A DNA stretch of 64,000 bases from Streptomyces umbrinus. GTDB taxonomy: Bacteria; Actinomycetota; Actinomycetes; Streptomycetales; Streptomycetaceae. The position numbers were made by a program, and so were the translations under genes. Below the pieces are notes generated by a model. That model worked only from the letters and a program-made list of their open reading frames with translations, was not told where the DNA came from and made no database searches. Below, piece after piece: positions 1 to 64,000 of this stretch (positions within the stretch are counted from its first letter, which is position 1; the number at the start of each line of letters is the position of its first letter). The DNA lies in the NCBI RefSeq assembly GCF_030817415.1, contig NZ_JAUSZI010000002.1:3782001-3846000 (forward strand), read 5' to 3'.

Positions 1-1
1 G

Positions 2-487
2 TTCAAGCCGTACTTCGACCGTGCGATCGCGGCCGGCCTGCACTCCGTACCGCACGCGGGTGAGACGACGGGACCGGAGACTATCTGGGACGCGCTGACC
101 GATCTGCGCGCCGAGCGCATCGGGCACGGCACCAGCTCCGCCCGGGACCCGAAGCTCCTCGCGCACCTCGCCGAGCACAGGATCCCGCTGGAGGTCTGCC
201 CCACCTCCAACATCGCCACCCGCGCGGTCCGCACCCTCGACGAGCACCCCATAAAGGAGTTCGTCCGGGCCGGAGTCGTCGTCACGATCAACTCCGACGA
301 CCCGCCGATGTTCGGCACCGACCTCAACAACGAGTACGCGGTGGCCGCCCGCCTCCTCGACCTGGATGAGCGGGGTCTCGCCGCGCTCGCCAAGAACGCC
401 GTCGAGGTCTCCTTCCTCGAGGACGCCGGCAAGGCGAAGCTCACCGAGGAGATCGACACGTACACCTCTGCCTGGCTGGCTCCCTGA
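2..487 (+). CDS. add: Adenosine deaminase, C-terminal part (5' end outside window)
   Basis: Hydrolytic deamination of adenosine/deoxyadenosine to inosine in purine salvage (family knowledge). The frame is open from base 2 to the TGA at 487, giving 161 visible residues, so roughly half of a normal ~340-residue enzyme. Visible signatures in order are HAGET (metal and substrate region), ERIGHGTS, the CPTSN segment, and NSDDPPMFGTDL, which carries the catalytic Asp pair of the metal-dependent amidohydrolase fold. The start lies upstream of the window. A GDPD gene follows 17 bp downstream on the same strand and may be cotranscribed. Confidence 0.93.
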   Translation, partial: FKPYFDRAIAAGLHSVPHAGETTGPETIWDALTDLRAERIGHGTSSARDPKLLAHLAEHRIPLEVCPTSNIATRAVRTLDEHPIKEFVRAGVVVTINSDDPPMFGTDLNNEYAVAARLLDLDERGLAALAKNAVEVSFLEDAGKAKLTEEIDTYTSAWLAP

Positions 488-504
488 GCCAGCACAATGG
501 GCCC

Positions 505-1197
505 ATGCGTACCGTGACTGCCGTGGCCCATCGCGGCGACCCCTACCGCGTCCGCGAGAACACGATCGGCTCCCTGCGTTCCGCGCTCCAACGGGGCGCG
601 GACGCGGTGGAGATCGACGTCCGGCTCACCCGCGACGGCGTGCCCGTGCTGCTGCACGACAGCACGCTGAAGCGGTTGTGGGAGCAGGACCGGCCGTTGG
701 TGTCGCTCTCCTCGGACGAGGTGAGGGGCCTGACCTTCGGCGGTGTTCCCACGCTGGAGGAGGCCCTCAAGTCGACGGACGACGGCCGGTTCATGGTCGA
801 TCTGCCGGGTCCGGCGGACGCGCGTGCCGTCCGCCGGATCGTCGGCGTCATCCATGACCTCGGGGCCGAGGAGCGCGTGTACTACTGCGCGGGCGCCGAC
901 GTCATGCTCGCCGTCCGCGCCGCCGATCCCGCGGCGGAGATCGCCCTCACCTGGACGACCCTCGCGCCCCCGCGGCCCGCGCTGCTCGACGCGGTGCGGC
1001 CCCGGTGGCTCAACTACCGCTTCGGGCTTGCCAATCGCGACGTGATCGCCCGTACGCACCGCGACGGGTATCTGGTGTCGGTGTGGACGCCCGACACCCG
1101 CCGCTCCATGCGGCGCCTCCTCGACGCGGGTGTCGACTCGATCACCACGAACCGCATCGACACACTGTGCTCCCTGCGCAAGGGCCCAAAGGGCTAG
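505..1197 (+). CDS. Glycerophosphodiester phosphodiesterase family protein
   Basis: Predicted to cleave glycerophosphodiesters to glycerol-3-phosphate and an alcohol. The 230-aa protein begins MRTVTAVAHRGDP and has the GDPD TIM-barrel signatures: HRG near residue 9, EN about ten residues later, EIDVRLTRDGVPVLLHD with the paired acidic residues and second His, and a C-terminal VSVWTPD strand. No signal peptide is visible, so it is probably cytoplasmic, in contrast to secreted GlpQ. The ATG at 505 follows the adenosine deaminase stop by 17 bp without a strong SD. Its TAG shares the palindromic CTAG with the stop of the convergent reductase gene. Confidence 0.9.
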   Translation: MRTVTAVAHRGDPYRVRENTIGSLRSALQRGADAVEIDVRLTRDGVPVLLHDSTLKRLWEQDRPLVSLSSDEVRGLTFGGVPTLEEALKSTDDGRFMVDLPGPADARAVRRIVGVIHDLGAEERVYYCAGADVMLAVRAADPAAEIALTWTTLAPPRPALLDAVRPRWLNYRFGLANRDVIARTHRDGYLVSVWTPDTRRSMRRLLDAGVDSITTNRIDTLCSLRKGPKG

Positions 1198-1793
1198 AGC
1201 GCGGGCCGCGCGAACTCCAGTGGCGGGGCGATCGCCTGGGCGTCCGCCCCCTCGCCCACCCACAGCCCGATCAGCAGCGCCGCCGTCGCCTCCAGCAGCC
1301 CGGTCCGGTCCAGGCCGCCCGCGTTCAACGGCTCGCAGCCCAGGTCGCGTACGAGCCGGCGTACGACGGTCAGCGCGGCCTCGTCGTCGCCGCACAACGG
1401 GACCGCCAGCGGGCGGCCGTCGAAGACCGGCGGGGTCAGCCGCCAGACGTCCACGTGGCAGAGGTTGAAGGCCTTGACCACGGGCGCGGCCGGGGCGACG
1501 GAGGCGATCCGTTCGGCCGCCGCGGGCCCGCCCGCGGTGAGCAGGGCGAAGCCCGGGCCCACCGGGTTGGTGCAGTCGATCAGCACGCGCCCGCGGAGGA
1601 CGTCCTCAAGACCGGCGACCACATCGACCACCGCCGTGTACGGCAGCGCCAGCAGCACCGCGTCCGTGCCGAACTCCGCCGCCTCCCTCAACCCGCCCGA
1701 CCGGCTTCCCGCGAGCACCTCGTGTCCGGCCCGCCGCCACTGCGTGCCGAGCGCGTCCGCCATACCGCCCGTGCCGAGAATCCCTATCCGCAT
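1194..1793 (-). CDS. NAD(P)-binding reductase, NpdG/F420-reductase-like
   Basis: A 199-aa protein starting MRIGILGTGGMADALG, an N-terminal Rossmann G-x-G-x-x-A motif. It is followed by VLLALPYTAVVDVV and IDCTNPVGPG, typical of the small F420:NADP oxidoreductase / pyrroline-5-carboxylate reductase-like family that acts on NAD(P)H. The ORF is open for another ~225 codons upstream, but homology-like sequence begins at this ATG and the upstream part is a shadow of the HxlR gene. It is divergently placed to that HxlR regulator (70 bp between starts), which suggests that the regulator controls it. The substrate is unknown. Its stop overlaps the GDPD stop by 4 bp. Confidence 0.82.
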   Translation of the reverse strand: MRIGILGTGGMADALGTQWRRAGHEVLAGSRSGGLREAAEFGTDAVLLALPYTAVVDVVAGLEDVLRGRVLIDCTNPVGPGFALLTAGGPAAAERIASVAPAAPVVKAFNLCHVDVWRLTPPVFDGRPLAVPLCGDDEAALTVVRRLVRDLGCEPLNAGGLDRTGLLEATAALLIGLWVGEGADAQAIAPPLEFARPAL

Positions 1794-1863
1794 ACGCCCC
1801 TGCCTCCGGTCCGTGGGTCGATCTCCCACGACAGTAGGAAGCCGTTCGGGCACCATTCGGTAT

Positions 1864-2271
1864 GTGAGCACCGAACCGTTCTTCCTCGCAGACTGCCGCG
1901 CCAGGCTCGCCTTCGACCTGCTCTCCAACACCTGGAACGCCGTGGTCCTCTGGGCGCTGCGGCACGGGCCCCGGCGGCCGGGCGAACTGCGTGAACACAT
2001 CGGCGGGATCAGCCAGAAGGTCCTGACGGAGACCCTTCGGCGGCTGGAGTTCAACGGTCTGGTCGTGCGGCGCGCGTACGCCGGGTCGCCGCCCCGGGTG
2101 GAGTACGAACTCACCGCACTGGGGCGGACGTTGCTCGACCCCATCGAGGCGTTCGGGGCGTGGGCCTTCGACCACGGCGACGAGGTGATGGCGGCCCAGG
2201 ACCGGGCAACTAGCCCGTCACCCGCGACTTCTGACGGACCGTCGCCGCATCGGCCGGGGTCGAGCGCGTGA
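1864..2271 (+). CDS. HxlR-family winged-helix transcriptional regulator
   Basis: A 135-aa protein from GTG 1864. The core DLLSNTWNAVVLWALRHGPRRPGEL...GGISQKVLTETLRRLEFNGLVVRRAY...RVEYELTALGRTLLDPI is the HxlR winged helix-turn-helix with its wing. There is no N-terminal Cys of the HypR type, but a Cys occurs at residue 11 (ADCRARL). It is divergent to the NAD(P) reductase, the usual arrangement for HxlR regulators of redox enzymes. The C-terminal ~25 residues (ATSPSPATSDG...) are low complexity and lie over the 3' end of the convergent sigma factor gene, a 62-bp overlap, so the last part of the protein may be dispensable. Confidence 0.85.
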   Translation: MSTEPFFLADCRARLAFDLLSNTWNAVVLWALRHGPRRPGELREHIGGISQKVLTETLRRLEFNGLVVRRAYAGSPPRVEYELTALGRTLLDPIEAFGAWAFDHGDEVMAAQDRATSPSPATSDGPSPHRPGSSA

Positions 2272-3931
2272 CGTACTGGGGAATCGGTGCCGTGTCCTTT
2301 CCGGTGTCGCGGACCAGGCCGTAGCGGATGGCGCCCTGGGCGGGGCCGGTCATGACGTCCTTGGTCACGGCGTCCCGGTTCGACGGGAAGACGATCAGCC
2401 CGTAGTCGGCGCCCCGCTCGTTCTGGGTGAGGGTGACGGTGCCGTCGACGTAGAAGTACTCGTTCTGCCACATCTGCTGGGTGCCGGTCGGCAGGACGGT
2501 GTATCCGACACGTGGTCCGCCCATGCCGGAGGTGTAGCCGTCGGCGTTCTCCGCGAAGGTGTCGTCCATCCGGCGGCCGCCGCCCGAGGCCACGTGGAAC
2601 AGCTTCCCCTTGAGGCCGGTCCAGGCCGGCATGACCAGGGCGCCGGGCCGCGACTTGGGGGAGATCTGCCAGCGCACCAGCACATAGCCCTGGCCGGTGA
2701 GCGTCACGCTGTCCCCGCGGTGCTGCATCACGGCCTTGGGTCCGCCGGTGCTGGTGAGCCCGGACTCGGGGCGGCGCGGCAGGTCCGCGGGCCGCGCGTT
2801 CGGGTCCGGGGCCCTGTCGAGGGCGTCGACGACCGTGCCGTACAGGTCCTTACGGGTTCTGCTGGGGGACGGTGACGGGCTGGGCGTCGCGGTGGGGCTC
2901 GGTGCCTTCGGGCGCGAAGTGCTCGCCGCCGTGGGCGGGGCGGCGGCCTTGGGCGGGGCCGAGTCCGGCTGGGTGACGACGTACGCGCCGCCCGCGACGA
3001 TGGTCGCCCCGGCCGTCATGGCGACGGCGGGCTTGGTGAGCGCGGCGACGACCTTGGCGGACCAGCCGACCCCCGTGGCGGCGGTCGTCGCGGCGACCGC
3101 CGTCTTGCCGCCGAGGGCGAGCGAGAGCGTGAAGCCGACCGGGATCGGGACGAGCGCGAGCCCGACGAGCAGCCGTTCGGCCGGTACGACCGCCTCGCCG
3201 GGCGCGGCGCAGTGGCGGCAGCCGCGGATGTGCCGGGCCAGCCGTTTGCGCCACACCGAGTCGGGGCGGCCGTCCCAGCGGGCGGTCAGCTCACGCAGTT
3301 CGGGGCAGGACGAGTCGAGGGCCCGCACGATGCCGCGCGCGGCCTCCAGGCGGGCCTTCATCCGCTGGACACGTACGGCGGTGTGCTGGCGGCTGATGCC
3401 GACGGCCGCCGCCAGTTCGCGCCGGGTGAGTTCGCCCGCGACCTCCAGCCACCACAGGGACAGCAGTTGCCGGTCCTCGTCGTCGAGCCAGCGCACCGCC
3501 TCCGCGACCTCGCGCCGCTGGCCCTCCAACTGGAGCCGCAGCACGGTGAGTTCGGCGAAGTCGGTGGCTTCCTGGGCCGCGTCGTCGGCCAGTGACTCGG
3601 AGGTCCGGCGTCTGGCCCGGTCGCGTATCTGCCGCATGGCGATGGCGACCAGCCAGGAGCGGAAGCTGTCCGGGTCACGCAGGGTGCCGAGGTTGTCGAC
3701 GGCCCGCAGCATGGTCTCCTGCACGACGTCGTCGACGTCCGCGTGACCGTTCAGCGCGCGGCCGACGATGTTGTAGACCAGCGGCAGCCAGCCCTCGACG
3801 AGTTCGTCGAGCGCGCGCCGGTCACCGGCCTGCGCCGCCGCGATCGTCGTACGCCACTGCCGCCCGTTCACGTACGTCCCTTCCACGTACGTCCCATTAT
3901 TCACGTACGTCCCTTTCCGGAGAGGTGTCAC
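2210..3931 (-). CDS. ECF-like sigma factor fused to zinc-motif, hydrophobic segments and a C-terminal domain
   Basis: A 573-aa protein. Residues ~35-105 are sigma region 2 (VYNIVGRALNGHADVDDVVQ, then DPDSFRSWLVAIA) and ~130-200 are region 4 with a helix-turn-helix (RRELAAAVGISRQHTAVRVQ). Residues 234-241 (HIRGCRHC) form an H-x3-C-x2-C motif like that of zinc-binding anti-sigma domains. Two hydrophobic stretches follow (~255-275, ~300-320), then a Ser/Thr/Pro linker and ~190 residues of unrecognised C-terminal domain. The GTG at 3931 overlaps the TGA of the alginate-lyase-like gene (GTGA), suggesting translational coupling. In-frame GTGs at 3904, 3886 and 3871 each follow a GGGACGTAC block and are alternative starts. 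It appears to be a self-contained, membrane-linked sigma regulator; its target is unknown. Confidence 0.85.
   Translation of the reverse strand: MTPLRKGTYVNNGTYVEGTYVNGRQWRTTIAAAQAGDRRALDELVEGWLPLVYNIVGRALNGHADVDDVVQETMLRAVDNLGTLRDPDSFRSWLVAIAMRQIRDRARRRTSESLADDAAQEATDFAELTVLRLQLEGQRREVAEAVRWLDDEDRQLLSLWWLEVAGELTRRELAAAVGISRQHTAVRVQRMKARLEAARGIVRALDSSCPELRELTARWDGRPDSVWRKRLARHIRGCRHCAAPGEAVVPAERLLVGLALVPIPVGFTLSLALGGKTAVAATTAATGVGWSAKVVAALTKPAVAMTAGATIVAGGAYVVTQPDSAPPKAAAPPTAASTSRPKAPSPTATPSPSPSPSRTRKDLYGTVVDALDRAPDPNARPADLPRRPESGLTSTGGPKAVMQHRGDSVTLTGQGYVLVRWQISPKSRPGALVMPAWTGLKGKLFHVASGGGRRMDDTFAENADGYTSGMGGPRVGYTVLPTGTQQMWQNEYFYVDGTVTLTQNERGADYGLIVFPSNRDAVTKDVMTGPAQGAIRYGLVRDTGKDTAPIPQYVTRSTPADAATVRQKSRVTG
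3869..3913 (-). repeat. Three direct copies of GGGACGTACGTG at the sigma-factor start
   Basis: On the minus strand the 12-mer GGGACGTACGTG occurs at 3913-3902, 3895-3884 and 3880-3869. Each copy places a purine-rich AAGGG/ATGGG/GAAGGG block six bases before an in-frame GTG, so each could act as a ribosome-binding-site plus start unit. The core ACGTACGT is self-complementary. Confidence 0.85.
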
Positions 3932-5202
3932 TTGGCGTAGAGCAGCGTCCCGAAGCCGAGCTGGTCGAAGCCGCCGCTGTTCGGGCCGTAGTCACCGCCT
4001 CCGCCTTCCGCACGCACCTTCTCAGCCATGGCCGTGATGTTCGGAACGGAGAGCCGACGGCGGCGCGCGTAGTGGTAGTGCAGGATCTCCCAAACGGGAC
4101 GAGTCTCTCCACGCGCTATGCCGGAGATCACAGACTGCTCGTTGTACTTGCCCCTCCCGGTGCCGCTGCGCCAGGTGTACTTGGTGAAGGGCACGTCGCC
4201 ACCGAGGTTGTACCTGGCGACGTACTCGGCGCCCTTCATGAACCGGCTGTCGTCGTAGCCGTAGAGGTCGACGCCCTGGTTCCAGGCCATCTCGCAGATC
4301 GCGCCCATCTGGCCCACGCCCATCGCGGTGTGCCCCTGGTCGCGGCCGGACTCCTGCCACTGGGCGAGGTCGTCGGACTCGTGGACGAAGGGGATGGCGT
4401 TCCCGATCGAGCCGTTGCCCGCGCCCTTCTTGAAGTAGTCCACCGCGCGGTCGAACAGGGCCCTGTCGTCGCAGAGGATACCGATCGCCATGACCGAAGC
4501 CACGTTGCACAGGTCCCAGTTGGCCCAGTAGTTGGTGATGACGGCGCCGTTGTGGTGGGTGAGGAAGTCCTCGTTCATGGGGTGGAAGACCTTGAGCATC
4601 ATCTTCTGGAAGCGGGCCAGGTCGAAGCCGTCGTGGTCGCGCACCAGCTCGGCGGCGTTGGCGAACTGGTAGCCGTAGAGCCCGGCGGCCAGGAACCGGT
4701 CGGCGTTGCCGGTGACCGTGGTGAGCGTGGCCGACCAGGCGTTGAGGATCGCGACGGCCGCCTCGGCGTTCTCCTTCGTGCCCGCGATCTTCCAGCGCAG
4801 GGCGTTCTGGTAGGCGGCGTGGATGTCGTTGTAGAGGGACACGTAGTTCTGGCCGGTGCCGCCGCGGACGACCGTGGCCTGCGGCCTGGGGGCCCAGGTA
4901 CTCGCGGAGTGCCGGTTGGCGGTCAGCCGCTGCCAGCCCGCCGTCCAGGGTTCCCGGCGGGCGGCGACGCGCACCTTGGCCCGGTTGAGGTCGCCCGCGT
5001 TGTGCAGCATTCCGGGGTGCGCGAAGACCGGCCTCCCGGCGGACTCGCCGGGCGACGGGGAGGCACCGGTCTGCGCCGCGTCGGCCGAGTCACCACCGCC
5101 CAACGAGACCGCGATACCGCCGACGGCTCCCGCGGCGGCGACACCACCGGCGATCTGGAGGGCGCTGCGGCGGCTGATGCGGTGCTTGTTGTGCTCTGCC
5201 AC
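3928..5202 (-). CDS. TAT-exported alginate-lyase-family polysaccharide lyase
   Basis: A 424-aa protein. The N-terminus carries a twin-arginine signal (ISRRSALQIAGGVAAAGAVGG) followed by an Ala-rich cleavage region, so it is predicted to be exported. The mature part has features of alginate_lyase (PF05426-like) alpha/alpha-toroid enzymes: an N-terminal HPGMLHNAGDLNRAKVRV segment, ITNYWANWDLCNVASVMAIG and ESGRDQGHTAMGVGQM, where Asn, Arg and His residues are typical of the active cleft. Alginate lyases cleave uronate polymers by beta-elimination; the actual substrate here is inferred only. It is the first gene of a two-gene unit with the membrane-linked sigma factor, whose GTG overlaps its TGA. 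Confidence 0.82.
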   Translation of the reverse strand: MAEHNKHRISRRSALQIAGGVAAAGAVGGIAVSLGGGDSADAAQTGASPSPGESAGRPVFAHPGMLHNAGDLNRAKVRVAARREPWTAGWQRLTANRHSASTWAPRPQATVVRGGTGQNYVSLYNDIHAAYQNALRWKIAGTKENAEAAVAILNAWSATLTTVTGNADRFLAAGLYGYQFANAAELVRDHDGFDLARFQKMMLKVFHPMNEDFLTHHNGAVITNYWANWDLCNVASVMAIGILCDDRALFDRAVDYFKKGAGNGSIGNAIPFVHESDDLAQWQESGRDQGHTAMGVGQMGAICEMAWNQGVDLYGYDDSRFMKGAEYVARYNLGGDVPFTKYTWRSGTGRGKYNEQSVISGIARGETRPVWEILHYHYARRRRLSVPNITAMAEKVRAEGGGGDYGPNSGGFDQLGFGTLLYAK

Positions 5203-5229
5203 GAATAACTCCTGTGCGGATGGAGGGGC

Positions 5230-5282
5230 GTGTGCGCTGTGTGTTGCACGCGCTGTGTGTGGTGCGTGTGGTGCGTGTGCAC
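5230..5282. repeat. GT/TG-rich low-complexity tract upstream of the lyase gene
   Basis: Within the 284-bp gap between two divergent genes (5203-5486), the plus strand reads as imperfect repeats of GTGTG, GCGTGTG and GTGTGGTGCGTGTG. The rest of the gap has no recognised promoter motif, although both divergent promoters must lie here. Confidence 0.6.
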
Positions 5283-5486
5283 AGGAGACGGAGGAGAGGC
5301 TTCCGGGATAACAGTTTTTCTCGTGAAGGCATGCGTCGCCCTAGGGGCAACCCCTGACAACACCCTTGTCCCGCACGGCAGTTGATGAGGGTCGCGGCCA
5401 GGGTCGGTGCCCTCCTCGGAGAGGATCCGCGGCAACGGCGTACGACCGGAGGATGAAGGTCACCGACCACCCCTTGGAGTCAGCCG

Positions 5487-6659
5487 ATGCATCTCCGTAT
5501 CCGTACCGCCTGTGCCGCCGTCGTGTTCCTGGGCCTCACCGCGGGGCCCCTGGCCGGGACCGCGCTCGCCGCCCCCTCGCCCACGGCGGTCGTACGGGAG
5601 ACCGTGAGTCCGAAGACCGTGAGTCCGAAGACCGACAAGGCCTTACGCGAGGCGCTGAAGGGAATTCCGGACAAGGACACGACGGCAGCGCTCGTACGCG
5701 TCGGGGGCAAGGCCGGCACCTGGCGGGGCAGCGCCGGGGTGCACGACCTGGGGAGTGGCCGCAAGGCTCTGGAACACGGGCGTTTCAGGGCCGGTTCGAC
5801 CACCAAGGTGGTCACCGCGGCCGTCGTGCTGCAGCTCGCCGCCGAAGGCAGGATCGACCTGGACGGACACGTCCAGACCTACCTCCCCGGCCTCCTCTCG
5901 AAGGCCTTCAAGCCCATCACCGTACGGCAGTTGCTGACCTTCACCAGCGGGCTGAAGCCGGGAGCGACGCTGGGTGACGTGAACGGTGAGGGGTACGAGC
6001 GGCGGTTCGAGACGCTGACCCCGGAGGCGGTCGTGGCCTCGTCCGTCGCCGCCGGCCCCGCCTTCTGCCCGGGCGAGCGGCAGAAGTACGCCAACATCGA
6101 CTACACCGTGCTCGGCCTGATCATCGAGAAGGTCACCCGCGACACCTACGAGCACCAGGCGGCCGTACGGGTCCTGCGGCCGGCCGGGATGCGTCACACG
6201 TCCTTCCCCGGCGGGCACGACCCCCGTATCCACGGCCCGCACAACCGCGGCTACCAGATCCTGGCGGACGGCAGGCTGGTGGACGCCACCGAGTGGAACA
6301 TGTCGGACCGGTGGGCCGCGGGCGACATGATCTCCACGACTCAGGACCTGGAGCGCCTGCTCTTCGCGCTGTTCCGCGGCCGCCTGGTCCCCCAACCCCT
6401 CCTGGACAAGGAGATGTTCACGCTCCCGGACGTGCCGAACGCGACGATGAGCGCCGGTCTCCAGCAGTTCAAGCTCGACGACGACACAGTCATCTGGGCC
6501 AAATCCGGCGCCAGGCCCGGCTACAGCACCGCGATCGCCGCCACACGCAATCTGTCCCGCACCCTCGTGTACTCGGTGAACGCGACCGACGCGAAGAGCG
6601 AGGAGATGAATCCGGTGGCGGAGCGGATCGTGGGGGCGGCGTTCGGAACGGGGAGCTGA
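5487..6659 (+). CDS. Secreted serine hydrolase (beta-lactamase / D-Ala-D-Ala carboxypeptidase family)
   Basis: A 390-aa protein with a Sec signal peptide (MHLRIRTACAAVVFLGL, then AGTALA). The penicillin-binding fold motifs are present in order: S-x-x-K as STTK in FRAGSTTKVVTAAV (residues ~107-115), Y-x-N as YANIDY, and the third-box KSG in IWAKSGARPGYS. These support a class C-like serine hydrolase such as Streptomyces R61-type D-alanyl-D-alanine carboxypeptidase acting on peptidoglycan stem peptides. The ATG at 5487 has a TTGGAG block about eight bases upstream. A 15-bp tandem duplication (5603-5632) gives VSPKTVSPKT just after the signal peptide. The gene stands alone. Confidence 0.9.
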   Translation: MHLRIRTACAAVVFLGLTAGPLAGTALAAPSPTAVVRETVSPKTVSPKTDKALREALKGIPDKDTTAALVRVGGKAGTWRGSAGVHDLGSGRKALEHGRFRAGSTTKVVTAAVVLQLAAEGRIDLDGHVQTYLPGLLSKAFKPITVRQLLTFTSGLKPGATLGDVNGEGYERRFETLTPEAVVASSVAAGPAFCPGERQKYANIDYTVLGLIIEKVTRDTYEHQAAVRVLRPAGMRHTSFPGGHDPRIHGPHNRGYQILADGRLVDATEWNMSDRWAAGDMISTTQDLERLLFALFRGRLVPQPLLDKEMFTLPDVPNATMSAGLQQFKLDDDTVIWAKSGARPGYSTAIAATRNLSRTLVYSVNATDAKSEEMNPVAERIVGAAFGTGS

Positions 6660-6686
6660 GGATCCGGCCGGGGCGGCCCGGGGCCC

Positions 6687-7314
6687 TCAGCTCTGGGTCT
6701 CGCGCGGCCAGGCCACCGCTGTGGCGGCGCAGGCAAGGACATGAACGGCGACGAGGACAGTGAATGTGGTGGCGAGGGCGTCGGCGTCCTTCAGGCGTTC
6801 GGTGGCGATGGGCGGCGACCAGCCGTCCCGGATCACGGAGGCGGTGATGACGGCGCCGGCGGGTACGCGTGCCCGCGGGCCGAACCGCATGCGGCCGAGG
6901 TCACGCTCGGTCGCCGCGTCCGCGATGCGGTAGTAGGTGAGCCCGGTGTCCTCGCCGTAGTCGTCGGTGACGGGCTCGGCCTCGATGACGCGGACCTGCG
7001 CCGACTGCCCGGCCAGCTCGTGGAAGGCCCAGGGAAGCCAGCCCCGGCGCGGTGAAGATCAGAGCGGCTGCCGTGAGCCCGGGCGCCGCGGTCAGGAGCT
7101 CTCGCGGCGCGGCGTCCGCCATGTACGCGTGGACCCAGGAATGGCCGATCGCCAGACCCGTGGCGCCCGAGACGATGGCGAGGAGGACGAACACCGCCAC
7201 CCATGACGTTCCGTAGCTGCGGGACGCCAGGACGACCAGGGTCGGTACGACGACCAGGGACCACGTCATCGTGAAGGTGAGGCGCCCTCGTCCGCGCAGG
7301 CGCGACCCCCTCAC
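6687..7314 (-). pseudogene. Three-helix membrane protein gene broken by a +1 frameshift
   Basis: Translation from GTG 7314 gives MRGSRLRGRGRLTFTMTW and two hydrophobic helices (SLVVVPTLVVLASRS; AVFVLLAIVSGATGLAIG), then ends in Arg-rich nonsense in that frame. In the next frame, from about 7040 downward, sensible sequence continues: FHELAGQSAQVRVIEAEPVT, DDYGEDTGLTYYRIADAATE, and so on to a third helix (TTFTVLVAVHVLACAATAV) and a stop at 6687. The span is 628 nt, exactly 209 codons plus one extra base, so a single-base insertion near 7027-7045 explains it. Its GTG overlaps the stop of the upstream coiled-coil gene (GTGA). It may be a true pseudogene or an assembly error. No family was recognised. 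Confidence 0.75.
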
Positions 7315-8159
7315 TCCGGCCGGTCCTCGACCGTGCCGTGCAGGGAGCGGGTGATCTCGTCGAGCGTGTCGAGTCCGGTCTGTACGGCGTCGAGCTCGTG
7401 GTCGAGGGCGGTCAGGTCCGGAGGGGCGGCCGAGGCGTCCGTCGCGGCCTGGAGGGACAGCAGCATGGCCCCACGCTCCGCCGCGGCTTCCAGGCGCAGT
7501 GCGGTGGCCTCCATGGTGGTGATCAGGAGCTGGCGCAGTTCGGCCAGGCGCTTCAGGGTGGCGGCGCGTTCGCCCGTGGCGCGCGCGGCGTCCTCCTTGG
7601 CCCGCCGCAGCGGGCCGTCGGGAAGGGCCCGGGCCTCTCCCTCCAGGCGCTCCTGGTCACGCCGCAGGACCTCGTGGTCGGCGGGTGTGCCGCTGGTACC
7701 ACTGATGTCGATGACGCGGACCGCCTCGGCCGCCGCCGTCAGCCGGTCGGCCGCGGCCCGCACGGCGGTCGCCGCCGTCGCCAGCGTCGGCCAGAGCGAG
7801 GCGTTGGGGCTCTGCCTGCACTGGTGCTGCAGCCGGTCGGCGGCCGCCGACGCGCGGGTCAGCCATCGGGCGGCGTCTGCGGGCGGTTCGGACGACGGTT
7901 CGGAAAGCGGGTCGGACAGCGTGCCCGTCGGCCGATCCGCGCCCCGGGCGTCCGCCCGGCCGGTCGCGGGCCTCGCGGATACCGACGCCGCGGGGCGGGT
8001 GAGACGGCCGGTGAGGGCGTGCGTCCCCCATACGAGGCCGCCGACGCCCGCACCGACCGGCAGGGCGGCGGCGGCCGGGGCACCGGCGAGGAGAGCCGTG
8101 ACGCTGCCCGCGACGGCGAACAGCGCGACCGCGGCGGCGGGAAGGAGACGGCTGCCCAT
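7311..8159 (-). CDS. Hypothetical membrane-anchored coiled-coil protein
   Basis: A 282-aa protein. The N-terminus has two hydrophobic segments (LPAAAVALFAVAGSVTALLA and ALPVGAGVGGLVWGTHAL), then a variable Ser/Pro-rich linker. The rest (~100-275) is Ala/Leu/Arg/Glu-rich and predicted to be helical coiled coil (RLEGEARALPDGPLRRAKED; LKRLAELRQLLITTMEATAL). ATG 8159 has GAGGA six bases upstream. It lies between the VWA/solute-binding gene and the frameshifted membrane-protein gene, overlapping the latter by GTGA, so the three look like one operon. The family was not recognised; by neighbourhood it could be a scaffold for the VWA protein. Confidence 0.75.
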   Translation of the reverse strand: MGSRLLPAAAVALFAVAGSVTALLAGAPAAAALPVGAGVGGLVWGTHALTGRLTRPAASVSARPATGRADARGADRPTGTLSDPLSEPSSEPPADAARWLTRASAAADRLQHQCRQSPNASLWPTLATAATAVRAAADRLTAAAEAVRVIDISGTSGTPADHEVLRRDQERLEGEARALPDGPLRRAKEDAARATGERAATLKRLAELRQLLITTMEATALRLEAAAERGAMLLSLQAATDASAAPPDLTALDHELDAVQTGLDTLDEITRSLHGTVEDRPE

Positions 8160-8232
8160 CGTGTCCTCTCTGTTCCGTCTGTACTGCCCATGGGATGTGG
8201 TCTGTCGGTACCGCCCATGGGGTCGAGCCCGT

Positions 8233-8260
8233 CTTCACGTGCTGTGCTTCACGTGCTGTG
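8233..8260. repeat. Two tandem copies of CTTCACGTGCTGTG
   Basis: A perfect 14-bp direct duplication sits immediately after the VWA gene stop (8266 on the minus strand) and before the coiled-coil gene start. Nearby TACTGCCCATGGG and TACCGCCCATGGG (about 8183-8221) form a second duplicated pair. Confidence 0.8.
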
Positions 8261-8265
8261 CCGGG

Positions 8266-10047
8266 TCAGAAGTTGCTGATGACGGAGACCATCACCTTGT
8301 CGATGACCGCCGGGTCGCGGGCGTCGTAGGAGGTGGCCTTGGTGGCGGTGGCGATCTTCGTGAGCGTGCCGAAGTCGGCCTGGCCGCTGAAGGCGACGGT
8401 GAAGACGCGTACGGAGCGCTCCAGTCGACTGGCGTCGAGGTCGCGCAGAAGTGAGTCGAGGTCGTTGTCGGCCGGGTACTCGTTCCGTCCGTCGGTCAGG
8501 ACGACGACGGCGTTGATGCGGTCGGTGTCCAGGTCGGCCAGCATCTCCTTCTGGGCGGCGCGCACGGTGGTGTAGAGGGCGGTGCCGCCCTCTGCGTTGA
8601 GCCCGTTGACGGCCTCGGTGAGCCGCTGTTCGTTCTCGCGGACGGGACGGGGCGGCACGATCTCCCGGTACGGCTCGGGGTGGTCGTCGGTCTCGGTGGA
8701 GAACGCCCACAGGCCGACCTCGTCGTCGGGGTGGTAGAGGTCGAGCGTGTCGGCGGCGGCCTTCTTGGCCGCCTCCATCCGGCTCTGTCCGCCGCCCGCG
8801 CTCTGGTTCATCGAGCCGGAGACGTCCATGACGAGCAGCACCCGGGCCTTCTTGCGCAGCTCGTCCCAGCTGTCCAGGACCGCCGCCAGCACGTCGGCCG
8901 CGGGCGGGTCGATCAGCGACAGGTTCCCCTGGGTCTGCTCGGACAGGCTGACCGAGCGGGCGAGTTCGCTGCCCGCGTTGCCCTCGTGGTCGCGGAATCC
9001 GGTCTGCTGGAAGCGGCGCTGCTGGGCGTCCTCCAGCAGGAACGCACGGAAATCGGCCGCCGCGGCCCGCTGGTCCTTGGACGCCGTGGGCAGCACCGCG
9101 AAGGGGTGGTCGAACATGAGCGTGCCGTCGGCCGGGTGCACGGCCACCAGAGGCACCTGCGGCTTCTTGCCCTTGCCGATCCGCTCGGTCTCGCCCGTGG
9201 GGCTGCCCTGGTTGTAGAGGTGGATCAGCTGTTCCTGTACGGCGATGGCGCTGGCGTACGACAGGGCCTGTCCGTCGGCGTCCGCCTCGGCGAGGTTGGC
9301 CATGTACGCGGTCGCGTCGGAGGCGTAGTGCAGGACACCCGCCTCGACCCCGGCCACGAACCGCCGGGTCTTGGGGTCCTCGACCTCTTTCACGGTGAGG
9401 TCGCTGGAGCGGCCGGTGGCGGCGTAGAAGGTGGCCACGGTCGCGCCGAGGCCCGAGGTGGAGGTGTGCGGGTTGTCCTTGCCCAGGCTGAAGCGGCCCC
9501 ACTCGGGCCGCCCCTTCGAGGCCCAGCCCTTCTCCGTCAGCGACAGCACATCCCGCCAGCCGATCTTCTTCTCCGGCCAGCCGAGTGCCTCCGCCATCGG
9601 CCGGGGCATGCCGATCGCCAGCGGGCTGGTGGCAAGGGACTGCGGCTTCTCGTCGGTGAGCAGTTTGCGGTCGGCGGCGGTCGCGTCGCGCTGGAGCAGT
9701 GTCAGCCACAGCGAGGAGGACGGCGTCCACACCTGTGGTTCGGGCGCGCCGTCGCGCCGCTCGTCCCACCCCTGGGCCAGTGCGTCCTTGGCGACGCCGG
9801 AACTCGTCTCCGACACGGCCACTCGGGCGCACTTCCCGCCCGCGAGCTCACGCCCGGAGTCGTTGTAGTCCTCGGCCAGGTCGGAGAGCAGATCGCCCTT
9901 CTCCGTCGAGGAGTTCACCTCAAGCCGTACGTCGCAGTCGTCGTCCGAACCGCCGACGGCCGCGTTCACCACCACGCCGACGGCAACGAGGAGCACCAGC
10001 CCCACCACGACCGCCACCAGCATGGGCAGCCTGCGTGCGTTCCCCAT
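8266..10047 (-). CDS. Membrane-anchored substrate-binding plus VWA domain protein
   Basis: A 593-aa protein. An N-terminal signal anchor (LPMLVAVVVGLVLLVAVGVV) without lipobox Cys is followed, at ~35-380, by a periplasmic-binding-protein-like domain (GVAKDALAQGWDERRDGAPE; FDHPFAVLPTASKDQRAAAA). A von Willebrand factor A domain at ~395-590 carries a complete MIDAS DVSGS (LLVMDVSGSMNQS) and VVLTDGRNEY. VWA domains bind divalent metal and mediate protein contacts; the fused ligand-binding module suggests an extracytoplasmic sensor or assembly factor. ATG 10047 with GGGGGTG just upstream was chosen over an ORF extension of 35 codons that lacks a signal anchor. It heads a probable operon with the coiled-coil and frameshifted membrane-protein genes. 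The function is not known. Confidence 0.85.
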   Translation of the reverse strand: MGNARRLPMLVAVVVGLVLLVAVGVVVNAAVGGSDDDCDVRLEVNSSTEKGDLLSDLAEDYNDSGRELAGGKCARVAVSETSSGVAKDALAQGWDERRDGAPEPQVWTPSSSLWLTLLQRDATAADRKLLTDEKPQSLATSPLAIGMPRPMAEALGWPEKKIGWRDVLSLTEKGWASKGRPEWGRFSLGKDNPHTSTSGLGATVATFYAATGRSSDLTVKEVEDPKTRRFVAGVEAGVLHYASDATAYMANLAEADADGQALSYASAIAVQEQLIHLYNQGSPTGETERIGKGKKPQVPLVAVHPADGTLMFDHPFAVLPTASKDQRAAAADFRAFLLEDAQQRRFQQTGFRDHEGNAGSELARSVSLSEQTQGNLSLIDPPAADVLAAVLDSWDELRKKARVLLVMDVSGSMNQSAGGGQSRMEAAKKAAADTLDLYHPDDEVGLWAFSTETDDHPEPYREIVPPRPVRENEQRLTEAVNGLNAEGGTALYTTVRAAQKEMLADLDTDRINAVVVLTDGRNEYPADNDLDSLLRDLDASRLERSVRVFTVAFSGQADFGTLTKIATATKATSYDARDPAVIDKVMVSVISNF

Positions 10048-10316
10048 GACACCCCCGTGTCCATGCCTCACCCGAGGCGGACTCACACACAATGAGACGC
10101 GTGTCATCACACGGTCTACACAGTGCGCTGCGATGTCAATGCCCTTTTCCACAAAGGAAGTTGGGGCGTTCGTGGGCCCGGCGCGGCACAGTTGAGGTGA
10201 GTCAGGTTCGGCATGGATTGAGATGATCTATGCGACCTGGAAGGGTTTGGCGTCGGTCGTCCGCCACCATGGCGACCACCATCGATCGCTGGAACAAGGG
10301 AAAGGTGTCGCCGACC

Positions 10317-10964
10317 ATGTCACTCGCCCGCGTCCACAACTTCTCCATCTCACTCGACGGCTTCGGCACCGGTGAGGGCATGAGCCGTGACGCGCCCTTC
10401 GGCCACGCCGGCGAAAGGCTGCACCAGTGGATGTTCACCACCCGGTTCTGGCACGAGATGACCGGCCGTTCCGGCGGAACCGCCGGCCTCGACGACGCCT
10501 TCGCGCGGCAGTTCGAGCCCGGGATCGGCGCCGAGATCATGGGCGCCGGCAAGTTCGGCTACCCCGGATGGCACGAGGACCCGGACTGGAAGGGGTGGTG
10601 GGGGCCCAACCCGCCGTTCCACACACCGACCTTCGTCCTCACCCATCACCCGCGCCCGTCGATCGAGATGGAGGGCGGCACGACGTTCCACTTCCTCGAC
10701 ACCTCACCCGCCGAGGCGCTCGATACGGCCCGCGAGGCGGCGGACGGCCAGGACGTACGCATCGGCGGTGGCCCCACCGTGGTCCGCGACTTCTTTGCCG
10801 CCGGGCTCATCGACCGCCTGCACGTCGTGGTCGCCCCGATTCTCCTGGGCCGAGGCGTACGCCTCTGGGACGGACTGGAGGGCCCCGAGAAGGATTACGA
10901 GGTCGAGGCCACTTCCTCGCCCAGTGGAGTGACGCATGTGACGTTCACGCGTGCGGGCCTCTGA
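10317..10964 (+). CDS. RibD C-terminal / dihydrofolate-reductase-fold family protein
   Basis: A 215-aa protein from ATG 10317, with AAAGG eight bases upstream. The ORF extends 29 codons further up, but the extension looks non-coding. The fold is shown by LARVHNFSISLDGFGTGEGM at the N-terminus, a central IMGAGKFGYPGW, and the C-terminal NADPH-binding signature VRIGGGPTVVRDFFAAGLID followed by VVVAPILLGRGVRLWD. These match bacterial DHFR-like reductases such as the RibD C-terminal domain; the substrate in this stand-alone subfamily is unknown. No partner genes are adjacent: upstream is the divergent VWA gene and downstream the convergent PotD-like gene. Confidence 0.88.
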   Translation: MSLARVHNFSISLDGFGTGEGMSRDAPFGHAGERLHQWMFTTRFWHEMTGRSGGTAGLDDAFARQFEPGIGAEIMGAGKFGYPGWHEDPDWKGWWGPNPPFHTPTFVLTHHPRPSIEMEGGTTFHFLDTSPAEALDTAREAADGQDVRIGGGPTVVRDFFAAGLIDRLHVVVAPILLGRGVRLWDGLEGPEKDYEVEATSSPSGVTHVTFTRAGL

Positions 10965-11041
10965 ACACCTTGGTGAACCACCTCGGTGAACGACCTCGGT
11001 GAACTGCTGCGTTGAGCTGCTTCGGTCGAGGCCCGTAGGAA

Positions 11042-11068
11042 GTTTCCTCGGTTTCCTCGGTTTCCTCG
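11042..11068. repeat. Three tandem copies of GTTTCCTCG
   Basis: A 9-bp unit is repeated three times between convergent genes. Just upstream (10985-11000) ACCTCGGTGAAC-type units also repeat. There is no coding sequence here, and no clear hairpin. Confidence 0.8.
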
Positions 11069-11105
11069 TCACGCTTGATCGATCGCGCGGCCGTCTACAG
11101 CCCGT

Positions 11106-12335
11106 CTACAGCCCCGCGATCGCGTTCCATCGCTTCGCGAAGTCCGTGCGTTCCTTCGACGTGATGTCGCGTGCGATGGCGAGGCGCTTGCGCATGGCGG
11201 TGTCGGGGAAGATGAGCGGGTCCTCGGCGAGGGCGGCGGTCTCCTCGTCCTTGGCGGAGGCAAGGACGTCCTGGGCGGCCGGGACGGGGCAGACGTAGTT
11301 GACCCACGCGGCGAGTTCGGCGGCGACGGACGGCTCGTAGTAGTAGTCGACGAGGGTCTCCGCGTTCGCCTTGTGGCGGGCGAGGTTCGGGATCATCAGG
11401 GACTCGGACCAGAGTTCGGCGCCCTCCTCCGGGACGACGAACTCGATGTCGGGGTCGTCGGCCTGGAGCTGGATCACGTCACCGCTGTACGCCTGGCAGG
11501 CCAGTACGTCGCCGCTCGACAGGTCCTTGATGTAGTCGTTGCCGGTGAAGCGGCGGATGTGGTCCGTGCGGACGAGTTGGTCGACCTGGTCGCACATCGT
11601 GTGGAAGTCGTCGGCGGTCCACTTGGTGATGTCGACGCCGTTGCCCTGCATGAGCAGCGCGAACGCCTCGTCGAGACCGGAGAGGAGCGTGACGCGGCCC
11701 TTGAGGTCGTCCGCCCACAGGTCGGAGACGTGCCGGATCTCGCGGCCGACCCTGCGGCGGTTGTACGCGATGCCTGTGATCCCCGACTGCCACGGCACGG
11801 TGTGCCCCCGGCCCGGGTCGAAGGCCGGTGAACGCAGTTGCGGGTCCAGGTACTTGGTGACGTTGGGCTGCCTGGATCTGTCCATCTCCTGGACCCAGCC
11901 CAGGCGTACGAACCGCGCGCACATCCAGTCGCTGATCACCATCAGGTCCCGGCCGGTCTCCTGATGGTTCATCAGGGAGGGGCTGACCTTGCCGAAGAAC
12001 TCGTCGTTGTCGTTGATCTCCTCGGTGTACGTGACCTGGATCCCGGTGCGCTTCTCGAAGGCGTCCAGGGTGGGGCGCCTCGACTCGTCCTCGTCGTCCG
12101 TGTCGATGTAGAGGGGCCAGTTGGCCCAGGTCAGGCGCTTGTCGGTGGCCGACAGGTCGCTTCTCGACCGGTCCGAGGGCGCGACGTACGCCGCCGGTAC
12201 GCCGCAGCCGGCGGCCAGTGCGGTGGCTGCGCCCGTGCCGAGGGTGCGCAGCAGGGTGCGGCGGGAGATTCGCGTTCTCTGGTTCGGGTTCGCTGGCACG
12301 TGGGCAGCATGCCGCTTGCCCTGCCGGGCGGGCAA
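11106..12335 (-). CDS. Polyamine-type ABC transporter substrate-binding lipoprotein (PotD-like)
   Basis: The longest frame gives 409 aa. The N-terminus has a twin-arginine lipoprotein signal (ISRRTLLRTLGTGAATALAA followed by GCG, the lipobox Cys). The body matches PotD/PotF family proteins: LTWANWPLYIDTDDE, TGIQVTYTEEINDNDEFFGK, GWVQEMD, VPWQSGITGIAYN, YSGDVIQLQ and a WSESLMIP hinge region. It should bind spermidine/putrescine or a similar cation outside the membrane. No permease or ATPase gene is adjacent, so it is an orphan in this window. The start is uncertain: TTG 12335 or GTG 12299, neither with a convincing SD. A TIR-bearing repeat element lies directly upstream, where the promoter would be. 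Confidence 0.85.
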   Translation of the reverse strand: MPARQGKRHAAHVPANPNQRTRISRRTLLRTLGTGAATALAAGCGVPAAYVAPSDRSRSDLSATDKRLTWANWPLYIDTDDEDESRRPTLDAFEKRTGIQVTYTEEINDNDEFFGKVSPSLMNHQETGRDLMVISDWMCARFVRLGWVQEMDRSRQPNVTKYLDPQLRSPAFDPGRGHTVPWQSGITGIAYNRRRVGREIRHVSDLWADDLKGRVTLLSGLDEAFALLMQGNGVDITKWTADDFHTMCDQVDQLVRTDHIRRFTGNDYIKDLSSGDVLACQAYSGDVIQLQADDPDIEFVVPEEGAELWSESLMIPNLARHKANAETLVDYYYEPSVAAELAAWVNYVCPVPAAQDVLASAKDEETAALAEDPLIFPDTAMRKRLAIARDITSKERTDFAKRWNAIAGL

Positions 12336-12378
12336 TGGACGCTGCGTCGAGCCGTCCGGCCCGGGGACGACAGAGTGT

Positions 12379-12627
12379 CGCCCCCGCCGCCCTTACCCAT
12401 TCCCGTCCCTTTCTGGGGGGCTACGCCCCCCAGACCCCCGCATCGCGCTGACGCGCTCGTCCTCAATCGCCGGACGGGCTGGAAGTAGGGGCGCAGCCCC
12501 GCCTTTCAGGGGCGCGGGGAACTGCGCGACCAACCACAGGCGATCCGCACCCGACACTCGACGACCGGGGGTTCGGGGGCGGAGCCCCTGAGTCAGGGAC
12601 GGGAATGGGTAGGGGCGGCGGGGGCGG
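12379..12627. repeat. Full-length intergenic repeat element with terminal inverted repeats, copy 1
   Basis: The left end (12380-12410) reads GCCCCCGCCGCCCTTACCC then ATTCCCGTCCCT; the right end (12595-12626) is its near-perfect reverse complement (AGGGACGGGAATGGGTAGG then GGCGGCGGGGGC). Inside are a hairpin (TCTGGGGGGC...GCCCCCCAGA, 12412-12434), GCCGGACGGGCTGGAAG, and the core CAGGGGCGCGGGGAACTGCG. The same layout recurs at 54175-54426. No ORF for a transposase is present, so it resembles a MITE-like or REP-like non-autonomous element. It overlaps the 3' end of the sensor-kinase frame. Confidence 0.85.
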
Positions 12628-13833
12628 AAACACCACCTCGACCCACAACCCGCCCTCCCCCCGGGCCCGCGCCTCCACCACACCCCCGTGGGCCGCAGCG
12701 ATCGCCGCCACGATCGACAAGCCCAGCCCGGAACCCTCCCGGGCTCGGTCCCGAGCCCGAACCCGCTCGGCCCCCACCCTCCGAAACGGTTCGAACAGCA
12801 CGCCCACCTGATCCCCCGGCACCACAGGCCCACTGTTCACCACCCGCAAGGAGGCACACCCGTCGACGACCCCGGTCCAGACGGAGACCCAACCCCCCTC
12901 CCCCGGCGGCACGTTGTGGCGCACGGCGTTCTCGACGAGGTTGCTCACCAGCCGCCCGATCAGCTGCGGGTCCCCGACAAGCGCCGCGGGCGAGAGCTCG
13001 GCGGACACGCGGGGCCCGCCATCGGGCAACAGCTCGCCCGCCACCACGGACAGGTCCACGAACTCCCGCTCCGGCACCCCCCGTTGACTGAGCGCCAACG
13101 TCAACAACGCCTCGATCAACCGCTCCTGCTCCTGCCCGGCGGCCCGCATCCGAAGACAGGCGGCCCGCAGGGTCCCGGCATCGGCCCCGGGATCGGCGAG
13201 CGCCACATCGATGACGGCCTGCTGAAGCGTGAGCGGCGTACGCAACTCGTGCGACGCGTTGGCCACGAACCGCCGCTGCGCCTCGAAGGCGCCTTCCAAA
13301 CGGGCGAGCAGATCGTCGAACGTGTCGGCGAGATCCTTGAGTTCGTCGGCCGGCCCGGCCACCGCGAGCCGCCGGTGCAGAGCGTCCGCGGAGATCCGCC
13401 GCACCGCCCCGGTCATTCTCCGCAGAGGCGCGAGCACCCGCCCGGCCACCAGCCACCCGAGCACGAGCGAGGCGAGCGCCATGACGCCGAGCGCGACCCC
13501 CGACTCGACGAAGAGCTGATGGAGCTGGTCGCTGCGCTGGGCGACCAACTGCTCACGTACGTATCCCTGGACCGCGGGCGCCCCCGCTCCCCTCGGAGGC
13601 ACATCGGGCCTGGTCACCGACACCTGTTCGCCGCGCTCGGACATGAGGGCGTACGTGAGAGCCAGGAGCACCGCGCCCGCCACCACGAACAACCCGCTGT
13701 AGAGCAACGTCAGCCGCCACCGGATGCTCTGTGGCCCCCTGATGCCCCGCAGCCCGTGCAGGCTCTTCGGTCCACACATGCGCTTCGGCCCGCGGATCCG
13801 CAACACCGCGGGGAGCCCGAGACGCGCTCTCAT
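12463..13833 (-). CDS. Two-component sensor histidine kinase
   Basis: A 456-aa protein. An Arg-rich N-terminus with repeated IRGP/CGPK units precedes TM1 (~41-62) and TM2 (~112-131), which frame a short ~50-residue extracytoplasmic sensor. HAMP follows (~132-185), then the dimerisation box FVANASHELRTPL with phospho-acceptor His195, the N-box NLVENAVRHN, and the G-box EGSGLGLSIVAAIAAAHGG. The ATPase domain finishes at VEVV, residue ~401; the last 55 residues (FPPPPPLPIPVPDSG...) are encoded by the repeat element at 12379-12627. ATG 13833 overlaps the response-regulator TGA (ATGA), so the pair is coupled. The cognate signal is unknown. Confidence 0.92.
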   Translation of the reverse strand: MRARLGLPAVLRIRGPKRMCGPKSLHGLRGIRGPQSIRWRLTLLYSGLFVVAGAVLLALTYALMSERGEQVSVTRPDVPPRGAGAPAVQGYVREQLVAQRSDQLHQLFVESGVALGVMALASLVLGWLVAGRVLAPLRRMTGAVRRISADALHRRLAVAGPADELKDLADTFDDLLARLEGAFEAQRRFVANASHELRTPLTLQQAVIDVALADPGADAGTLRAACLRMRAAGQEQERLIEALLTLALSQRGVPEREFVDLSVVAGELLPDGGPRVSAELSPAALVGDPQLIGRLVSNLVENAVRHNVPPGEGGWVSVWTGVVDGCASLRVVNSGPVVPGDQVGVLFEPFRRVGAERVRARDRAREGSGLGLSIVAAIAAAHGGVVEARARGEGGLWVEVVFPPPPPLPIPVPDSGAPPPNPRSSSVGCGSPVVGRAVPRAPERRGCAPTSSPSGD

Positions 13834-14483
13834 ACCCGGTACCCGGCCTGCGCCACCGTCTCGATCAACGGCGGTTCCCCGAGCTTGCGCCGCAGTCGGC
13901 TGACCGTCACCTTCACGGTCTGCGTGAACGGGTCGGCGGCCTCGTCCCAGGCCCGCTCCAGCAGTTCCTCGGCGGAGACCACGGCCCCGCCCGCCCCCAT
14001 CAGCAGCTCCAGGACCGCGAACTCCTTCGGGCTGAGCGGGAGTTGGCGGCCGTCGCGGGACGCCACCCGTCGGGCGGGGTCGAGCCGCAGATCGCCGTGG
14101 ACCAGAACCGGCGGCAGCGCCGGTTGGGCACGGCGCCCCAACGCCCGTATCCGCGCGACGAGTTCGGTGAACGCGAACGGCTTCGGCAGATAGTCGTCGG
14201 CGCCCATCCCGAGCCCCGCGACCCGGTCGGCGACCGTGCCGGACGCGGTCAGCATCAGTACCCGCGCCCGGCTGCCCCCCTCGGCCAGGGCCCGGCAGAC
14301 CCGGTCTCCGTGCAGCCCGGGCAGATCACGGTCGAGTACGACGACGTCGTAGCCGTTGACCGTGGCCCGCTCCAGCGCCGCATGGCCGTCCAGCGCGATG
14401 TCGACGGCCATACCCTCTCTGCGCAGTCCCGCCGCGACGGTCTCGGCGAGCTCCTCGTGGTCGTCGACCACCAATACGCGCAT
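13830..14483 (-). CDS. OmpR/PhoB-family response regulator
   Basis: A 217-aa protein with a receiver domain (MRVLVVDDHEELAE; phospho-acceptor Asp in VVVLDRDLPG; conserved Thr in MLTASG; Lys in YLPKPF) and a C-terminal winged helix (LSPKEFAVLELLM, TVKVTVSRLRRKLGEPPLIE). ATG 14483 was chosen because the GGAG at 14490-14493 is six bases upstream of it; ATG 14489 directly abuts that GGAG. It is the first gene of the coupled two-component pair. The gene is divergent to a small secreted-protein gene at 14655, a plausible regulatory target. Confidence 0.93.
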   Translation of the reverse strand: MRVLVVDDHEELAETVAAGLRREGMAVDIALDGHAALERATVNGYDVVVLDRDLPGLHGDRVCRALAEGGSRARVLMLTASGTVADRVAGLGMGADDYLPKPFAFTELVARIRALGRRAQPALPPVLVHGDLRLDPARRVASRDGRQLPLSPKEFAVLELLMGAGGAVVSAEELLERAWDEAADPFTQTVKVTVSRLRRKLGEPPLIETVAQAGYRV

Positions 14484-14654
14484 CGGCATCTCCGGCTGCG
14501 TCTCCGGCTGCTGCGAACCCTGCGGCCAGCCTGCCCGCCGGGCGGTAACAGGGCGGTAAGAGCAACCGTTCCCGTGCCGTAACCGCCCACGCGCTGAGGT
14601 AATTCGAGGAGATCCGCTCCAGAGAACTCCAGAGACGCACCCAGGAGGATCCAC

Positions 14655-15215
14655 ATGCGAAGCACGACGAAAGGGCACCGCCGGCTGGCCGCGGCCTGCG
14701 CCCTGATCACCGCCGTCACGCTCGGCGGGGTGTACGCGGGCCAGGCCGTCGCGGCCGACCCGTCCGCCCCGTCGAGCGGCGGGTCGTCGTCGGAGCCCCC
14801 GAAGGACGACGACCCGGACGGTTCGACCGACTGGAAGCGCCAGGACGAGGCCTCCCGCGAGTTCACCGAGTGTGTGCGCGACAACGGCCTGGAGGACTTC
14901 CCCGACATCGTCATCCACACGGCGGACGACGGCGACGGCGTACGCGTACGGATCGACGCGGGCGAACGGACGAGCCGTCCCGACCCGGTCTCGAAGGAGT
15001 TCCGGAAGGCCGTGAAGGCCTGCAAGCACATCCTGGACGACATCGGCGTCGACTTCCCGGTCCCGCCGGACGAGCCGCCCGGCAAGGGCGACCGGCCCTG
15101 GCCCCCGGACTGCGGCGGCCGCGAGGAGCACAGGAACGAGAAGGGCGACAAGAGCGGGAAGGGGTCCGACGCAGAGCTGAGCGTCGCCGGACTCGTACTC
15201 ACGGGGACCGCCTGA
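14655..15215 (+). CDS. Small secreted protein with paired-Cys domain, next to the two-component system
   Basis: A 186-aa protein with a Sec signal (RRLAAACALITAVTLGGVYA then GQAVAA). The mature protein has a Ser/Pro/Asp-rich linker and a motif pair FTECVRDNGLEDFPDI and FRKAVKACKHILDDI. This pattern (C-x-R-x-x-G...FPD...A-x-A-C) resembles a domain I recall from small secreted proteins and lipoproteins beside actinobacterial two-component/ABC efflux systems; the two Cys could form a disulfide. The C-terminus is charged and low complexity. ATG 14655 has a strong AGGAGG ten bases upstream. Being divergent to the response regulator suggests co-regulation; the function is unknown. Confidence 0.8.
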   Translation: MRSTTKGHRRLAAACALITAVTLGGVYAGQAVAADPSAPSSGGSSSEPPKDDDPDGSTDWKRQDEASREFTECVRDNGLEDFPDIVIHTADDGDGVRVRIDAGERTSRPDPVSKEFRKAVKACKHILDDIGVDFPVPPDEPPGKGDRPWPPDCGGREEHRNEKGDKSGKGSDAELSVAGLVLTGTA

Positions 15216-15247
15216 CTCGTACGCGCCCAGCCACTCTGGTGACCGAC

Positions 15248-15293
15248 ACGGCACGGCCCCGAGCGGATCAACTCCCGCCCGGGGCCGTGCCGT
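15248..15293. terminator. Bidirectional hairpin terminator
   Basis: ACGGCACGGCCCCG pairs with CGGGGCCGTGCCGT across an 18-base loop, between the convergent secreted-protein and aldehyde dehydrogenase genes. Confidence 0.85.
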
Positions 15294-15315
15294 TCACGCG
15301 GTCAGCCGAGGATCG

Positions 15316-16755
15316 TCAGCCCTCGATGGACGTCATCACGTGCTTGATCCGCGTGTAGTCGTCGAACCCGTACGCCGAAAGGTCCTTGCCGTAGCCGGAC
15401 TTCTTGAAGCCGCCGTGCGGCATCTCCGCGACGAGCGGGATGTGGGTGTTGATCCAGACGCAGCCGAAGTCGAGGACCTTGGCCATGCGCATCGCGCGCG
15501 AGTGGTCCTTGGTCCAGACGGAGGAGGCGAGGGCGTACTCGACGCCGTTCGCCCAGTCGACGGCCTGCGCCTCGTCCGAGAAGGACTGGACGGTGATGAC
15601 CGGGCCGAAGACCTCGTTCTGGATGATCTCGTCGTCCTGCTTCAGCCCCGACACCACGGTCGGAGCGTAGAAGTAGCCCTTCTCGCCGACGCGGTGGCCG
15701 CCCGCCTCGACCTTGGCGTGGGCGGGCAGGCGCTCGATGAAGCCGGTGACCTGCTTGAGCTGGTTCGGGTTGTTGAGCGGGCCGTACAGCACGTCCTCGT
15801 CGTCCGGCATGCCGGTCTTCGTGTCTGCGGCGGCCTTGGCGAGCGCGGCCACGAACTCGTCGTGGATGGACTCCTGGACGAGGACGCGGGTGGCGGCCGT
15901 ACAGTCCTGGCCCGCGTTGAAGAAGCCCGCGACCGAGATGTCCTCGACGGCCTTGGCCATGTCGGTGTCCTCGAAGACGACGACCGGCGCCTTGCCGCCC
16001 AGCTCCAGGTGAACGCGCTTCACATCCTTGGCAGCGGACTCGGCGACGGAGATGCCCGCGCGTACGGAGCCGGTGATCGACGCCATGGCGGGCACCGGGT
16101 GCTCGACCATCGCACGGCCGCTGTCACGGTCGCCGCAGATGACGTTGAAGACGCCCTTGGGGACGATCGAGCCGATGATCTCGGCGATCAGGACCGTGGA
16201 GGCGGGAGTGGTGTCCGACGGCTTGAGGACGACCGTGTTGCCGGCCGCGAGCGCGGGGGCGAACTTCCACACGGCCATCATCATCGGGTAGTTCCACGGC
16301 GCGACCTGCGCGCAGACGCCGACCGGCTCACGGCGGACGATCGAGGTCAGCCCCTCCATGTACTCACCGGCCGCGCGGCCCTCCAGCATGCGCGCCGCGC
16401 CCGCGAAGAAGCGGATCTGGTCGACCATGGGCGGGATTTCCTCGGACCGGGTGAGACCGATGGGCTTGCCGGTGTTCTCGACCTCGGCCGCGATCAGCTC
16501 CTCGGCACGCTCCTCGAAGGCGTCCGCGATCTTGAGCAGGGCCTTCTGGCGCTCGGCCGGGGTCTGGTCGCGCCAGGCCGGGAAGGCCGCGGCGGCCGCT
16601 GCCATCGCGGCGTCGACGTCGGCCTGTCCGGACAGCGGCGCGGTGGCGTAGGCCTCGCCCGTCGCGGGGTTGACCACGTCGGTGGTCCGTCCATCGGCGG
16701 CATCGCGGAATTCTCCGTCGATGTAATTGCGCAGACGACGCAGCTCGGTGCTCAC
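15316..16755 (-). CDS. Gamma-aminobutyraldehyde dehydrogenase (aldehyde dehydrogenase family)
   Basis: NAD-dependent oxidation of 4-aminobutyraldehyde to GABA, the second step of putrescine catabolism (family inference). A 479-aa protein with the typical ALDH layout: APWNYPMMMAVWKFAPALAA, KPSDTTP, ITGSVRAG, the general base Glu in LELGGKAPVVVFED, the nucleophile in FNAGQDCTAATR, and EVFGPVITV. The family usually has Gly-Gln-x-Cys, seen here as GQDC. GTG 16755 was chosen because GGAGGG lies six bases upstream and family homology begins there. It is divergent to an Lrp regulator, which is followed by an aminotransferase; the set fits polyamine to GABA degradation. Confidence 0.9.
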   Translation of the reverse strand: MSTELRRLRNYIDGEFRDAADGRTTDVVNPATGEAYATAPLSGQADVDAAMAAAAAAFPAWRDQTPAERQKALLKIADAFEERAEELIAAEVENTGKPIGLTRSEEIPPMVDQIRFFAGAARMLEGRAAGEYMEGLTSIVRREPVGVCAQVAPWNYPMMMAVWKFAPALAAGNTVVLKPSDTTPASTVLIAEIIGSIVPKGVFNVICGDRDSGRAMVEHPVPAMASITGSVRAGISVAESAAKDVKRVHLELGGKAPVVVFEDTDMAKAVEDISVAGFFNAGQDCTAATRVLVQESIHDEFVAALAKAAADTKTGMPDDEDVLYGPLNNPNQLKQVTGFIERLPAHAKVEAGGHRVGEKGYFYAPTVVSGLKQDDEIIQNEVFGPVITVQSFSDEAQAVDWANGVEYALASSVWTKDHSRAMRMAKVLDFGCVWINTHIPLVAEMPHGGFKKSGYGKDLSAYGFDDYTRIKHVMTSIEG

Positions 16756-16844
16756 TGCCGGCCCTCCAGTCAGATGTCCAATCACTGAGACATCCACCCT
16801 AGTCCCGCGTCCCACGTTTTCAACACCCCCGATCGCCCCAGAAC

Positions 16845-16857
16845 TGCGAAATCCGCA
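16845..16857. promoter_or_regulatory. Candidate Lrp-type operator TGCG-N5-CGCA
   Basis: The inverted repeat TGCGAAATCCGCA lies in the 163-bp gap between the divergent dehydrogenase and Lrp/AsnC genes, in a locally AT-richer stretch. It is a reasonable autoregulatory site for the adjacent regulator, but a single short palindrome is weak evidence. Confidence 0.35.
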
Positions 16858-16918
16858 CATGTGGGCCTCGCAGACAACGAATTTCATCAATCAACTCTTG
16901 CGGAACTGCTGATGCCTC

Positions 16919-17440
16919 ATGCACAGTGAGCACGTGTCCAGTCGCAGCGCAGAGCCGAAGGGCTCCCGAGACACCCGGTCGGGGAACACCACTCCCCCGC
17001 TGGACAGCGTCTCCCTCGCCATCATCGAGCAACTCCAGGAAGACGGCCGCAGGCCGTACGCCGCGATCGGCAAGGCCGTCGGCCTCTCCGAGGCGGCCGT
17101 GCGCCAGCGCGTCCAGAAGCTGCTCGACCAGGGCGTGATGCAGATCGTCGCCGTCACGGACCCGCTCACCGTGGGTTTCCGCAGGCAGGCGATGGTGGGC
17201 CTCAACGTCGACGGCGACCTGGAACCGGTGGCGGACGCGCTGACCGCCATGCCGGAAGTCGAGTACGTGGTGATGACCGCGGGCTCGTTCGACATCCTCG
17301 CCGAGATCGTCTGCGAGGACGACGACCACCTGCTGGACGTCATCAACAAACGCATCCGGGCCCTGCCCGGCGTGCGCTCCACCGAGAGCTTCGTCTACCT
17401 CAAGCTCAAGAAGCAGACCTACATGTGGGGAACCCGATAG
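16919..17440 (+). CDS. Lrp/AsnC-family transcriptional regulator
   Basis: A 173-aa protein. After a variable, hydrophilic N-terminus comes the AsnC helix-turn-helix (LDSVSLAIIEQLQEDGRRPY; KAVGLSEAAVRQRVQKLLDQ) and the C-terminal RAM ligand-binding domain (VEYVVMTAGSFDILAEIVCE). These proteins form octamers whose DNA binding responds to small amino-acid-like effectors. It is divergent to the aminobutyraldehyde dehydrogenase and its stop lies two bases ahead of the aminotransferase GTG, so it probably controls both genes in response to an amine or amino acid. ATG 16919 or GTG 16934 could be the start. Confidence 0.9.
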   Translation: MHSEHVSSRSAEPKGSRDTRSGNTTPPLDSVSLAIIEQLQEDGRRPYAAIGKAVGLSEAAVRQRVQKLLDQGVMQIVAVTDPLTVGFRRQAMVGLNVDGDLEPVADALTAMPEVEYVVMTAGSFDILAEIVCEDDDHLLDVINKRIRALPGVRSTESFVYLKLKKQTYMWGTR

Positions 17441-17442
17441 CC

Positions 17443-18822
17443 GTGACCACCAAGGACCTCAGCCGAACCGCGTACGACCACCTGTGGATGCACTTCACCC
17501 GCATGTCCTCGTACGAGAACGCTCCCGTCCCCACGATCGTCCGTGGCGAGGGCACCTACATCTACGACGACAAGGGCAAGCGCTACCTCGACGGTCTCGC
17601 GGGGCTGTTCGTGGTCCAGGCGGGCCACGGCCGCCGGGAGCTGGCCGAGACGGCGTTCAAGCAGGCGCAGGAGCTGGCTTTCTTCCCGATCTGGTCCTAC
17701 GCCCACCCGAAGGCCGTCGAGCTCGCGGAGCGCCTCGCGAACTACGCGCCGGGCGACCTGAACAAGGTCTTCTTCACCACGGGTGGCGGCGAGGCCGTCG
17801 AGACCGCCTGGAAGCTCGCCAAGCAGTACTTCAAGCTGCAGGGCAAGCCGACCAAGTACAAGGTCATCTCGCGCGCGGTCGCCTACCACGGCACCCCGCA
17901 GGGCGCCCTGTCCATCACGGGCCTGCCGGCCCTGAAGGCCCCGTTCGAGCCGCTGGTCCCGGGCGCCCACAAGGTCCCGAACACCAACATCTACCGCGCG
18001 CCCGCCTTCCTCGACCAGGGGTCCGGCATCTCCCCCGAGGCCTTCGGCCGCTGGGCCGCCGACCAGATCGAGGAGCAGATCCTCTTCGAGGGCCCGGAGA
18101 CGGTCGCCGCCGTCTTCCTGGAGCCCGTGCAGAACGCCGGCGGCTGCTTCCCGCCGCCGCCCGGCTACTTCCAGCGCGTCCGCGAGATCTGCGACCAGTA
18201 CGACGTGCTGCTCGTCTCCGACGAGGTCATCTGCGCCTTCGGCCGCCTGGGCACGATGTTCGCCTGTGACAAGTTCGACTACGTACCGGACATGATCACC
18301 TGCGCCAAGGGCATGACCTCGGGCTACTCCCCGATCGGCGCGTGCATCATCTCGGACCGGCTCGCCGAGCCGTTCTACAAGGGCGACAACACCTTCCTGC
18401 ACGGCTACACCTTCGGCGGCCACCCGGTGTCGGCGGCCGTGGGTCTCGCCAACCTCGACCTGTTCGAGCGGGAGAATCTCACGCAGCACGTGCTGGACAA
18501 CGAGGGGGCGTTCCTCTCCACTCTCCAGAAGCTGCACGACCTGCCGATCGTCGGCGACGTCCGCGGCAACGGCTTCTTCTACGGCATCGAGCTGGTGAAG
18601 GACAAGGCCACCAAGGAGACCTTCACGGACGAGGAGTCGGAGCGCGTGCTCTACGGCTTCGTCTCCAAGAAGCTCTTCGAGTACGGCCTCTACTGCCGCG
18701 CCGACGACCGCGGTGACCCGGTCATCCAGCTCTCGCCGCCGCTGATCTCCGACCAGTCGACCTTCGACGAGATCGAGGGGATCGTCCGCCAGGTGCTGAC
18801 CGAGGCGTGGGCGAAGCTCTGA
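17443..18822 (+). CDS. Class III pyridoxal-phosphate aminotransferase (putrescine/GABA-type)
   Basis: A 459-aa protein of the omega-aminotransferase family, transferring an amino group from a terminal amine (putrescine, GABA or beta-alanine) to a keto acid such as pyruvate. Signatures are TTGGGEAVETAWKLAKQYF (cofactor phosphate site), SDEVICAFGRLG (Asp contacting the pyridine nitrogen), ITCAKGMTSGYSPIGA with the Schiff-base Lys, and GYTFGGHPVSAAV. GTG 17443 starts right after the Lrp stop, with GGGGA 11 bases upstream; ATG 17425, overlapping the Lrp gene, is the alternative. Cotranscription with the Lrp gene and proximity to the dehydrogenase support polyamine/GABA catabolism. Confidence 0.9.
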   Translation: MTTKDLSRTAYDHLWMHFTRMSSYENAPVPTIVRGEGTYIYDDKGKRYLDGLAGLFVVQAGHGRRELAETAFKQAQELAFFPIWSYAHPKAVELAERLANYAPGDLNKVFFTTGGGEAVETAWKLAKQYFKLQGKPTKYKVISRAVAYHGTPQGALSITGLPALKAPFEPLVPGAHKVPNTNIYRAPAFLDQGSGISPEAFGRWAADQIEEQILFEGPETVAAVFLEPVQNAGGCFPPPPGYFQRVREICDQYDVLLVSDEVICAFGRLGTMFACDKFDYVPDMITCAKGMTSGYSPIGACIISDRLAEPFYKGDNTFLHGYTFGGHPVSAAVGLANLDLFERENLTQHVLDNEGAFLSTLQKLHDLPIVGDVRGNGFFYGIELVKDKATKETFTDEESERVLYGFVSKKLFEYGLYCRADDRGDPVIQLSPPLISDQSTFDEIEGIVRQVLTEAWAKL

Positions 18823-19038
18823 CCCCGCCGGCCCCCAGGGGCTCCGATGAGCTGAATCTGTGATCAACACCGGCCCCGGTGCCGCCCGTTCGAGTGAGAA
18901 TGGGCGCTCCGGGGCCGCGTGCTGTCCGGCCTCCCGGCCCCGACTACCTAGCGTGCCCAGTGACCGATCGGCCCTGCCTTCGTTCCCCCGGAAGGGGGAC
19001 TTCGCACGGCATTTCTGATCTGAACCGAGGTGTACGCC

Positions 19039-19779
19039 ATGGTGGCTCCGCCGGACAACGACGTGCTGTGGGCACGCGCCCTGCACGTCAAGCACAACGG
19101 CTCGCCCGCGCTCACCGGCGTCTCGCTCGGGGTTCGCGAGGGCGAGATCCTGGCCGTCGGCGGCCCGCGTGGCAGCGGCAAGACGACCCTGCTCCAGTGC
19201 CTGTCCGGGCAGTTGCGGGCGCAACAGGGCGAGGTCTGGTTCAACAGCACGCCCGTGCACACCATGGGTCCGCTGACCCGCGAGCGGCTGCGCCGCGACC
19301 GGTTCGCCTGGATCGACCCGACGCCGGTCCTGGTCCCCGAACTGAACGCCTGGGAGAACGCGGCCCTGCCCCTGATGCTGCGCGGTGTCTCGCGCCGCCG
19401 CGCCAAGACCGCCGCCCTGGAGTGGCTGGACCGCCTCGACATCGGCGGCTGCGCCCGCAAACGCCCGTACGCGCTTCTGCACGCCGAGCGGCAGCGCGTG
19501 GCCATCGCCCGCGCGCTGGCCCCCGCGCCGACCGTGCTCTTCGCCGACGAGCCCACTGCCCCGCTGCACCGCGCCGACCGGGCCCAGGTGCTGCGTACGC
19601 TCACGACGGCGGCCCGGTCGCACGGGATCACCGTCGTACTGGCCACGCACGACGCGGACACCGCGGCCCTCGCCGACCGCACGGTGTCGCTGCTCGACGG
19701 GCGGCGCGTGAACACCGTCCATCTGCCGCCGGTGGCCGACAGCGTGGAAGGCCGGGCCGCGTGCTCGCTCTCCGTCTAG
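19039..19779 (+). CDS. ABC transporter ATP-binding protein with degenerate signature motif
   Basis: A 246-aa ATPase of the LolD/MacB-like group that partners FtsX-type permeases. Walker A is GGPRGSGKTT, Walker B is VLFADEPTAPLHRADR and the H-loop is LATHDAD. The signature region reads YALLHAERQRVAIARAL, so the usual LSGGQ is replaced by LHAER. The D-loop region also differs (PLHR in place of LD). ATG 19039 has GAGG eight bases upstream; GTG 19030 is an alternative. Its 3' end overlaps the permease gene by 19 bp. The pair likely works as an exporter or a membrane-remodelling complex; hydrolysis competence is uncertain because of the altered signature. Confidence 0.87.
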   Translation: MVAPPDNDVLWARALHVKHNGSPALTGVSLGVREGEILAVGGPRGSGKTTLLQCLSGQLRAQQGEVWFNSTPVHTMGPLTRERLRRDRFAWIDPTPVLVPELNAWENAALPLMLRGVSRRRAKTAALEWLDRLDIGGCARKRPYALLHAERQRVAIARALAPAPTVLFADEPTAPLHRADRAQVLRTLTTAARSHGITVVLATHDADTAALADRTVSLLDGRRVNTVHLPPVADSVEGRAACSLSV

Positions 19780-21458
19780 CGCGCGGGGCCCGGCCCGCCG
19801 TCCAGCTCCGCAGGCTCCTGGTCGCGGCGGCGTCGGCGGGCACGGGCTTCCTGCTCCTGTGCACTCTGGGGTACGCGATGGGGCACCCGGACGCGTCCGG
19901 TGCGGCCGTGCTGCGGCTGGCCTGGTGCGTGGCGCCGCTCGCCGCGACCGTGCAGTTCGCGGTGGCGGTCGCCCGGACCGACCCGGCCACCCGTCCCCGG
20001 CAGGGGCTGTCGGCGCTCGGCCTCGGCCCCGCCCGCCTGACGGTCCTCGCGGCGATCTCCACCGCCGTGTCCTGCACGCTCGGTTCGATGATCGCCCTGC
20101 TCTTCTTCCTGCATCTGCGCGGCGACCTGACCGGCCTCCCCTTCGACGGCGACGCCGCCGACCTCCTCGCCGCGGACGAGCCACTGCCCCTCCCGGCCGC
20201 GCTCACCCTGCTGGCCCTCGTACCGCTCATCGCCTCGGCGGCCAGCGCGGCGGTGCTCCGGCCGCGGGGCCCGAGGCCCAGCCTCACGACGGGCGGACGG
20301 CCGGGCCGGCTGAGCGGCTTCGGCGGATACGGCCGCTCCGTCGAACGCGTCGGCTTCGGCGCGTACGGGCGCTTCGGGACGCGTACGGAGTCACGTACGG
20401 AGGCGAAGGCGGGCCCGCGCTCCGAGAGCCAGGACGGTTCCGGGAACCGGGAGGGTTCCGCGGGCCGGGAGGGTTCTGCGGGCCGGGGCGGCTCCGGGCA
20501 GGACACCACCGGCCACACCGGGCGCGCCGAGCACGGCAGCCCCGAGGCCTCCACCAGTGCCGCGGCGCTCGACGTGCCCCGCCGCTCCGGCGCGCGCGCC
20601 CGCGCGAGGGTCGAGGCCCACCCCGGCGGCGAGCAGCTCTCCGCCACCCACACCACCGCCGACGCGCCCGCGCACAACGGCCACGACAGTCGCGGCGGCC
20701 ACCACGCAGCCGACCCCCGCGCCGCCTCACAGCACCCCGACAGTCACGACAGCCATGGCAGCAACACCAGCCCCGGGCTCACCGGCCGTCCCGGTCGCAC
20801 CAGCCACCCACTGGACCCGCTGGACCCCCAGCACCCCCCGGCCCCCCTCCCCACCCCCTCCGGCCTCCCCTGGGGCGCCGCGGTCCTCGCGGCCGGGCTC
20901 GCCGTGGAGACGTACGCCGGCCGTACGTCCCCGGCCCTCGCGGGACCCGACCTGCCAGGCGGCTTCAACGTCGGGCCCCTCGGTGTGCTGGTCGGCTGGG
21001 CGCTCACCGCGTTCGGGCTCGCGCTGGCCGGGCCCGCGATCACACACCTCTGCGGCAGGCTGCTCCAGGCCGTGCGGCCGGGCGCCCTGCGGCTGCTCGC
21101 GGGACGCGTGCTCATGGAGGAGGCGGCCCGCATCGGACGCCCGCTCGGTGTGGTGTGCGCGGTGGCGTCGGGGGCGTACGCCATGGCCGTGCTCTACGGC
21201 CGCGCGCGCCCCGACGTGGGGCCGCTCACCACCCTGGGCGCGCTGCTCGTCGCGGGATGCGCCGTCGCGACGCTCATGACCGCCGCGGTGGAGGCGAGGA
21301 ACGCGCGCGCCGACACCACGGCCGCCCTGCTGCGGCTCGGGGCCCCGGCCACGGCGCTGCGCAGCGCCGCCGCCCTCCGCACGGGCGCCCTGCTCGCCGT
21401 CTTCGGCCCGCTGACCTGGGCGGTCGCGGAGCTGGCCGCACTGCCACTGACCCGCTGA
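19761..21458 (+). CDS. ABC transporter permease with long hydrophilic insert
   Basis: A 565-aa integral membrane protein starting at GTG 19761 (VLALRLARGARPAVQLRR). Hydrophobic segments are LLVAAASAGTGFLLLCTLGY, LRLAWCVAPLAATVQFAVAV, TVLAAISTAVSCTLGSMIAL and ALTLLALVPLIASAASAAVL. A ~200-residue low-complexity insert (Gly/Ser/Arg/His-rich: GSGNREGSAGREGSAGRGGS, GHDSRGGHHAADPRAAS) follows, then further membrane segments (WGAAVLAAGLAVETYAG; NVGPLGVLVGWALTAFGLAL; and a C-terminal pair). The arrangement resembles FtsX-like permeases with a variable central linker. It overlaps its ATPase gene by 19 bp, implying coupled synthesis. The cargo is unknown. Confidence 0.85.
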   Translation: MLALRLARGARPAVQLRRLLVAAASAGTGFLLLCTLGYAMGHPDASGAAVLRLAWCVAPLAATVQFAVAVARTDPATRPRQGLSALGLGPARLTVLAAISTAVSCTLGSMIALLFFLHLRGDLTGLPFDGDAADLLAADEPLPLPAALTLLALVPLIASAASAAVLRPRGPRPSLTTGGRPGRLSGFGGYGRSVERVGFGAYGRFGTRTESRTEAKAGPRSESQDGSGNREGSAGREGSAGRGGSGQDTTGHTGRAEHGSPEASTSAAALDVPRRSGARARARVEAHPGGEQLSATHTTADAPAHNGHDSRGGHHAADPRAASQHPDSHDSHGSNTSPGLTGRPGRTSHPLDPLDPQHPPAPLPTPSGLPWGAAVLAAGLAVETYAGRTSPALAGPDLPGGFNVGPLGVLVGWALTAFGLALAGPAITHLCGRLLQAVRPGALRLLAGRVLMEEAARIGRPLGVVCAVASGAYAMAVLYGRARPDVGPLTTLGALLVAGCAVATLMTAAVEARNARADTTAALLRLGAPATALRSAAALRTGALLAVFGPLTWAVAELAALPLTR

Positions 21459-21577
21459 CGGCTCACGACTCTCGATCTACAGCTCGCCCGAAAAAGTTCG
21501 CGGAACGCCGATGACTTTTCGACGGCCCCCCGGTCTACCCCTCCGAACAGCACATCACGCGACGGGAGAGACCGGAC

Positions 21578-21985
21578 ATGTACCAGCAGATGATCTTCGT
21601 GAACCTGGCTGTGAACGACGTCGACGCCTCCAAGAAGTTCTTCACGGAGCTCGGCTACACGATCAACCCGCAGTTCTCGGACGAGAACTGCGCGTCCGTC
21701 GTGATCAGCGACACGATCGTCGCGATGCTGCTGAACAAGCAGCGCTACGCGGACTTCACGAAGAAGGAGATCGCGGACTCGACGAAGACCAGCGAGGTGC
21801 TGATCTGTCTGAGCGCCGAGAGCCGCGAGAAGGTGGACGAGCTCGTCGACAAGGCGATCGCGTCGGGCGGCTCGGCGAGCGGCGAGACCCAGGACTACGG
21901 CCAGATGTACGGCCGCGCCTTCGACGACCCGGACGGCCACACCTGGGAGGTCCTGTGGATGGACCCGGCGGCCGTTCAGGGCTGA
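21578..21985 (+). CDS. VOC/glyoxalase-superfamily protein
   Basis: A 135-aa protein with two beta-alpha-beta-beta-beta modules of the vicinal-oxygen-chelate fold: MIFVNLAVNDVDASKKFFTE at the N-terminus and GRAFDDPDGHTWEVLWMDP at the C-terminus, the latter with the usual DPDGH/E metal-site pattern. The subfamily is the lactoylglutathione-lyase-like group of stand-alone proteins whose substrate is generally unknown. A GGGAGAG block lies eight bases ahead of ATG 21578. It lies between the ABC permease and the LOG-like gene, with a 119-bp upstream gap that should contain its promoter. Confidence 0.88.
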   Translation: MYQQMIFVNLAVNDVDASKKFFTELGYTINPQFSDENCASVVISDTIVAMLLNKQRYADFTKKEIADSTKTSEVLICLSAESREKVDELVDKAIASGGSASGETQDYGQMYGRAFDDPDGHTWEVLWMDPAAVQG

Positions 21986-22009
21986 ACCGACCGTGCCTAG
22001 CATGGGCGG

Positions 22010-23143
22010 GTGCAGACGAGCCCCGCCCATGCGGCCCACCACAACGACCGTGAGATCGAGACGCTGGAGGAGTTCGACGCAGTCGTCTCGTCCCGCGGCA
22101 CCCTCGCCGGCTTCCGTGTCCAGTGCGTCGATCTGACGGACCGTACAAGGGAGTTGCTGGCGAGCGACGCCACCGGCGCCGTCTTTCTCGGCTGCCCGAT
22201 GCGGGAGAACGCCGCGGCGAAGGTCCGCGCCGACGGCGCCCTGGTCTTCCCGCCGCTCCCCGGTCTGCCCTTCGACCCGTACCGCGGTCACCTCTACCGT
22301 CCCGACGAGTTGTTCGCCTCGCTCGACAAGGGGTACGAGGAGACGCCGGACGCTCTCGCGTACGCCTGGTTCCAGCAGACGAAGACCGACGGCGACATCT
22401 ACGCGTCGATGCTGCGCTCCGTCCACGACGACGCGATCTCCGACGCCCTCGACGAACTCCTGCGCGGCACGCGGGTGGTGGGCGTGATGGGCGGCCACGC
22501 ACTCGGGCGCGGCACGGAGGCCTACACCGGCGCGGTCCGGCTCGGGCGCGCGCTCGCGCGCGGCGGGTTCACGGTGGCGACGGGCGGCGGCCCCGGCGCG
22601 ATGGAGGCGGCGAACCTCGGCGCGTACGCGGCCCCGTACGACGACACCATGCTGCACGAGGCGTGCGAACTCCTCGCGAAGTCACCGTCGTTCGTGCCGT
22701 CGGTGACCGACTGGGCGCGCGCCGCCTTCGAGGTGCGCACGCGCTGGCCGAAGGGCAACACCTCTGTCGGCATCCCCACTTGGTTCTACGGGCACGAGCC
22801 GCCGAACGCCTTCGCCTCCCACATCGCCAAGTACTTCGCCAACGCCACTCGCGAGGACGGCCTGCTGGCCCGTTCGAACGCGGGTGTGGTGTTCCTGCCC
22901 GGAGCCGCCGGCACGGTCCAGGAGATCTTCGACAACGCGACCCCCAACTACTACGAGTCCCGCGGCGAACCCACCCCGATGGTGCTGGTGAACCGCGCGC
23001 ACTGGACGGAGCGACTGCCCACCTGGCCCCTGCTCCAGGCGCTCGCCCGCGACCGCTCGATGGAGTCCCGGATCGCGCTGGTGGACCGGATCGAGGAGGC
23101 ACCGGAGGCGCTCATCCGCTTGGCGCATGTAAATGAAAGCTAA
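22010..23143 (+). CDS. LOG-family / TIGR00730-like Rossmann-fold nucleotide-binding protein
   Basis: A 377-aa protein. The C-terminal ~220 residues have the lysine-decarboxylase-like (LOG) fold: VVGVMGGHALGRGTEAY, TGGGPGAMEAANLGAYA and the PGGxGTxxE position as PGAAGTVQEIFDNATP. LOG proteins hydrolyse cytokinin-type nucleoside 5'-monophosphates or related nucleotides. The extra ~150 N-terminal residues (DAVVSSRGTLAGFRVQCVDL; FLGCPMRENAAAKVRADGAL) make it longer than typical ~190-aa LOGs. GTG 22010 has no SD and lies six bases after TAGCAT, a -10-like hexamer, so the transcript may be leaderless. Confidence 0.85.
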   Translation: MQTSPAHAAHHNDREIETLEEFDAVVSSRGTLAGFRVQCVDLTDRTRELLASDATGAVFLGCPMRENAAAKVRADGALVFPPLPGLPFDPYRGHLYRPDELFASLDKGYEETPDALAYAWFQQTKTDGDIYASMLRSVHDDAISDALDELLRGTRVVGVMGGHALGRGTEAYTGAVRLGRALARGGFTVATGGGPGAMEAANLGAYAAPYDDTMLHEACELLAKSPSFVPSVTDWARAAFEVRTRWPKGNTSVGIPTWFYGHEPPNAFASHIAKYFANATREDGLLARSNAGVVFLPGAAGTVQEIFDNATPNYYESRGEPTPMVLVNRAHWTERLPTWPLLQALARDRSMESRIALVDRIEEAPEALIRLAHVNES

Positions 23144-23278
23144 AGCCGAGGGTCAAGACGGACAGACGGATTGACAACCCGAGACGTGGGCCAATAAACC
23201 TGTGAGGCGTCTGGGATTGCTGTTTCTTCGCAGCCAATCCCCCACCCCCCTCGTTTGTGCATCCCGTGAAGGGCAATC

Positions 23279-23959
23279 GTGTCCATATCTCGCCGTACCG
23301 CACGTTCCGTGCGCATTCTCGGAGTTGCCTCCGCCTCGGCCGCGCTCACGCTCGGCCTCGCCGGCAACGCGCTCGCCTGCAACATCAGTGAGTTCTCGGC
23401 CGTCGCCAAGTGCGACGGCGCCAAGGGTGTCATCAGCGTCACCGACAAGGACCCGACCGGCGTCGCAGCCACGGTCACGGTCTTCCTCGAGTCCAACGGC
23501 GCGGACGAGAAGCTCGTCGGCACCCAGGAGGTCAAGGGCTCCCGCGAGGGCGTGACCATCGACTTCTCGGAGGACTGGAAGCCGAACGCGGAGTACCGGA
23601 TCCACGTCAAGGCCGGCAAGCAGGTCGACGAGGACATCAAGCCGAACCTCGTCACCCCGTCCGAGGCCTGCAAGTCCAAGGAGCCGTCGACGCCTTCGGC
23701 CACCCCGTCCCCGTCCGACGAGCCCTCCTCGCCGGTCACCGCGAAGCCCGAGTCCCCGGCGCCCTCGGAGTCGGAGAGCACCCCGCCCGCCTCGGCCGGC
23801 GGCAGCACCCCGTCCCCCGCGGGCGGCGACTCGAACCTCGCCGAGACCGGCTCCAGCTCCAACACCGGCGCGATCGCCGGCATAGCGGCCGCGCTCGTGG
23901 CGGCCGGCGCCGGCGTCATGTTCGCCCTCCGCCGCCGCGGCGCGACGAACGGCCGCTGA
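23279..23959 (+). CDS. LAXTG-anchored cell-surface protein
   Basis: A 226-aa exported protein. A Sec signal ([20 protein letters not shown] then GNALA) is followed by a ~100-residue immunoglobulin-like or beta-rich domain ([20 protein letters not shown]), a Pro/Ser/Thr/Glu wall-spanning linker, the sorting signal LAETG, a hydrophobic helix ([19 protein letters not shown]) and a positive tail (RRRGATNGR). LAXTG is the substrate motif of Streptomyces class E sortases, so it should be covalently attached to peptidoglycan. Cys residues near the mature N-terminus ([15 protein letters not shown]) and at ACKSKE may form a disulfide. GTG 23279 has GAAGGG five bases upstream. No sortase gene is adjacent. 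Confidence 0.9.
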
Positions 23960-23981
23960 GCACCACCCGGTTCCACCAGGC

Positions 23982-24013
23982 GTGGCCCGCCCCCTCGTGA
24001 GGAGGCGGGCCAC
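23982..24013. terminator. Hairpin terminator after the LAXTG gene
   Basis: GTGGCCCGCC pairs with GGCGGGCCAC around a short CCCTCGTGAGGA loop, 22 bp after the stop codon. Confidence 0.8.
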
Positions 24014-24018
24014 CGCCC

Positions 24019-24117
24019 TTCAGGGGCGCGGGGAACTGCGCGAGCAACCCAAGGCGGGCGCCGGCACGTAGCAACGGTGGCCGGCACCGCTTTCAGGGGC
24101 GCGGGGAACTGCGCGAC
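24019..24117. repeat. Two partial copies of the intergenic repeat core
   Basis: TTCAGGGGCGCGGGGAACTG followed by CGCGA occurs at 24019-24043 and again at 24092-24116, 73 bp apart, in the gap between convergent genes. These match the centre of the full elements at 12379 and 54175 but lack the terminal inverted repeats. Confidence 0.85.
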
Positions 24118-24154
24118 CAGCCCCCACCGGCCCGCAGACGCACAAATCCGCCGA

Positions 24155-24946
24155 CTAACCGAACGTGGCCCGCTCCAGCCAGAAGTCCAGCAACTCCCGC
24201 TCCCCCAGAACCTCCAACCCCCCACCGTCCGGCGCCATCCGGCGATAAAAGGCAAGCATCACCTCGGTGAGCGGCCCCCGCAACGCAACCGTCGCCTTCT
24301 CGTGCCCACGCCGCCAGTCGATCCCCTCGTCCTCGAACTCGATGAGCCACTCGGCATCCAGCCCGGGCTCGGCGTCGGTGGCGTGGAGATGGATACTGCG
24401 CCCCACCCCGCGCAGCTCCCGCGCGGCATCGCTGGGGTACTTCTCCTGCGCGAACCGCACGATCTGCAGCCACTCGTCGATCGCGTCGGCGGCGAACGCC
24501 GGCGCCACCTCGTACGTCACGCCGACGGCGATCGCCGCGTCGGCCCGATGGACCACCGTCTCGTGGGTCATGCGCCGCGCCCAGAACCCGGCCGTGTGCT
24601 CCCAGGCCCAGGACCAGGCGGCGGCGTCGGCCCCGGCGGTGCGAAAGGTCTCGGCGGCCTGCTCGGCACCCTCCGCGAGCCAGGCGTCCAGCGCGGCGGG
24701 GTCGTCGCCCTCCGGCCCCCCGACGTCGGCCACGTCCTCGATCGGCACGCTCTTCGTCGCCCGCGTCCGCACGATGTGCTCGGCCCAGCGATGCGCCTCG
24801 CCCACATGCACGGCGAGCTGCCGCAGCGTCCAGTCAGGACAGGTCGGTACGGTCGCGCCGAGATCGACTCCGGCGAGATGCGACCTCAACAGCGCGGTCT
24901 GCCCGACGATTTCGCCGCAGTAGCGGTCGTGCCCGAGTTGCGTCAT
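24155..24946 (-). CDS. Maleylpyruvate isomerase family, mycothiol-dependent (DinB-fold) protein
   Basis: A 263-aa protein. The N-terminal four-helix MDMPI/DinB domain has GATVPTCPDWTLRQLAVHVG and, later, WARRMTHETVVHRADAA; the His residues (HVGEAH; THE; HRAD) form the expected metal triad. A C-terminal domain (VGRSIHLHATD; ATVALRGPLTEVMLAFYRRM) matches the MDMPI C-terminal, SCP2-like part. Family members use mycothiol, the actinobacterial thiol, in isomerase or detoxifying transfer reactions; the exact reaction here is unknown. ATG 24946 was chosen at the family N-terminus. It starts 10 bp after the thiQ stop on the same strand, so it may be the last gene of the thiamine operon. Confidence 0.85.
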   Translation of the reverse strand: MTQLGHDRYCGEIVGQTALLRSHLAGVDLGATVPTCPDWTLRQLAVHVGEAHRWAEHIVRTRATKSVPIEDVADVGGPEGDDPAALDAWLAEGAEQAAETFRTAGADAAAWSWAWEHTAGFWARRMTHETVVHRADAAIAVGVTYEVAPAFAADAIDEWLQIVRFAQEKYPSDAARELRGVGRSIHLHATDAEPGLDAEWLIEFEDEGIDWRRGHEKATVALRGPLTEVMLAFYRRMAPDGGGLEVLGERELLDFWLERATFG

Positions 24947-24956
24947 AAGCCGCACC

Positions 24957-26000
24957 CTAGGCTCCCCAGGGTCCCCCAAGTACGACAATTTCCGCCGCGT
25001 CGAACGCCACCCCGACCTCGTCCCCCGCCTCCGGCGCGTCCCGCAGCGCACACGCCGCCTCCAGCCACGGCGCGCCCTCGGGCTGCAGGCGTACGGCGAC
25101 ATGGGTGCCTCGGAACGTCCGCGCGGCCACCGTGCAGCGCAGCCCATCGGCCGCCGGTACGAGGCGTACGCCCCCGGGCCTGACGAGCAGGTCGGCCTCG
25201 CCCTGTGGCGCGTCCGAGGGCACCGGCAGCTTGCCCCAGGGCGTGTCCGCGGCCTCCCCGCTGACGGTCGCCGCGGTCACGTTCTCGAAGCCGAGGAAGC
25301 GGGCCACGAACGCGTCGGCCGGGCGCTGCCAGACCTCAAGTGGCGTACCGGACTGGGCGATCCGGCCGTCCCGCATCACGACGACCCGGTCGGCGAGCGC
25401 GAACGCCTCACCCTGGTCGTGGGTCACCGCGAGCACGGTCGTACCCAACTCACCGAACAGCTCCCGGAGTTCGACCACCAGCCGCTCACGCAGCGAGCGG
25501 TCCAGCTGGCCGAGGGGTTCGTCGAGCATGAGCAGCCGGGGGCGGGGCGCGAGGGCCCGGGCGAGCGCGACGCGCTGCTGTTCACCACCGGAGAGGGAGG
25601 CGACGGCCCGCTCACGGGCTCCGGGCAACCCCACCAGATCCAGCAACTCCCGCACACGTACGGCCTGTTGGTCCTTCGACTCGCCGTGCATCCGCAGCCC
25701 GAAGGTCACATTGCCGCCCACGTCGCGCTGCGGGAACAGCTGGTGGTCCTGGAACATCAGGCCGACACCCCGCTTGTGCGCGGGCACGCCGTGGAGGTCG
25801 CGGCCGTCCAGGAACACCCGTCCCTCGTCCAGAGGTTGGAGCCCCGCGACCGCCCGCAGCAGGGTCGACTTGCCGCTGCCGCTGGGCCCGAGCACGCACA
25901 CGATCTCGTGCTCGGCGACATCGAGCCCGACGGAGTCGAGCACGGCCCGCCCACCGAAACGTACGGTCGCACCGACGAGTTCGAGCTTTGCGTCGCGCAT
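24957..26000 (-). CDS. thiQ: Thiamine-type ABC importer ATPase
   Basis: A 347-aa ATPase energising uptake by the adjacent permease. Walker A is GPSGSGKST, the Q-loop MFQDHQLFPQRDV, the signature ASLSGGEQQRVALARAL, Walker B LLMLDEPLGQLD and the H-loop VTHDQGEA. A C-terminal TOBE-like regulatory domain (~240-345; LLVRPGGVRLVPA) follows. This long form is shared by spermidine and iron importer ATPases, so the thiamine assignment rests on the operon's TPP riboswitch and the substrate-binding protein. ATG 26000 is two bases after the permease stop. All catalytic motifs are intact. Confidence 0.88.
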   Translation of the reverse strand: MRDAKLELVGATVRFGGRAVLDSVGLDVAEHEIVCVLGPSGSGKSTLLRAVAGLQPLDEGRVFLDGRDLHGVPAHKRGVGLMFQDHQLFPQRDVGGNVTFGLRMHGESKDQQAVRVRELLDLVGLPGARERAVASLSGGEQQRVALARALAPRPRLLMLDEPLGQLDRSLRERLVVELRELFGELGTTVLAVTHDQGEAFALADRVVVMRDGRIAQSGTPLEVWQRPADAFVARFLGFENVTAATVSGEAADTPWGKLPVPSDAPQGEADLLVRPGGVRLVPAADGLRCTVAARTFRGTHVAVRLQPEGAPWLEAACALRDAPEAGDEVGVAFDAAEIVVLGGPWGA

Positions 26001-26002
26001 GG

Positions 26003-27730
26003 TCAGAACTCCCCGGTCCGGTCGGTGCGAAGGCGTTCGAGAACGAGCAGCGCCACCGCGCACACCACCATCAAGATCGTCGAAAGTGCCATGGCCTGCC
26101 CGTAGTTGAGCTCTCCGGCCCGCCCGAGCAGCCGTGCCACGGCGACCGGCAGTGTCGGGTTGTCGGGCCGCGCGATGAAGACGGTCGCGCCGAACTCACC
26201 CAGCGACACGGCGAAGGCGAACCCGGCCGCGATCAGCAGCGCCCGCCGCACCATCGGCAGATCGACCTCGCGCCACACCCGCCACGGCGAGGCCCCGAGC
26301 ACCGCCGCCGCCTCGCGCAGGCGTCCGTCCACCGCCCGCAGCACGGGCAGCATGGTCCGTACGACGAAGGGGACGCCCACCAGCGCCTGCGCGAGCGGCA
26401 CGAGGATCCAGGTGCTCCGGAGGTCCAGCGGCGGCTCGTCGAGCGCGATGAGGAAGCCGAACCCGACGGTCACGGCGGAGACGCCGAGCGGCAGCATCAG
26501 CAGGGCGTCGAAGCCCCGTACGAGACGGCCGGCGTCCCGGCGGGTGAGGGCGGCGGCCGCTAGTCCGCCGATCAGCAGGGCAATGGCGGTGGCAGCGAGC
26601 GCGTACTGCAGCGAGTTGCCGATGGCCTCGATCGGCGGGACGAGGAAAATGCCGCCCTCGTCGCTGGTCAGCGCCTTGTAGTAGCCGAATCCGGGGGCGT
26701 CGAGGGACCGTTCGACCAGCACGGCCAGCGGCAGCACCAGCAGGACGGCGATGGTGACGAGGACACCGGCGAGCAGTGCCCACTGCCCGGCGCCGCGCGG
26801 CCGTCGTGCCGTCACGGACGCGTCGACCAGGCGCAGGGCGGTCTCCCGCCGCCGTACCGTCCACGCGTGGACGGCGAGGATCGCGCCGACCGCCACGAAC
26901 TGGACGAGGGTGAGGACGGCGGCCGTCGAGAGGTCGAAGATCTCCGAGGTCTGCCGGTAGATCTCGACTTCGAGCGTCGAGAAGGTGGGGCCGCCGAGGA
27001 TCTGCACCACGCCGAACGAGGTGAAGGTGAAGAGGAAGACCATGAGCGCGGCGGCCGCGACCGCCGGCCCGAGCGCCGGAAGCGTCACCCGGCGCCAGGC
27101 GGCGAACCGTGAGGCGCCGAGCACCCGCGCGGCCTCCTCCTGACGCGGATCGAGCTGCGACCAGAGGCCGCCGACCGTGCGGACGACGACGGCGTAGTTG
27201 AAGAAGACGTGCGCGAGCAGGATCGCCCACACGGTCGTGTCGAGCCGTACGCCCCACAGCTCGTCCAGAAGCCCACCGCGGCCGAGCAGCGCCAGGAACG
27301 CCGTGCCGACGACCACGGTCGGCAGCACGAACGGCACGGTGACTACGGCCCGCAGGACCTGCTTGCCCCTGAAATCGAAGCGTGCGAACACGTACGCGCC
27401 GGGGAGCGCGATCAGCAGCGTGAGCGCGGTCGAGGCGAGCGCCTGCCAGGTCGTGAACCACAGGACGTGCCGGATGTCGGACTGCGCGAGCACATCGCCG
27501 ATCCGCCCGAACCGCCAGACCCCGTCGATCCTGAGCCCACGGGCCGTGATCGCCGCGACCGGGTAGGCGAAGAAGAGCCCGAAGAACGCGACGGGCACGG
27601 CCATGAGAGCGAGCCGCGCCGCACTCCCCGTACGCGGGCGCGTGCGGGGGCGCGGACGGAGACGCGGACGCCGGCTCGCGGGCGGCTCCGCCTCGGCGCG
27701 AGGCTCTACTTCAGTACGAGCGAGGTCCAT
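26003..27730 (-). CDS. thiP: Thiamine-type ABC importer permease (fused two-domain)
   Basis: A 575-aa permease containing two binding-protein-dependent transport domains in one chain, as in ThiP or FbpB. Each half carries an EAA loop for ATPase contact: EEAARVLGASRFAAWRRVTL in the first half and REAAAVLGASPWRVWREVDL in the second. About twelve hydrophobic segments are visible, starting with LALMAVPVAFFGLFFAYPVA. An Arg/Pro-rich N-terminal tail precedes TM1. ATG 27730 was chosen; GTG 27742 would add four residues. Either start overlaps the 3' end of the substrate-binding protein gene (25-37 bp), indicating coupling. Confidence 0.88.
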   Translation of the reverse strand: MDLARTEVEPRAEAEPPASRRPRLRPRPRTRPRTGSAARLALMAVPVAFFGLFFAYPVAAITARGLRIDGVWRFGRIGDVLAQSDIRHVLWFTTWQALASTALTLLIALPGAYVFARFDFRGKQVLRAVVTVPFVLPTVVVGTAFLALLGRGGLLDELWGVRLDTTVWAILLAHVFFNYAVVVRTVGGLWSQLDPRQEEAARVLGASRFAAWRRVTLPALGPAVAAAALMVFLFTFTSFGVVQILGGPTFSTLEVEIYRQTSEIFDLSTAAVLTLVQFVAVGAILAVHAWTVRRRETALRLVDASVTARRPRGAGQWALLAGVLVTIAVLLVLPLAVLVERSLDAPGFGYYKALTSDEGGIFLVPPIEAIGNSLQYALAATAIALLIGGLAAAALTRRDAGRLVRGFDALLMLPLGVSAVTVGFGFLIALDEPPLDLRSTWILVPLAQALVGVPFVVRTMLPVLRAVDGRLREAAAVLGASPWRVWREVDLPMVRRALLIAAGFAFAVSLGEFGATVFIARPDNPTLPVAVARLLGRAGELNYGQAMALSTILMVVCAVALLVLERLRTDRTGEF

Positions 27731-28794
27731 GACTTGACCCACTCGTCACGGTTGTCGGCGATCTTGGCGGGTTCGAGGGTCTCGGGGTTCTCGGCCTGCG
27801 GACCGAATTTCCGGAACTCCCGGGGCACCTCGGCGACCTCACGGACCGGGTACACGAACATGTTGAGCGGCATGTCGTCCTGGAACTTCTTGGTGATCAG
27901 GAAGTCGATGAGCGCCTTGCCGCCCTTGGTGTTCTTCGCGTTGCTGAGCAGGCCCGCGTACTCGACCTGGCGGAAGCAGGTGCCGTCCGCGACGCCGGTC
28001 GGCGCGGTCTTCGGCTTCGGGTCGGCGTAGATGACCTCGGCGGGCGGCGACGAGGCGTACGAGACGACGAGCGGCCGGTCGCCCTTGGCCTCCTTGCCGC
28101 CGGCGGACCCGGAGAACTCCACGTTGTAGGCCTGCTCCCAGCCGTCGACCACCTTCACGCCGTTGGCCTTGAGCTTCTTCCAGTAGTCCTGCCAGCCGTC
28201 GTCCCCGTACTTGGCGGCCGTCCCGAGCAGGAAGCCGAGGCCGGGCGAGGACGTCGAGGCGTTCTCGGTGACCAGCAGGTTCTTGTACTCGGGCTTGATC
28301 AGGTCGTCGAAGGACGTCGGCGGGGCCAGCTTGTGCTTGCTGAAGTAGGCCTTGTCGTAGTTGACGCAGATGTCACCGGAGTCGATGGGCGTGACGCGGT
28401 GCTTGTCCTGGTCGACCCGGTACTGCGGCAGGATCAGGTCCGAGCCCTTGGCCTGGTACGACTGGAACAGCCCGTTGTCGAGCGCCCGCGACAGCAGCGT
28501 GTTGTCGACGCCGAAGAAGACGTCGCCCTGCGGGTTGTCCTTGGTGAGGATGGCCTTGTTGACGGCCGTACCGGCGTCGCCGTCCTTGAGGACCTTCACC
28601 TTGTAGCCGGACGCCTTCTCGAAGTCCTTCAGTACGGCCTTGGTGTAGGCGAAGGAGTCATGGCTGACGAGGGTGACGGTCTTGGACCCGGAGCCTTCGT
28701 CGCCGGAGTCGGACGACCCGCACGCGGCGAGCGTGACGAGGCCGAGCCCGGTGACCGCGACCACGGCCGTGAACTTCCTGGTGGTGGTGCTCAC
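27706..28794 (-). CDS. thiB: Thiamine-type ABC transporter substrate-binding lipoprotein
   Basis: A 362-aa protein with a lipoprotein signal (VVAVTGLGLVTLAACG, lipobox LAAC with Cys25). The body matches the ThiB/TbpA family: VTLVSHDSFAYTKAVLKDFE, GDVFFGVDNTLLSRALDNGL, PIDSGDICVNYDKAYF and SYASSPPAEVIY. It would capture thiamine or its phosphates outside the membrane and hand them to ThiP. GTG 28794 has a perfect AGGAGGA six bases upstream. A TPP riboswitch and an intrinsic-terminator-like hairpin lie in its 5' leader, so expression should fall when intracellular TPP is high. It heads the thiBPQ operon. Confidence 0.92.
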   Translation of the reverse strand: MSTTTRKFTAVVAVTGLGLVTLAACGSSDSGDEGSGSKTVTLVSHDSFAYTKAVLKDFEKASGYKVKVLKDGDAGTAVNKAILTKDNPQGDVFFGVDNTLLSRALDNGLFQSYQAKGSDLILPQYRVDQDKHRVTPIDSGDICVNYDKAYFSKHKLAPPTSFDDLIKPEYKNLLVTENASTSSPGLGFLLGTAAKYGDDGWQDYWKKLKANGVKVVDGWEQAYNVEFSGSAGGKEAKGDRPLVVSYASSPPAEVIYADPKPKTAPTGVADGTCFRQVEYAGLLSNAKNTKGGKALIDFLITKKFQDDMPLNMFVYPVREVAEVPREFRKFGPQAENPETLEPAKIADNRDEWVKSWTSLVLK

Positions 28795-28829
28795 TGAATT
28801 CCTCCTGGGGGTGACCAGGAAGAGACGCG

Positions 28830-28866
28830 GCCCTGCCCGGGACCTCGGTCGGATCCCGGGCAGGGC
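28830..28866 (-). terminator. Expression-platform hairpin between TPP aptamer and thiB
   Basis: On the minus strand GCCCTGCCCGGGA pairs with TCCCGGGCAGGGC, a 13-bp stem followed by pyrimidine-rich CGCGTCTCTTCCT. It lies 24 bases after the aptamer and 26 bases before the SD of thiB, the position expected of a regulated terminator. Confidence 0.8.
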
Positions 28867-28889
28867 GCAACAGCTTGAGTAGTGACCGA

Positions 28890-28973
28890 ACTTCCTACCC
28901 AGAATGACCTGGGCAAGGTTCAGAGGGTCTGCGGGCTGTCCCGCACTCTCAGCGCTGTGGCGCTCCCCTGTCG
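28890..28973 (-). promoter_or_regulatory. TPP riboswitch (THI element) ahead of thiBPQ
   Basis: Read on the minus strand, the leader contains ACAGGGGAGCGCC, the conserved CTGAGAGTGCGGG, ACCCTCTGAACCTTGCCCAG and GTCATTCTGGGTAGGAAGT. These are the hallmark THI-box segments: GGGG near the 5' end, CUGAGA, ACCC-GAACCU, and the final GGGUAGGRA, in the correct order and spacing. The aptamer binds thiamine pyrophosphate in the nascent mRNA. Confidence 0.93.
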
Positions 28974-29003
28974 GAATATGAAGATGTACGTACGTCCGTC
29001 AGA

Positions 29004-30110
29004 CTACCGCTCGGTGGCCGCGAGCTGCCCGCAGGCCCCGTCGATCTCCTGGCCACGGGTGTCCCGGACGGTGACGGGCACACCATGGGCGGCGATCGCC
29101 TCGACGAACGCCTTCTCGTCCTCGGGCCGCGAGGCAGTCCACTTGGAGCCGGGTGTCGGGTTCAGCGGAATCAGGTTCACGTGCACCGGCTTGCCCTTGA
29201 GCAGCCGCCCGAGCCGGTCACCGCGCCACGCCTGGTCGTTGATGTCCCGGATGAGCGCGTACTCGATGGAGAGCCGACGCCCCGACTTCGCCGCGTACTC
29301 CCACCCGGCGTCCAGCACTTCCCGAACCTTCCACCGCGTGTTCACGGGCACGAGCGTGTCACGCAGCTCGTCGTCCGGTGCGTGCAGGGAGATGGCGAGA
29401 CGGCACTTGAAGCCCTCGTCGGCGAACCGGTTGATGGCGGGGACGAGACCGACCGTGGAGACGGTGATCCCCCGCTGCGACAGCCCGAGCCCGTCCGGCT
29501 CGGGGTCGGTGAGGGCCCGGATGGACTGGACGACCCGCTTGTAGTTGGCCAGCGGCTCGCCCATGCCCATGAAGACGATGTTGCTGAGCCGAGCCGGCCC
29601 ACCGGGAATCTCGCCGTCCCGCAGCGCCCGCATCCCGTCCACGATCTGGTGCACGATCTCGGCGCTGGACAGATTCCGGTCGAGACCGGCCTGCCCGGTC
29701 GCACAGAACGGGCAGTTCATCCCGCAGCCCGCCTGCGAGCTGATGCACATGGTGACCCGGTCCGGGTACCGCATCAGCACGGACTCGACGAGCGTGCCGT
29801 CGAAGAGCCGCCAGAGGGTCTTGCGGGTGGTGTTCTCATCCGTGGAGAGATGCCGCACGACCGTCATCAGCTCGGGCAGCAGCGCTTCCTGCAGCTTGGC
29901 GCGCGATCCCGCGGGGATGTCTGTCCACTGCTCCGGGTCGTGCGCGTACCGCGCGAAGTAGTGCTGCGAGAGCTGCTTGGCACGAAACGGCTTCTCACCG
30001 ATCGCGGCAACCGCCTCTTTACGCTCGGCAGGCGTGAGATCAGCAAGGTGCCGCGGCGGCTTCTTGGCTCCGCGGGGGGCAACGAAAGTGAGTTCTCCGG
30101 GCTTAGGCAT
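29004..30110 (-). CDS. rlmN: 23S rRNA (adenine2503-C2)-methyltransferase / tRNA m2A37 methyltransferase RlmN
   Basis: A 368-aa radical-SAM enzyme that methylates C2 of A2503 in 23S rRNA. The cluster motif C-x3-C-x2-C appears as CGMNCPFC (in [19 protein letters not shown]). Further family motifs are [40 protein letters not shown], the second-domain [18 protein letters not shown], and the catalytic Cys near the C-terminus in [12 protein letters not shown] 30110 opens [14 protein letters not shown], matching actinobacterial homologues as recalled. It has no obvious operon partner; an ATP-grasp-like gene ends 51 bp upstream on the same strand. Confidence 0.95.
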
Positions 30111-30161
30111 GGCTGTACCAGTGTCGCAGATCGATTCGTGTGACTTGTGCCCCCGGCAGTC

Positions 30162-30998
30162 TCAGCCGCGGGGCCGCGCGTCCAGGAACCGGTGGACCGA
30201 TTCCGTCATGCTCGCCACGAACGAGTCACGGGTCCGGTCGGAGACCAGTTCCAGGGACAGGTACGGGTTGAGGTCCTCCAGCTCTACGAGGAGTAGCTCG
30301 CCTTCCTGGGTGCGGCAGGCGTCCACGCGCTGGATGCCGTGGTCGAGGGTGTTCCAGTCGATGAAGGGCCGGGCGAAGACCAGGTCGGCGTCGGTGGGCT
30401 CGTAGGGCTCAAGGACCCAGCGCCGCTCGGGATCGGGGGCGTGAAGGGCGTACTGGAAGGCGTCGTCGACGTAGTAGAAGGACACCTCGTAGCGGAAGTC
30501 GATGCGCGGCTGGACCAGGATGTCACCGTAGGCCAGGTCGCTCAGCTGCTCTCGGGGCAAGAAGGTCAGGCCGATGGAGTCCGCGCCCGCTTTCGGCTTG
30601 ACCGCGTACTGGCCGGCCTCGGGCAGCAGGTGCAGGTCCTCGGGCCGGTCGATGGTGGGGATGACCGGGTATCCGGCGGCGGTCAGGTCCAGCAGGTACT
30701 GCTTGCCGGCCATGTCGCCCCGGCCGGACAGCGGGTTGTAGACCCGGATGCCGCCGGCCGTCGCCCGCTCCCGGAAGGCGTCGTACTCCTTCTGGTAGTG
30801 CAGCACTGGCCCGCTGTTGCGGACCACGACCACATCGAAGGCGTCCATCAGCGCGGCGGCATCCAGCGGGTGGCACAGGGCGACGTCGAAGGCGTCACGC
30901 AGTCGGGAGGTCAGGAAGATGTCCTCGTCGCAGTAGCGCCGCCCCCGCGCCTGGTAGGCGAGATCGGTCACGTACAGAGCCCTACGGCGGTCCGGCAT
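30162..30998 (-). CDS. ATP-grasp-like protein of unknown substrate
   Basis: A 278-aa protein from ATG 30998, with AAGGAGA six bases upstream. Segments suggest an ATP-grasp fold of the RimK/glutathione-synthetase type: an N-terminal Rossmann-like part (RALYVTDLAYQARGRRYCDE; FDVVVVRNSGPVLHYQ), then PVIPTIDRPEDL, QYAVKPKAGADSIGL (substrate/nucleotide Lys region), DILVQPRIDFRYEVSF, and a C-terminal VELEDLNPYLSLELV resembling the E-x-N metal site. ATP-grasp enzymes ligate a carboxylate to an amine or thiol. The partner substrate cannot be named. It stands between rlmN and two small divergent genes. Confidence 0.72.
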   Translation of the reverse strand: MPDRRRALYVTDLAYQARGRRYCDEDIFLTSRLRDAFDVALCHPLDAAALMDAFDVVVVRNSGPVLHYQKEYDAFRERATAGGIRVYNPLSGRGDMAGKQYLLDLTAAGYPVIPTIDRPEDLHLLPEAGQYAVKPKAGADSIGLTFLPREQLSDLAYGDILVQPRIDFRYEVSFYYVDDAFQYALHAPDPERRWVLEPYEPTDADLVFARPFIDWNTLDHGIQRVDACRTQEGELLLVELEDLNPYLSLELVSDRTRDSFVASMTESVHRFLDARPRG

Positions 30999-31153
30999 CG
31001 CACATCTCCTTGAGCGGTGCGACAAACCTACCCATCCCGCAGGCCACAGCCTCGGGCAGGCGGGTGGCCGTGGGCTGCCGACGGGCCCAAGTCCGATGCC
31101 GCAGGACGTCGGGCACTGTCCCAACGGTCACACGTGGACCTACAATCGAACTC

Positions 31154-31309
31154 GTGTACGAATATGTGTCTCGCCCGGATCATCGGCGCAGCGACCGCGA
31201 TCGGCTGGTCCGGCGGCTGCGCCGCACCGACGACACCAGCGCCGCCGCCCCCACCTCCGCCACCCCCACGCCCGACACCGATACAGACACCGCCCGCGGT
31301 GCACTGTGA
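31154..31309 (+). CDS. Small leaderless ORF coupled to the following gene
   Basis: A 51-aa ORF from GTG 31154, rich in Arg/Asp at the N-terminus (VYEYVSRPDHRRSDRDRLVR) and in Thr/Pro/Asp at the C-terminus. TACAAT (31141-31146), a good -10 hexamer, lies seven bases upstream and there is no SD, as expected for a leaderless mRNA. Its TGA overlaps the GTG of the 80-aa gene (GTGA, 31306-31309), suggesting coupled translation. No family was recognised. It could be a leader peptide rather than a functional protein. Confidence 0.5.
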   Translation: MYEYVSRPDHRRSDRDRLVRRLRRTDDTSAAAPTSATPTPDTDTDTARGAL

Positions 31310-31548
31310 ACCGCGGACAGTCGCCACCCGAAGGCGAGAGCACCGCGCCCATCGTCGTGCACCGCGCGGCGGGCACCAGCGGCCGCCGGGTGTCGATCCG
31401 CGCCCGGGTCGCCGGCCTCGCGCACAGCGACGCCGATCTGATCGAGTTCCTGCGCCGCGCGGGCCTCCCGGACGCGTGGGAGCTCCTGGACGATCCGCAC
31501 TGGGTGGACTGGCAGGACGGCCGACCGCACGAATACGGCACGGACTGA
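31306..31548 (+). CDS. Hypothetical 80-aa protein
   Basis: GTG 31306 starts VNRGQSPPEGESTAPIVVHR, followed by GRRVSIRARVAGLAHSDADL and a Trp-rich C-terminus (DAWELLDDPHWVDWQDGRPH). It has no signal peptide or membrane segment and is predicted to be a small soluble protein. The balanced composition and compact alpha/beta-like end suggest a real gene. I recall similar short proteins upstream of cdsA in other streptomycetes but cannot name a family. It is coupled to the 51-codon ORF by the GTGA overlap and is followed by a bidirectional terminator. Confidence 0.7.
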   Translation: MNRGQSPPEGESTAPIVVHRAAGTSGRRVSIRARVAGLAHSDADLIEFLRRAGLPDAWELLDDPHWVDWQDGRPHEYGTD

Positions 31549-31587
31549 CAGCTACGGCACGGCCCGACAGCGGCCCGGACACGCGTC

Positions 31588-31621
31588 AGGGGCTCGCCGT
31601 CCAGTTGGACGACGAGCCCCT
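31588..31621. terminator. Bidirectional hairpin terminator
   Basis: AGGGGCTCGCCGTCCA pairs with TGGACGACGAGCCCCT (one mismatch) around GT, between the convergent 80-aa gene and cdsA. Confidence 0.85.
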
Positions 31622-31634
31622 CGTACCGCGAAAA

Positions 31635-31662
31635 CCGCAGACCGCAGACCGCAGACCGCAGA
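31635..31662. repeat. Four tandem copies of CCGCAGA
   Basis: A perfect 7-bp tandem repeat lies between the terminator and the cdsA stop. It is non-coding and a candidate length-variable locus. Confidence 0.85.
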
Positions 31663-31677
31663 CCCTGAGCCCCGGTG

Positions 31678-32826
31678 TCAGCTCCCGACGAACAGCACCA
31701 GCAGCAGCCACACCACCGGAGCCGTAGGCAGCAACGAGTCCAGGCGGTCCATGATGCCGCCGTGACCCGGCAGCAAGGTGCCCATGTCCTTGATGCCCAG
31801 GTCGCGCTTGATCATCGACTCGCCGAGGTCGCCGAGCGTGGCGCTGGCCGCGACCGCGAGGCCGACGATCAGGCCTTGCCACCAGGTGCCGTCGTCGATG
31901 AGGAACTGCATGCACAGCGCGCCCCCCACCATGGCGAAGGCCAGCGCGCCCAGCAGGCCCTCGCGGGTCTTGCCGGGGCTGATGCGCGGGGCGAGCTTGT
32001 GCTTGCCGAAGCGCCAGCCGACGGCGTACGCGCCCGTGTCGCTGACCACGGCCAGCAGCAGGAACGTGAGCACCCGCCGCGCACCGTCGTCCGCGGTGAG
32101 CATCATCGCCACGAACGTGGCGAGGAACGGGATGTAGAAGGCCGCGAAGACCCCCGCGGTGACGTCCTTGAGGTATCCCTCGGGCGGTTCGGTCATCCGC
32201 CAGACCAGGACCGCGAGCGCGGTGAGCGCCATCGCCACCCAGGCACCCTCGGCACCCCGGACGTATCCGGCGACGACCATCGCGGCACCGCCGATCGCCA
32301 GCGGCACGAGCGGCGCCTTGATGCCCTTCTGTTCCGCGAGCCGCGACGTGAGTTCCCACAGGCCGACCACGACGGCGATCGCTATCACCCCGACGAAGGC
32401 GGCCTTGACGACGAACAGCGACGCGACGATCACCGCACCGAGCGCGACCCCGACCCCTATGGCAGCGCCCAGGTCGCGGCCCGCGCTCTTCTTCGGCGGC
32501 GCGGGTGCGGGCTGTGCGGCGCTGGACATGGGCTCCTGCGGATTCTGCGACCGATGGGACGGCCCCTGAGAGGACGGATCCTGGTGCGGCGGCGTCCGAG
32601 GCGTCTCGTCGCGGAACAGGGGGCCGCCCGTCCGAGCAGCCCCTCGGTCGTCATCCTGGTCTCCGCCATGCGCGGGTACGTCGGGCACGATGGGCATGGG
32701 GCGAGTCTGCTGCGCGTTGTGCGCATCGTAGGCGGGACCCGCCGGGGCAGCCCCCTGGACAGGCCCCTGGTCGGACGGCCCCCAGTACCCGGCTTGTGGC
32801 GGCGCCCCCCAGGAAGAGTCGTTCAT
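31678..32826 (-). CDS. cdsA: Phosphatidate cytidylyltransferase
   Basis: Makes CDP-diacylglycerol from phosphatidate and CTP, the branch point to all membrane phospholipids. The 382-aa protein has a long hydrophilic Pro/Gln/Gly/Asp-rich N-terminal extension (~110 residues) before the membrane core, longer than the ~285-aa E. coli enzyme. About seven hydrophobic helices follow (DLGAAIGVGVALGAVIVASL; AFVGVIAIAVVVGLWELTSR). The C-terminal CDS signature is complete: VSDTGAYAVGWRFGKHKLAP, RISPGKTREGLLGAL and the DLGESMIKRDLGIKD metal-binding segment. ATG 32826 shares one base with the frr stop (TGATG), so it is part of the rpsB-tsf-pyrH-frr-cdsA set. Confidence 0.94.
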   Translation of the reverse strand: MNDSSWGAPPQAGYWGPSDQGPVQGAAPAGPAYDAHNAQQTRPMPIVPDVPAHGGDQDDDRGAARTGGPLFRDETPRTPPHQDPSSQGPSHRSQNPQEPMSSAAQPAPAPPKKSAGRDLGAAIGVGVALGAVIVASLFVVKAAFVGVIAIAVVVGLWELTSRLAEQKGIKAPLVPLAIGGAAMVVAGYVRGAEGAWVAMALTALAVLVWRMTEPPEGYLKDVTAGVFAAFYIPFLATFVAMMLTADDGARRVLTFLLLAVVSDTGAYAVGWRFGKHKLAPRISPGKTREGLLGALAFAMVGGALCMQFLIDDGTWWQGLIVGLAVAASATLGDLGESMIKRDLGIKDMGTLLPGHGGIMDRLDSLLPTAPVVWLLLVLFVGS

Positions 32827-33386
32827 CAGACCTCGAGCAGCTCTGCTTCCTTGTGCTTGAGCAGCTCGTCCACCTGAGCGACGTACTTCGCGGTGGTGTC
32901 GTCGAGCTCCTTCTCCGCACGGCGGCCCTCGTCCTCGCCGACCTCGCCGTCCTTGATCATCTTGTCGATGCCGTCCTTGGCCTTGCGGCGCACGGAGCGG
33001 ATCGAGATCTTGGAGTCCTCGGCCTTGGTGCGGGCGACCTTGATGTAGTCCTTGCGGCGCTCCTCCGTCAGCTCGGGGAACACCACCCGGATGATATTGC
33101 CGTCGTTGCTCGGGTTGACGCCGAGGTCGGAGTCACGGATCGCCTGCTCGATGTTGCGCAGCGCGCTCTTGTCGAACGGGGTCACCACGGCCATGCGCGG
33201 CTCGGGCACCGAGAACGAGGCCAGTTGGTTGATCGGCGTCAGCGCGCCGTAGTAGTCCGCCACGATCTTGTTGAACATCGCCGGGTGCGCACGGCCGGTG
33301 CGGATCGCGGCGAAGTCCTCCTTGGCGACCACGACGGCCTTCTCCATCTTCTCCTCGGCCTCGAGGAGGGTCTCTTCGATCACCAC
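32826..33386 (-). CDS. frr: Ribosome recycling factor
   Basis: Splits post-termination ribosomes together with EF-G and IF3. The protein is 186 aa, the family length. The two-domain signature is intact: the helical arm [20 protein letters not shown] then [11 protein letters not shown], the beta-domain [20 protein letters not shown], and the C-terminal helices [20 protein letters not shown] and [12 protein letters not shown]. It begins [11 protein letters not shown] at 33386. Its stop overlaps cdsA. pyrH lies 117 bp upstream, in the standard bacterial pyrH-frr order. Confidence 0.97.
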
Positions 33387-33503
33387 TTGCTCCTGCGTGT
33401 CTTGAGTAGGCCCGGCTGCGGTTCCTTGGCGGGTAGGCGGCCGGCTGCGTCGCGTCTTATTCCTGCACGGTTCCCGACCGGCAGGACATTGTCCATCCCC
33501 CGG

Positions 33504-34274
33504 TCAGGCCCGACTGCCCTGGTCACCCACAAGCGTGCCGATCTTCTCACCCTTGACGGCCCGCGCGATATTGCCCTCGGCCAGAAGCTCGAAGACGAGG
33601 ATCGGGAGCTTGTTGTCGCGGCACAGGGTGATCGCGGTCATGTCGGCGACCTTGAGGTCGCGGGTGATGACCTCGCCGTAGCTGAGCGAGTCGAACTTGA
33701 CCGCTTCGGGGTTGGTCTTCGGGTCGGAGTCGTAGACCCCGTCCACACCGTTCTTGCCCATCAGCAGGGCCTCGGCGTCGATCTCCAGGGCGCGCTGGGC
33801 GGCGGTGGTGTCGGTGGAGAAGTACGGCATGCCCATGCCCGCGCCGAAGATGACCACACGGCCCTTCTCCAGGTGCCGCACGGCCCGCAGCGGGATGTAC
33901 GGCTCGGCGACCTGCCCCATGGTGATGGCGGTCTGCACGCGTGAGTCGATGCCCTCCTTCTCCAGGAAGTCCTGAAGGGCCAGGCAGTTCATGACGGTGC
34001 CGAGCATGCCCATGTAGTCGGAGCGGGCCCGGTCCATGCCGCGCTGCTGGAGTTCGGCGCCGCGGAAGAAGTTGCCGCCGCCGATGACGACGGCGATCTG
34101 GGCACCGCCGCGGACCACCGCGGCGATCTCCCGGGCCATTTTGTGCACCACGTCGGGGTCGACGCCGAGTGCCCCGCCACCGGCGAAAGCCTCGCCGGAA
34201 AGCTTCAGCAGGAAGCGGCCGGCGCCCTTGCCGGTGTCGCTCTTTTCGTCCTTGTCGGCCTTGGTGGTGGTCAT
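33504..34274 (-). CDS. pyrH: UMP kinase
   Basis: Phosphorylates UMP to UDP in pyrimidine nucleotide synthesis; an amino-acid-kinase-fold hexamer. The 256-aa protein starts at ATG 34274 with AGGCGAG upstream. Signatures are [60 protein letters not shown] and the late [21 protein letters not shown] ~20-residue charged N-terminal extension ([16 protein letters not shown]) precedes the core, as in other streptomycetes. The ORF's further upstream extension to 34319 is not supported. It follows tsf, separated by a terminator-like hairpin. Confidence 0.96.
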
Positions 34275-34313
34275 GGAGATCTCGCCTCTTCTACGTGTCG
34301 CACATACAAAGAA

Positions 34314-34361
34314 GGCCATTGCCGGTGGGGTGTTGGTGGCAACCCATGCGCGGCAATGGCC
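34314..34361 (-). terminator. Hairpin between tsf and pyrH
   Basis: GGCCATTGCCG and CGGCAATGGCC form a perfect 11-bp stem around a 26-base loop, downstream of tsf and 40 bp before the pyrH start. It may attenuate read-through from rpsB-tsf into pyrH. Confidence 0.75.
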
Positions 34362-34472
34362 TCCTCGTCAGATCTGCTGTCGACCGTCACGCGCGCGCGT
34401 GGCGGCATACGCAACCAACACGGACGACTGCTGTCGACCCTATCGGGGTCGCGCGTCGATCGCGGTACGGAC

Positions 34473-35309
34473 TCAGATGCCGACCTTGATGCGTACGAAA
34501 CGCTTCAGGGTGACACCGGCCTCGTCCAGGATCTTCTGGACGGACTTCTTCTGGTCGAGCGCGTACGGCTGACCGAGAAGGGTGGCTTCCTTGAAGAAGC
34601 CGTTGACCCGACCCTCGACGATCTTCGGGAGGGCCGCCTCGGGCTTGCCCTCGGCGCGGGTGGTCTCCTCGGCGACGCGACGCTCGGACTCGACGACCTC
34701 GGCCGGAACGTCCTCACGGGAGAGGTACTTCGGCGCGAAGGCGGCGATGTGCTGCGCGATGCCCTTGGCGAGGTCGGCGTCGGCCTTGTCCAGCTCGACC
34801 AGGACACCGATCTGCGGGGGCAGGTCGGGCATGGTGCGGTGCATGTACGAGCCGACGTAGGCGCCGGAGAACTGCGCGAAGCGGTCCAGGACGATCTTCT
34901 CGCCCAGGTTGGCGTTGGCCTCGTCGACGTACGCCTGGACCGTCTTGCCGGCCTCGATCTCGGACGCGAGCAGCGCCTCGAGGTCGGCCGGGGAGGTCTT
35001 GGTGACGTGCTCGGCGATCGTGTTGGCGACGGCCTGGAACCTCTCGCCCTTGGCGACGAAGTCCGTCTCGCACTTCAGCTCGACCAGGACGCCGGAGGTG
35101 TTGTCGTCGGCGATGATGGAGACCACGGCGCCGTTCTCGGCGGAGCGGCCCTCGCGCTTGGCGACGCCCTTCTGGCCCTTGATGCGCAGCGCCTCGACGG
35201 CCTTGTCGACGTTGCCGTCGGCCTCGTCGAGCGCCTTCTTGCAGTCCATCATGCCGGCGCCGGTGAGCTCACGGAGCTTCTTGACGTCAGCGGCGGTGTA
35301 GTTCGCCAT
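34473..35309 (-). CDS. tsf: Translation elongation factor Ts
   Basis: Guanine-nucleotide exchange factor for EF-Tu. The 278-aa protein shows the N-terminal UBA-like helix pair (MANYTAADVKKLRELTGAGM then MDCKKALDEADGNVDKAVEA), the KGQKGVAKREGRSAENGAVV region, the EF-Tu contact LVELKCETDFVAKGERFQAV with its TDFV motif, and a C-terminal module (LGQPYALDQKKSVQKILDEA). It is longer than some actinobacterial versions but co-linear with them. It lies downstream of rpsB with a 151-bp gap containing a hairpin, the classic rpsB-tsf arrangement. Confidence 0.97.
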   Translation of the reverse strand: MANYTAADVKKLRELTGAGMMDCKKALDEADGNVDKAVEALRIKGQKGVAKREGRSAENGAVVSIIADDNTSGVLVELKCETDFVAKGERFQAVANTIAEHVTKTSPADLEALLASEIEAGKTVQAYVDEANANLGEKIVLDRFAQFSGAYVGSYMHRTMPDLPPQIGVLVELDKADADLAKGIAQHIAAFAPKYLSREDVPAEVVESERRVAEETTRAEGKPEAALPKIVEGRVNGFFKEATLLGQPYALDQKKSVQKILDEAGVTLKRFVRIKVGI

Positions 35310-35403
35310 GATCTGTGAATCTCTTCTCGGAGTTCGAAGTCTCGAAGTCGGCGTCCGCCGCTGATCGGGCGGGCGTCCACCGAAGATCTACGGGCTGGGG
35401 GTG

Positions 35404-35438
35404 AACGGCGGGCGGCGCCCTTGGCACCGCCCGCCGTC
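35404..35438 (-). terminator. Hairpin between rpsB and tsf
   Basis: ACGGCGGGCGGCG and CACCGCCCGCCGT pair around CCCTTGG, just after the rpsB stop. It is a likely attenuator within the rpsB-tsf unit. Confidence 0.8.
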
Positions 35439-35460
35439 ACTCAACCGTGACGCTGGTTCG

Positions 35461-36414
35461 TCAGGCCTGCTCGGCGGCCTCGGCCGGCTTCTCGGCCTCG
35501 GCCTCCTCAGCAGCGGCGGGGGCCTCGGCGACGGGAGCCTCGGGAGCGGCCGGAGCCTCGGCCTCGGCGGCCGCGGGGGCCTCCTCGGCGGCAGGGGCCT
35601 CAGCAGCAGGCGCCTCGGCGGGAGCCTCATCGGCCTTCTTCTCGCCGCCCTCGAGCAGGTCGCGCTCCCACGCGGCGAGCGGCTCGCCCGCGGCCTTGTC
35701 ACCCTCGGCGGCCTTGCCGGCACCGGAACGGGAGATGAGGCCCTCGGCGACCGCGTCGGCGATCACGCGGGTGAGCAGGGTGACGGAGCGGATCGCGTCG
35801 TCGTTGCCCGGGATCTTGTAGTCGACCTCGTCGGGGTCGCAGTTCGTGTCGAGGATGGCGACGACCGGAATGTTGAGCTTCCGGGCCTCACCGACCGCGA
35901 TGTGCTCCTTCTTGGTGTCCACGATCCAGACGGCGCTGGGAACCTTGGACATCTCGCGGATACCACCGAGGGTCTTCTCAAGCTTGGCCTTCTCGCGCGA
36001 GAGCACGAGAAGCTCCTTCTTGGTCAGACCGGACGCGGCGACGTCCTCGAAGTCGATCTGCTCAAGCTCCTTGAGGCGCTGCAGACGCTTGTAGACGGTG
36101 GAGAAGTTGGTGAGCATGCCGCCCAGCCAGCGCTGGTTGACGTAGGGCATGCCGACGCGGGTCGCCTGCTCGGCGATCGCCTCCTGCGCCTGCTTCTTCG
36201 TGCCGACGAACATGACCGTGCCGCCGTGGGCGACGGTCTCCTTGACGAACTCGTAGGCGCGGTCGATGTACGACAGCGACTGGAGCAGGTCGATGATGTA
36301 GATGCCGTTGCGCTCCGTGAAGATGAATCGCTTCATCTTCGGGTTCCAACGACGGGTCTGGTGACCGAAGTGGACGCCGCTTTCCAGCAGCTCCCGCATC
36401 GTGACGACGGCCAT
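35461..36414 (-). CDS. rpsB: 30S ribosomal protein S2
   Basis: Structural protein of the small subunit. The 317-aa product has the S2 core: [76 protein letters not shown] and [20 protein letters not shown]. After about residue 245 comes a ~75-residue Ala/Glu/Pro-rich extension ([20 protein letters not shown]), typical of streptomycetes but absent from E. coli S2 (241 aa). The 282-bp region upstream to the divergent M23 peptidase gene should hold its promoter and leader; no motif was assigned there. Confidence 0.97.
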
Positions 36415-36696
36415 GGCCGTTCTCCTTGAGTTTCTCGGTTGTGCCGCGCGTGCCGGACGGCACTCGCGCCTGACGCCCGCGATGCGCCTTGCCCGCTAGG
36501 GACCGAGAGGCGCTGACACCGGCTGTTTGAGGGCCTCGTGTCGGGGCGTGCGAAGTCGACCCGGTGACCCGGATCGCCACCAGAAGTGTACGGGACCCAC
36601 GAGGTGCCGGGTGACGCCGCTGTCCACAACCGGCCGGTACTCCACAGATCCTGGCCATGATCCACTTTTTTCCGTCCCGCACGGGACCGTTCTCGC

Positions 36697-37383
36697 ATGC
36701 GAGAAGACCAATCGACGCGTACGTGGCTGACGCTGCTGCCTGCCTTGACCGTGGCCCTGATGGTGGCCGCCGTGGGTGCCTTGGGTGCTGCTCTCCCCAC
36801 GGCGACCGCCCTCGACGGCGGTCCCGGCGGTGGCCCAAGCGGCGGCCCCGGCGGCAGTTCGCCCCCGGCTCCACCCGCCGTCCCGGCTCCACCCGCCGAC
36901 ACACCGGTGCCCGCCGTCGGCCGCGCCTGGCCGGTGGGCCTGCGTCCATCGGTGATACGCGGCTGGGAACCCCCGGCCACCACCTACGGCCGGGGCCATC
37001 GCGGGGTCGACCTCGCCGCGAACCCCGGCACCCCGGTCCGCGCCGTGGCTCCGGGCCGTGTCTCCTTCGCGGGCCGGGTGGCGGGCCGTGGAGTCGTCTC
37101 GGTGGAACTGAACGGCACGGGCGACCCTCCCCTGCGCACGACCTACGAGCCGGTGCGGGCGACGGCGAAGAAGGGCGCGGTGGTGGCGGCGGGCGAGGTG
37201 ATCGGCGTACTGGAACCGACGGGGTCGCACTGTCCGGCGTCCTGCCTGCACTGGGGACTGCGCAGGGCCGACACCTACCTGGATCCCCTGTCCCTGCTCC
37301 CGCCGTGGCTGCTCGGCCGGGGTCCGTCACGGCTGCTGCCGGTCATCGGGGTTCCCGAGTCCGAGGTACGTGCCGTGCCCTAA
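36697..37383 (+). CDS. Secreted M23-family metallopeptidase-like protein
   Basis: A 228-aa exported protein. The N-terminal signal (WLTLLPALTVALMVAAVGAL then GAALPTATA) is followed by a Gly/Pro linker and an LytM/M23 domain (~95-205): GHRGVDLAANPGTPVRAVAP supplies the H-x3-D zinc ligands, and CPASCLHWGLRRADTYLDPL supplies the H-x-H-type region, reading HWG here, so the third ligand may be altered. M23 enzymes cut peptidoglycan cross-bridges; degenerate members instead regulate amidases. Its last 57 bp overlap the convergent F420-type oxidoreductase gene. Confidence 0.85.
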   Translation: MREDQSTRTWLTLLPALTVALMVAAVGALGAALPTATALDGGPGGGPSGGPGGSSPPAPPAVPAPPADTPVPAVGRAWPVGLRPSVIRGWEPPATTYGRGHRGVDLAANPGTPVRAVAPGRVSFAGRVAGRGVVSVELNGTGDPPLRTTYEPVRATAKKGAVVAAGEVIGVLEPTGSHCPASCLHWGLRRADTYLDPLSLLPPWLLGRGPSRLLPVIGVPESEVRAVP

Positions 37384-37839
37384 GCCCTGGCCCTGGCTCA
37401 GGTCCGGCCGACCGCTCGGCGGCACCTCATGGACCGACCGCCGCGACGGGTACCACTCCGCGCCCACCGGACGGCCCGCCATGTTCCAGCTCCAGGAGAC
37501 GGTCGGCGTGATGCGCATGTAGAGCCCCGGGCCGACCATCCCCACACGCTCGACGGGTTCTTCGGCGGTGCCGTAGACCCGTACGCCTCGCGCGATGAAC
37601 GGGTTCAGGGACACCAGATCGTCGATGACGAGGGCCACCTCGTGGTGGCCGGCCCGGATGTTGCGGAACTTGCGGGTCCCGGCGACCGACGAGCCGCTGC
37701 CGCCGACCCAGAAGTGCGTGCCGTCGTACTCGAAGGCGAGCGGGACCACGTCGGGCTGCCGGCCGTCGGGAGACAGCGTCGCGACGCGGGCGAGCGGCTG
37801 TGACCGCATGTAGGCGATCTCTTCATCGGTGAACGACAT
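37327..37839 (-). CDS. PPOX-class F420-dependent oxidoreductase-like flavin/F420 split-barrel protein
   Basis: A 170-aa protein from ATG 37839, with GGAGGTTGTC immediately upstream. The split beta-barrel core is MSFTDEEIAYMRSQPLARVA, TLSPDGRQPDVVPLAFEYDG, KFRNIRAGHHEVALVIDDL and a final TVSWSWNMAG. This pattern is the pyridoxamine-5'-phosphate-oxidase-like family that binds F420 or FMN in actinobacteria. The C-terminal ~25 residues (GQGLGHGTYLGLGNPDD) fall over the M23 gene's 3' end and may not be conserved. Upstream (37840-38033) is a GACACCG/CCGACC-rich repetitive stretch. The substrate is unknown. Confidence 0.85.
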   Translation of the reverse strand: MSFTDEEIAYMRSQPLARVATLSPDGRQPDVVPLAFEYDGTHFWVGGSGSSVAGTRKFRNIRAGHHEVALVIDDLVSLNPFIARGVRVYGTAEEPVERVGMVGPGLYMRITPTVSWSWNMAGRPVGAEWYPSRRSVHEVPPSGRPDLSQGQGLGHGTYLGLGNPDDRQQP

Positions 37840-38033
37840 GACAACCTCCGGGCGGGCGTTTCGAAAGGGGCGCCACCCTCCCAGTGGGAGGGGTCCTCCA
37901 CCCCCATACGAACGGCATCCCACCGAATCGACACCGACCGACACACCTGTAAGGCACCCCGACCGACAGACGCCGGAACGACACCGCCCGTCCGACACCG
38001 GAGGGATCCCGACCCGGCCGACGCAGGAGGTAC

Positions 38034-38615
38034 TCAGCCCTGGACGCCCCGCAGGGCCATCGCCACCGCGGCGTCGGTGATCACATCGGGATCCTCGGCC
38101 GCACCGATCTCGATCCTGCGCACGGCCGCGTCCACGATCCCCTGGAGGAGCATCGCGGCCATCCGGGGCTGCTCGTGGCCGATGTCCCGCAGCGCTTCCA
38201 CGATCATCGCGACGAGTCCGCCGTGAGCCGCGCGGATCTTCTCGCGCGCACCCGCGTCGAGCTCGCTCGCGGAGATCGCCACGACGGCCCGGTGACGCCG
38301 GTCGCCGACGAGGCCGAGCTGCTGGCGGACGTACGCCTCGACCTTGCCCTCGGGCGTCCCGGCCAGCGCCATCGCCGCCTCGACCTCGGCCGCCCATACC
38401 GGGAAGTCGACCTCACAGAGCTCTTCGACGACGGCTGCCCGCGACCGGAAGTACTCGTACACGGAGGACCGCGCCAGACCCGTCCGCTCGGCCAGTGCCG
38501 GGAACGTCAGCGCCTCCGTCCCGCCCTCGGACAGCAGTGACCGTGCCGCGTCCAGCAGGGCGGCTCGCTGCATCGACCGGTGCTCGGCCACGGAGGCCGC
38601 TCGAATCCTTGGCAC
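38034..38615 (-). CDS. TetR-family transcriptional regulator
   Basis: A 193-aa protein with an N-terminal TetR helix-turn-helix (LLDAARSLLSEGGTEALTFP then ALAERTGLARSSVYEYFRSR) and a variable C-terminal ligand domain (VEEALRDIGHEQPRMAAMLL in part). GTG 38615 has GGGAG close upstream. TetR proteins repress nearby genes and are relieved by a small ligand. The most likely target is the split-barrel oxidoreductase 195 bp downstream on the same strand or its own promoter. The ligand is unknown. Confidence 0.9.
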   Translation of the reverse strand: MPRIRAASVAEHRSMQRAALLDAARSLLSEGGTEALTFPALAERTGLARSSVYEYFRSRAAVVEELCEVDFPVWAAEVEAAMALAGTPEGKVEAYVRQQLGLVGDRRHRAVVAISASELDAGAREKIRAAHGGLVAMIVEALRDIGHEQPRMAAMLLQGIVDAAVRRIEIGAAEDPDVITDAAVAMALRGVQG

Positions 38616-38731
38616 GCTCCCACTTTACGGATGCCCCGCCCAAGACGGGAGACTCTCGTCCGTCAGGGCTTGATCCTTGGGCCCCAGGCCGAAAGAAGTC
38701 CCACTTCAGAGGCGTTGCCGAGGAAACGAGG

Positions 38732-39568
38732 TCAGCGTCCGAAGCTCGCCAGCTTGGCGCGGAGCTGGAGGACGGACTTGGTGTGGATCTGGCTGACCCG
38801 GCTCTCCGTCACACCCAGGACGTTGCCGATCTCTGCGAGTGTGAGTCCCTCGTAGTAGTAGAGCGTGACGACGGTCTTCTCGCGCTCGGGCAGCGTGTTG
38901 ATGGCACGTGCCAGGAAGCGCCGCAGTTCCCGGTCCTCGGCGACCTCCACGGGGTTGTCAGCCGCGGTGTCCTCAAGGGTGTCCATCAGGCTCAGCCGGT
39001 CGCCGCCCTCACCGCCGACATGCAGCAGTTCCTCCAGGGCGACCACGTTCGCCAGCGACAACTGGCTGAACACCGCATGCAGTTCGTCAACCGGGATGCC
39101 CATCTCGCCGGCCACCTCGCACTCCGACGGCGTACGCCGCAGCCGTGCCTCCAGCGTCGCGTAGGCCCGCTCGACATTGCGCGCCTTCTGCCGCACGGAA
39201 CGCGGGATCCAGTCCAGCGCCCTCAGCTCGTCGATCATCGCGCCCCGGATCCGCGTGATCGCGTACGTCTCGAACTTGATCTCCCGCTCGATGTCGAACT
39301 TCTCGATGGCGTCGATCAGCCCGAACACACCCGACGAGACGAAGTCCGCCTGCTCCACGTTGGGCGGCAGGCCCACACTCACCCGGCCCGCGACGTACTT
39401 CACCAGCGGCGAGTAGTGGAGGATCAGCTGCTCGCGCAGTCGCTCGTCGCCCGTGGTCTTGTACGACCTCCACAGCTCGTCGAGCGTCGAGGGGGCGGGC
39501 GGCCGCACGCCGCCGCGGGCAGCGGGGGGAACAGCCGCCCGGTCAGACCCGGAGGTGTGCTGGGGCAT
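38732..39568 (-). CDS. whiG: RNA polymerase sigma factor WhiG
   Basis: A sigma-28/FliA-family factor that commits aerial hyphae to sporulation in Streptomyces; it is held inactive by RsiG with c-di-GMP (established knowledge). The 278-aa product starts [12 protein letters not shown] with AAGGCG four bases upstream. Region 2 is [20 protein letters not shown] then [20 protein letters not shown], region 3 [20 protein letters not shown], and region 4 [20 protein letters not shown] then [20 protein letters not shown]. The longer open frame upstream is a shadow of dprA. A 272-bp gap to dprA holds its promoter region. It is monocistronic by layout. Confidence 0.97.
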
Positions 39569-39840
39569 TCGTCGCCTTGTGCCGTTCTGCCGTGAACTGG
39601 GGGTGCCTGAGTGAGCTGTCGCTCTGATGTCGAGTTGCCTGTCTGAGTCGGAATCCTCGTGAGCGTAGCGTGACTGGAGCGTCGCAGTGTGCGAAGGGCG
39701 AGGGATCCACCGTGCGCAGATACGTTCCGCTGGGCGCCCCTCAGGGGCACGACCGTCGCCGTGTGTAATCGCCGTGGAGCGCCAACTACGGGAACTGCCA
39801 AGGGTTTCGGGGGGTCGCCCGGACGGCCGAACACTCTCGG

Positions 39841-41052
39841 TCAGCATCGCCCCCGATCCGTGTCGACGGAGATAGTGGCCTGGCGTGTCAACTTCCAGCC
39901 GTCGCCGTGTCGTTCGACGAACCCAAGTGAGCGGAGTTCGTACAGTCTCGCGACCGCGTCGTCCGCCGTCGTGCCGGCGCTCCTGGCGGTGTCCTGCGGC
40001 GATGCGGTCCCATGGGCCGGCAGGGCGGCCAGCACACGGGCGGCGGCGGGGTCCAGGAGGTCGCGCGGCAGCACCGGCCCACGCCTGTCCGGCGCCAGCT
40101 CGCCCATGTCGCAGACCAGCTCCGCCACTTCCGCGGCGTCCGTGACCAGCACCGCGTCCCCGCGCAGCAGTTCGTGCACCCCTGCCGAGAGCGCGCTGGT
40201 GGCCGGGCCCGGTACCCCTATCGCGTACCGGCCCAACCGCTGAGCGGCCCGGGCCGTGACCAGAGCGCCGCTCCGGTACGCCGCCTCGACGACCACCGTG
40301 CCGCGGGTCAACGCCGCGATGACCCTGTTGCGCAGGATGAACCTGCTCGGTGTCGGATGGTCGCCGGGCGGCAACTCGCCCACGACCAGCCCCTGTTCGG
40401 CGATGCGGGTGATCAGTTGTGTGTGCCCGCGCGGATAGGGCCGGTCCACCCCGCAGGCGAGTACGGCGACGGTGGCCCCGCCCGCGCCGAGCGCACCGCG
40501 GTGTGTCGCGCCGTCCACCCCGTAGGCACCCCCGGACACCACGACCCATCCCCGCTCGGCGAGCCCCGCGCCTAGTACGGACGCCATGTGCGCGCCGTAC
40601 TCGGTGCAGGCCCGTGCCCCCACGACCGCCACCGAGCGCAGCGCCCATATCCGCAGGCTGGGCCGCCCTCGCACCCACAGACCGGTGGGCCGCGCGTCCC
40701 CGAGGTCGTCCAGCTGTGCGGGCCATTCGGCGTCCCCCGGGCACACGAACCGCGTCCCGGCGTCCCGTGCCACGGCGAGGTCCCGCTCCGGGTCCGCCCG
40801 CTCGGCCCGGGCCCTCAGCCCCGCCCATCGCTTGTCCGTGACACCCGGCAGCTGCTGCCCGTCTCCAGTGAGCCGCCGGACCACCTCCGCGGCCCCGATC
40901 TCGCGGAGCCACCGTCCGCAGACCTCGTCCCCCGGTTCGACGACGCGGGCGAGGAAGGCCCGGTGGAGCCGCGCGTCGTCCCCACCGTCCCTGCCGTCCC
41001 TGCGGTATTCACTCTCCCCGCTGCCCCCTCCACCGCTGCTGGCCCCGCTCAT
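39841..41052 (-). CDS. dprA: DNA-processing protein DprA
   Basis: Binds incoming single-stranded DNA and loads RecA; a Rossmann-fold protein. The 403-aa product has [56 protein letters not shown] and [20 protein letters not shown], the DprA core, followed by a C-terminal winged helix ([20 protein letters not shown]). The N-terminal region (~25 residues) is Ser/Gly/Asp-rich. ATG 41052 overlaps the TGA of the YifB-type ATPase gene (ATGA), so it is the last gene of a coupled YraN-YifB-DprA unit. Confidence 0.94.
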
Positions 41053-42674
41053 GACAGCGCTCCGATCGCCATGGGCACCCCCCGAGGGACGCCGGTGCGC
41101 AGTTGCAGGGCGAGGGCCACGTCCGTCGCGTCGGGCCGGTCGTGTCCCACCAGGTCCGCGACGGTCCAGGCGACGCGCAGGACACGGTCGAGACCGCGTG
41201 CGGTGAGCACGCCGCGCTCCAGACTGCGCTCGGCGTCGTCCATGGCTCCCGGCGAGGCGTACCAACGGCTGCGCAGCTCCCGCCCCGGCACTTCGCTGTT
41301 GGTCCGCCAGGGAGTGTCCGTCAGCCGCGCCGCGGCCCGGTCCCTGGCCGCCCGCACCCGGTCGGCGACCGTCTCGGTGGATTCGCCCCGCGCACCCCGC
41401 TCCGTGAGTTCGGACCGGGTGACGCGGTCCACCTCGACCCGCAGATCGACCCGGTCGAGCAGAGGTCCGGAGAGCCGTGCCTGGTAGCGGCGGATCGCCG
41501 AGGACGGGCACTCGCACAGGCTGTCCCGCTGCGAGAAGCGGCCACACGGGCAGGGGTTCGCCGCGAGCACCATGAGGAACCGGGCAGGGAAGCGCACGAC
41601 TCCGGCGCTGCGCGCGATCACCACGTGCCCCGATTCCAAGGGCTGGCGCAGGGCGTCGAGGGCGTGGCTGCTGAATTCTGGTGTCTCGTCGAGGAAGAGC
41701 ACTCCCCGGTGGGAGAGCGACGCCGCGCCCGGCCGTGCGATTCCCTGGCCGCCTCCCACGAGCGCCTGCATGGTCGCCGAGTGGTGCGGTGCGCAGTAGG
41801 GCGCGACGTCGACCAGGGGCTTGCCCGGTGGCAGCAGGCCCGCGACCGAGTGGACGGCTGTGACCTCCAGGGACTCGCCGCGGCTGAGCCTCGGCAGGAT
41901 GGCCGGAAGTCGCTCGGCCAGCATCGTCTTGCCCGCCCCCGGTGGACCTTCCAGGAACAGGTGGTGTCCGCCGGCCGCGGCGACCTCCACCGCGGTCCGT
42001 GCCGAGTGCTGGCCGACGACGTCGGCGAGGTCGTGCCCGTGGTCGTGCTGCATGGCGCCCATGCTGTGCATGCCCGTGGCCGCGCCCGTCCCCGGCATGC
42101 GCAGGCCCGCGAGCAGCGGATCCGGGCGGCCCTGCTCGTCGGGCTCCTCGTCAGGCACCGGTTCGTCCGTGAGGACGGCGATCAGCTGCCGGAGGCTGCG
42201 GACGCCGAGCACGGACACCCCGGGCACCAGCGAGGCCTCGGCGGCGGCGCATTCCGGCACCACCACCTGCTCGTATCCCGCGTCCGCGGCGGCGAGCACG
42301 GCCGGCAGCACACCTCGGACGGGCCGGACCCGCCCGTCCAGCCCCAGCTCGCCGATCATCACGATGTCGGAGAGCGCCCGTGGGTCGATCCGCTCGGAGG
42401 CTCCCAGCGCCGCACAGGCGATCGCGAGATCGAATCCGCTGCCGCTCTTGGGCACCGAGGCCGGGCTGAGGCCCACCGTGAGCTTCTTCTGCGGCCACTC
42501 GCCGCCGGAGTTGACCACGGCCGCCCGCACCCGGTCCTTGCTCTCCGTCAGGCTCTTGTCGGGCAGGCCGACCAGGGTGAACGCCGCGACCCCGGGCTCC
42601 AGGTCCGCCTGGACCTCGACGACGACGCCCTCCACTCCGACGAGGGCCACCGAGCACGTACGCGCGAATCCCAT
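41049..42674 (-). CDS. YifB/ComM-family Mg-chelatase-like AAA+ ATPase
   Basis: A 541-aa hexameric helicase-like ATPase; ComM promotes branch migration during natural transformation in Proteobacteria. The N-terminal Lon-protease-like domain (VVEVQADLEPGVAAFTLVGL; SKDRVRAAVVNSGGEWPQKK; PASVPKSGSGFDLAIACAAL) is followed by Walker A in LFLEGPPGAGKTMLAERLPA, Walker B in GVLFLDETPEF, the Cys cluster NPCPCGRFSQRDSLCECP, and sensor regions LDRVDLRVEV. ATG 42674 shares one base with the upstream YraN stop and its own stop overlaps dprA. Streptomyces is not known to be naturally competent, so its physiological role is unclear. Confidence 0.93.
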   Translation of the reverse strand: MGFARTCSVALVGVEGVVVEVQADLEPGVAAFTLVGLPDKSLTESKDRVRAAVVNSGGEWPQKKLTVGLSPASVPKSGSGFDLAIACAALGASERIDPRALSDIVMIGELGLDGRVRPVRGVLPAVLAAADAGYEQVVVPECAAAEASLVPGVSVLGVRSLRQLIAVLTDEPVPDEEPDEQGRPDPLLAGLRMPGTGAATGMHSMGAMQHDHGHDLADVVGQHSARTAVEVAAAGGHHLFLEGPPGAGKTMLAERLPAILPRLSRGESLEVTAVHSVAGLLPPGKPLVDVAPYCAPHHSATMQALVGGGQGIARPGAASLSHRGVLFLDETPEFSSHALDALRQPLESGHVVIARSAGVVRFPARFLMVLAANPCPCGRFSQRDSLCECPSSAIRRYQARLSGPLLDRVDLRVEVDRVTRSELTERGARGESTETVADRVRAARDRAAARLTDTPWRTNSEVPGRELRSRWYASPGAMDDAERSLERGVLTARGLDRVLRVAWTVADLVGHDRPDATDVALALQLRTGVPRGVPMAIGALS

Positions 42675-43045
42675 CAGGCCACCCCCCGCACGTGCTCCAC
42701 GACGGCGGCACCGCGGTCGGGCAGCAGGACGCCGACGACGTCGATGCGGACGCCGCCGGGTGGGGCTCCTCCGTGTTCCTGCAGCCATCGCTCGGCGAGG
42801 CCGCGCAGCCGCTGCGCCTTGACGGGGGTGACGGCGGCCATCGGGTGCTCGAAGGTTCCCGTGCGGCGGGTCTTGACCTCGCAGACGACCAGCGCGTCGC
42901 CGTCCCGGGCCACGATGTCGATCTCGCCGGCCCTGCCCGAGCGCCAGTTGCGCTGCAGGACCGTCATTCCCGAATCGGTCAGCCGTCGTACGGCCAGGTC
43001 CTCGCCGTACTTTCCCAGTGCGTTGCGTGCCTTGGACGTCTTCAT
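42674..43045 (-). CDS. YraN/UPF0102-family endonuclease-fold protein
   Basis: A 123-aa protein from ATG 43045, with GGAGGTGG nine bases upstream. The restriction-endonuclease-like core is present: [38 protein letters not shown] with the G-E-I-D-I motif, and [20 protein letters not shown] with the E-V-K motif. Both are the PD-(D/E)XK metal-binding elements. It is typically linked to yifB/dprA or to rnhB/lepB, as here. The biochemical role is unproven in actinobacteria. It heads the coupled three-gene unit with the ATPase and dprA. Confidence 0.92.
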
Positions 43046-43187
43046 GTGGGCACCACCTCCGGCACCCACACTGAGCCCGCCGCGGCCCGCTAGTGGATCT
43101 TGGTGGACGACCACTCGACTGTGGACAACTCAGTCACCCGCACGAGTGGCCGTCCCCGCCTTCCGGTCGCCCGGCGACCGTGATCCC

Positions 43188-43496
43188 TCAGCTGCTCGGC
43201 AGCTCGAGATCGCTCTTGTTGAGCTCCTCGATGTTCACGTCCTTGAATGTGAGGACGCGTACCTGCTTCACGAACCGAGCGGGCCGGTACATGTCCCACA
43301 CCCAGGCATCCGCCATGGACACCTCGAAAAACACCTCGCCCTGGACCGAGTGCACCTGCATCTCGTAGTCGTTGGTGAGGTAGAAGCGCCGTTCGGTCTC
43401 GATCACGTATTTGAACAGACCGACGACATCGCGGTACTCCCGGTAGAGCTTCAGCTCCATCTCGGTCTCGTACTTCTCGAGGTCCTCGGCGCTCAT
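43188..43496 (-). CDS. DUF2469-family protein
   Basis: A 102-aa protein starting MSAEDLEKYETEMELKLYRE at ATG 43496, with GAAGGGGAAC five bases upstream. It continues VGLFKYVIETERRFYLTNDY and FFEVSMADAWVWDMYRPARF, matching the highly conserved actinobacterial DUF2469 group, small acidic proteins of unknown function nearly always located near yraN, rnhB, lepB and rplS. It has no membrane segment or known catalytic motif. It lies 142 bp upstream of the YraN gene and 55 bp downstream of the Nudix stop. Confidence 0.93.
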   Translation of the reverse strand: MSAEDLEKYETEMELKLYREYRDVVGLFKYVIETERRFYLTNDYEMQVHSVQGEVFFEVSMADAWVWDMYRPARFVKQVRVLTFKDVNIEELNKSDLELPSS

Positions 43497-43551
43497 GGCA
43501 TGTTCCCCTTCAGCCGTGCGTCCCCCTATTGTGCGCCAGCCCCGCGAGCCC

Positions 43552-44238
43552 CTAGACGATTTCCGTGTCGAGGGTCTCGGGACCGGCCGGGGGCCCTTCG
43601 TCGAGCAGCCTGCGCAGCAGCTCGGCGAGTCTGGTCGGATACACCGTCTCATGTGCCTGGTTAAGTTCCTGGCACGTCCACCAGCGCGCTCCGGCGACAC
43701 TGCGCCGTTCCAGCTCGGTCAGTCCCGTGGCCTCGGTCGCCGTCTGTGTCGTACGGGCCAGGTAGTACCACTCCTCCTGGTCCCAGCGGCGCCCCGCGAA
43801 CGGGAACGAACAGGTCCGCCGCCACAGCACCGGGCCCAGCTCGACCTCGGTGATGCCGGTCTCCTCCACGAGTTCCCGGCGGGCGGCCTCTTCCCGCGTC
43901 TCGTCGCCCTCCACGCCGCCGCCCGGTGTGAACCACCAGTTGTCCGACGGGTCGTCGGGTTCGTGGCCGTGGAGCAGCAGGATGCGGTCCTGCGGGTCGA
44001 GCAGCACCACCCGGGCGACCTTCCGCAGCTCCCCGAGTTCGTCGGGCCCGGGAACCGCCCGCTCGCCCGTGCTTCCGGAGTCGGCGACCGCCCGCTCGCC
44101 CGTGCTTCCGGGCCCGGGAACCGGCTGTCCGCCCCCGCTTCCGGACTCGGCGGCCGACGGCTCGCCCGCGCTTCCGGAATCCGCGGCCGAGGCCGAGGCC
44201 GACCGCTCGCCCGCTCCCTGCGGCGCCTCAGCCCGCAA
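43552..44238 (-). CDS. Nudix hydrolase with repetitive N-terminal extension
   Basis: A 228-aa protein. The Nudix box G-x5-E-x7-R-E-x2-E-E-x-G appears as GGVEGDETREEAARRELVEE then TGI (~115), preceded by WFTPGGG, so it should hydrolyse nucleoside diphosphates linked to another moiety. The first ~65 residues are Gly/Ser/Ala/Glu/Pro-rich and repetitive (GSTGERAVADSGSTGERAVP), reflecting a 33-bp period in the DNA (44054-44111). The start is TTG 44238, with GGGAG eight bases upstream, overlapping the signal peptidase gene by 11 bp. The substrate is unknown. Confidence 0.88.
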   Translation of the reverse strand: MRAEAPQGAGERSASASAADSGSAGEPSAAESGSGGGQPVPGPGSTGERAVADSGSTGERAVPGPDELGELRKVARVVLLDPQDRILLLHGHEPDDPSDNWWFTPGGGVEGDETREEAARRELVEETGITEVELGPVLWRRTCSFPFAGRRWDQEEWYYLARTTQTATEATGLTELERRSVAGARWWTCQELNQAHETVYPTRLAELLRRLLDEGPPAGPETLDTEIV

Positions 44239-44974
44239 GGGCCTGCTCCCTCGTCCCCGTGCGGCTGCGCCGGCGCTCCGCCCGCTTGGCGATCGGACCG
44301 TACGCCCCGCCGCCGAGGACGAGTACCGCGCCGACCACGATCGCCGTGAGGACCAGGCGCAGGGGCCCCGGCTCGGAGATGGCGCCGAGGGTCTCGAAGT
44401 TGGTGGGCCGGGCCAGCATGCCGTTCATGGGCCAGGCCACGGCGTCGACGCGGGCGTCCACCGCGCTGCGCGGAACCGTGCCGCTGCCGGCCTCCGTGAG
44501 GTGGGCGGTGGAGTCGAGGGAGCCGCTGCGCTCGTCGCCGAGCAGGAAGAGCCTGCCCTCGGGAACCTTGATGGCCGGGATCGTGGTCGCCTCGGCCGCG
44601 CTGCCCTTGGGGAGATACGGTTCGTCGATCTTCTTGCCGTTGACGGTCAGCTTGTTCTGCGTGCAGCAGGCGACGGTGTCCCCGCCCACCGCGACGACGC
44701 GCTTGACCATGGGCATGTTGCCCCAGCTGGCCTGCTTGAAGACGACGACGTCACCGCGCGCGACGTCGGAGCCGTCGATCCGCTCGGCGAGCACCCGGTC
44801 GCCGGCCGTGATGGTCGGCGACATCGAGTCGGTCGGAACGGTGTAGGGCTGGTAGACGACCGCGCCCCAGGCGAAGCCGCCGAGGAAGAGCACACAGCCG
44901 AGGGCCATGGCGAATCCCGACAGCTTGCTGCCGAGCCGTCCACGGCCCTCGTCCGTACGACTTGTCCCGCTCAT
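44228..44974 (-). CDS. sipZ: Type I signal peptidase (fourth of four, SipZ-like)
   Basis: Cleaves signal peptides from exported preproteins at the outer membrane face. A 248-aa protein with an N-terminal membrane helix (GFAMALGCVLFLGGFAWGAV), the catalytic Ser in VPTDSMSPTI, the general-base Lys in MVKRVVAVGGD, and the GDERSGSLDS box. A second hydrophobic helix near the C-terminus (LRLVLTAIVVGAVLVLGGGA) and a basic tail are seen, as in S. lividans SipZ. ATG 44974 has GGGGGAG seven bases upstream. The 79-bp spacing from sipY suggests its own promoter or weak coupling; sip letters are assigned by order. Confidence 0.92.
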   Translation of the reverse strand: MSGTSRTDEGRGRLGSKLSGFAMALGCVLFLGGFAWGAVVYQPYTVPTDSMSPTITAGDRVLAERIDGSDVARGDVVVFKQASWGNMPMVKRVVAVGGDTVACCTQNKLTVNGKKIDEPYLPKGSAAEATTIPAIKVPEGRLFLLGDERSGSLDSTAHLTEAGSGTVPRSAVDARVDAVAWPMNGMLARPTNFETLGAISEPGPLRLVLTAIVVGAVLVLGGGAYGPIAKRAERRRSRTGTREQALAG

Positions 44975-45053
44975 CCCAGTGCTCCCCCAACTCGGAGAAT
45001 CGACCCCGCGGCCCAGGTGCGGCCGCGGAAGATCGGCGATCTGGGACGGCACC

Positions 45054-46025
45054 CTACCCGGCGGTACCCGGCCCAGAAACCCTGGTGTTCCCGACGGTGA
45101 GACGGCGCCTGCGCCACAGCACCAGCGGCACCGCGCCCGCGAGCCCGAGCGCGCCCGGAGCGGCGGCGCTGAGGTTCTGGTCGAAGGTGTCCGGCACCGG
45201 CAGCGTCGACCAGCGGGTGGGCGGCCAGGCGACGACGATGGCGCGGCCCACGACGTTGTCCACGGGCACGAAGCCCTTGTACTTGTCCTGCTGGTGGTAA
45301 CGGGAGTCCAGCGAGTTCTGCCGGTGGTCACCCATGACCCAGATTTTGCCTTCGGGCACCTTCACCCTGAACTGCCCGCCGAGGTCGTCCACGGTGCACG
45401 GCGTGTTCCCCGGGTACACGTAGGAAGTCTCGTTCAGCGCCTTGCCGTTGACCTTCAGCGGGCCGGTGCCCTTGCACTCGACCGTGTCGCCGGCGACGCC
45501 GATGACACGCTTGATGAGGTCCTTCTCCTCGGCGGACGGCATCAGGCCGATCCAACTGAGGCCCTTCTGGATCGCGTTCGGGTTCGGGGTCGGCTCGCCC
45601 GCCAGCCACTTGGCGGGGTCGTGGAAGACGACGACCTCGCCGCGCTCGGGCTTCGAGCCGAACCACGGAGTCAACTTGTCGACCAGGACGCGGTCACCCT
45701 GCTGAAGGGTGTTCTGCATCGAGTCCGAGGGGATCGAGAACGCCTGCACCAGGAAGGTCTTGATCAGCAGCGCGAGAACCAGCGCGATGCCGATGAGCAG
45801 CGGGAGTTCTTTCCAGAAGGACCGCGGTTTCTTCGGCTGCGGGGCGGCGCCGTCGCCGTCCCGCGCCTCTCTGCCTCCATCACCACCGGAGTCACCACCG
45901 TCGTCACCGCCGACGGTCACGTCGTCCTCTGCGGCCGGGGGGACCGACTCTTCGGATCGTTCCGGTCGCTCCTCGGGGCCCTCGTGTCCGGACCGTGCGC
46001 CGACCGCCAAATCCCCCACATCCAC
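45054..46025 (-). CDS. sipY: Type I signal peptidase (SipY-like)
   Basis: A 323-aa protein. The acidic, disordered N-terminal ~65 residues (GGDDGGDSGGDGGREARDGD) are followed by a TM helix (ELPLLIGIALVLALLIKTFL), the catalytic Ser in FSIPSDSMQNTL, the Lys in LIKRVIGVAGD, and GDHRQNSLDSRYH. A C-terminal hydrophobic segment (GALGLAGAVPLVLW) precedes an Arg-rich end. GTG 46025 opens the frame, but GTG 46019 with GAGGAG five bases upstream is equally plausible. Its 5' end lies inside the sipX coding region (up to 122 bp overlap). Confidence 0.92.
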   Translation of the reverse strand: MDVGDLAVGARSGHEGPEERPERSEESVPPAAEDDVTVGGDDGGDSGGDGGREARDGDGAAPQPKKPRSFWKELPLLIGIALVLALLIKTFLVQAFSIPSDSMQNTLQQGDRVLVDKLTPWFGSKPERGEVVVFHDPAKWLAGEPTPNPNAIQKGLSWIGLMPSAEEKDLIKRVIGVAGDTVECKGTGPLKVNGKALNETSYVYPGNTPCTVDDLGGQFRVKVPEGKIWVMGDHRQNSLDSRYHQQDKYKGFVPVDNVVGRAIVVAWPPTRWSTLPVPDTFDQNLSAAAPGALGLAGAVPLVLWRRRRLTVGNTRVSGPGTAG

Positions 46026-46989
46026 TCCTCACTCCGTGCCGCCGCCTGCGACGGATGCGACGCAGGCCCACCACTCCCATAACGAGCGGGAGTTCCGCAG
46101 GGGTCGGGAGCGGGATCAATCCGTATCGATCCGCGGTGGCCACCCTATGCGACGCGCCGAGCACAACGCCCGCCCCACCGGGCGCGTCGGGCACGGAGGC
46201 ATACGTTTCCGGCTCGTTGAGCCGGCTCCAGTGACCGATGGGCCAGGCGATGACCATGGCGCGGCCCACGACGTCCTCGGAGATGGTGCCGTTGTACTTC
46301 TCGGTGCGGTGGTAGCGGGAGTCGGCGGAGTTGGAGCGGTGGTCGCCCATGACCCACAGGCGCCCCTCGGGCACCTTGACCTCGAAGTTGAGCGAGGAGG
46401 GTTTGTCGCCGGGGTTGATGTAGGGCTCGTTGAGCGGCATGCCGTTGACGGTCACGCGGCCCTGAGTGTCACAGCACTTGACGGTGTCGCCGCCGACCGC
46501 GACGACCCGCTTGATCAGGTCCCGTTCGTTGTCGGAGGGCAGCAGGCCGATGAAGGTCAGCACCTCCTTGACCTGCTTGACGACGATGGGGTCGTCCGCC
46601 TTCGCCACCGGCTGTTCGTCCTCCAGCCATCCGCCGGGGTCCTTGAACACGACGACGTCGCCGCGCTCGGGCTTCGAGCCGAACCACGGCGTGAGCTTGT
46701 CGACCAGGACACGGTCGCCGATCCGGATCGTCTGTTCCATGGAGCCCGACGGGATCACGAAGGCCTGGACGAGGAACGTCTTCAGGACGAGCGCTATGAG
46801 CAGGGCGACCCCTATCAGAAAGGGTATCTCCTTGATCGCCGAGCGCTGTCTGCGCCGCTTGACCCTGCGGGCGAGCTTGCGCCGCTCGGCGCGGCCGGGC
46901 AGGACGGGGCCTCCGGTACGCCGGCTACCGGTGGGCAGGAGGTCCTCGGCGGCACTGCGGGCGCTGCGGGGCTTGCCGCGGTTACCCAT
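45904..46989 (-). CDS. sipX: Type I signal peptidase (SipX-like) with Arg-rich C-terminal tail
   Basis: A 361-aa protein from ATG 46989 (MGNRGKPRSARS). It has a basic N-terminus (RKLARRVKRRRQRSAIKE), a TM helix (IPFLIGVALLIALVLKTFLV), the catalytic Ser in VIPSGSMEQT, the Lys in LIKRVVAVGGD and GDHRSNSADSRYH. After the catalytic core, ~60 residues of Arg/Gly-rich sequence (LRRIRRRRRHGVRSGCGGFG onwards) run to the stop at 45904. This tail overlaps the sipY start by 122 bp in another frame. Its ATG overlaps sipW by 8 bp. Whether the tail is translated in full is uncertain but the frame is open. Confidence 0.92.
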   Translation of the reverse strand: MGNRGKPRSARSAAEDLLPTGSRRTGGPVLPGRAERRKLARRVKRRRQRSAIKEIPFLIGVALLIALVLKTFLVQAFVIPSGSMEQTIRIGDRVLVDKLTPWFGSKPERGDVVVFKDPGGWLEDEQPVAKADDPIVVKQVKEVLTFIGLLPSDNERDLIKRVVAVGGDTVKCCDTQGRVTVNGMPLNEPYINPGDKPSSLNFEVKVPEGRLWVMGDHRSNSADSRYHRTEKYNGTISEDVVGRAMVIAWPIGHWSRLNEPETYASVPDAPGGAGVVLGASHRVATADRYGLIPLPTPAELPLVMGVVGLRRIRRRRRHGVRSGCGGFGGRRTVRTRGPRGATGTIRRVGPPGRRGRRDRRR

Positions 46990-47764
46990 GGACACCGTCC
47001 GCGGTGCTCGGCCGGACACCGTCCGCGGTGCTCGGCCCGCTCGCCGCCGGGGCGCTGCGTCCTGTGGCGGCGGGCACGCGCGCGTAGTCGTCGGCGCGCT
47101 CCAGGCAGGTCCAGTGGCCGAGGGGCCAGGCGATCCAGTCGGCTCTGCCGATCACGTCGTCGACGGGGATCATGCCGCCGCCCGGGGAGCCCAGGTGGTC
47201 GCGGGAGTCGCTGGAGTCACCGCGGTGGTCGCCGAGGACGAACAGAGCGCCGTCGGGCACCGCGACGTCGAAGGACACCTCTGACGGCTTGTCGCCCGGG
47301 AACAGAAACGTCGACTCGTCGACCGACCGGCCGTTCACCTCGATCCTCCCCTGCCTGTCGCAGCAGACCACATGGTCTCCCCCCACGCCGACGACACGCT
47401 TGATGTAGTCGGCGTCGCCGAAGTAACCGGTGCCGTCGAACACGACGACGTCACCGCGCCTCGGCTCAGCACCGAAACGGTACGCCAACTTATTTACGAG
47501 AACGCGGTCCCCGATCCTCAATCCGGGCTCCATCGAGCCACTGGGAATCTGGAACGGCTGGATTACGAAGCGGCTGAGCAGCAGCAGAGAAAACAGACAG
47601 AACAGCACGGTCAGGGTGATCCGGCCGCCGGGCAGCCGGTCCGCGGCCCGGTCCACCAACGCGAAACGCGACCGTCCCTCCGTCCCCTCTGTGTCCGAGA
47701 TCTCCTCGGATCCGGCGGGGTGGGAGGAGCGGTCGCGCTCCGTGTGCTGTGCTTCGGCGTCCAT
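46982..47764 (-). CDS. sipW: Type I signal peptidase (first of four, SipW-like)
   Basis: A 260-aa protein with a hydrophilic N-terminal ~45 residues, one TM helix (ITLTVLFCLFSLLLLSRFVI), the catalytic Ser in IPSGSMEPGLRIGDRVLVNK, the Lys in YIKRVVGVGGDHVVCCD and the GDHRGDSSDSRDH box. It lacks the second C-terminal membrane helix seen in the SipZ-like copy. The C-terminus ends in GPSTADGVRPSTADGVHG, encoded by a 24-bp tandem duplication (46991-47037). It is the first of four sip genes, 47 bp downstream of rplS, probably cotranscribed with sipX. Confidence 0.92.
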   Translation of the reverse strand: MDAEAQHTERDRSSHPAGSEEISDTEGTEGRSRFALVDRAADRLPGGRITLTVLFCLFSLLLLSRFVIQPFQIPSGSMEPGLRIGDRVLVNKLAYRFGAEPRRGDVVVFDGTGYFGDADYIKRVVGVGGDHVVCCDRQGRIEVNGRSVDESTFLFPGDKPSEVSFDVAVPDGALFVLGDHRGDSSDSRDHLGSPGGGMIPVDDVIGRADWIAWPLGHWTCLERADDYARVPAATGRSAPAASGPSTADGVRPSTADGVHG

Positions 47765-47811
47765 CGGGGCCAGATGCTATCCAGCCCTCAAACAGAGCCC
47801 GGCGCGAGTGC

Positions 47812-48162
47812 TCAGTTGTCGCGCTTCTCCTTGATCTTCGCGGCCTTGCCGCGCAGGTCACGGAGGTAGTACAGCTTCGCGCGACGCACGTCACCGCGGG
47901 TGACGAGCTCGATCTTCTCGACGATCGGGGTGTGCACCGGGAAGGTGCGCTCGACGCCGACGGAGAACGAGACCTTGCGGACCGTGAAGGTCTCGCGGAC
48001 ACCGGCGCCCTGGCGACGGATGACTACGCCCTTGAACTGCTGCACACGGGAGCGGTTGCCCTCGATGACGCGGACGTGGACGTTGACGGTGTCTCCCGGG
48101 CGGAAGGCCGGGACGTCGCTGCGCAGCGACGCGGAGTCGACTGAGTCGAGCAGGTGAGACAT
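47812..48162 (-). CDS. rplS: 50S ribosomal protein L19
   Basis: Large-subunit protein at the 30S interface. A 116-aa product with [60 protein letters not shown] and the basic C-terminal [20 protein letters not shown]. It starts [14 protein letters not shown] at ATG 48162. It follows trmD, 136 bp downstream, in the conserved rpsP-khpA-rimM-trmD-rplS order. Confidence 0.97.
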
Positions 48163-48298
48163 GATCGTCTGCTTTCTTCGCCGATGCCACAGGTCATCAA
48201 CGGAAGTCGGTGTTCCAAAAAGGGAGGCCGTGCGAGTCGGGGCGGGCGTCGTGTCCCCCTGTGGCAGGGGCGCACGCCGGACGACGTACAGCAGCCGC

Positions 48299-49120
48299 CT
48301 ATTCTTCCACGGCCTCTGGCCTGCGCCAAAATCGGCCGTCGGAGCCGGGCTGCCAGCCGAGGACGGAGAGCATCTCGCGGTCCTTCTTGTCGAAGGCCGC
48401 GGGGTCGCAACGCTCGATGAGGTCCGGCCTGTTGGCCGTCGTGCGCTTCAGGGCCTCGTCCCGCCGCCAGCGGGCGATCTTCCCGTGGTGGCCGCTGAGC
48501 AGCACGTCCGGGATCCCGCGGCCGCGCCACTGGGGCGGCTTCGTGTAGACGGGCCCCTCCAGGAGGTTGGCCATGGCTCCCGGCGCGAAGGAGTCGTCCC
48601 GGTGCGACTCGGCGTTGCCGAGGACACCGGGCAGCAGCCGGGCCACGGCCTCCGTGACGACGAGGACGGCCGCCTCGCCGCCGGCCAGCACGTAGTCGCC
48701 GATGGACACCTCGTACACGGGCATCCGGGTCGCGTACTCGTCGATGACGCGCCGGTCGATGCCCTCGTAGCGGGCGGGCGTGAAGACCAGCCAGGGGCGC
48801 TCGGAGAGCTCGACGGCGAGCTCCTGGTCAAACGGGCGTCCGCTGGGTGTGGGGACGACCAGGACGGGCCCGTGGGAGCCCGTCTCGTAGCCCTCCGAGA
48901 GGACTGAGTCCAGCGCGTCGCCCCAGGGATCGGTCTTCATGACCATGCCGGGGCCGCCGCCGTACGGGGTGCCGTCGACCGTGTTGTGCCGGTCGTACGT
49001 CCACTGCCGAAGATCATGCACGTGCACATTCAGCTGTCCACGCGCGCGTGCCTTGCCGACGAGCGAGACGTTCAGGGGTTCCAGGTACTCGGGGAAGATC
49101 GTGAGGACGTCGAGCCGCAT
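48299..49120 (-). CDS. trmD: tRNA (guanine37-N1)-methyltransferase TrmD
   Basis: Methylates N1 of G37 in tRNAs, preventing +1 frameshifting. The 273-aa SPOUT enzyme has [40 protein letters not shown] (knot region), [40 protein letters not shown] and [15 protein letters not shown]. The start is ATG 49120, sharing one base with the rimM stop (TGATG); GTG 49123 would add a single residue. It contains the expected trefoil-knot catalytic residues (Asp/Arg near YRYEG-type segment RYEGIDRRV). Confidence 0.95.
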
Positions 49121-49734
49121 CACGCCTCGTCTCCCGCGGAGGTGTTCTCGTCTTCTCCCGCGGAGGTGTTCTCGTCTTCTCCCGCGGAGGTGTTCTCGGC
49201 GTCCCTGGAGGAGGCGATCTCCGCCCGGTCGTCGATCAGCCCGGGCGGCGGGTCGATGACCGCCCGCTGCGTCTCCAGGTCGATCTCGACGACGATCTCC
49301 TCGACGAAGGGGATCAGCACCTCGGTCCCGTCGGCCCGCTCCACCACGAAGAGGTCCTGCGAGGGCAGGTGCGAGATCTCGGTGATCCGCCCGACCTCCG
49401 TGCCGTCCTTCAGGACGACGTCCAGGTCCATGAGCTGGTGGTCGTAGTACTCGTCCGGGTCCTCGGGCTTGTCGTCCGGGTCGACCTCGGCGATCAGCAG
49501 CGTGTTGCGCAGCGCCTCGGCGCCGTTGCGGTCGCTCACGCCCTCGAAGCGCAGCAGGAGGCGGCCGCTGTGCACCCGCCCCGTCTCGATGGTCAGCGGA
49601 CCGGCCGAGGCGGGGTCCGTGGCCAGGACGGCGCCGGGCGCGAGCCGCAGCTCCGGCTCGTCGGTACGTACCTCGACGGTGACCTCGCCCTTGATGCCAT
49701 GGGCGCGGCCCACCCGCGCGACTACCAGCTGCAC
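49120..49734 (-). CDS. rimM: Ribosome maturation factor RimM
   Basis: Assists 16S rRNA processing and 30S head assembly by binding S19. The 204-aa protein starts at GTG 49734 ([20 protein letters not shown]), with AGGAG nine bases upstream. It has the N-terminal beta-barrel ([20 protein letters not shown]) and the PRC-barrel part ([20 protein letters not shown] then [26 protein letters not shown]). The longer open frame upstream is unsupported. The C-terminus is an unusual acidic repeat ([20 protein letters not shown]), encoded by a 24-bp tandem repeat. Confidence 0.94.
49130..49198 (-). repeat. Three 24-bp tandem repeats within the 3' end of rimM
   Basis: The plus strand repeats TCTCCCGCGGAGGTGTTCTC then GTCT at 49130, 49154 and 49178 (the last incomplete). 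Each unit encodes ENTSAGED in RimM, in frame. Confidence 0.9.
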
Positions 49735-49784
49735 TTGCCTGATCTCCTGTCGTGTGGCTACGGCATGGCCGCGTAAGACGACTA

Positions 49785-49820
49785 CGGGCCGGGGACGGCC
49801 CAATGGCCCTCCCCGGCCCG
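49785..49820. terminator. Hairpin between khpA and rimM
   Basis: CGGGCCGGGGA pairs with TCCCCGGCCCG around CGGCCCAATGGCCC, itself partly self-complementary. It is a likely attenuator inside the ribosomal-protein operon. Confidence 0.8.
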
Positions 49821-49840
49821 AGCCGGTGCTGCGTTTTACG

Positions 49841-50080
49841 TCAGCGGACGTGGTCCACGTCGACGAGGTCGACACGGACGCCGCGGCCGCCGATGGCGCC
49901 CACGACGGTGCGCAGGGCGCGTGCGGTGCGGCCGTTGCGGCCGATCACCTTACCGAGGTCGTCGGGGTGCACCCGGACCTCGAGAACGCGTCCGCGACGC
50001 AGGTTGCGCGAGGCGACCTGCACATCGTCCGGGTTGTCGACGATGCCCTTCACGAGGTGCTCGAGAGCCTCCTCGAGCAT
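49841..50080 (-). CDS. khpA: KH-domain RNA-binding protein KhpA
   Basis: A small RNA chaperone-like protein that in other bacteria pairs with KhpB and influences mRNA stability and cell growth. The 79-aa product is one KH domain: [40 protein letters not shown] and the G-x-x-G loop in [15 protein letters not shown]. It starts two bases after the rpsP stop, and rimM begins 106 bp further down beyond a hairpin. The rpsP-khpA pairing is conserved across Gram-positive bacteria. Confidence 0.96.
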
Positions 50081-50082
50081 GC

Positions 50083-50502
50083 TCAGGCCTCGGTCGACGC
50101 GGACTCGGCGGAAGCCTCGTCCTTCTTCTCAGCCTTCTTCTTCTGGGTGATGGCCTCACCCTTGCCCTCGTCGTCGCCGCCCAGGGCGTCGAACGACGGG
50201 CGCGCGGCCTTCGGCTCGGCCACGAGCAGCGGCGCCGGGGCGGGCTCGCCCTTGTACTTCTGCCAGTCGCCGGTCAGCTTGAGAATGGCGAGAACGGGCT
50301 CGGTCGGCTGCGCGCCGACACCCAGCCAGTACTGCGCACGCTCGGAGTCGACCTCGATGCGCGAGGGGTTCTGCACCGGGTGGTACAGACCGATCTCCTC
50401 GATGGCCCTGCCGTCACGGCGGGTACGGGAGTCGGCGACGACGATGCGGTAGTGAGGCGAACGGATCTTGCCCAGACGCTTCAGCTTGATCTTGACTGCC
50501 AC
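50083..50502 (-). CDS. rpsP: 30S ribosomal protein S16
   Basis: Small-subunit protein needed for early 30S assembly. The 139-aa product starts at GTG 50502 ([20 protein letters not shown]), continues [20 protein letters not shown] and [20 protein letters not shown], and ends with a ~45-residue charged tail ([20 protein letters not shown]) absent from the E. coli protein. AGGAG lies 11 bases upstream of the GTG. It heads the rpsP-khpA-rimM-trmD-rplS series. Confidence 0.96.
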
Positions 50503-50822
50503 TGGAGTGGTGTCTCCTGGTCTTGACGTGGTTGGGCACGACGAAATTGCCGCGTGGGGTTGCGGTACCCGAGTGCCCGATGGACGCGTCAGCCGGAGGA
50601 GAGAGGGGTCCTGTGCGGCTGTCGAGTACAGCTGGCCATTCTGCCACACCCTGACCGGGGCCTCGACCCGGGCAGCGCATGACCGGCCCGCGGCACGATC
50701 GGGCCCCACACGGGTGTCGCCGTCGAGGTGGGCCGCTGCGCAATCCGGCACCCACGAGATGCCACTACGCTCTCCCGCACACCCCGGCGGCACGACGGCC
50801 CGCCGCTACGACGACTGTCCGC

Positions 50823-51419
50823 TCACCCCGCTGCGGCGCCGACCACCTCCGGGATACGGAACGGCTTCCCGCACCCTCCGCACACGATCGGCGCCTGGGC
50901 GAGGACCGACGGGACGACGCGGACGTTGCGCCCGCAGTCGCACACGGCCTTCACCCGCACGCCTCCTCCGGAGGAGCCGTGCCGGGCGGCCGGGCCCCGG
51001 AAGCTGCGGGCCGTGTCCGCGGCGGTCGCGACCGTGTGCGCCTTGAGGGCGCGCTGCAGCCGCTCGATCGTCGGGCGATAGCGCCGCTTCGCCTCGGGGT
51101 TGAGCGTGACCAGCGAGAAGCCACTGCTGGGATGCGGCTCCTCGGGGTGGTCCAGGCCCAACTCCTCGGCGATCGCGAGGAATCTGCGGTTGTGGTACCG
51201 GCCGGCGCGGGAGGTGTCTCGGACACCTCGGGCGGCGGCGATGCCGTGGACTGCCTCGTGAAGCAGTCGTTCGAAGGAGAGCTCGTGCCCGCAGGCGGAC
51301 GACGACTCTCCGATCAGGGACTCTGGCGCGGCAAGATCGGGCAGCTCGGTGTGGTGCCGCTGAATGTCGGCCCACGCCCCTGCCAGCTCTGCGGCGAGAA
51401 CAGGTGGTGTCGTGCTCAC
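50823..51419 (-). CDS. SprT-like zinc-peptidase-fold protein with zinc ribbon
   Basis: A 198-aa protein. The central LSFERLLHEAVHGIAAARGV carries an HExxH-type motif (HEAVH) followed by RYHNRRFLAIAEELGLDHPE, which looks like the SprT-like family. The C-terminus has a paired-Cys zinc ribbon: VKAVCDCGRNVRVVPSVLAQ and PIVCGGCGKPFRIPEV. The start is GTG 51419, without a clear SD. The family includes proteases that act on DNA-protein crosslinks and uncharacterised bacterial members; the target is unknown. It stands alone between rpsP and proS, both on the same strand. A 260-bp gap upstream (51420-51679) showed no recognisable element. Confidence 0.72.
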   Translation of the reverse strand: MSTTPPVLAAELAGAWADIQRHHTELPDLAAPESLIGESSSACGHELSFERLLHEAVHGIAAARGVRDTSRAGRYHNRRFLAIAEELGLDHPEEPHPSSGFSLVTLNPEAKRRYRPTIERLQRALKAHTVATAADTARSFRGPAARHGSSGGGVRVKAVCDCGRNVRVVPSVLAQAPIVCGGCGKPFRIPEVVGAAAG

Positions 51420-51679
51420 GTAATGACAACGAGCCGGGGTGCCTCTGTGTTCCTATTCCGGGGCATCCCAAATAATTTGCACGTACCCGTCAGTTGCCGC
51501 TGATGCGTCCTGACGAGGGCGGGTGCGCTGATCTGCGGAGAAGCCTCACAGTTCACACCTAGCCGGTACGTAGTGACTCGTACGCCCCGGCCTGTAGACG
51601 GTGTCCGCGCGCCGGGGCACCTGCGGTCATCAGATGCGCAAGAGGCGTTTCGGTCCTTCTCGCGGCGGAATGCCGGGGC

Positions 51680-53095
51680 TCAGTAGGCGCGGGCCACGAC
51701 GGCGACGTTACCGGGTGCGTCGTCGCTCCCGGGCACCGACCCGTCTTCCGCGACCAGACAGCGTACGGTCACCGCGTGCGCCGCGAGCTCGGCCTCGCCC
51801 TCTTCGCCCAGGGCGGCCCAGGGGATGCGCGCCCAGCCGCCGGCGACGGCGGCCTCGACGGCCTCCCCGATCGTCGACACCTCGGACGTCCGGGACTCCC
51901 GCCGCTCGCGCGACTGCGTCAGCAGCAGGGCCTGGTCCTCTTCGAGAACGGCGGGCAGCAGCCGTACGAGGGAGTCGATCACCACCGGCTCCTTGCCTCC
52001 GGGGATGCGGCGGGCCAGCATCGCGGTGCCGTTCTCCAGGTCACGGGGGCCGATCTCGATACGTACGGGCACGCCCTTGAGTTCCCAGTCGACGGCGCGG
52101 CGGCCGAACGGGACGTCCGTGCGATCGTCGACCCGGACCCGTACGCCCGCAGCCTTCAGCCGGTCGCCGATCTCGTGGACCTTGGCCAGAACCGCATCGT
52201 CGCCCTTGATGGCGAGGACCACGGCCTGTACGGGGGCGAGGCGCGGGGGCACCCGCAACCCACTGTCATCGCCGTGCGACATGATCAGGCCACCCACCAT
52301 GCGGGTCGAGGACCCCCAGGAGGTCTGCCAGACGAGCTCCTGGCGGCCGTCCCTGGACAGATACCGGGTGTTGAAGGCCCTGGCGAAGTTCTGGCCCAAC
52401 TCATGGCTGGTGCCCATCTGCAGGGCCTTGCCGTCACCCATCATCGCTTCGAGCGTGAGGGTGTTGACGGCGCCCGCGAACCGCTCACCCGGCGTCTTCC
52501 GCCCCAGCACCACATCGATGCCCAGGACGTTCACCATGAAGTCGGCGTACACCTTCTCGTGGATGTGCGCGGCGTAGTCCCGGGCGTCCTCGTACGTGGC
52601 GTGGGCCGTGTGTCCCTCCTGCCACAGGAATTCCGTCGTACGGAGGAACACGCGCGGGCGCATCTCCCAACGGACCACGTTCGCCCACTGGTTGATCAGC
52701 AGCGGGAGGTCGCGGTAGCTCTGGACCCACTTGGAGAAGTAGTCGTTGACGATCGTCTCGGAGGTGGGGCGGACGACGACCGGCTCCTCCAGCTCCTTGC
52801 CGCCGGCGTGCGTGACGACGGCGAGCTCGGGCGCGAAACCCTCGACATGCTCGGCCTCCTTCGTCAGGTACGACTGCGGGATGAAGAGCGGGAAGTACGC
52901 GTTCTGGGCGCCCGCCTCCTTGATCCGGGCGTCCATCTCCTGCTGCATCCGCTCCCACAGCCCGTAGCCGTACGGCCGGATGACCATCGTGCCGCGCACC
53001 GGACCGTTGTCGGCCAGCTCGGCCTTGCTGATCAGGTCCTGGTACCAGCGCGGGAAATCGTCCGCCCGAGGCGTGAGAACAGGTGCCTTTGCCAT
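51680..53095 (-). CDS. proS: Prolyl-tRNA synthetase, short form without insertion domain
   Basis: Charges tRNA-Pro. The 471-aa product is of the archaeal/eukaryote-like type: it lacks the ~180-residue editing insertion of the E. coli-type enzyme. Class II motifs are visible: motif 1 around GYGLWERMQQEMDARIKEAG, motif 2 in RWEMRPRVFLRTTEFLWQEG, motif 3 in LIMSHGDDSGLRVPPRLAPV. The C-terminal domain (AVEAAVAGGWARIPWAALGE) ends in VAVVARAY. ATG 53095 was chosen at the family start (MAKAPVLTPRADDFPRWYQD). Confidence 0.93.
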   Translation of the reverse strand: MAKAPVLTPRADDFPRWYQDLISKAELADNGPVRGTMVIRPYGYGLWERMQQEMDARIKEAGAQNAYFPLFIPQSYLTKEAEHVEGFAPELAVVTHAGGKELEEPVVVRPTSETIVNDYFSKWVQSYRDLPLLINQWANVVRWEMRPRVFLRTTEFLWQEGHTAHATYEDARDYAAHIHEKVYADFMVNVLGIDVVLGRKTPGERFAGAVNTLTLEAMMGDGKALQMGTSHELGQNFARAFNTRYLSRDGRQELVWQTSWGSSTRMVGGLIMSHGDDSGLRVPPRLAPVQAVVLAIKGDDAVLAKVHEIGDRLKAAGVRVRVDDRTDVPFGRRAVDWELKGVPVRIEIGPRDLENGTAMLARRIPGGKEPVVIDSLVRLLPAVLEEDQALLLTQSRERRESRTSEVSTIGEAVEAAVAGGWARIPWAALGEEGEAELAAHAVTVRCLVAEDGSVPGSDDAPGNVAVVARAY

Positions 53096-53297
53096 GGCGC
53101 GATGGTACGGGCACATGTTGCCGGTATGTGAATTTTTACGGCGCGCGCCGATGGCACGCAAACCGGGCTCCGTAACCCCTGGACGCCACGACGAGCGCGG
53201 AGTTTCCTGGCATACGGGGGGCGGAGTGCGCGCGCACTGCACGGGGGCGGAGAAACGGGGCACAAGAAGCAACTCTCGGCGGATTGGGGCGCTTTCG

Positions 53298-54167
53298 ATG
53301 ACACCTACGCTCGTGCGGCATCACCAACCTCACGCGGGGACTGTGCCCCGGGTGGATCCGTGGGCACGCGCGCGTGACTGGGCCGAGATTCAGGAGCGGA
53401 TGCTCGTCCCGCTCTACGAGGCCGTGTACCAGCGGCTCGAAGTGGGCTCCGCCACCCGGTTGTTGGGGCTCGGCTGCGGGTCCGGTCTCGCGCTGCTCAT
53501 GGCGGCCTCCCGAGGCGCCGGGGTCACCGGTGTCGATGCCGGCGCGCCCGAGCGGCTGACTCTCGCGCGGGAGCGGTTACTGCCCCAGGCGTGGGGCACG
53601 CGTGCGCGTGCCGGGACTCGGCTGGTCGACGGAGCACCGGCGGACCTCGCGTCCGACGCGATTGGCCCGGGGCCGTCCGCGTACAACCTGGTGACGGCCT
53701 TCGAGCCGATCGGGTGTGTGGGCGGGGACTCCGAAGGGCTGGGTGAGTTGCTGGCGGGGGCGCGTCCCCTTGTGGGGCGGGGGGTTCCCGTGGTGATCGC
53801 GGGGTGGGGGCCGCCGGAGCGGTGCGCTACCGCCTCTGTGCTGCGGGTCGCCACGAAGCTGGCGGATCCGCTTCGGGGGGCGGGGAGCTGGCGGCCTGCC
53901 CTTCGGGACGATCTGGAGGAGGTCGCCCAGCGTGCCGGGCTTCGGCCCGACGGGTCGGGGCGGGTTGCCTGTCCCTTCGGGTACGCCGATGTGGACAACG
54001 CGGTGCGGGGGTTGGTCTCTACGGGGCTGTTCGATGCTGCCGTCGCCGCCACGGATCAGGCTCAGGTCGACAAGGAGCTCCGCGAGGCCCTGCATCCCCA
54101 TCAGCGGCGGGACGGCACGGTATGGATGCCGAACATCTTCCGCTACCTGATCGCCCGCACCCCCTGA
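53298..54167 (+). CDS. SAM-dependent methyltransferase-like protein
   Basis: A 289-aa protein. The class I SAM-binding motif is RLLGLGCGSGLALLMAASRG followed by the acidic AGVTGVDAGAPERLTLAR. The remaining motifs are weak, and YNLVTAFEPIGCVGGDSEGL replaces the usual post-II region. ATG 53298 has GGGGCG six bases upstream; longer starts are a shadow of proS. It stands alone, divergent to proS (202-bp gap). Similar proteins occur at the same place near ftsH in other streptomycetes as recalled, but the substrate is unknown. The full repeat element begins eight bases after its stop. Confidence 0.82.
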   Translation: MTPTLVRHHQPHAGTVPRVDPWARARDWAEIQERMLVPLYEAVYQRLEVGSATRLLGLGCGSGLALLMAASRGAGVTGVDAGAPERLTLARERLLPQAWGTRARAGTRLVDGAPADLASDAIGPGPSAYNLVTAFEPIGCVGGDSEGLGELLAGARPLVGRGVPVVIAGWGPPERCATASVLRVATKLADPLRGAGSWRPALRDDLEEVAQRAGLRPDGSGRVACPFGYADVDNAVRGLVSTGLFDAAVAATDQAQVDKELREALHPHQRRDGTVWMPNIFRYLIARTP

Positions 54168-54174
54168 CACGATC

Positions 54175-54426
54175 TTTCCTCGCCCCCGCCGCCCTTACCC
54201 GTCCCGTCCCTGGGGGCTGCCGCCCCCAGACCCCCGCCATCGGCCTGAACGGCCTCGTCCTCAAACGCCGGACGGGCTGGAAGGCGGGGGGCGCAGCCCC
54301 GCCTTCCAGGGGCGCGGGGAACTGCGCGACCAGCCACACACCACTCGCACCCGACACTCGACGATCGGGGGTTCGGGGGGCGGAGCCCCAGGGACGGGAC
54401 AGGTAGGGGGCGGCGGGGCGAGGAAA
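54175..54426. repeat. Full-length intergenic repeat element with terminal inverted repeats, copy 2
   Basis: Left end TTTCCTCGCCCCCGCCGCCC then TTACCCGTCCCGTCCCT (54175-54211); right end (54390-54426) is its near reverse complement, AGGGACGGGACAGGTAGGGG then GCGGCGGGGCGAGGAAA. Interior hairpin CTGGGGGC...GCCCCCAG (54210-54229) and core CAGGGGCGCGGGGAACTGCG match copy 1. It fills the gap between a methyltransferase stop and the convergent ftsH stop. Confidence 0.88.
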
Positions 54427-54434
54427 GTAGGCCC

Positions 54435-56375
<1,941 letters not shown>

Positions 56376-56463
56376 ATCCGGACGTTACGACACGAAGGCC
56401 ACACCAGCACGCGCACAGAGAGCAGACGCCGACACCCGAGGCCCAGGACCCGAGGCCCAAGGC

Positions 56464-56505
56464 CCGGCACCCGGCACCCGGCACCCGGCACCCGGCACCC
56501 GGCAC
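56464..56505. repeat. Six tandem copies of CCGGCAC
   Basis: A perfect 7-bp tandem array lies between the ftsH start region and the ffh terminator; related ACCCGAGGCCCA units flank it (56440-56463). It is non-coding and may vary in copy number between strains. Confidence 0.9.
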
Positions 56506-56507
56506 GA

Positions 56508-56551
56508 ACGAGGCTGGGGGCGCCCCCCAAAGAGGGCACCCCCAGCCTCGT
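56508..56551. terminator. Strong hairpin terminator downstream of ffh
   Basis: ACGAGGCTGGGGGCGCCC pairs with GGGCACCCCCAGCCTCGT (one mismatch) around CCCAAAGA. It lies 13 bp after the ffh stop. Confidence 0.88.
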
Positions 56552-56563
56552 ACCGAAAATTCG

Positions 56564-58117
56564 TCAGCCCATGAACTTCTTGAACTCGTCCGGGAGCTCG
56601 AAGTCCTGCGGCTGCTGGCCGCCCGGGAGGCCGAAGGCGCCGCCTGCCTGGCCCGCGGCCTCGCGGCGCGCGGCGGCCTCCTCCTCCTGCTGCTTGCGCT
56701 TCATCGGGTTGCCGGAGCGCTGCTTGCCCTTGGCCTTCTTGGGCTGCTTCTTCGCCCGGCCGGGGCCGCCACCCGTGCCCGGCATCCCGGGCATTCCCGG
56801 CATGCCGCCGCCCTGGGCCATGCGGGACATCATCTTGCGGGCCTCGAAGAACCGCTCGACCAGGCCCTTGACCGCGCTGACCTCGACACCGGAACCCTTG
56901 GCGATACGGGCACGGCGCGAGCCGTTGATGATCGTCGGCTCCTGGCGCTCGCCCGGGGTCATCGACTTGATGATGGCGGCCGTGCGGTCGACGTCACGCT
57001 CGTCGAGGTTGTTGATCTGGTCCTTGATCTGGCCCATGCCGGGGAGCATGCCGAGCAGCTTGGAGATGGAGCCCATCTTCCTGACCTGCTCCATCTGGGC
57101 CAGGAAGTCGTCGAGCGTGAAGTCCTGGCCCTTCTTGGAGGCCAGCTTCTCGGCCATCTGCTCGGCCTCTTGCTGCGAGAAGGTCTGCTCGGCCTTCTCG
57201 ATCAGCGTGAGCATGTCGCCCATGCCGAGGATGCGGGACGCCATGCGGTCCGGGTGGAACGCGTCGAAGTCGTCCAGCTTCTCGCCGTTCGAGGCGAACA
57301 TGACCTGGCGGCCGGTGACGTGCGCGATGGAGAGCGCGGCACCACCACGGGCGTCGCCGTCGAGCTTCGAGAGGACCACGCCGTCGAAGCCGACGCCGTC
57401 ACGGAAGGCCTCGGCGGTGTTGACCGCGTCCTGACCGACCATCGCGTCGACGACGAACAGGATCTCGTCCGGCGAGACCGCGTCGCGGATGTCCGCGGCC
57501 TGCTGCATCAGCTCCTGGTCGATACCGAGGCGGCCGGCGGTGTCGACGATGACGACGTCGTGCTGCTTCTGCTTCGCGTACTCGATGGAGTCCTTGGCGA
57601 CCTGGACCGGGTCACCGACGCCGTTGCCCGGCTGGGGGGCGTAGACGCCGACCCCGGCGCGCTCGGCGACGACGCTCAGCTGGGTCACCGCGTTCGGGCG
57701 CTGGAGGTCGCAGGCGACCAGCAGCGGGGCGTGCCCCTGGCCCTGGAGCCACTTGCCGAGCTTTCCGGCGAGCGTGGTCTTACCGGCACCCTGCAGCCCC
57801 GCGAGCATGATCACGGTCGGCGGCTGCTTGGCGAAGCGCAGCCGACGGGTCTCGCCGCCGAGGATGCCGACGAGCTCCTCGTTGACGATCTTGATGACCT
57901 GCTGGGCGGGGTTCAGTGCCTGCGACACCTCGGCCCCGAGGGCCCTCTCCTTGACCTGCTTGATGAAGGCCCGCACGACCGGCAGCGCGACATCCGCTTC
58001 CAGCAGGGCGATACGGATCTCGCGCGCGGTGGCGTCGATGTCCGCCTCGGACAGGCGCCCCTTGCCGCGAAGGTTCTTGAATGTCGCTGCGAGGCGATCG
58101 GAGAGAGTGTCGAACAC
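56564..58117 (-). CDS. ffh: Signal recognition particle protein Ffh
   Basis: GTPase of the signal recognition particle, delivering nascent membrane and secreted proteins to FtsY. The 517-aa product has the N-domain (MFDTLSDRLAATFKNLRGKG), the G-domain with VIMLAGLQGAGKTTLAGKLG, VIVDTAGRLGIDQELMQQA and LSKLDGDARGGAALS, and a Met-rich M-domain (GQIKDQINNLDERDVDRTAA; AQGGGMPGMPGMPGTGGGPG). The C-terminal tail (KKQPKKAKGKQRSGNPMKRK onwards) is longer than in E. coli. GTG 58117 was chosen. No ftsY or 4.5S RNA gene is in the window. Confidence 0.97.
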   Translation of the reverse strand: MFDTLSDRLAATFKNLRGKGRLSEADIDATAREIRIALLEADVALPVVRAFIKQVKERALGAEVSQALNPAQQVIKIVNEELVGILGGETRRLRFAKQPPTVIMLAGLQGAGKTTLAGKLGKWLQGQGHAPLLVACDLQRPNAVTQLSVVAERAGVGVYAPQPGNGVGDPVQVAKDSIEYAKQKQHDVVIVDTAGRLGIDQELMQQAADIRDAVSPDEILFVVDAMVGQDAVNTAEAFRDGVGFDGVVLSKLDGDARGGAALSIAHVTGRQVMFASNGEKLDDFDAFHPDRMASRILGMGDMLTLIEKAEQTFSQQEAEQMAEKLASKKGQDFTLDDFLAQMEQVRKMGSISKLLGMLPGMGQIKDQINNLDERDVDRTAAIIKSMTPGERQEPTIINGSRRARIAKGSGVEVSAVKGLVERFFEARKMMSRMAQGGGMPGMPGMPGTGGGPGRAKKQPKKAKGKQRSGNPMKRKQQEEEAAARREAAGQAGGAFGLPGGQQPQDFELPDEFKKFMG

Positions 58118-58228
58118 GGCGGTCGCGAATCCTCAAGTAGGGGGCAGGGGGGCAGGTCCGCCCTCCAGGGTATCTGCCCGCGCCAGGAAGGGTCTCCACC
58201 CCGTCACAGGGATCCGGGCCCGCGCCCC

Positions 58229-58253
58229 TTCAGGGGCGCGGGGAACTGCGCGA
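58229..58253. repeat. Isolated copy of the intergenic repeat core
   Basis: TTCAGGGGCGCGGGGAACTG then CGCGA, followed by TCAGCCACTGGCGGCCCGCA, sits between ffh and glnD. It matches the core of the elements at 12379, 24019, 24092 and 54175, without TIRs. Confidence 0.85.
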
Positions 58254-58301
58254 TCAGCCACTGGCGGCCCGCAAGCATCGAACGACCTTCCCGCACAACA
58301 C

Positions 58302-60749
58302 TCACTCCCGCAATGTGTCTTCCAACGCCCGGGCAACCGAAGCCGCCTGCTCCCCGGGCAACGGTGCTCCCTCAGCCCCAGTCACATAGAACGCATCCAC
58401 CGCATTCGCCCCCAGCGTGGAAACGTGCGCGCTACGCACCCGCACCTGCGCCTCCTCCAGCGCCCGCCCGATCCGGTGCAGCAGCCCAGGCGCGTCATGC
58501 GCACGCACCTCGATGACCGTGGCGAGCCGGGACGCCGCGGCGGCCACGGACACCCGGGCCGGCGGCGCCACGATGCCCCGCCGACGCGGATACGCGGCGT
58601 CGCGCTCGGCGAGGCGCCCCGCGATGTCGAGGGAGCCGTCGAGGGCACGTACGAGATCGGCGCGCAGGCGGGCGGCCTGCGGCAGTGAGCCGTACTCGGC
58701 GGCGACCCGCCAGTCGAGGAGCAGCACGGAGCCGGAGACACCGTCGGGCAGGTCCAGCGCCCGCAGCTCCGCCGTCCGCACGGTGAGCCGGTGCATGGCG
58801 AGGACGCCCGCGACAGCCGGCAGGACGCCTTCCTGGTCCGGCACCGCGATGAGCAGTTCCACACCGAGGGGCTCCGGGTCGCCGGACGGCTCCTCGGTGG
58901 GCGGCTCGGTCTGGGCGCGCAGCGCGAGCACGGGGCCGCCGGTGCGGGCCGCCTCGATGGCGAGCCGCTCCTGCTCGGCGGTGGGCGCGACGGCCTCGGG
59001 CTCCTCGGGGGTGTCCCCGGCGAGCACGGCGGAGACCCGCTTGACCAGGTCGGCGACGAGGGAGGCGCGCCACGAGGACCAGGCGGCGGGCCCGGTGGCC
59101 AGCGCGTCCGCCTCGGTCAGCGCGTGCAGCAGTTCCAGCGTGCCCTGCGAGCCGACCGCCTCGGCGACCGAGCGAACGGTCGCCGGGTCCTCCAGGTCGC
59201 GCCGGGTCGCCGTCTCGACGAGCAGCAGGTGGTGGCGTACGAGGGTGGCGAGCACGGCCACGTCCGAGCGGTCGAAGCCGATCCGGGCGGCCACGTCCCG
59301 CGCGATGATCTCGCCGGCCACGGAGTGGTCGCCGGGCCAGCCCTTGCCGATGTCGTGCAGCAGGGCGGAGACCAGCAGCAGGTCGGGGCGGTGGACGCGG
59401 CGGGTGAACTCCGCGGCGCGGACGGCCGTCTCGATCAGATGACGGTCGACGGTCCAGATGTGGACGGCGTTGCGCTGCGGGCGGCAGCGGACGCGCTCCC
59501 AGTCGGGCAGCAGCCGGGTGATCAGGCCCTCCGCCTCCAGGGCCTCCCAGACCTCGATGGTCGAGGGACCCGAGCCGAGCAGCGTGACGAGCTGCTCACG
59601 GGCCTCGGCGGGCCAGGGCGTGGGCAGCGGGCGGACCCCGGCGGCCATGCGGCGCACGGCGTGCAGGGAGAGGGGCAGGCCCGCCTGGGCGGCCGCGGCG
59701 GCGGCACGCAGGGGAAGTACGGGGTCGCGGTCGGGGCGGGCGGCGCGGGCGAGGACGACCTCGCCGTCCTGCTCGACGACGCCCTCGGCCAGCGGTGAGC
59801 GCTCGGCGGTCGGTTTGCCGCCGCCCAGCATGGCGCGCAGTCGCGGACGGACGGCGCGCGACCGCAGCACGCGCCCCACCTCGCGCCAGGTGACATCACT
59901 GGCGTACGAGACGACGCGGGCGGCCTCGTACACCTGGCGCAGGAGTGTGTCGGCGTCGAGCAGGCCGAGTTCGGCGGCGACCTGGTCCTGCTCCTGGAGG
60001 GAGAGGCGGTCGGTGGCGCGGCCGGTGGCGAGGTGCAGGGCGTCACGGACGTCGAGGAGGCGCCTGCGGGCGTCGGCGAGGCCCTCGCGCGGGGCGTCGG
60101 CGAGCCAGGAGGCGGCGACGGCGCGCAGCGCGGTGGCGTCGCGCAGGCCGCCGCGGGCCTCCTTGAGATCGGGTTCGAGGAGGAACTGCAGCTCGCCCTG
60201 GCGTTCGGCACGCTCGGCGCAGAGTTCCTGGAGTTCGGGGAGACGTTTCGGCGCCTGGTTCCGCCAGTCGGCGAGGACGGCCGTGCGCAGTCCGGCGGTG
60301 AGGCCGAGGTCGCCGGCGAGGTGCCGGGCGTCCAGCAGGCCGAGCTGGACCTTGAGGTCCTCGCCCGCAACCTTGCGTGCTTCGGCGGGCGTACGGACGG
60401 AGTGGTCGAGGTCGAGGCCGAGGTCCCAGACCGGGTACCAGATGCGGTCGGCGAGGGAGGCCACCGCGCCGGGGTCGGCGCTGCCGTCGTGCAGGAGCAG
60501 CAGGTCGAGGTCGCTGCGCGGGGAGAGCTCTCCGCGGCCGTAGCCGCCGACGGCGACGAGCGAGATGCCGCGCAGCTTGTCGGCGCCCGCGTCGAACAGA
60601 CCGGTCAGCCAGTCGTCGGTCAGTTCGGCGAGGGCCGCACGGCGCGGCGGCCCGGACCGCGCCCCCTCCTGGAGGAGGCGCAGCCGGGCCGCCGCATAGC
60701 CGCTGGGTCCCGAGTCCTCTGCTTCCGTACGCACGTCCGTACTCGTCAC
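58302..60749 (-). CDS. glnD: Protein-PII nucleotidyltransferase GlnD
   Basis: Modifies GlnK according to nitrogen status; in Streptomyces it adenylylates rather than uridylylates Tyr51 (established knowledge). The 815-aa product has the nucleotidyltransferase motif VGGYGRGELSPRSDLDLLLL, the central helical region, the HD phosphohydrolase HDIGKGWPGDHSVAGEIIA, and two C-terminal ACT domains (ELLIAVPDQEGVLPAVAGVL; TVIEVRAHDAPGLLHRIGRA). GTG 60749 was chosen, 25 bp after the glnK stop. It completes the amtB-glnK-glnD operon. Confidence 0.96.
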   Translation of the reverse strand: MTSTDVRTEAEDSGPSGYAAARLRLLQEGARSGPPRRAALAELTDDWLTGLFDAGADKLRGISLVAVGGYGRGELSPRSDLDLLLLHDGSADPGAVASLADRIWYPVWDLGLDLDHSVRTPAEARKVAGEDLKVQLGLLDARHLAGDLGLTAGLRTAVLADWRNQAPKRLPELQELCAERAERQGELQFLLEPDLKEARGGLRDATALRAVAASWLADAPREGLADARRRLLDVRDALHLATGRATDRLSLQEQDQVAAELGLLDADTLLRQVYEAARVVSYASDVTWREVGRVLRSRAVRPRLRAMLGGGKPTAERSPLAEGVVEQDGEVVLARAARPDRDPVLPLRAAAAAAQAGLPLSLHAVRRMAAGVRPLPTPWPAEAREQLVTLLGSGPSTIEVWEALEAEGLITRLLPDWERVRCRPQRNAVHIWTVDRHLIETAVRAAEFTRRVHRPDLLLVSALLHDIGKGWPGDHSVAGEIIARDVAARIGFDRSDVAVLATLVRHHLLLVETATRRDLEDPATVRSVAEAVGSQGTLELLHALTEADALATGPAAWSSWRASLVADLVKRVSAVLAGDTPEEPEAVAPTAEQERLAIEAARTGGPVLALRAQTEPPTEEPSGDPEPLGVELLIAVPDQEGVLPAVAGVLAMHRLTVRTAELRALDLPDGVSGSVLLLDWRVAAEYGSLPQAARLRADLVRALDGSLDIAGRLAERDAAYPRRRGIVAPPARVSVAAAASRLATVIEVRAHDAPGLLHRIGRALEEAQVRVRSAHVSTLGANAVDAFYVTGAEGAPLPGEQAASVARALEDTLRE

Positions 60750-60774
60750 CCAGTGGCTCCTGTTCTTGTTCTGC

Positions 60775-62450
<1,676 letters not shown>

Positions 62451-62547
62451 CGGCGTCTCCTCGTCGTTTGGTACGGCCCCGTGCGGGCGAAGCCATGAGC
62501 GGTTATGAGGGGTGGGCCGGTTATGCGCCAGAGATTGGCGCAGCGCG

Positions 62548-62585
62548 GTTTCGACCGGCACCCCTCGATGTTTCGCCGCAGTGAC
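62548..62585 (-). promoter_or_regulatory. GlnR-type operator ahead of amtB-glnK-glnD
   Basis: On the minus strand from 62585: GTCAC-N6-GAAAC-N6-GGGTG-N6-GAAAC, with spacers TGCGGC, ATCGAG and CCGGTC. This matches the Streptomyces GlnR box GTnAC-n6-GAAAC-n6-GTnAC-n6-GAAAC in three of four half sites and in all spacings. An extra GTAAC lies at 62605-62601. The remainder of the 312-bp gap (62451-62762) holds the amtB leader and the nsdA 3' flank, with nothing else recognised. Confidence 0.85.
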
Positions 62586-62762
62586 GAAGAGGTCCTGTGT
62601 GTTACGCCTCGATGAACTGGCTGATGTCGGTCCACGCGATCGTTATCGTGGCGCAACCTTCATCGAAGGTATGGAACCGGCCGCGGTCGGCCGTCCGATG
62701 ACCTGGCATGGGGGAGCCGAGTCGGGCTGTTAAGGACGGCGGCCGCGGCCGGGGTACTGGGG

Positions 62763-64000
62763 TCAGACCGCCTCGGCGGTCTCGGGCAGATCGATGGCGA
62801 GCTGCTCGGTCAGGTCCACCACGGCGGCGAGATCCCCGAAATCGCGTACAGCCGTGTCGACGGTTTTTCGGATACGAGTGTTGACCCTCTCGGAGCGCAC
62901 CTTCTTGGCGATCCTGAGGGCCTCGCGCACCACGACAGTGCTCTGCTCGGGCTCCCGCCGGAGCAGGTGCACCGTGCCCATCCCGACGAGGTTGAGTGCG
63001 TACGAACGCTGGTGCTCGGTGTCCTTCTCGAAGAGGTCCACGGCCTTCTGCATGACGGGCTCGGCCAGCGAGGCGTATGTGGGGCTGCGGCCCGCGACGT
63101 AGGCGAGGTCGCGGAAGGAGTGGGAGTTCTCGCCGTGCAGCTCGGCCTCGGAGAAGAAGCGGATCCAGTCGGACTCGGGCTCGTCGAACTCGAGCGCGTC
63201 ACCGAACGTGTCCTCGGCCATCCGGACGGCTCGCTTGCACTTTCCGGGCTGCCCCATGTTGGCGTAGGCCCGGGCCTCCATCGCATACAGCATGGACTGG
63301 GTCCGGGGGCTCGCGCAGTCGCGGCTTCCGTACTGCGCGAGGTGGATCAGTTCCAGAGCGTCGTCGGGCCGGCCGAGGTGGATCATCTGGCGGCTCATGC
63401 TGGAGAGCACGTACGAGCCGAGCGGCTTGTCGGCGGCTTCCTTGGCGGCGTGCAGGGCGAGGACGAAGTACTTCTGGGCGGTCGGCTGGAGACCGACGTC
63501 GTAGCTCATCCAGCCCGCCAGCTCGGCCAGCTCGGCGGCGACCTTGAACAGGCGCCTGGTGGTGGCCTCGGGCTGCGGCTCCTGGAGGAGGTCCGTCACC
63601 TCGTGCAGCTGGCCGACGACCGCCTTGCGGCGCAGACCGCCGCCGCACTGGGCGTCCCACTGGCGGAACATGACCGTGGTGGATTCGAGGAGGTCCAGCT
63701 CGGGCTGGGAGAGCCGGCCGGGGCGGCGCGAGGCGGCGGCGGACTCCGGCTGCTCACGGGGAGTGACGGGGCTGGGCACCAGCCAGCGCTGCATGGGCTC
63801 GATCAGCGAGGGGCCCGCGGAGAGCGCCAGTGACGTGCCGAGGAATCCGCGCCGCGCCAGCATCAGGTCGCTGCGCGAGAACTCACCGATCAGGGCGACG
63901 GTCTGCGGACCCGTCCAGGGCAGGTCGACGCCGGACACGGACGGTGACTGGTGAGCGGCGCGCAGGCCCAGATCCTCGACGGCGACGACACAGCCGAAGC
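62763..64000 (-). CDS. nsdA: Developmental regulator NsdA (5' end outside window)
   Basis: In S. coelicolor NsdA negatively affects sporulation and antibiotic production (established for SCO5582, the neighbour of amtB). The frame is open to the window edge, so ~412 residues are seen; the in-frame sequence upstream of GTG 63938 reads FGCVVAVEDLGLRAAHQSPS, showing that the true start is further out. Visible segments are VDLPWTGPQTVALIGEFSRS, LMLARRGFLGTSLALSAGPS and a long tetratricopeptide-like helical array (AGWMSYDVGLQPTAQKYFVL; SDWIRFFSEAELHGENSHSF). The missing N-terminus should carry the DNA-binding helix-turn-helix. Confidence 0.93.
   Translation of the reverse strand, partial: FGCVVAVEDLGLRAAHQSPSVSGVDLPWTGPQTVALIGEFSRSDLMLARRGFLGTSLALSAGPSLIEPMQRWLVPSPVTPREQPESAAASRRPGRLSQPELDLLESTTVMFRQWDAQCGGGLRRKAVVGQLHEVTDLLQEPQPEATTRRLFKVAAELAELAGWMSYDVGLQPTAQKYFVLALHAAKEAADKPLGSYVLSSMSRQMIHLGRPDDALELIHLAQYGSRDCASPRTQSMLYAMEARAYANMGQPGKCKRAVRMAEDTFGDALEFDEPESDWIRFFSEAELHGENSHSFRDLAYVAGRSPTYASLAEPVMQKAVDLFEKDTEHQRSYALNLVGMGTVHLLRREPEQSTVVVREALRIAKKVRSERVNTRIRKTVDTAVRDFGDLAAVVDLTEQLAIDLPETAEAV

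Follow-up and report, generated by a model that had tools for sequence, protein, structure and literature searches.

A Streptomyces sigma factor fused to a zinc-type anti-sigma segment, with a conserved promoter motif and a small set of predicted surface targets

Introduction

Catalogues of actinobacterial sigma factors include proteins fused to their own membrane inhibitor, and of the groups ECF48, ECF52 and ECF53 the best understood member in the accounts considered here is the pleiotropic SCO4117. In the window, as the whole analysed stretch of 64,000 nucleotides from Streptomyces umbrinus is called here, a 573-residue open reading frame on the minus strand (2210-3931) runs as a single chain from sigma regions 2 and 4 through to a C-terminal domain, and lies behind a gene of the alginate lyase family. 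The locus raises the questions of how such a sigma factor would be held and released, and of which genes it would read.

Extent and sigma domains of the fusion gene

The preliminary description placed sigma regions 2 and 4 in one chain, and profile matches bear this out clearly. Region 2 (residues 44-110; 3602-3802, minus strand) matches PF04542 with 57.3 bits against a cut-off of 24, and TIGR02937 scores 85.4 bits against a cut-off of 42.9 over residues 40-196, both above their thresholds for membership of the ECF sigma factors. Region 4 occupies about residues 146-196 (3344-3496, minus strand), where the TIGR02937 match extends to residue 196 and helices appear in the structure model; the full-length model has an overall pLDDT of 63.9, falling below 50 in the membrane region. 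Relatives were collected by a scan of genome contigs; of the 529 places confirmed, the best 80 were retained, 79 in Streptomyces and one in Micromonospora. The resulting alignment comprises the window and 79 loci, 80 rows in all, L069 being left out because its frame was not traced, and among these best 80 of 529 places identity to the window ranges from 60 to 89%. Conservation at this level excludes a chance reading frame and confirms that the observed fusion architecture is real.

Translation probably begins not at 3931 but at residue 21 (GTG 3871), as the first 20 residues of the frame are poorly conserved in the alignment and 54 of 79 rows (best 80 of 529 places, L086 being gapped there) have GTG as the codon opposite residue 21. 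The reading frame list and the alignment thus give a gene likely to span 2210-3871 on the minus strand. In its start region (3869-3913, minus strand) GGGACGTACGTG is present three times in frame, every copy supplying a GTG and a run that resembles a ribosome site, and this triplication was seen in none of the 17 relatives inspected. Elsewhere in the window another sigma-70 type match (TIGR02937, 120.8 bits) lies at about 38750-39439 on the minus strand, within an open frame of 758 codons.

Hydrophobic segments and the C-terminal domain

Two hydrophobic stretches, a Pro/Ser/Thr linker and a large C-terminal domain had also been described, and all three are present. On the Kyte-Doolittle scale the first segment (residues 247-265; 3137-3193, minus strand) has a hydropathy of 1.73, and the second (about residues 294-319; 2975-3052, minus strand) peaks at 1.57 over residues 294-312. 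The second is a likely membrane span, while the first may be a span or the equivalent of anti-sigma helix 4. The linker (2852-2971, minus strand) is about 60% Pro, Ser and Thr, and its sequence is variable among the aligned relatives. The C-terminal domain (2213-2851, minus strand) is well conserved, and the stretches FHVAS, RMDD and WQNE do not vary in alignments of 39 and 56 rows. Modelled alone it gives a confident, nearly all-beta AlphaFold2 structure (pLDDT 90.3, pTM 0.90), for which the PDB and viral structure libraries gave no confident match, and it is presumed to be a sensor outside the cell.

The probable orientation of this domain can be approached through sister proteins. Related stretches matching only the sigma part plus the zinc motif occur in most of the 20 genomes without the promoter motif described below, and in several genomes that have it. 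Nine sisters were fetched; L193 gave no protein match, and of the eight scanned (L187-L192, L194, L195) seven end in a CAP domain and one in an AbfB domain. Such sisters have the sigma part and zinc motif in common with the window protein (61 and 57% identity over these parts in the two that were compared) but differ from it in the C-terminal domain. CAP and AbfB domains are usually secreted, and several sisters have a basic run just ahead of the second hydrophobic segment; these two features favour one net membrane crossing, which would place the C-terminal domain outside. The alternative that both segments span the membrane, leaving the C-terminal domain inside to sense a ligand in the cytoplasm, for instance a product of sugar breakdown, appears unlikely: the basic runs would hold the loop inside, and the usually secreted sister domains and the Pro/Ser/Thr stalk also speak against it. 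It draws on the presence of two segments, the first of which is the more hydrophobic both in the window protein and in sister L191 (where it alone exceeds 1.5), and on the one to two helices that PMC8999054 describes, in its account of these groups, for ECF52/53-type proteins. The first segment may be the counterpart of helix 4, which according to the relevant part of PMC7406223 binds sigma2 in class I anti-sigma factors.

The zinc-type anti-sigma motif

The H-x3-C-x2-C motif that had been noticed at residues 234-241 (HIRGCRHC) can be extended by a fourth conserved ligand candidate, C209. The full motif, C209-x24-H234-x3-C238-x2-C241 (3209-3307, minus strand), has all four residues invariant and its spacing constant in 80 of 80 rows (best 80 of 529 places). 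The window protein contains three cysteines, all inside the motif, and 66 of the 80 rows, from the same best 80 of 529, hold three cysteines in their last 545 residues. The Pfam zf-HC2 profile gives 10 bits against a curated cut-off of 22.2, so the window protein is not classed as zf-HC2 and the prediction that the motif binds zinc rests on conservation.

In RsrA, oxidation of the zinc cysteines frees the sigma factor. A cytoplasm-facing redox switch of that type, with the C-terminal domain as an accessory, would fit the additional ligand cysteine, which completes a CHCC set, and the confinement of all the cysteines of the window protein to the motif. It is nevertheless improbable, as the genes behind the promoter motif encode secreted proteins of polysaccharide type rather than thiol functions, and as the C-terminal domain is well conserved. 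Every one of the 80 rows has the Hx3Cx2C signature by which the passages on class I zinc anti-sigma domains in PMC7406223 define them, and the motif is stated there to occur in about 48% of the class I anti-sigma factors bound to membranes, with a role that may be structural, which likewise speaks against the redox reading.

The adjoining lyase gene

The first gene of the operon (3928-5202, minus strand) encodes a TAT-type protein of the alginate lyase family (PF05426, 57.9 bits against a cut-off of 22.2), and its frame has four bases (3928-3931) in common with the nominal 573-residue sigma frame. Its TAT signal match is below the cut-off (16 against 22.7), it has no solved structural relative at E up to 0.01, and its lyase activity is predicted from the family. 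Among the best 80 of 529 places a full lyase gene adjoins sigma in five relatives and a fragment in one, with some contigs ending near the locus (for example L065, L068 and L075), and the idea of the lyase as a fixed partner gene was dropped. The fragment, consisting of the last 69 residues, is at L007, the nearest relative of the window among the loci fetched. Upstream of sigma in 47 of the 73 loci without a full lyase (best 80 of 529 places), remains of the gene are found, defined as 16 or more matches out of 23 with the lyase 3' codons just before sigma, a level reached by 0.27% of single-base shuffles. The simplest reading of these remains is that lyase and sigma formed an ancestral operon from which the lyase may have been lost repeatedly. 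A mutual exclusion of operon lyase and separate lyase was also considered and dropped, since one genome (G242) has both (L201, L221).

Divergent from the operon at 5487-6659 on the plus strand lies a gene for a secreted serine-hydrolase-like protein (beta-lactamase type by eye); the intergenic region between them also contains the promoter described below, and homologues of this gene occur near sigma in many relatives.

Promoter motif

Ahead of the lyase-sigma operon stands a conserved ECF-type promoter, AAAAACTGTTATC-N16-CGTCTCC (5284-5319, minus strand), whose consensus upstream of sigma in the relatives is AAAAA[C/G]TGTTATC-N16-CGTCTCC. A somewhat looser regular expression recovers it at 77 of 81 loci, a set made up of the window and the best 80 of 529 places, with a spacer of 16 in 73 sites and 15 in four. 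Together with two sites recognised by inspection (L012, with one base changed, and L069, whose start was not traced), the promoter precedes sigma or its operon in 79 of these 81 loci, and it is absent from L085 and L086. Where a lyase gene precedes sigma (the window, L008, L012, L073, L082 and L084), the promoter is ahead of the lyase; otherwise it lies 69 to 441 bases upstream of the aligned sigma start. Ungapped scoring with the 37-base block of the window gives 24-34 at most sites and 19-23 at L026, L030, L034 and L082, and misses the site at L037; the top score within coding DNA is 22.

Predicted regulon across the genus

The motif core was found at 116 sites in 392 genomes of the genus. 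The first 121 genomes gave 35 sites in 21 genomes and the search of all 392 gave 81 further sites, with no hit of the reversed control in either. The genome of the window has the core twice, at the lyase-sigma operon and before a gene for a 728-residue secreted beta-helix-like protein, which has a weak repeat match only. Of the 35 sites in the first 121 genomes, one is the window operon, and of the other 34 loci BLAST assigned 17 to sigma, 7 to lyase and 9 to beta-helix genes, the last being L150, whose frame by eye retains only a lyase-like TAT signal. For 80 of the further sites the 1450 bases downstream were assigned by tblastn, the remaining site being excluded because a contig ends 70 bases away. 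Of these 80, 43 are sigma-like, 18 are lyase and 19 are beta-helix sites. As far as they were read, 39 of the 43 sigma-like sites resemble the orthologue, L233 being cut by a contig end and the match at L239 stopping at residue 264. The other four are L206 and L234, where the sigma promoter precedes an internally deleted sigma gene; L198, a chimera in which the sigma start behind the promoter passes into another sigma factor, with a separate anti-sigma-like frame after it; and L232, where a motif of the CGTCTCC form precedes a sister-type sigma gene that has 56% identity to that of the window and is similar by eye to L194. The candidate rule that an intact gene of one of the three families follows every site was dropped on account of these four, and L232 makes the exclusiveness of the motif incomplete.

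Altogether 115 sites could be read (56 sigma, 26 lyase, 28 beta-helix, four sigma or lyase remnants or chimera, and one sister sigma), and 110 of them precede a sigma gene of this type, an alginate-lyase-family gene or a secreted beta-helix-like gene. Because the motif was derived from sigma promoters, its presence at sigma and lyase-sigma sites is in part a matter of construction; 47 sites are independent of the derivation (28 beta-helix, 18 separate lyases and one lyase remnant). The coupling to a TAT-exported lyase that had been proposed from adjacency therefore goes beyond adjacency, one conserved promoter being placed before separate lyase and beta-helix genes as well, and this regulon also fits the suggested remodelling of a polymer outside the cell. 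An A-rich run heads the sigma sites and six operon-type lyase sites, behind five of which sigma was seen (not at L249), and TTT heads the beta-helix and separate lyase sites. In 9 of 9 beta-helix genes from the first set and 17 of 19 from the second, the first start codon that could be used comes 5-6 bases past the motif, which suggests that their messages may be leaderless. Three separate lyases that were read to the end carry LAATG followed by a hydrophobic tail, LAxTG being a sortase signal, and four beta-helix proteins have a hydrophobic, basic tail.

The neighbourhood of the beta-helix gene hints at pectin-type polymers as a theme: two GH43 genes, a GDSL esterase gene and a DUF2264 gene adjoin it in G000, a rhamnogalacturonan lyase gene is near it in G104, and homologues of one or more of the G000 neighbours occur in its vicinity in G009, G104 and G091. 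At L170 (4696-10092) the two GH43, the GDSL esterase and the DUF2264 genes are divergent from the beta-helix gene. The motif search in G000 found no site before the GH43, GDSL esterase or DUF2264 genes.

Co-occurrence of motif and sigma factor

Forty of the 121 genomes, namely the 20 motif genomes besides that of the window and the first 20 without the motif, were searched at the DNA level. A near-full-length sigma gene is present in 18 of the 20 motif genomes as against 1 of the 20 others (Fisher 6e-8, for genomes of one genus that are not independent). In G099 the sigma gene is split between two contigs. G101 (L186 and L177) displays a joint decay of regulator and target, as sigma is internally deleted and, elsewhere in the genome, the sole motif site is followed only by what remains of a lyase-like signal peptide. 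The exceptional motif-less genome with sigma, G013, has a variant motif ending in CGTCCCC before its sigma gene. That a different sigma factor reads the motif and the fusion protein is merely one of its targets is very unlikely in view of this co-occurrence, the joint decay in G101 and the position of the motif before the gene or operon in nearly all loci, even though one site precedes a sister sigma gene and the genome has at least 144 sigma-70 type matches (E up to 0.001, many of them partial, with 150 of 358 candidates scored).

Sister sigma factors and known systems

TGTTATC is also found upstream of four of the eight sisters (L188, L190, L192 and L194), followed by a -10 element of GATCTCC or GGTCTCC and not CGTCTCC. 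It is possible, at somewhat less than an even chance, that the window protein belongs to a Streptomyces family in which a constant unit of sigma factor and zinc-type inhibitor is combined with swappable outside sensors (CAP, AbfB or the beta domain) and private sets of surface genes. The same tentative proposal would have the subfamilies retain a common -35 element, TGTTATC, and differ mostly in the -10 element.

The architecture itself is known in kind from ECF48, ECF52 and ECF53, and the new part comprises the promoter, the regulon and the swapping of sensors. In their passages on ECF53, PMC8999054 and PMC10766802 describe proteins in which a ZAS-type zinc finger, one or two membrane helices and an extension that can reach 400 residues are fused at the C-terminus, and mention predicted glycosyl hydrolase and carbohydrate-binding domains in some ECF52/53 members. 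The window protein fits this description (PMC8999054) in its ZAS-type motif, its helices, as judged by hydropathy only, and its long extension, and is likened to ECF53 on that descriptive basis; unlike the members with predicted domains, its C-terminal domain has no assigned family. Those ECF53 passages give no regulon or promoter (PMC8999054, PMC10766802). The parts of PMC5826349 on SCO4117 of S. coelicolor (ECF52) present the same order of sigma, zinc finger, membrane segment, Pro-rich stalk and carbohydrate-related domain, but with a smart00776 carbohydrate module at the end, pleiotropic effects and a different proposed motif, CSGYN-17-SRHA. Assignment of the window protein to ECF52 was rejected, as it has no NPCBM match at E up to 1 and no significant BLASTP kinship (best E 6.8) to L123, which is called ECF52-like by its domains. 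L123 (497-2233, plus strand), in the genome of the window, is a sigma factor with zf-HC2 and NPCBM.

Activation by proteolysis is expected for ECF48, ECF52 and ECF53 in the account of PMC8999054, and a truncated form of SCO4117 was taken as support for it in that of PMC5826349. IutY (ECF243) likewise combines a sigma factor with a membrane anti-sigma part and is released by proteolysis, as may be the case here, but it serves an iron-siderophore system in Pseudomonas, according to PMC8999054. The preliminary suggestion of a sigma factor with its own membrane-linked anti-sigma control thus gains from the invariant motif, the CAP- and AbfB-ended sisters and the fit to what has been published, as far as those accounts go, for ECF48/52/53.

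Proposed mechanism and implications

The reading that is probable overall is that of a membrane-tethered one-component sigma factor with an outside sensor, reading the lyase, the beta-helix and its own promoters. The sigma2-sigma4 unit would be kept inactive at the inner face of the membrane by the fused zinc-type anti-sigma segment, while a single net crossing and the Pro/Ser/Thr stalk would hold the beta-rich sensor on the outer side. A signal related to the wall or to polysaccharides may then release the sigma unit, through cleavage or conformational change, and RNA polymerase with the freed sigma would read TGTTATC-N16-CGTCTCC promoters. The predicted targets would be its own gene, in a positive feedback, the alginate-lyase-family protein and the secreted beta-helix-like protein. 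We infer the nature of the signal, the release step, the reading of its own motif by the sigma factor and the sensing of an outside polymer that was suggested earlier. In the SigI/RsgI systems of cellulolytic clostridia, an outside polysaccharide-sensing part governs a sigma factor for secreted carbohydrate enzymes. The system proposed here would work in a like manner, but SigI/RsgI consists of two proteins and its sigma factor is not of the ECF type, and no relation is claimed.

The sharp promoter and the small regulon make one fused sigma factor testable, and the regulon indicates a surface polymer as its theme. The sensor domain, with its confident model and without an assigned family, is a target for structure determination. 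If the proposal of a family with swappable sensors is true, each outside cue would turn on its own very small group of surface genes, and here that set, consisting of the sigma factor itself, the lyase and the beta-helix protein, would be close to complete.
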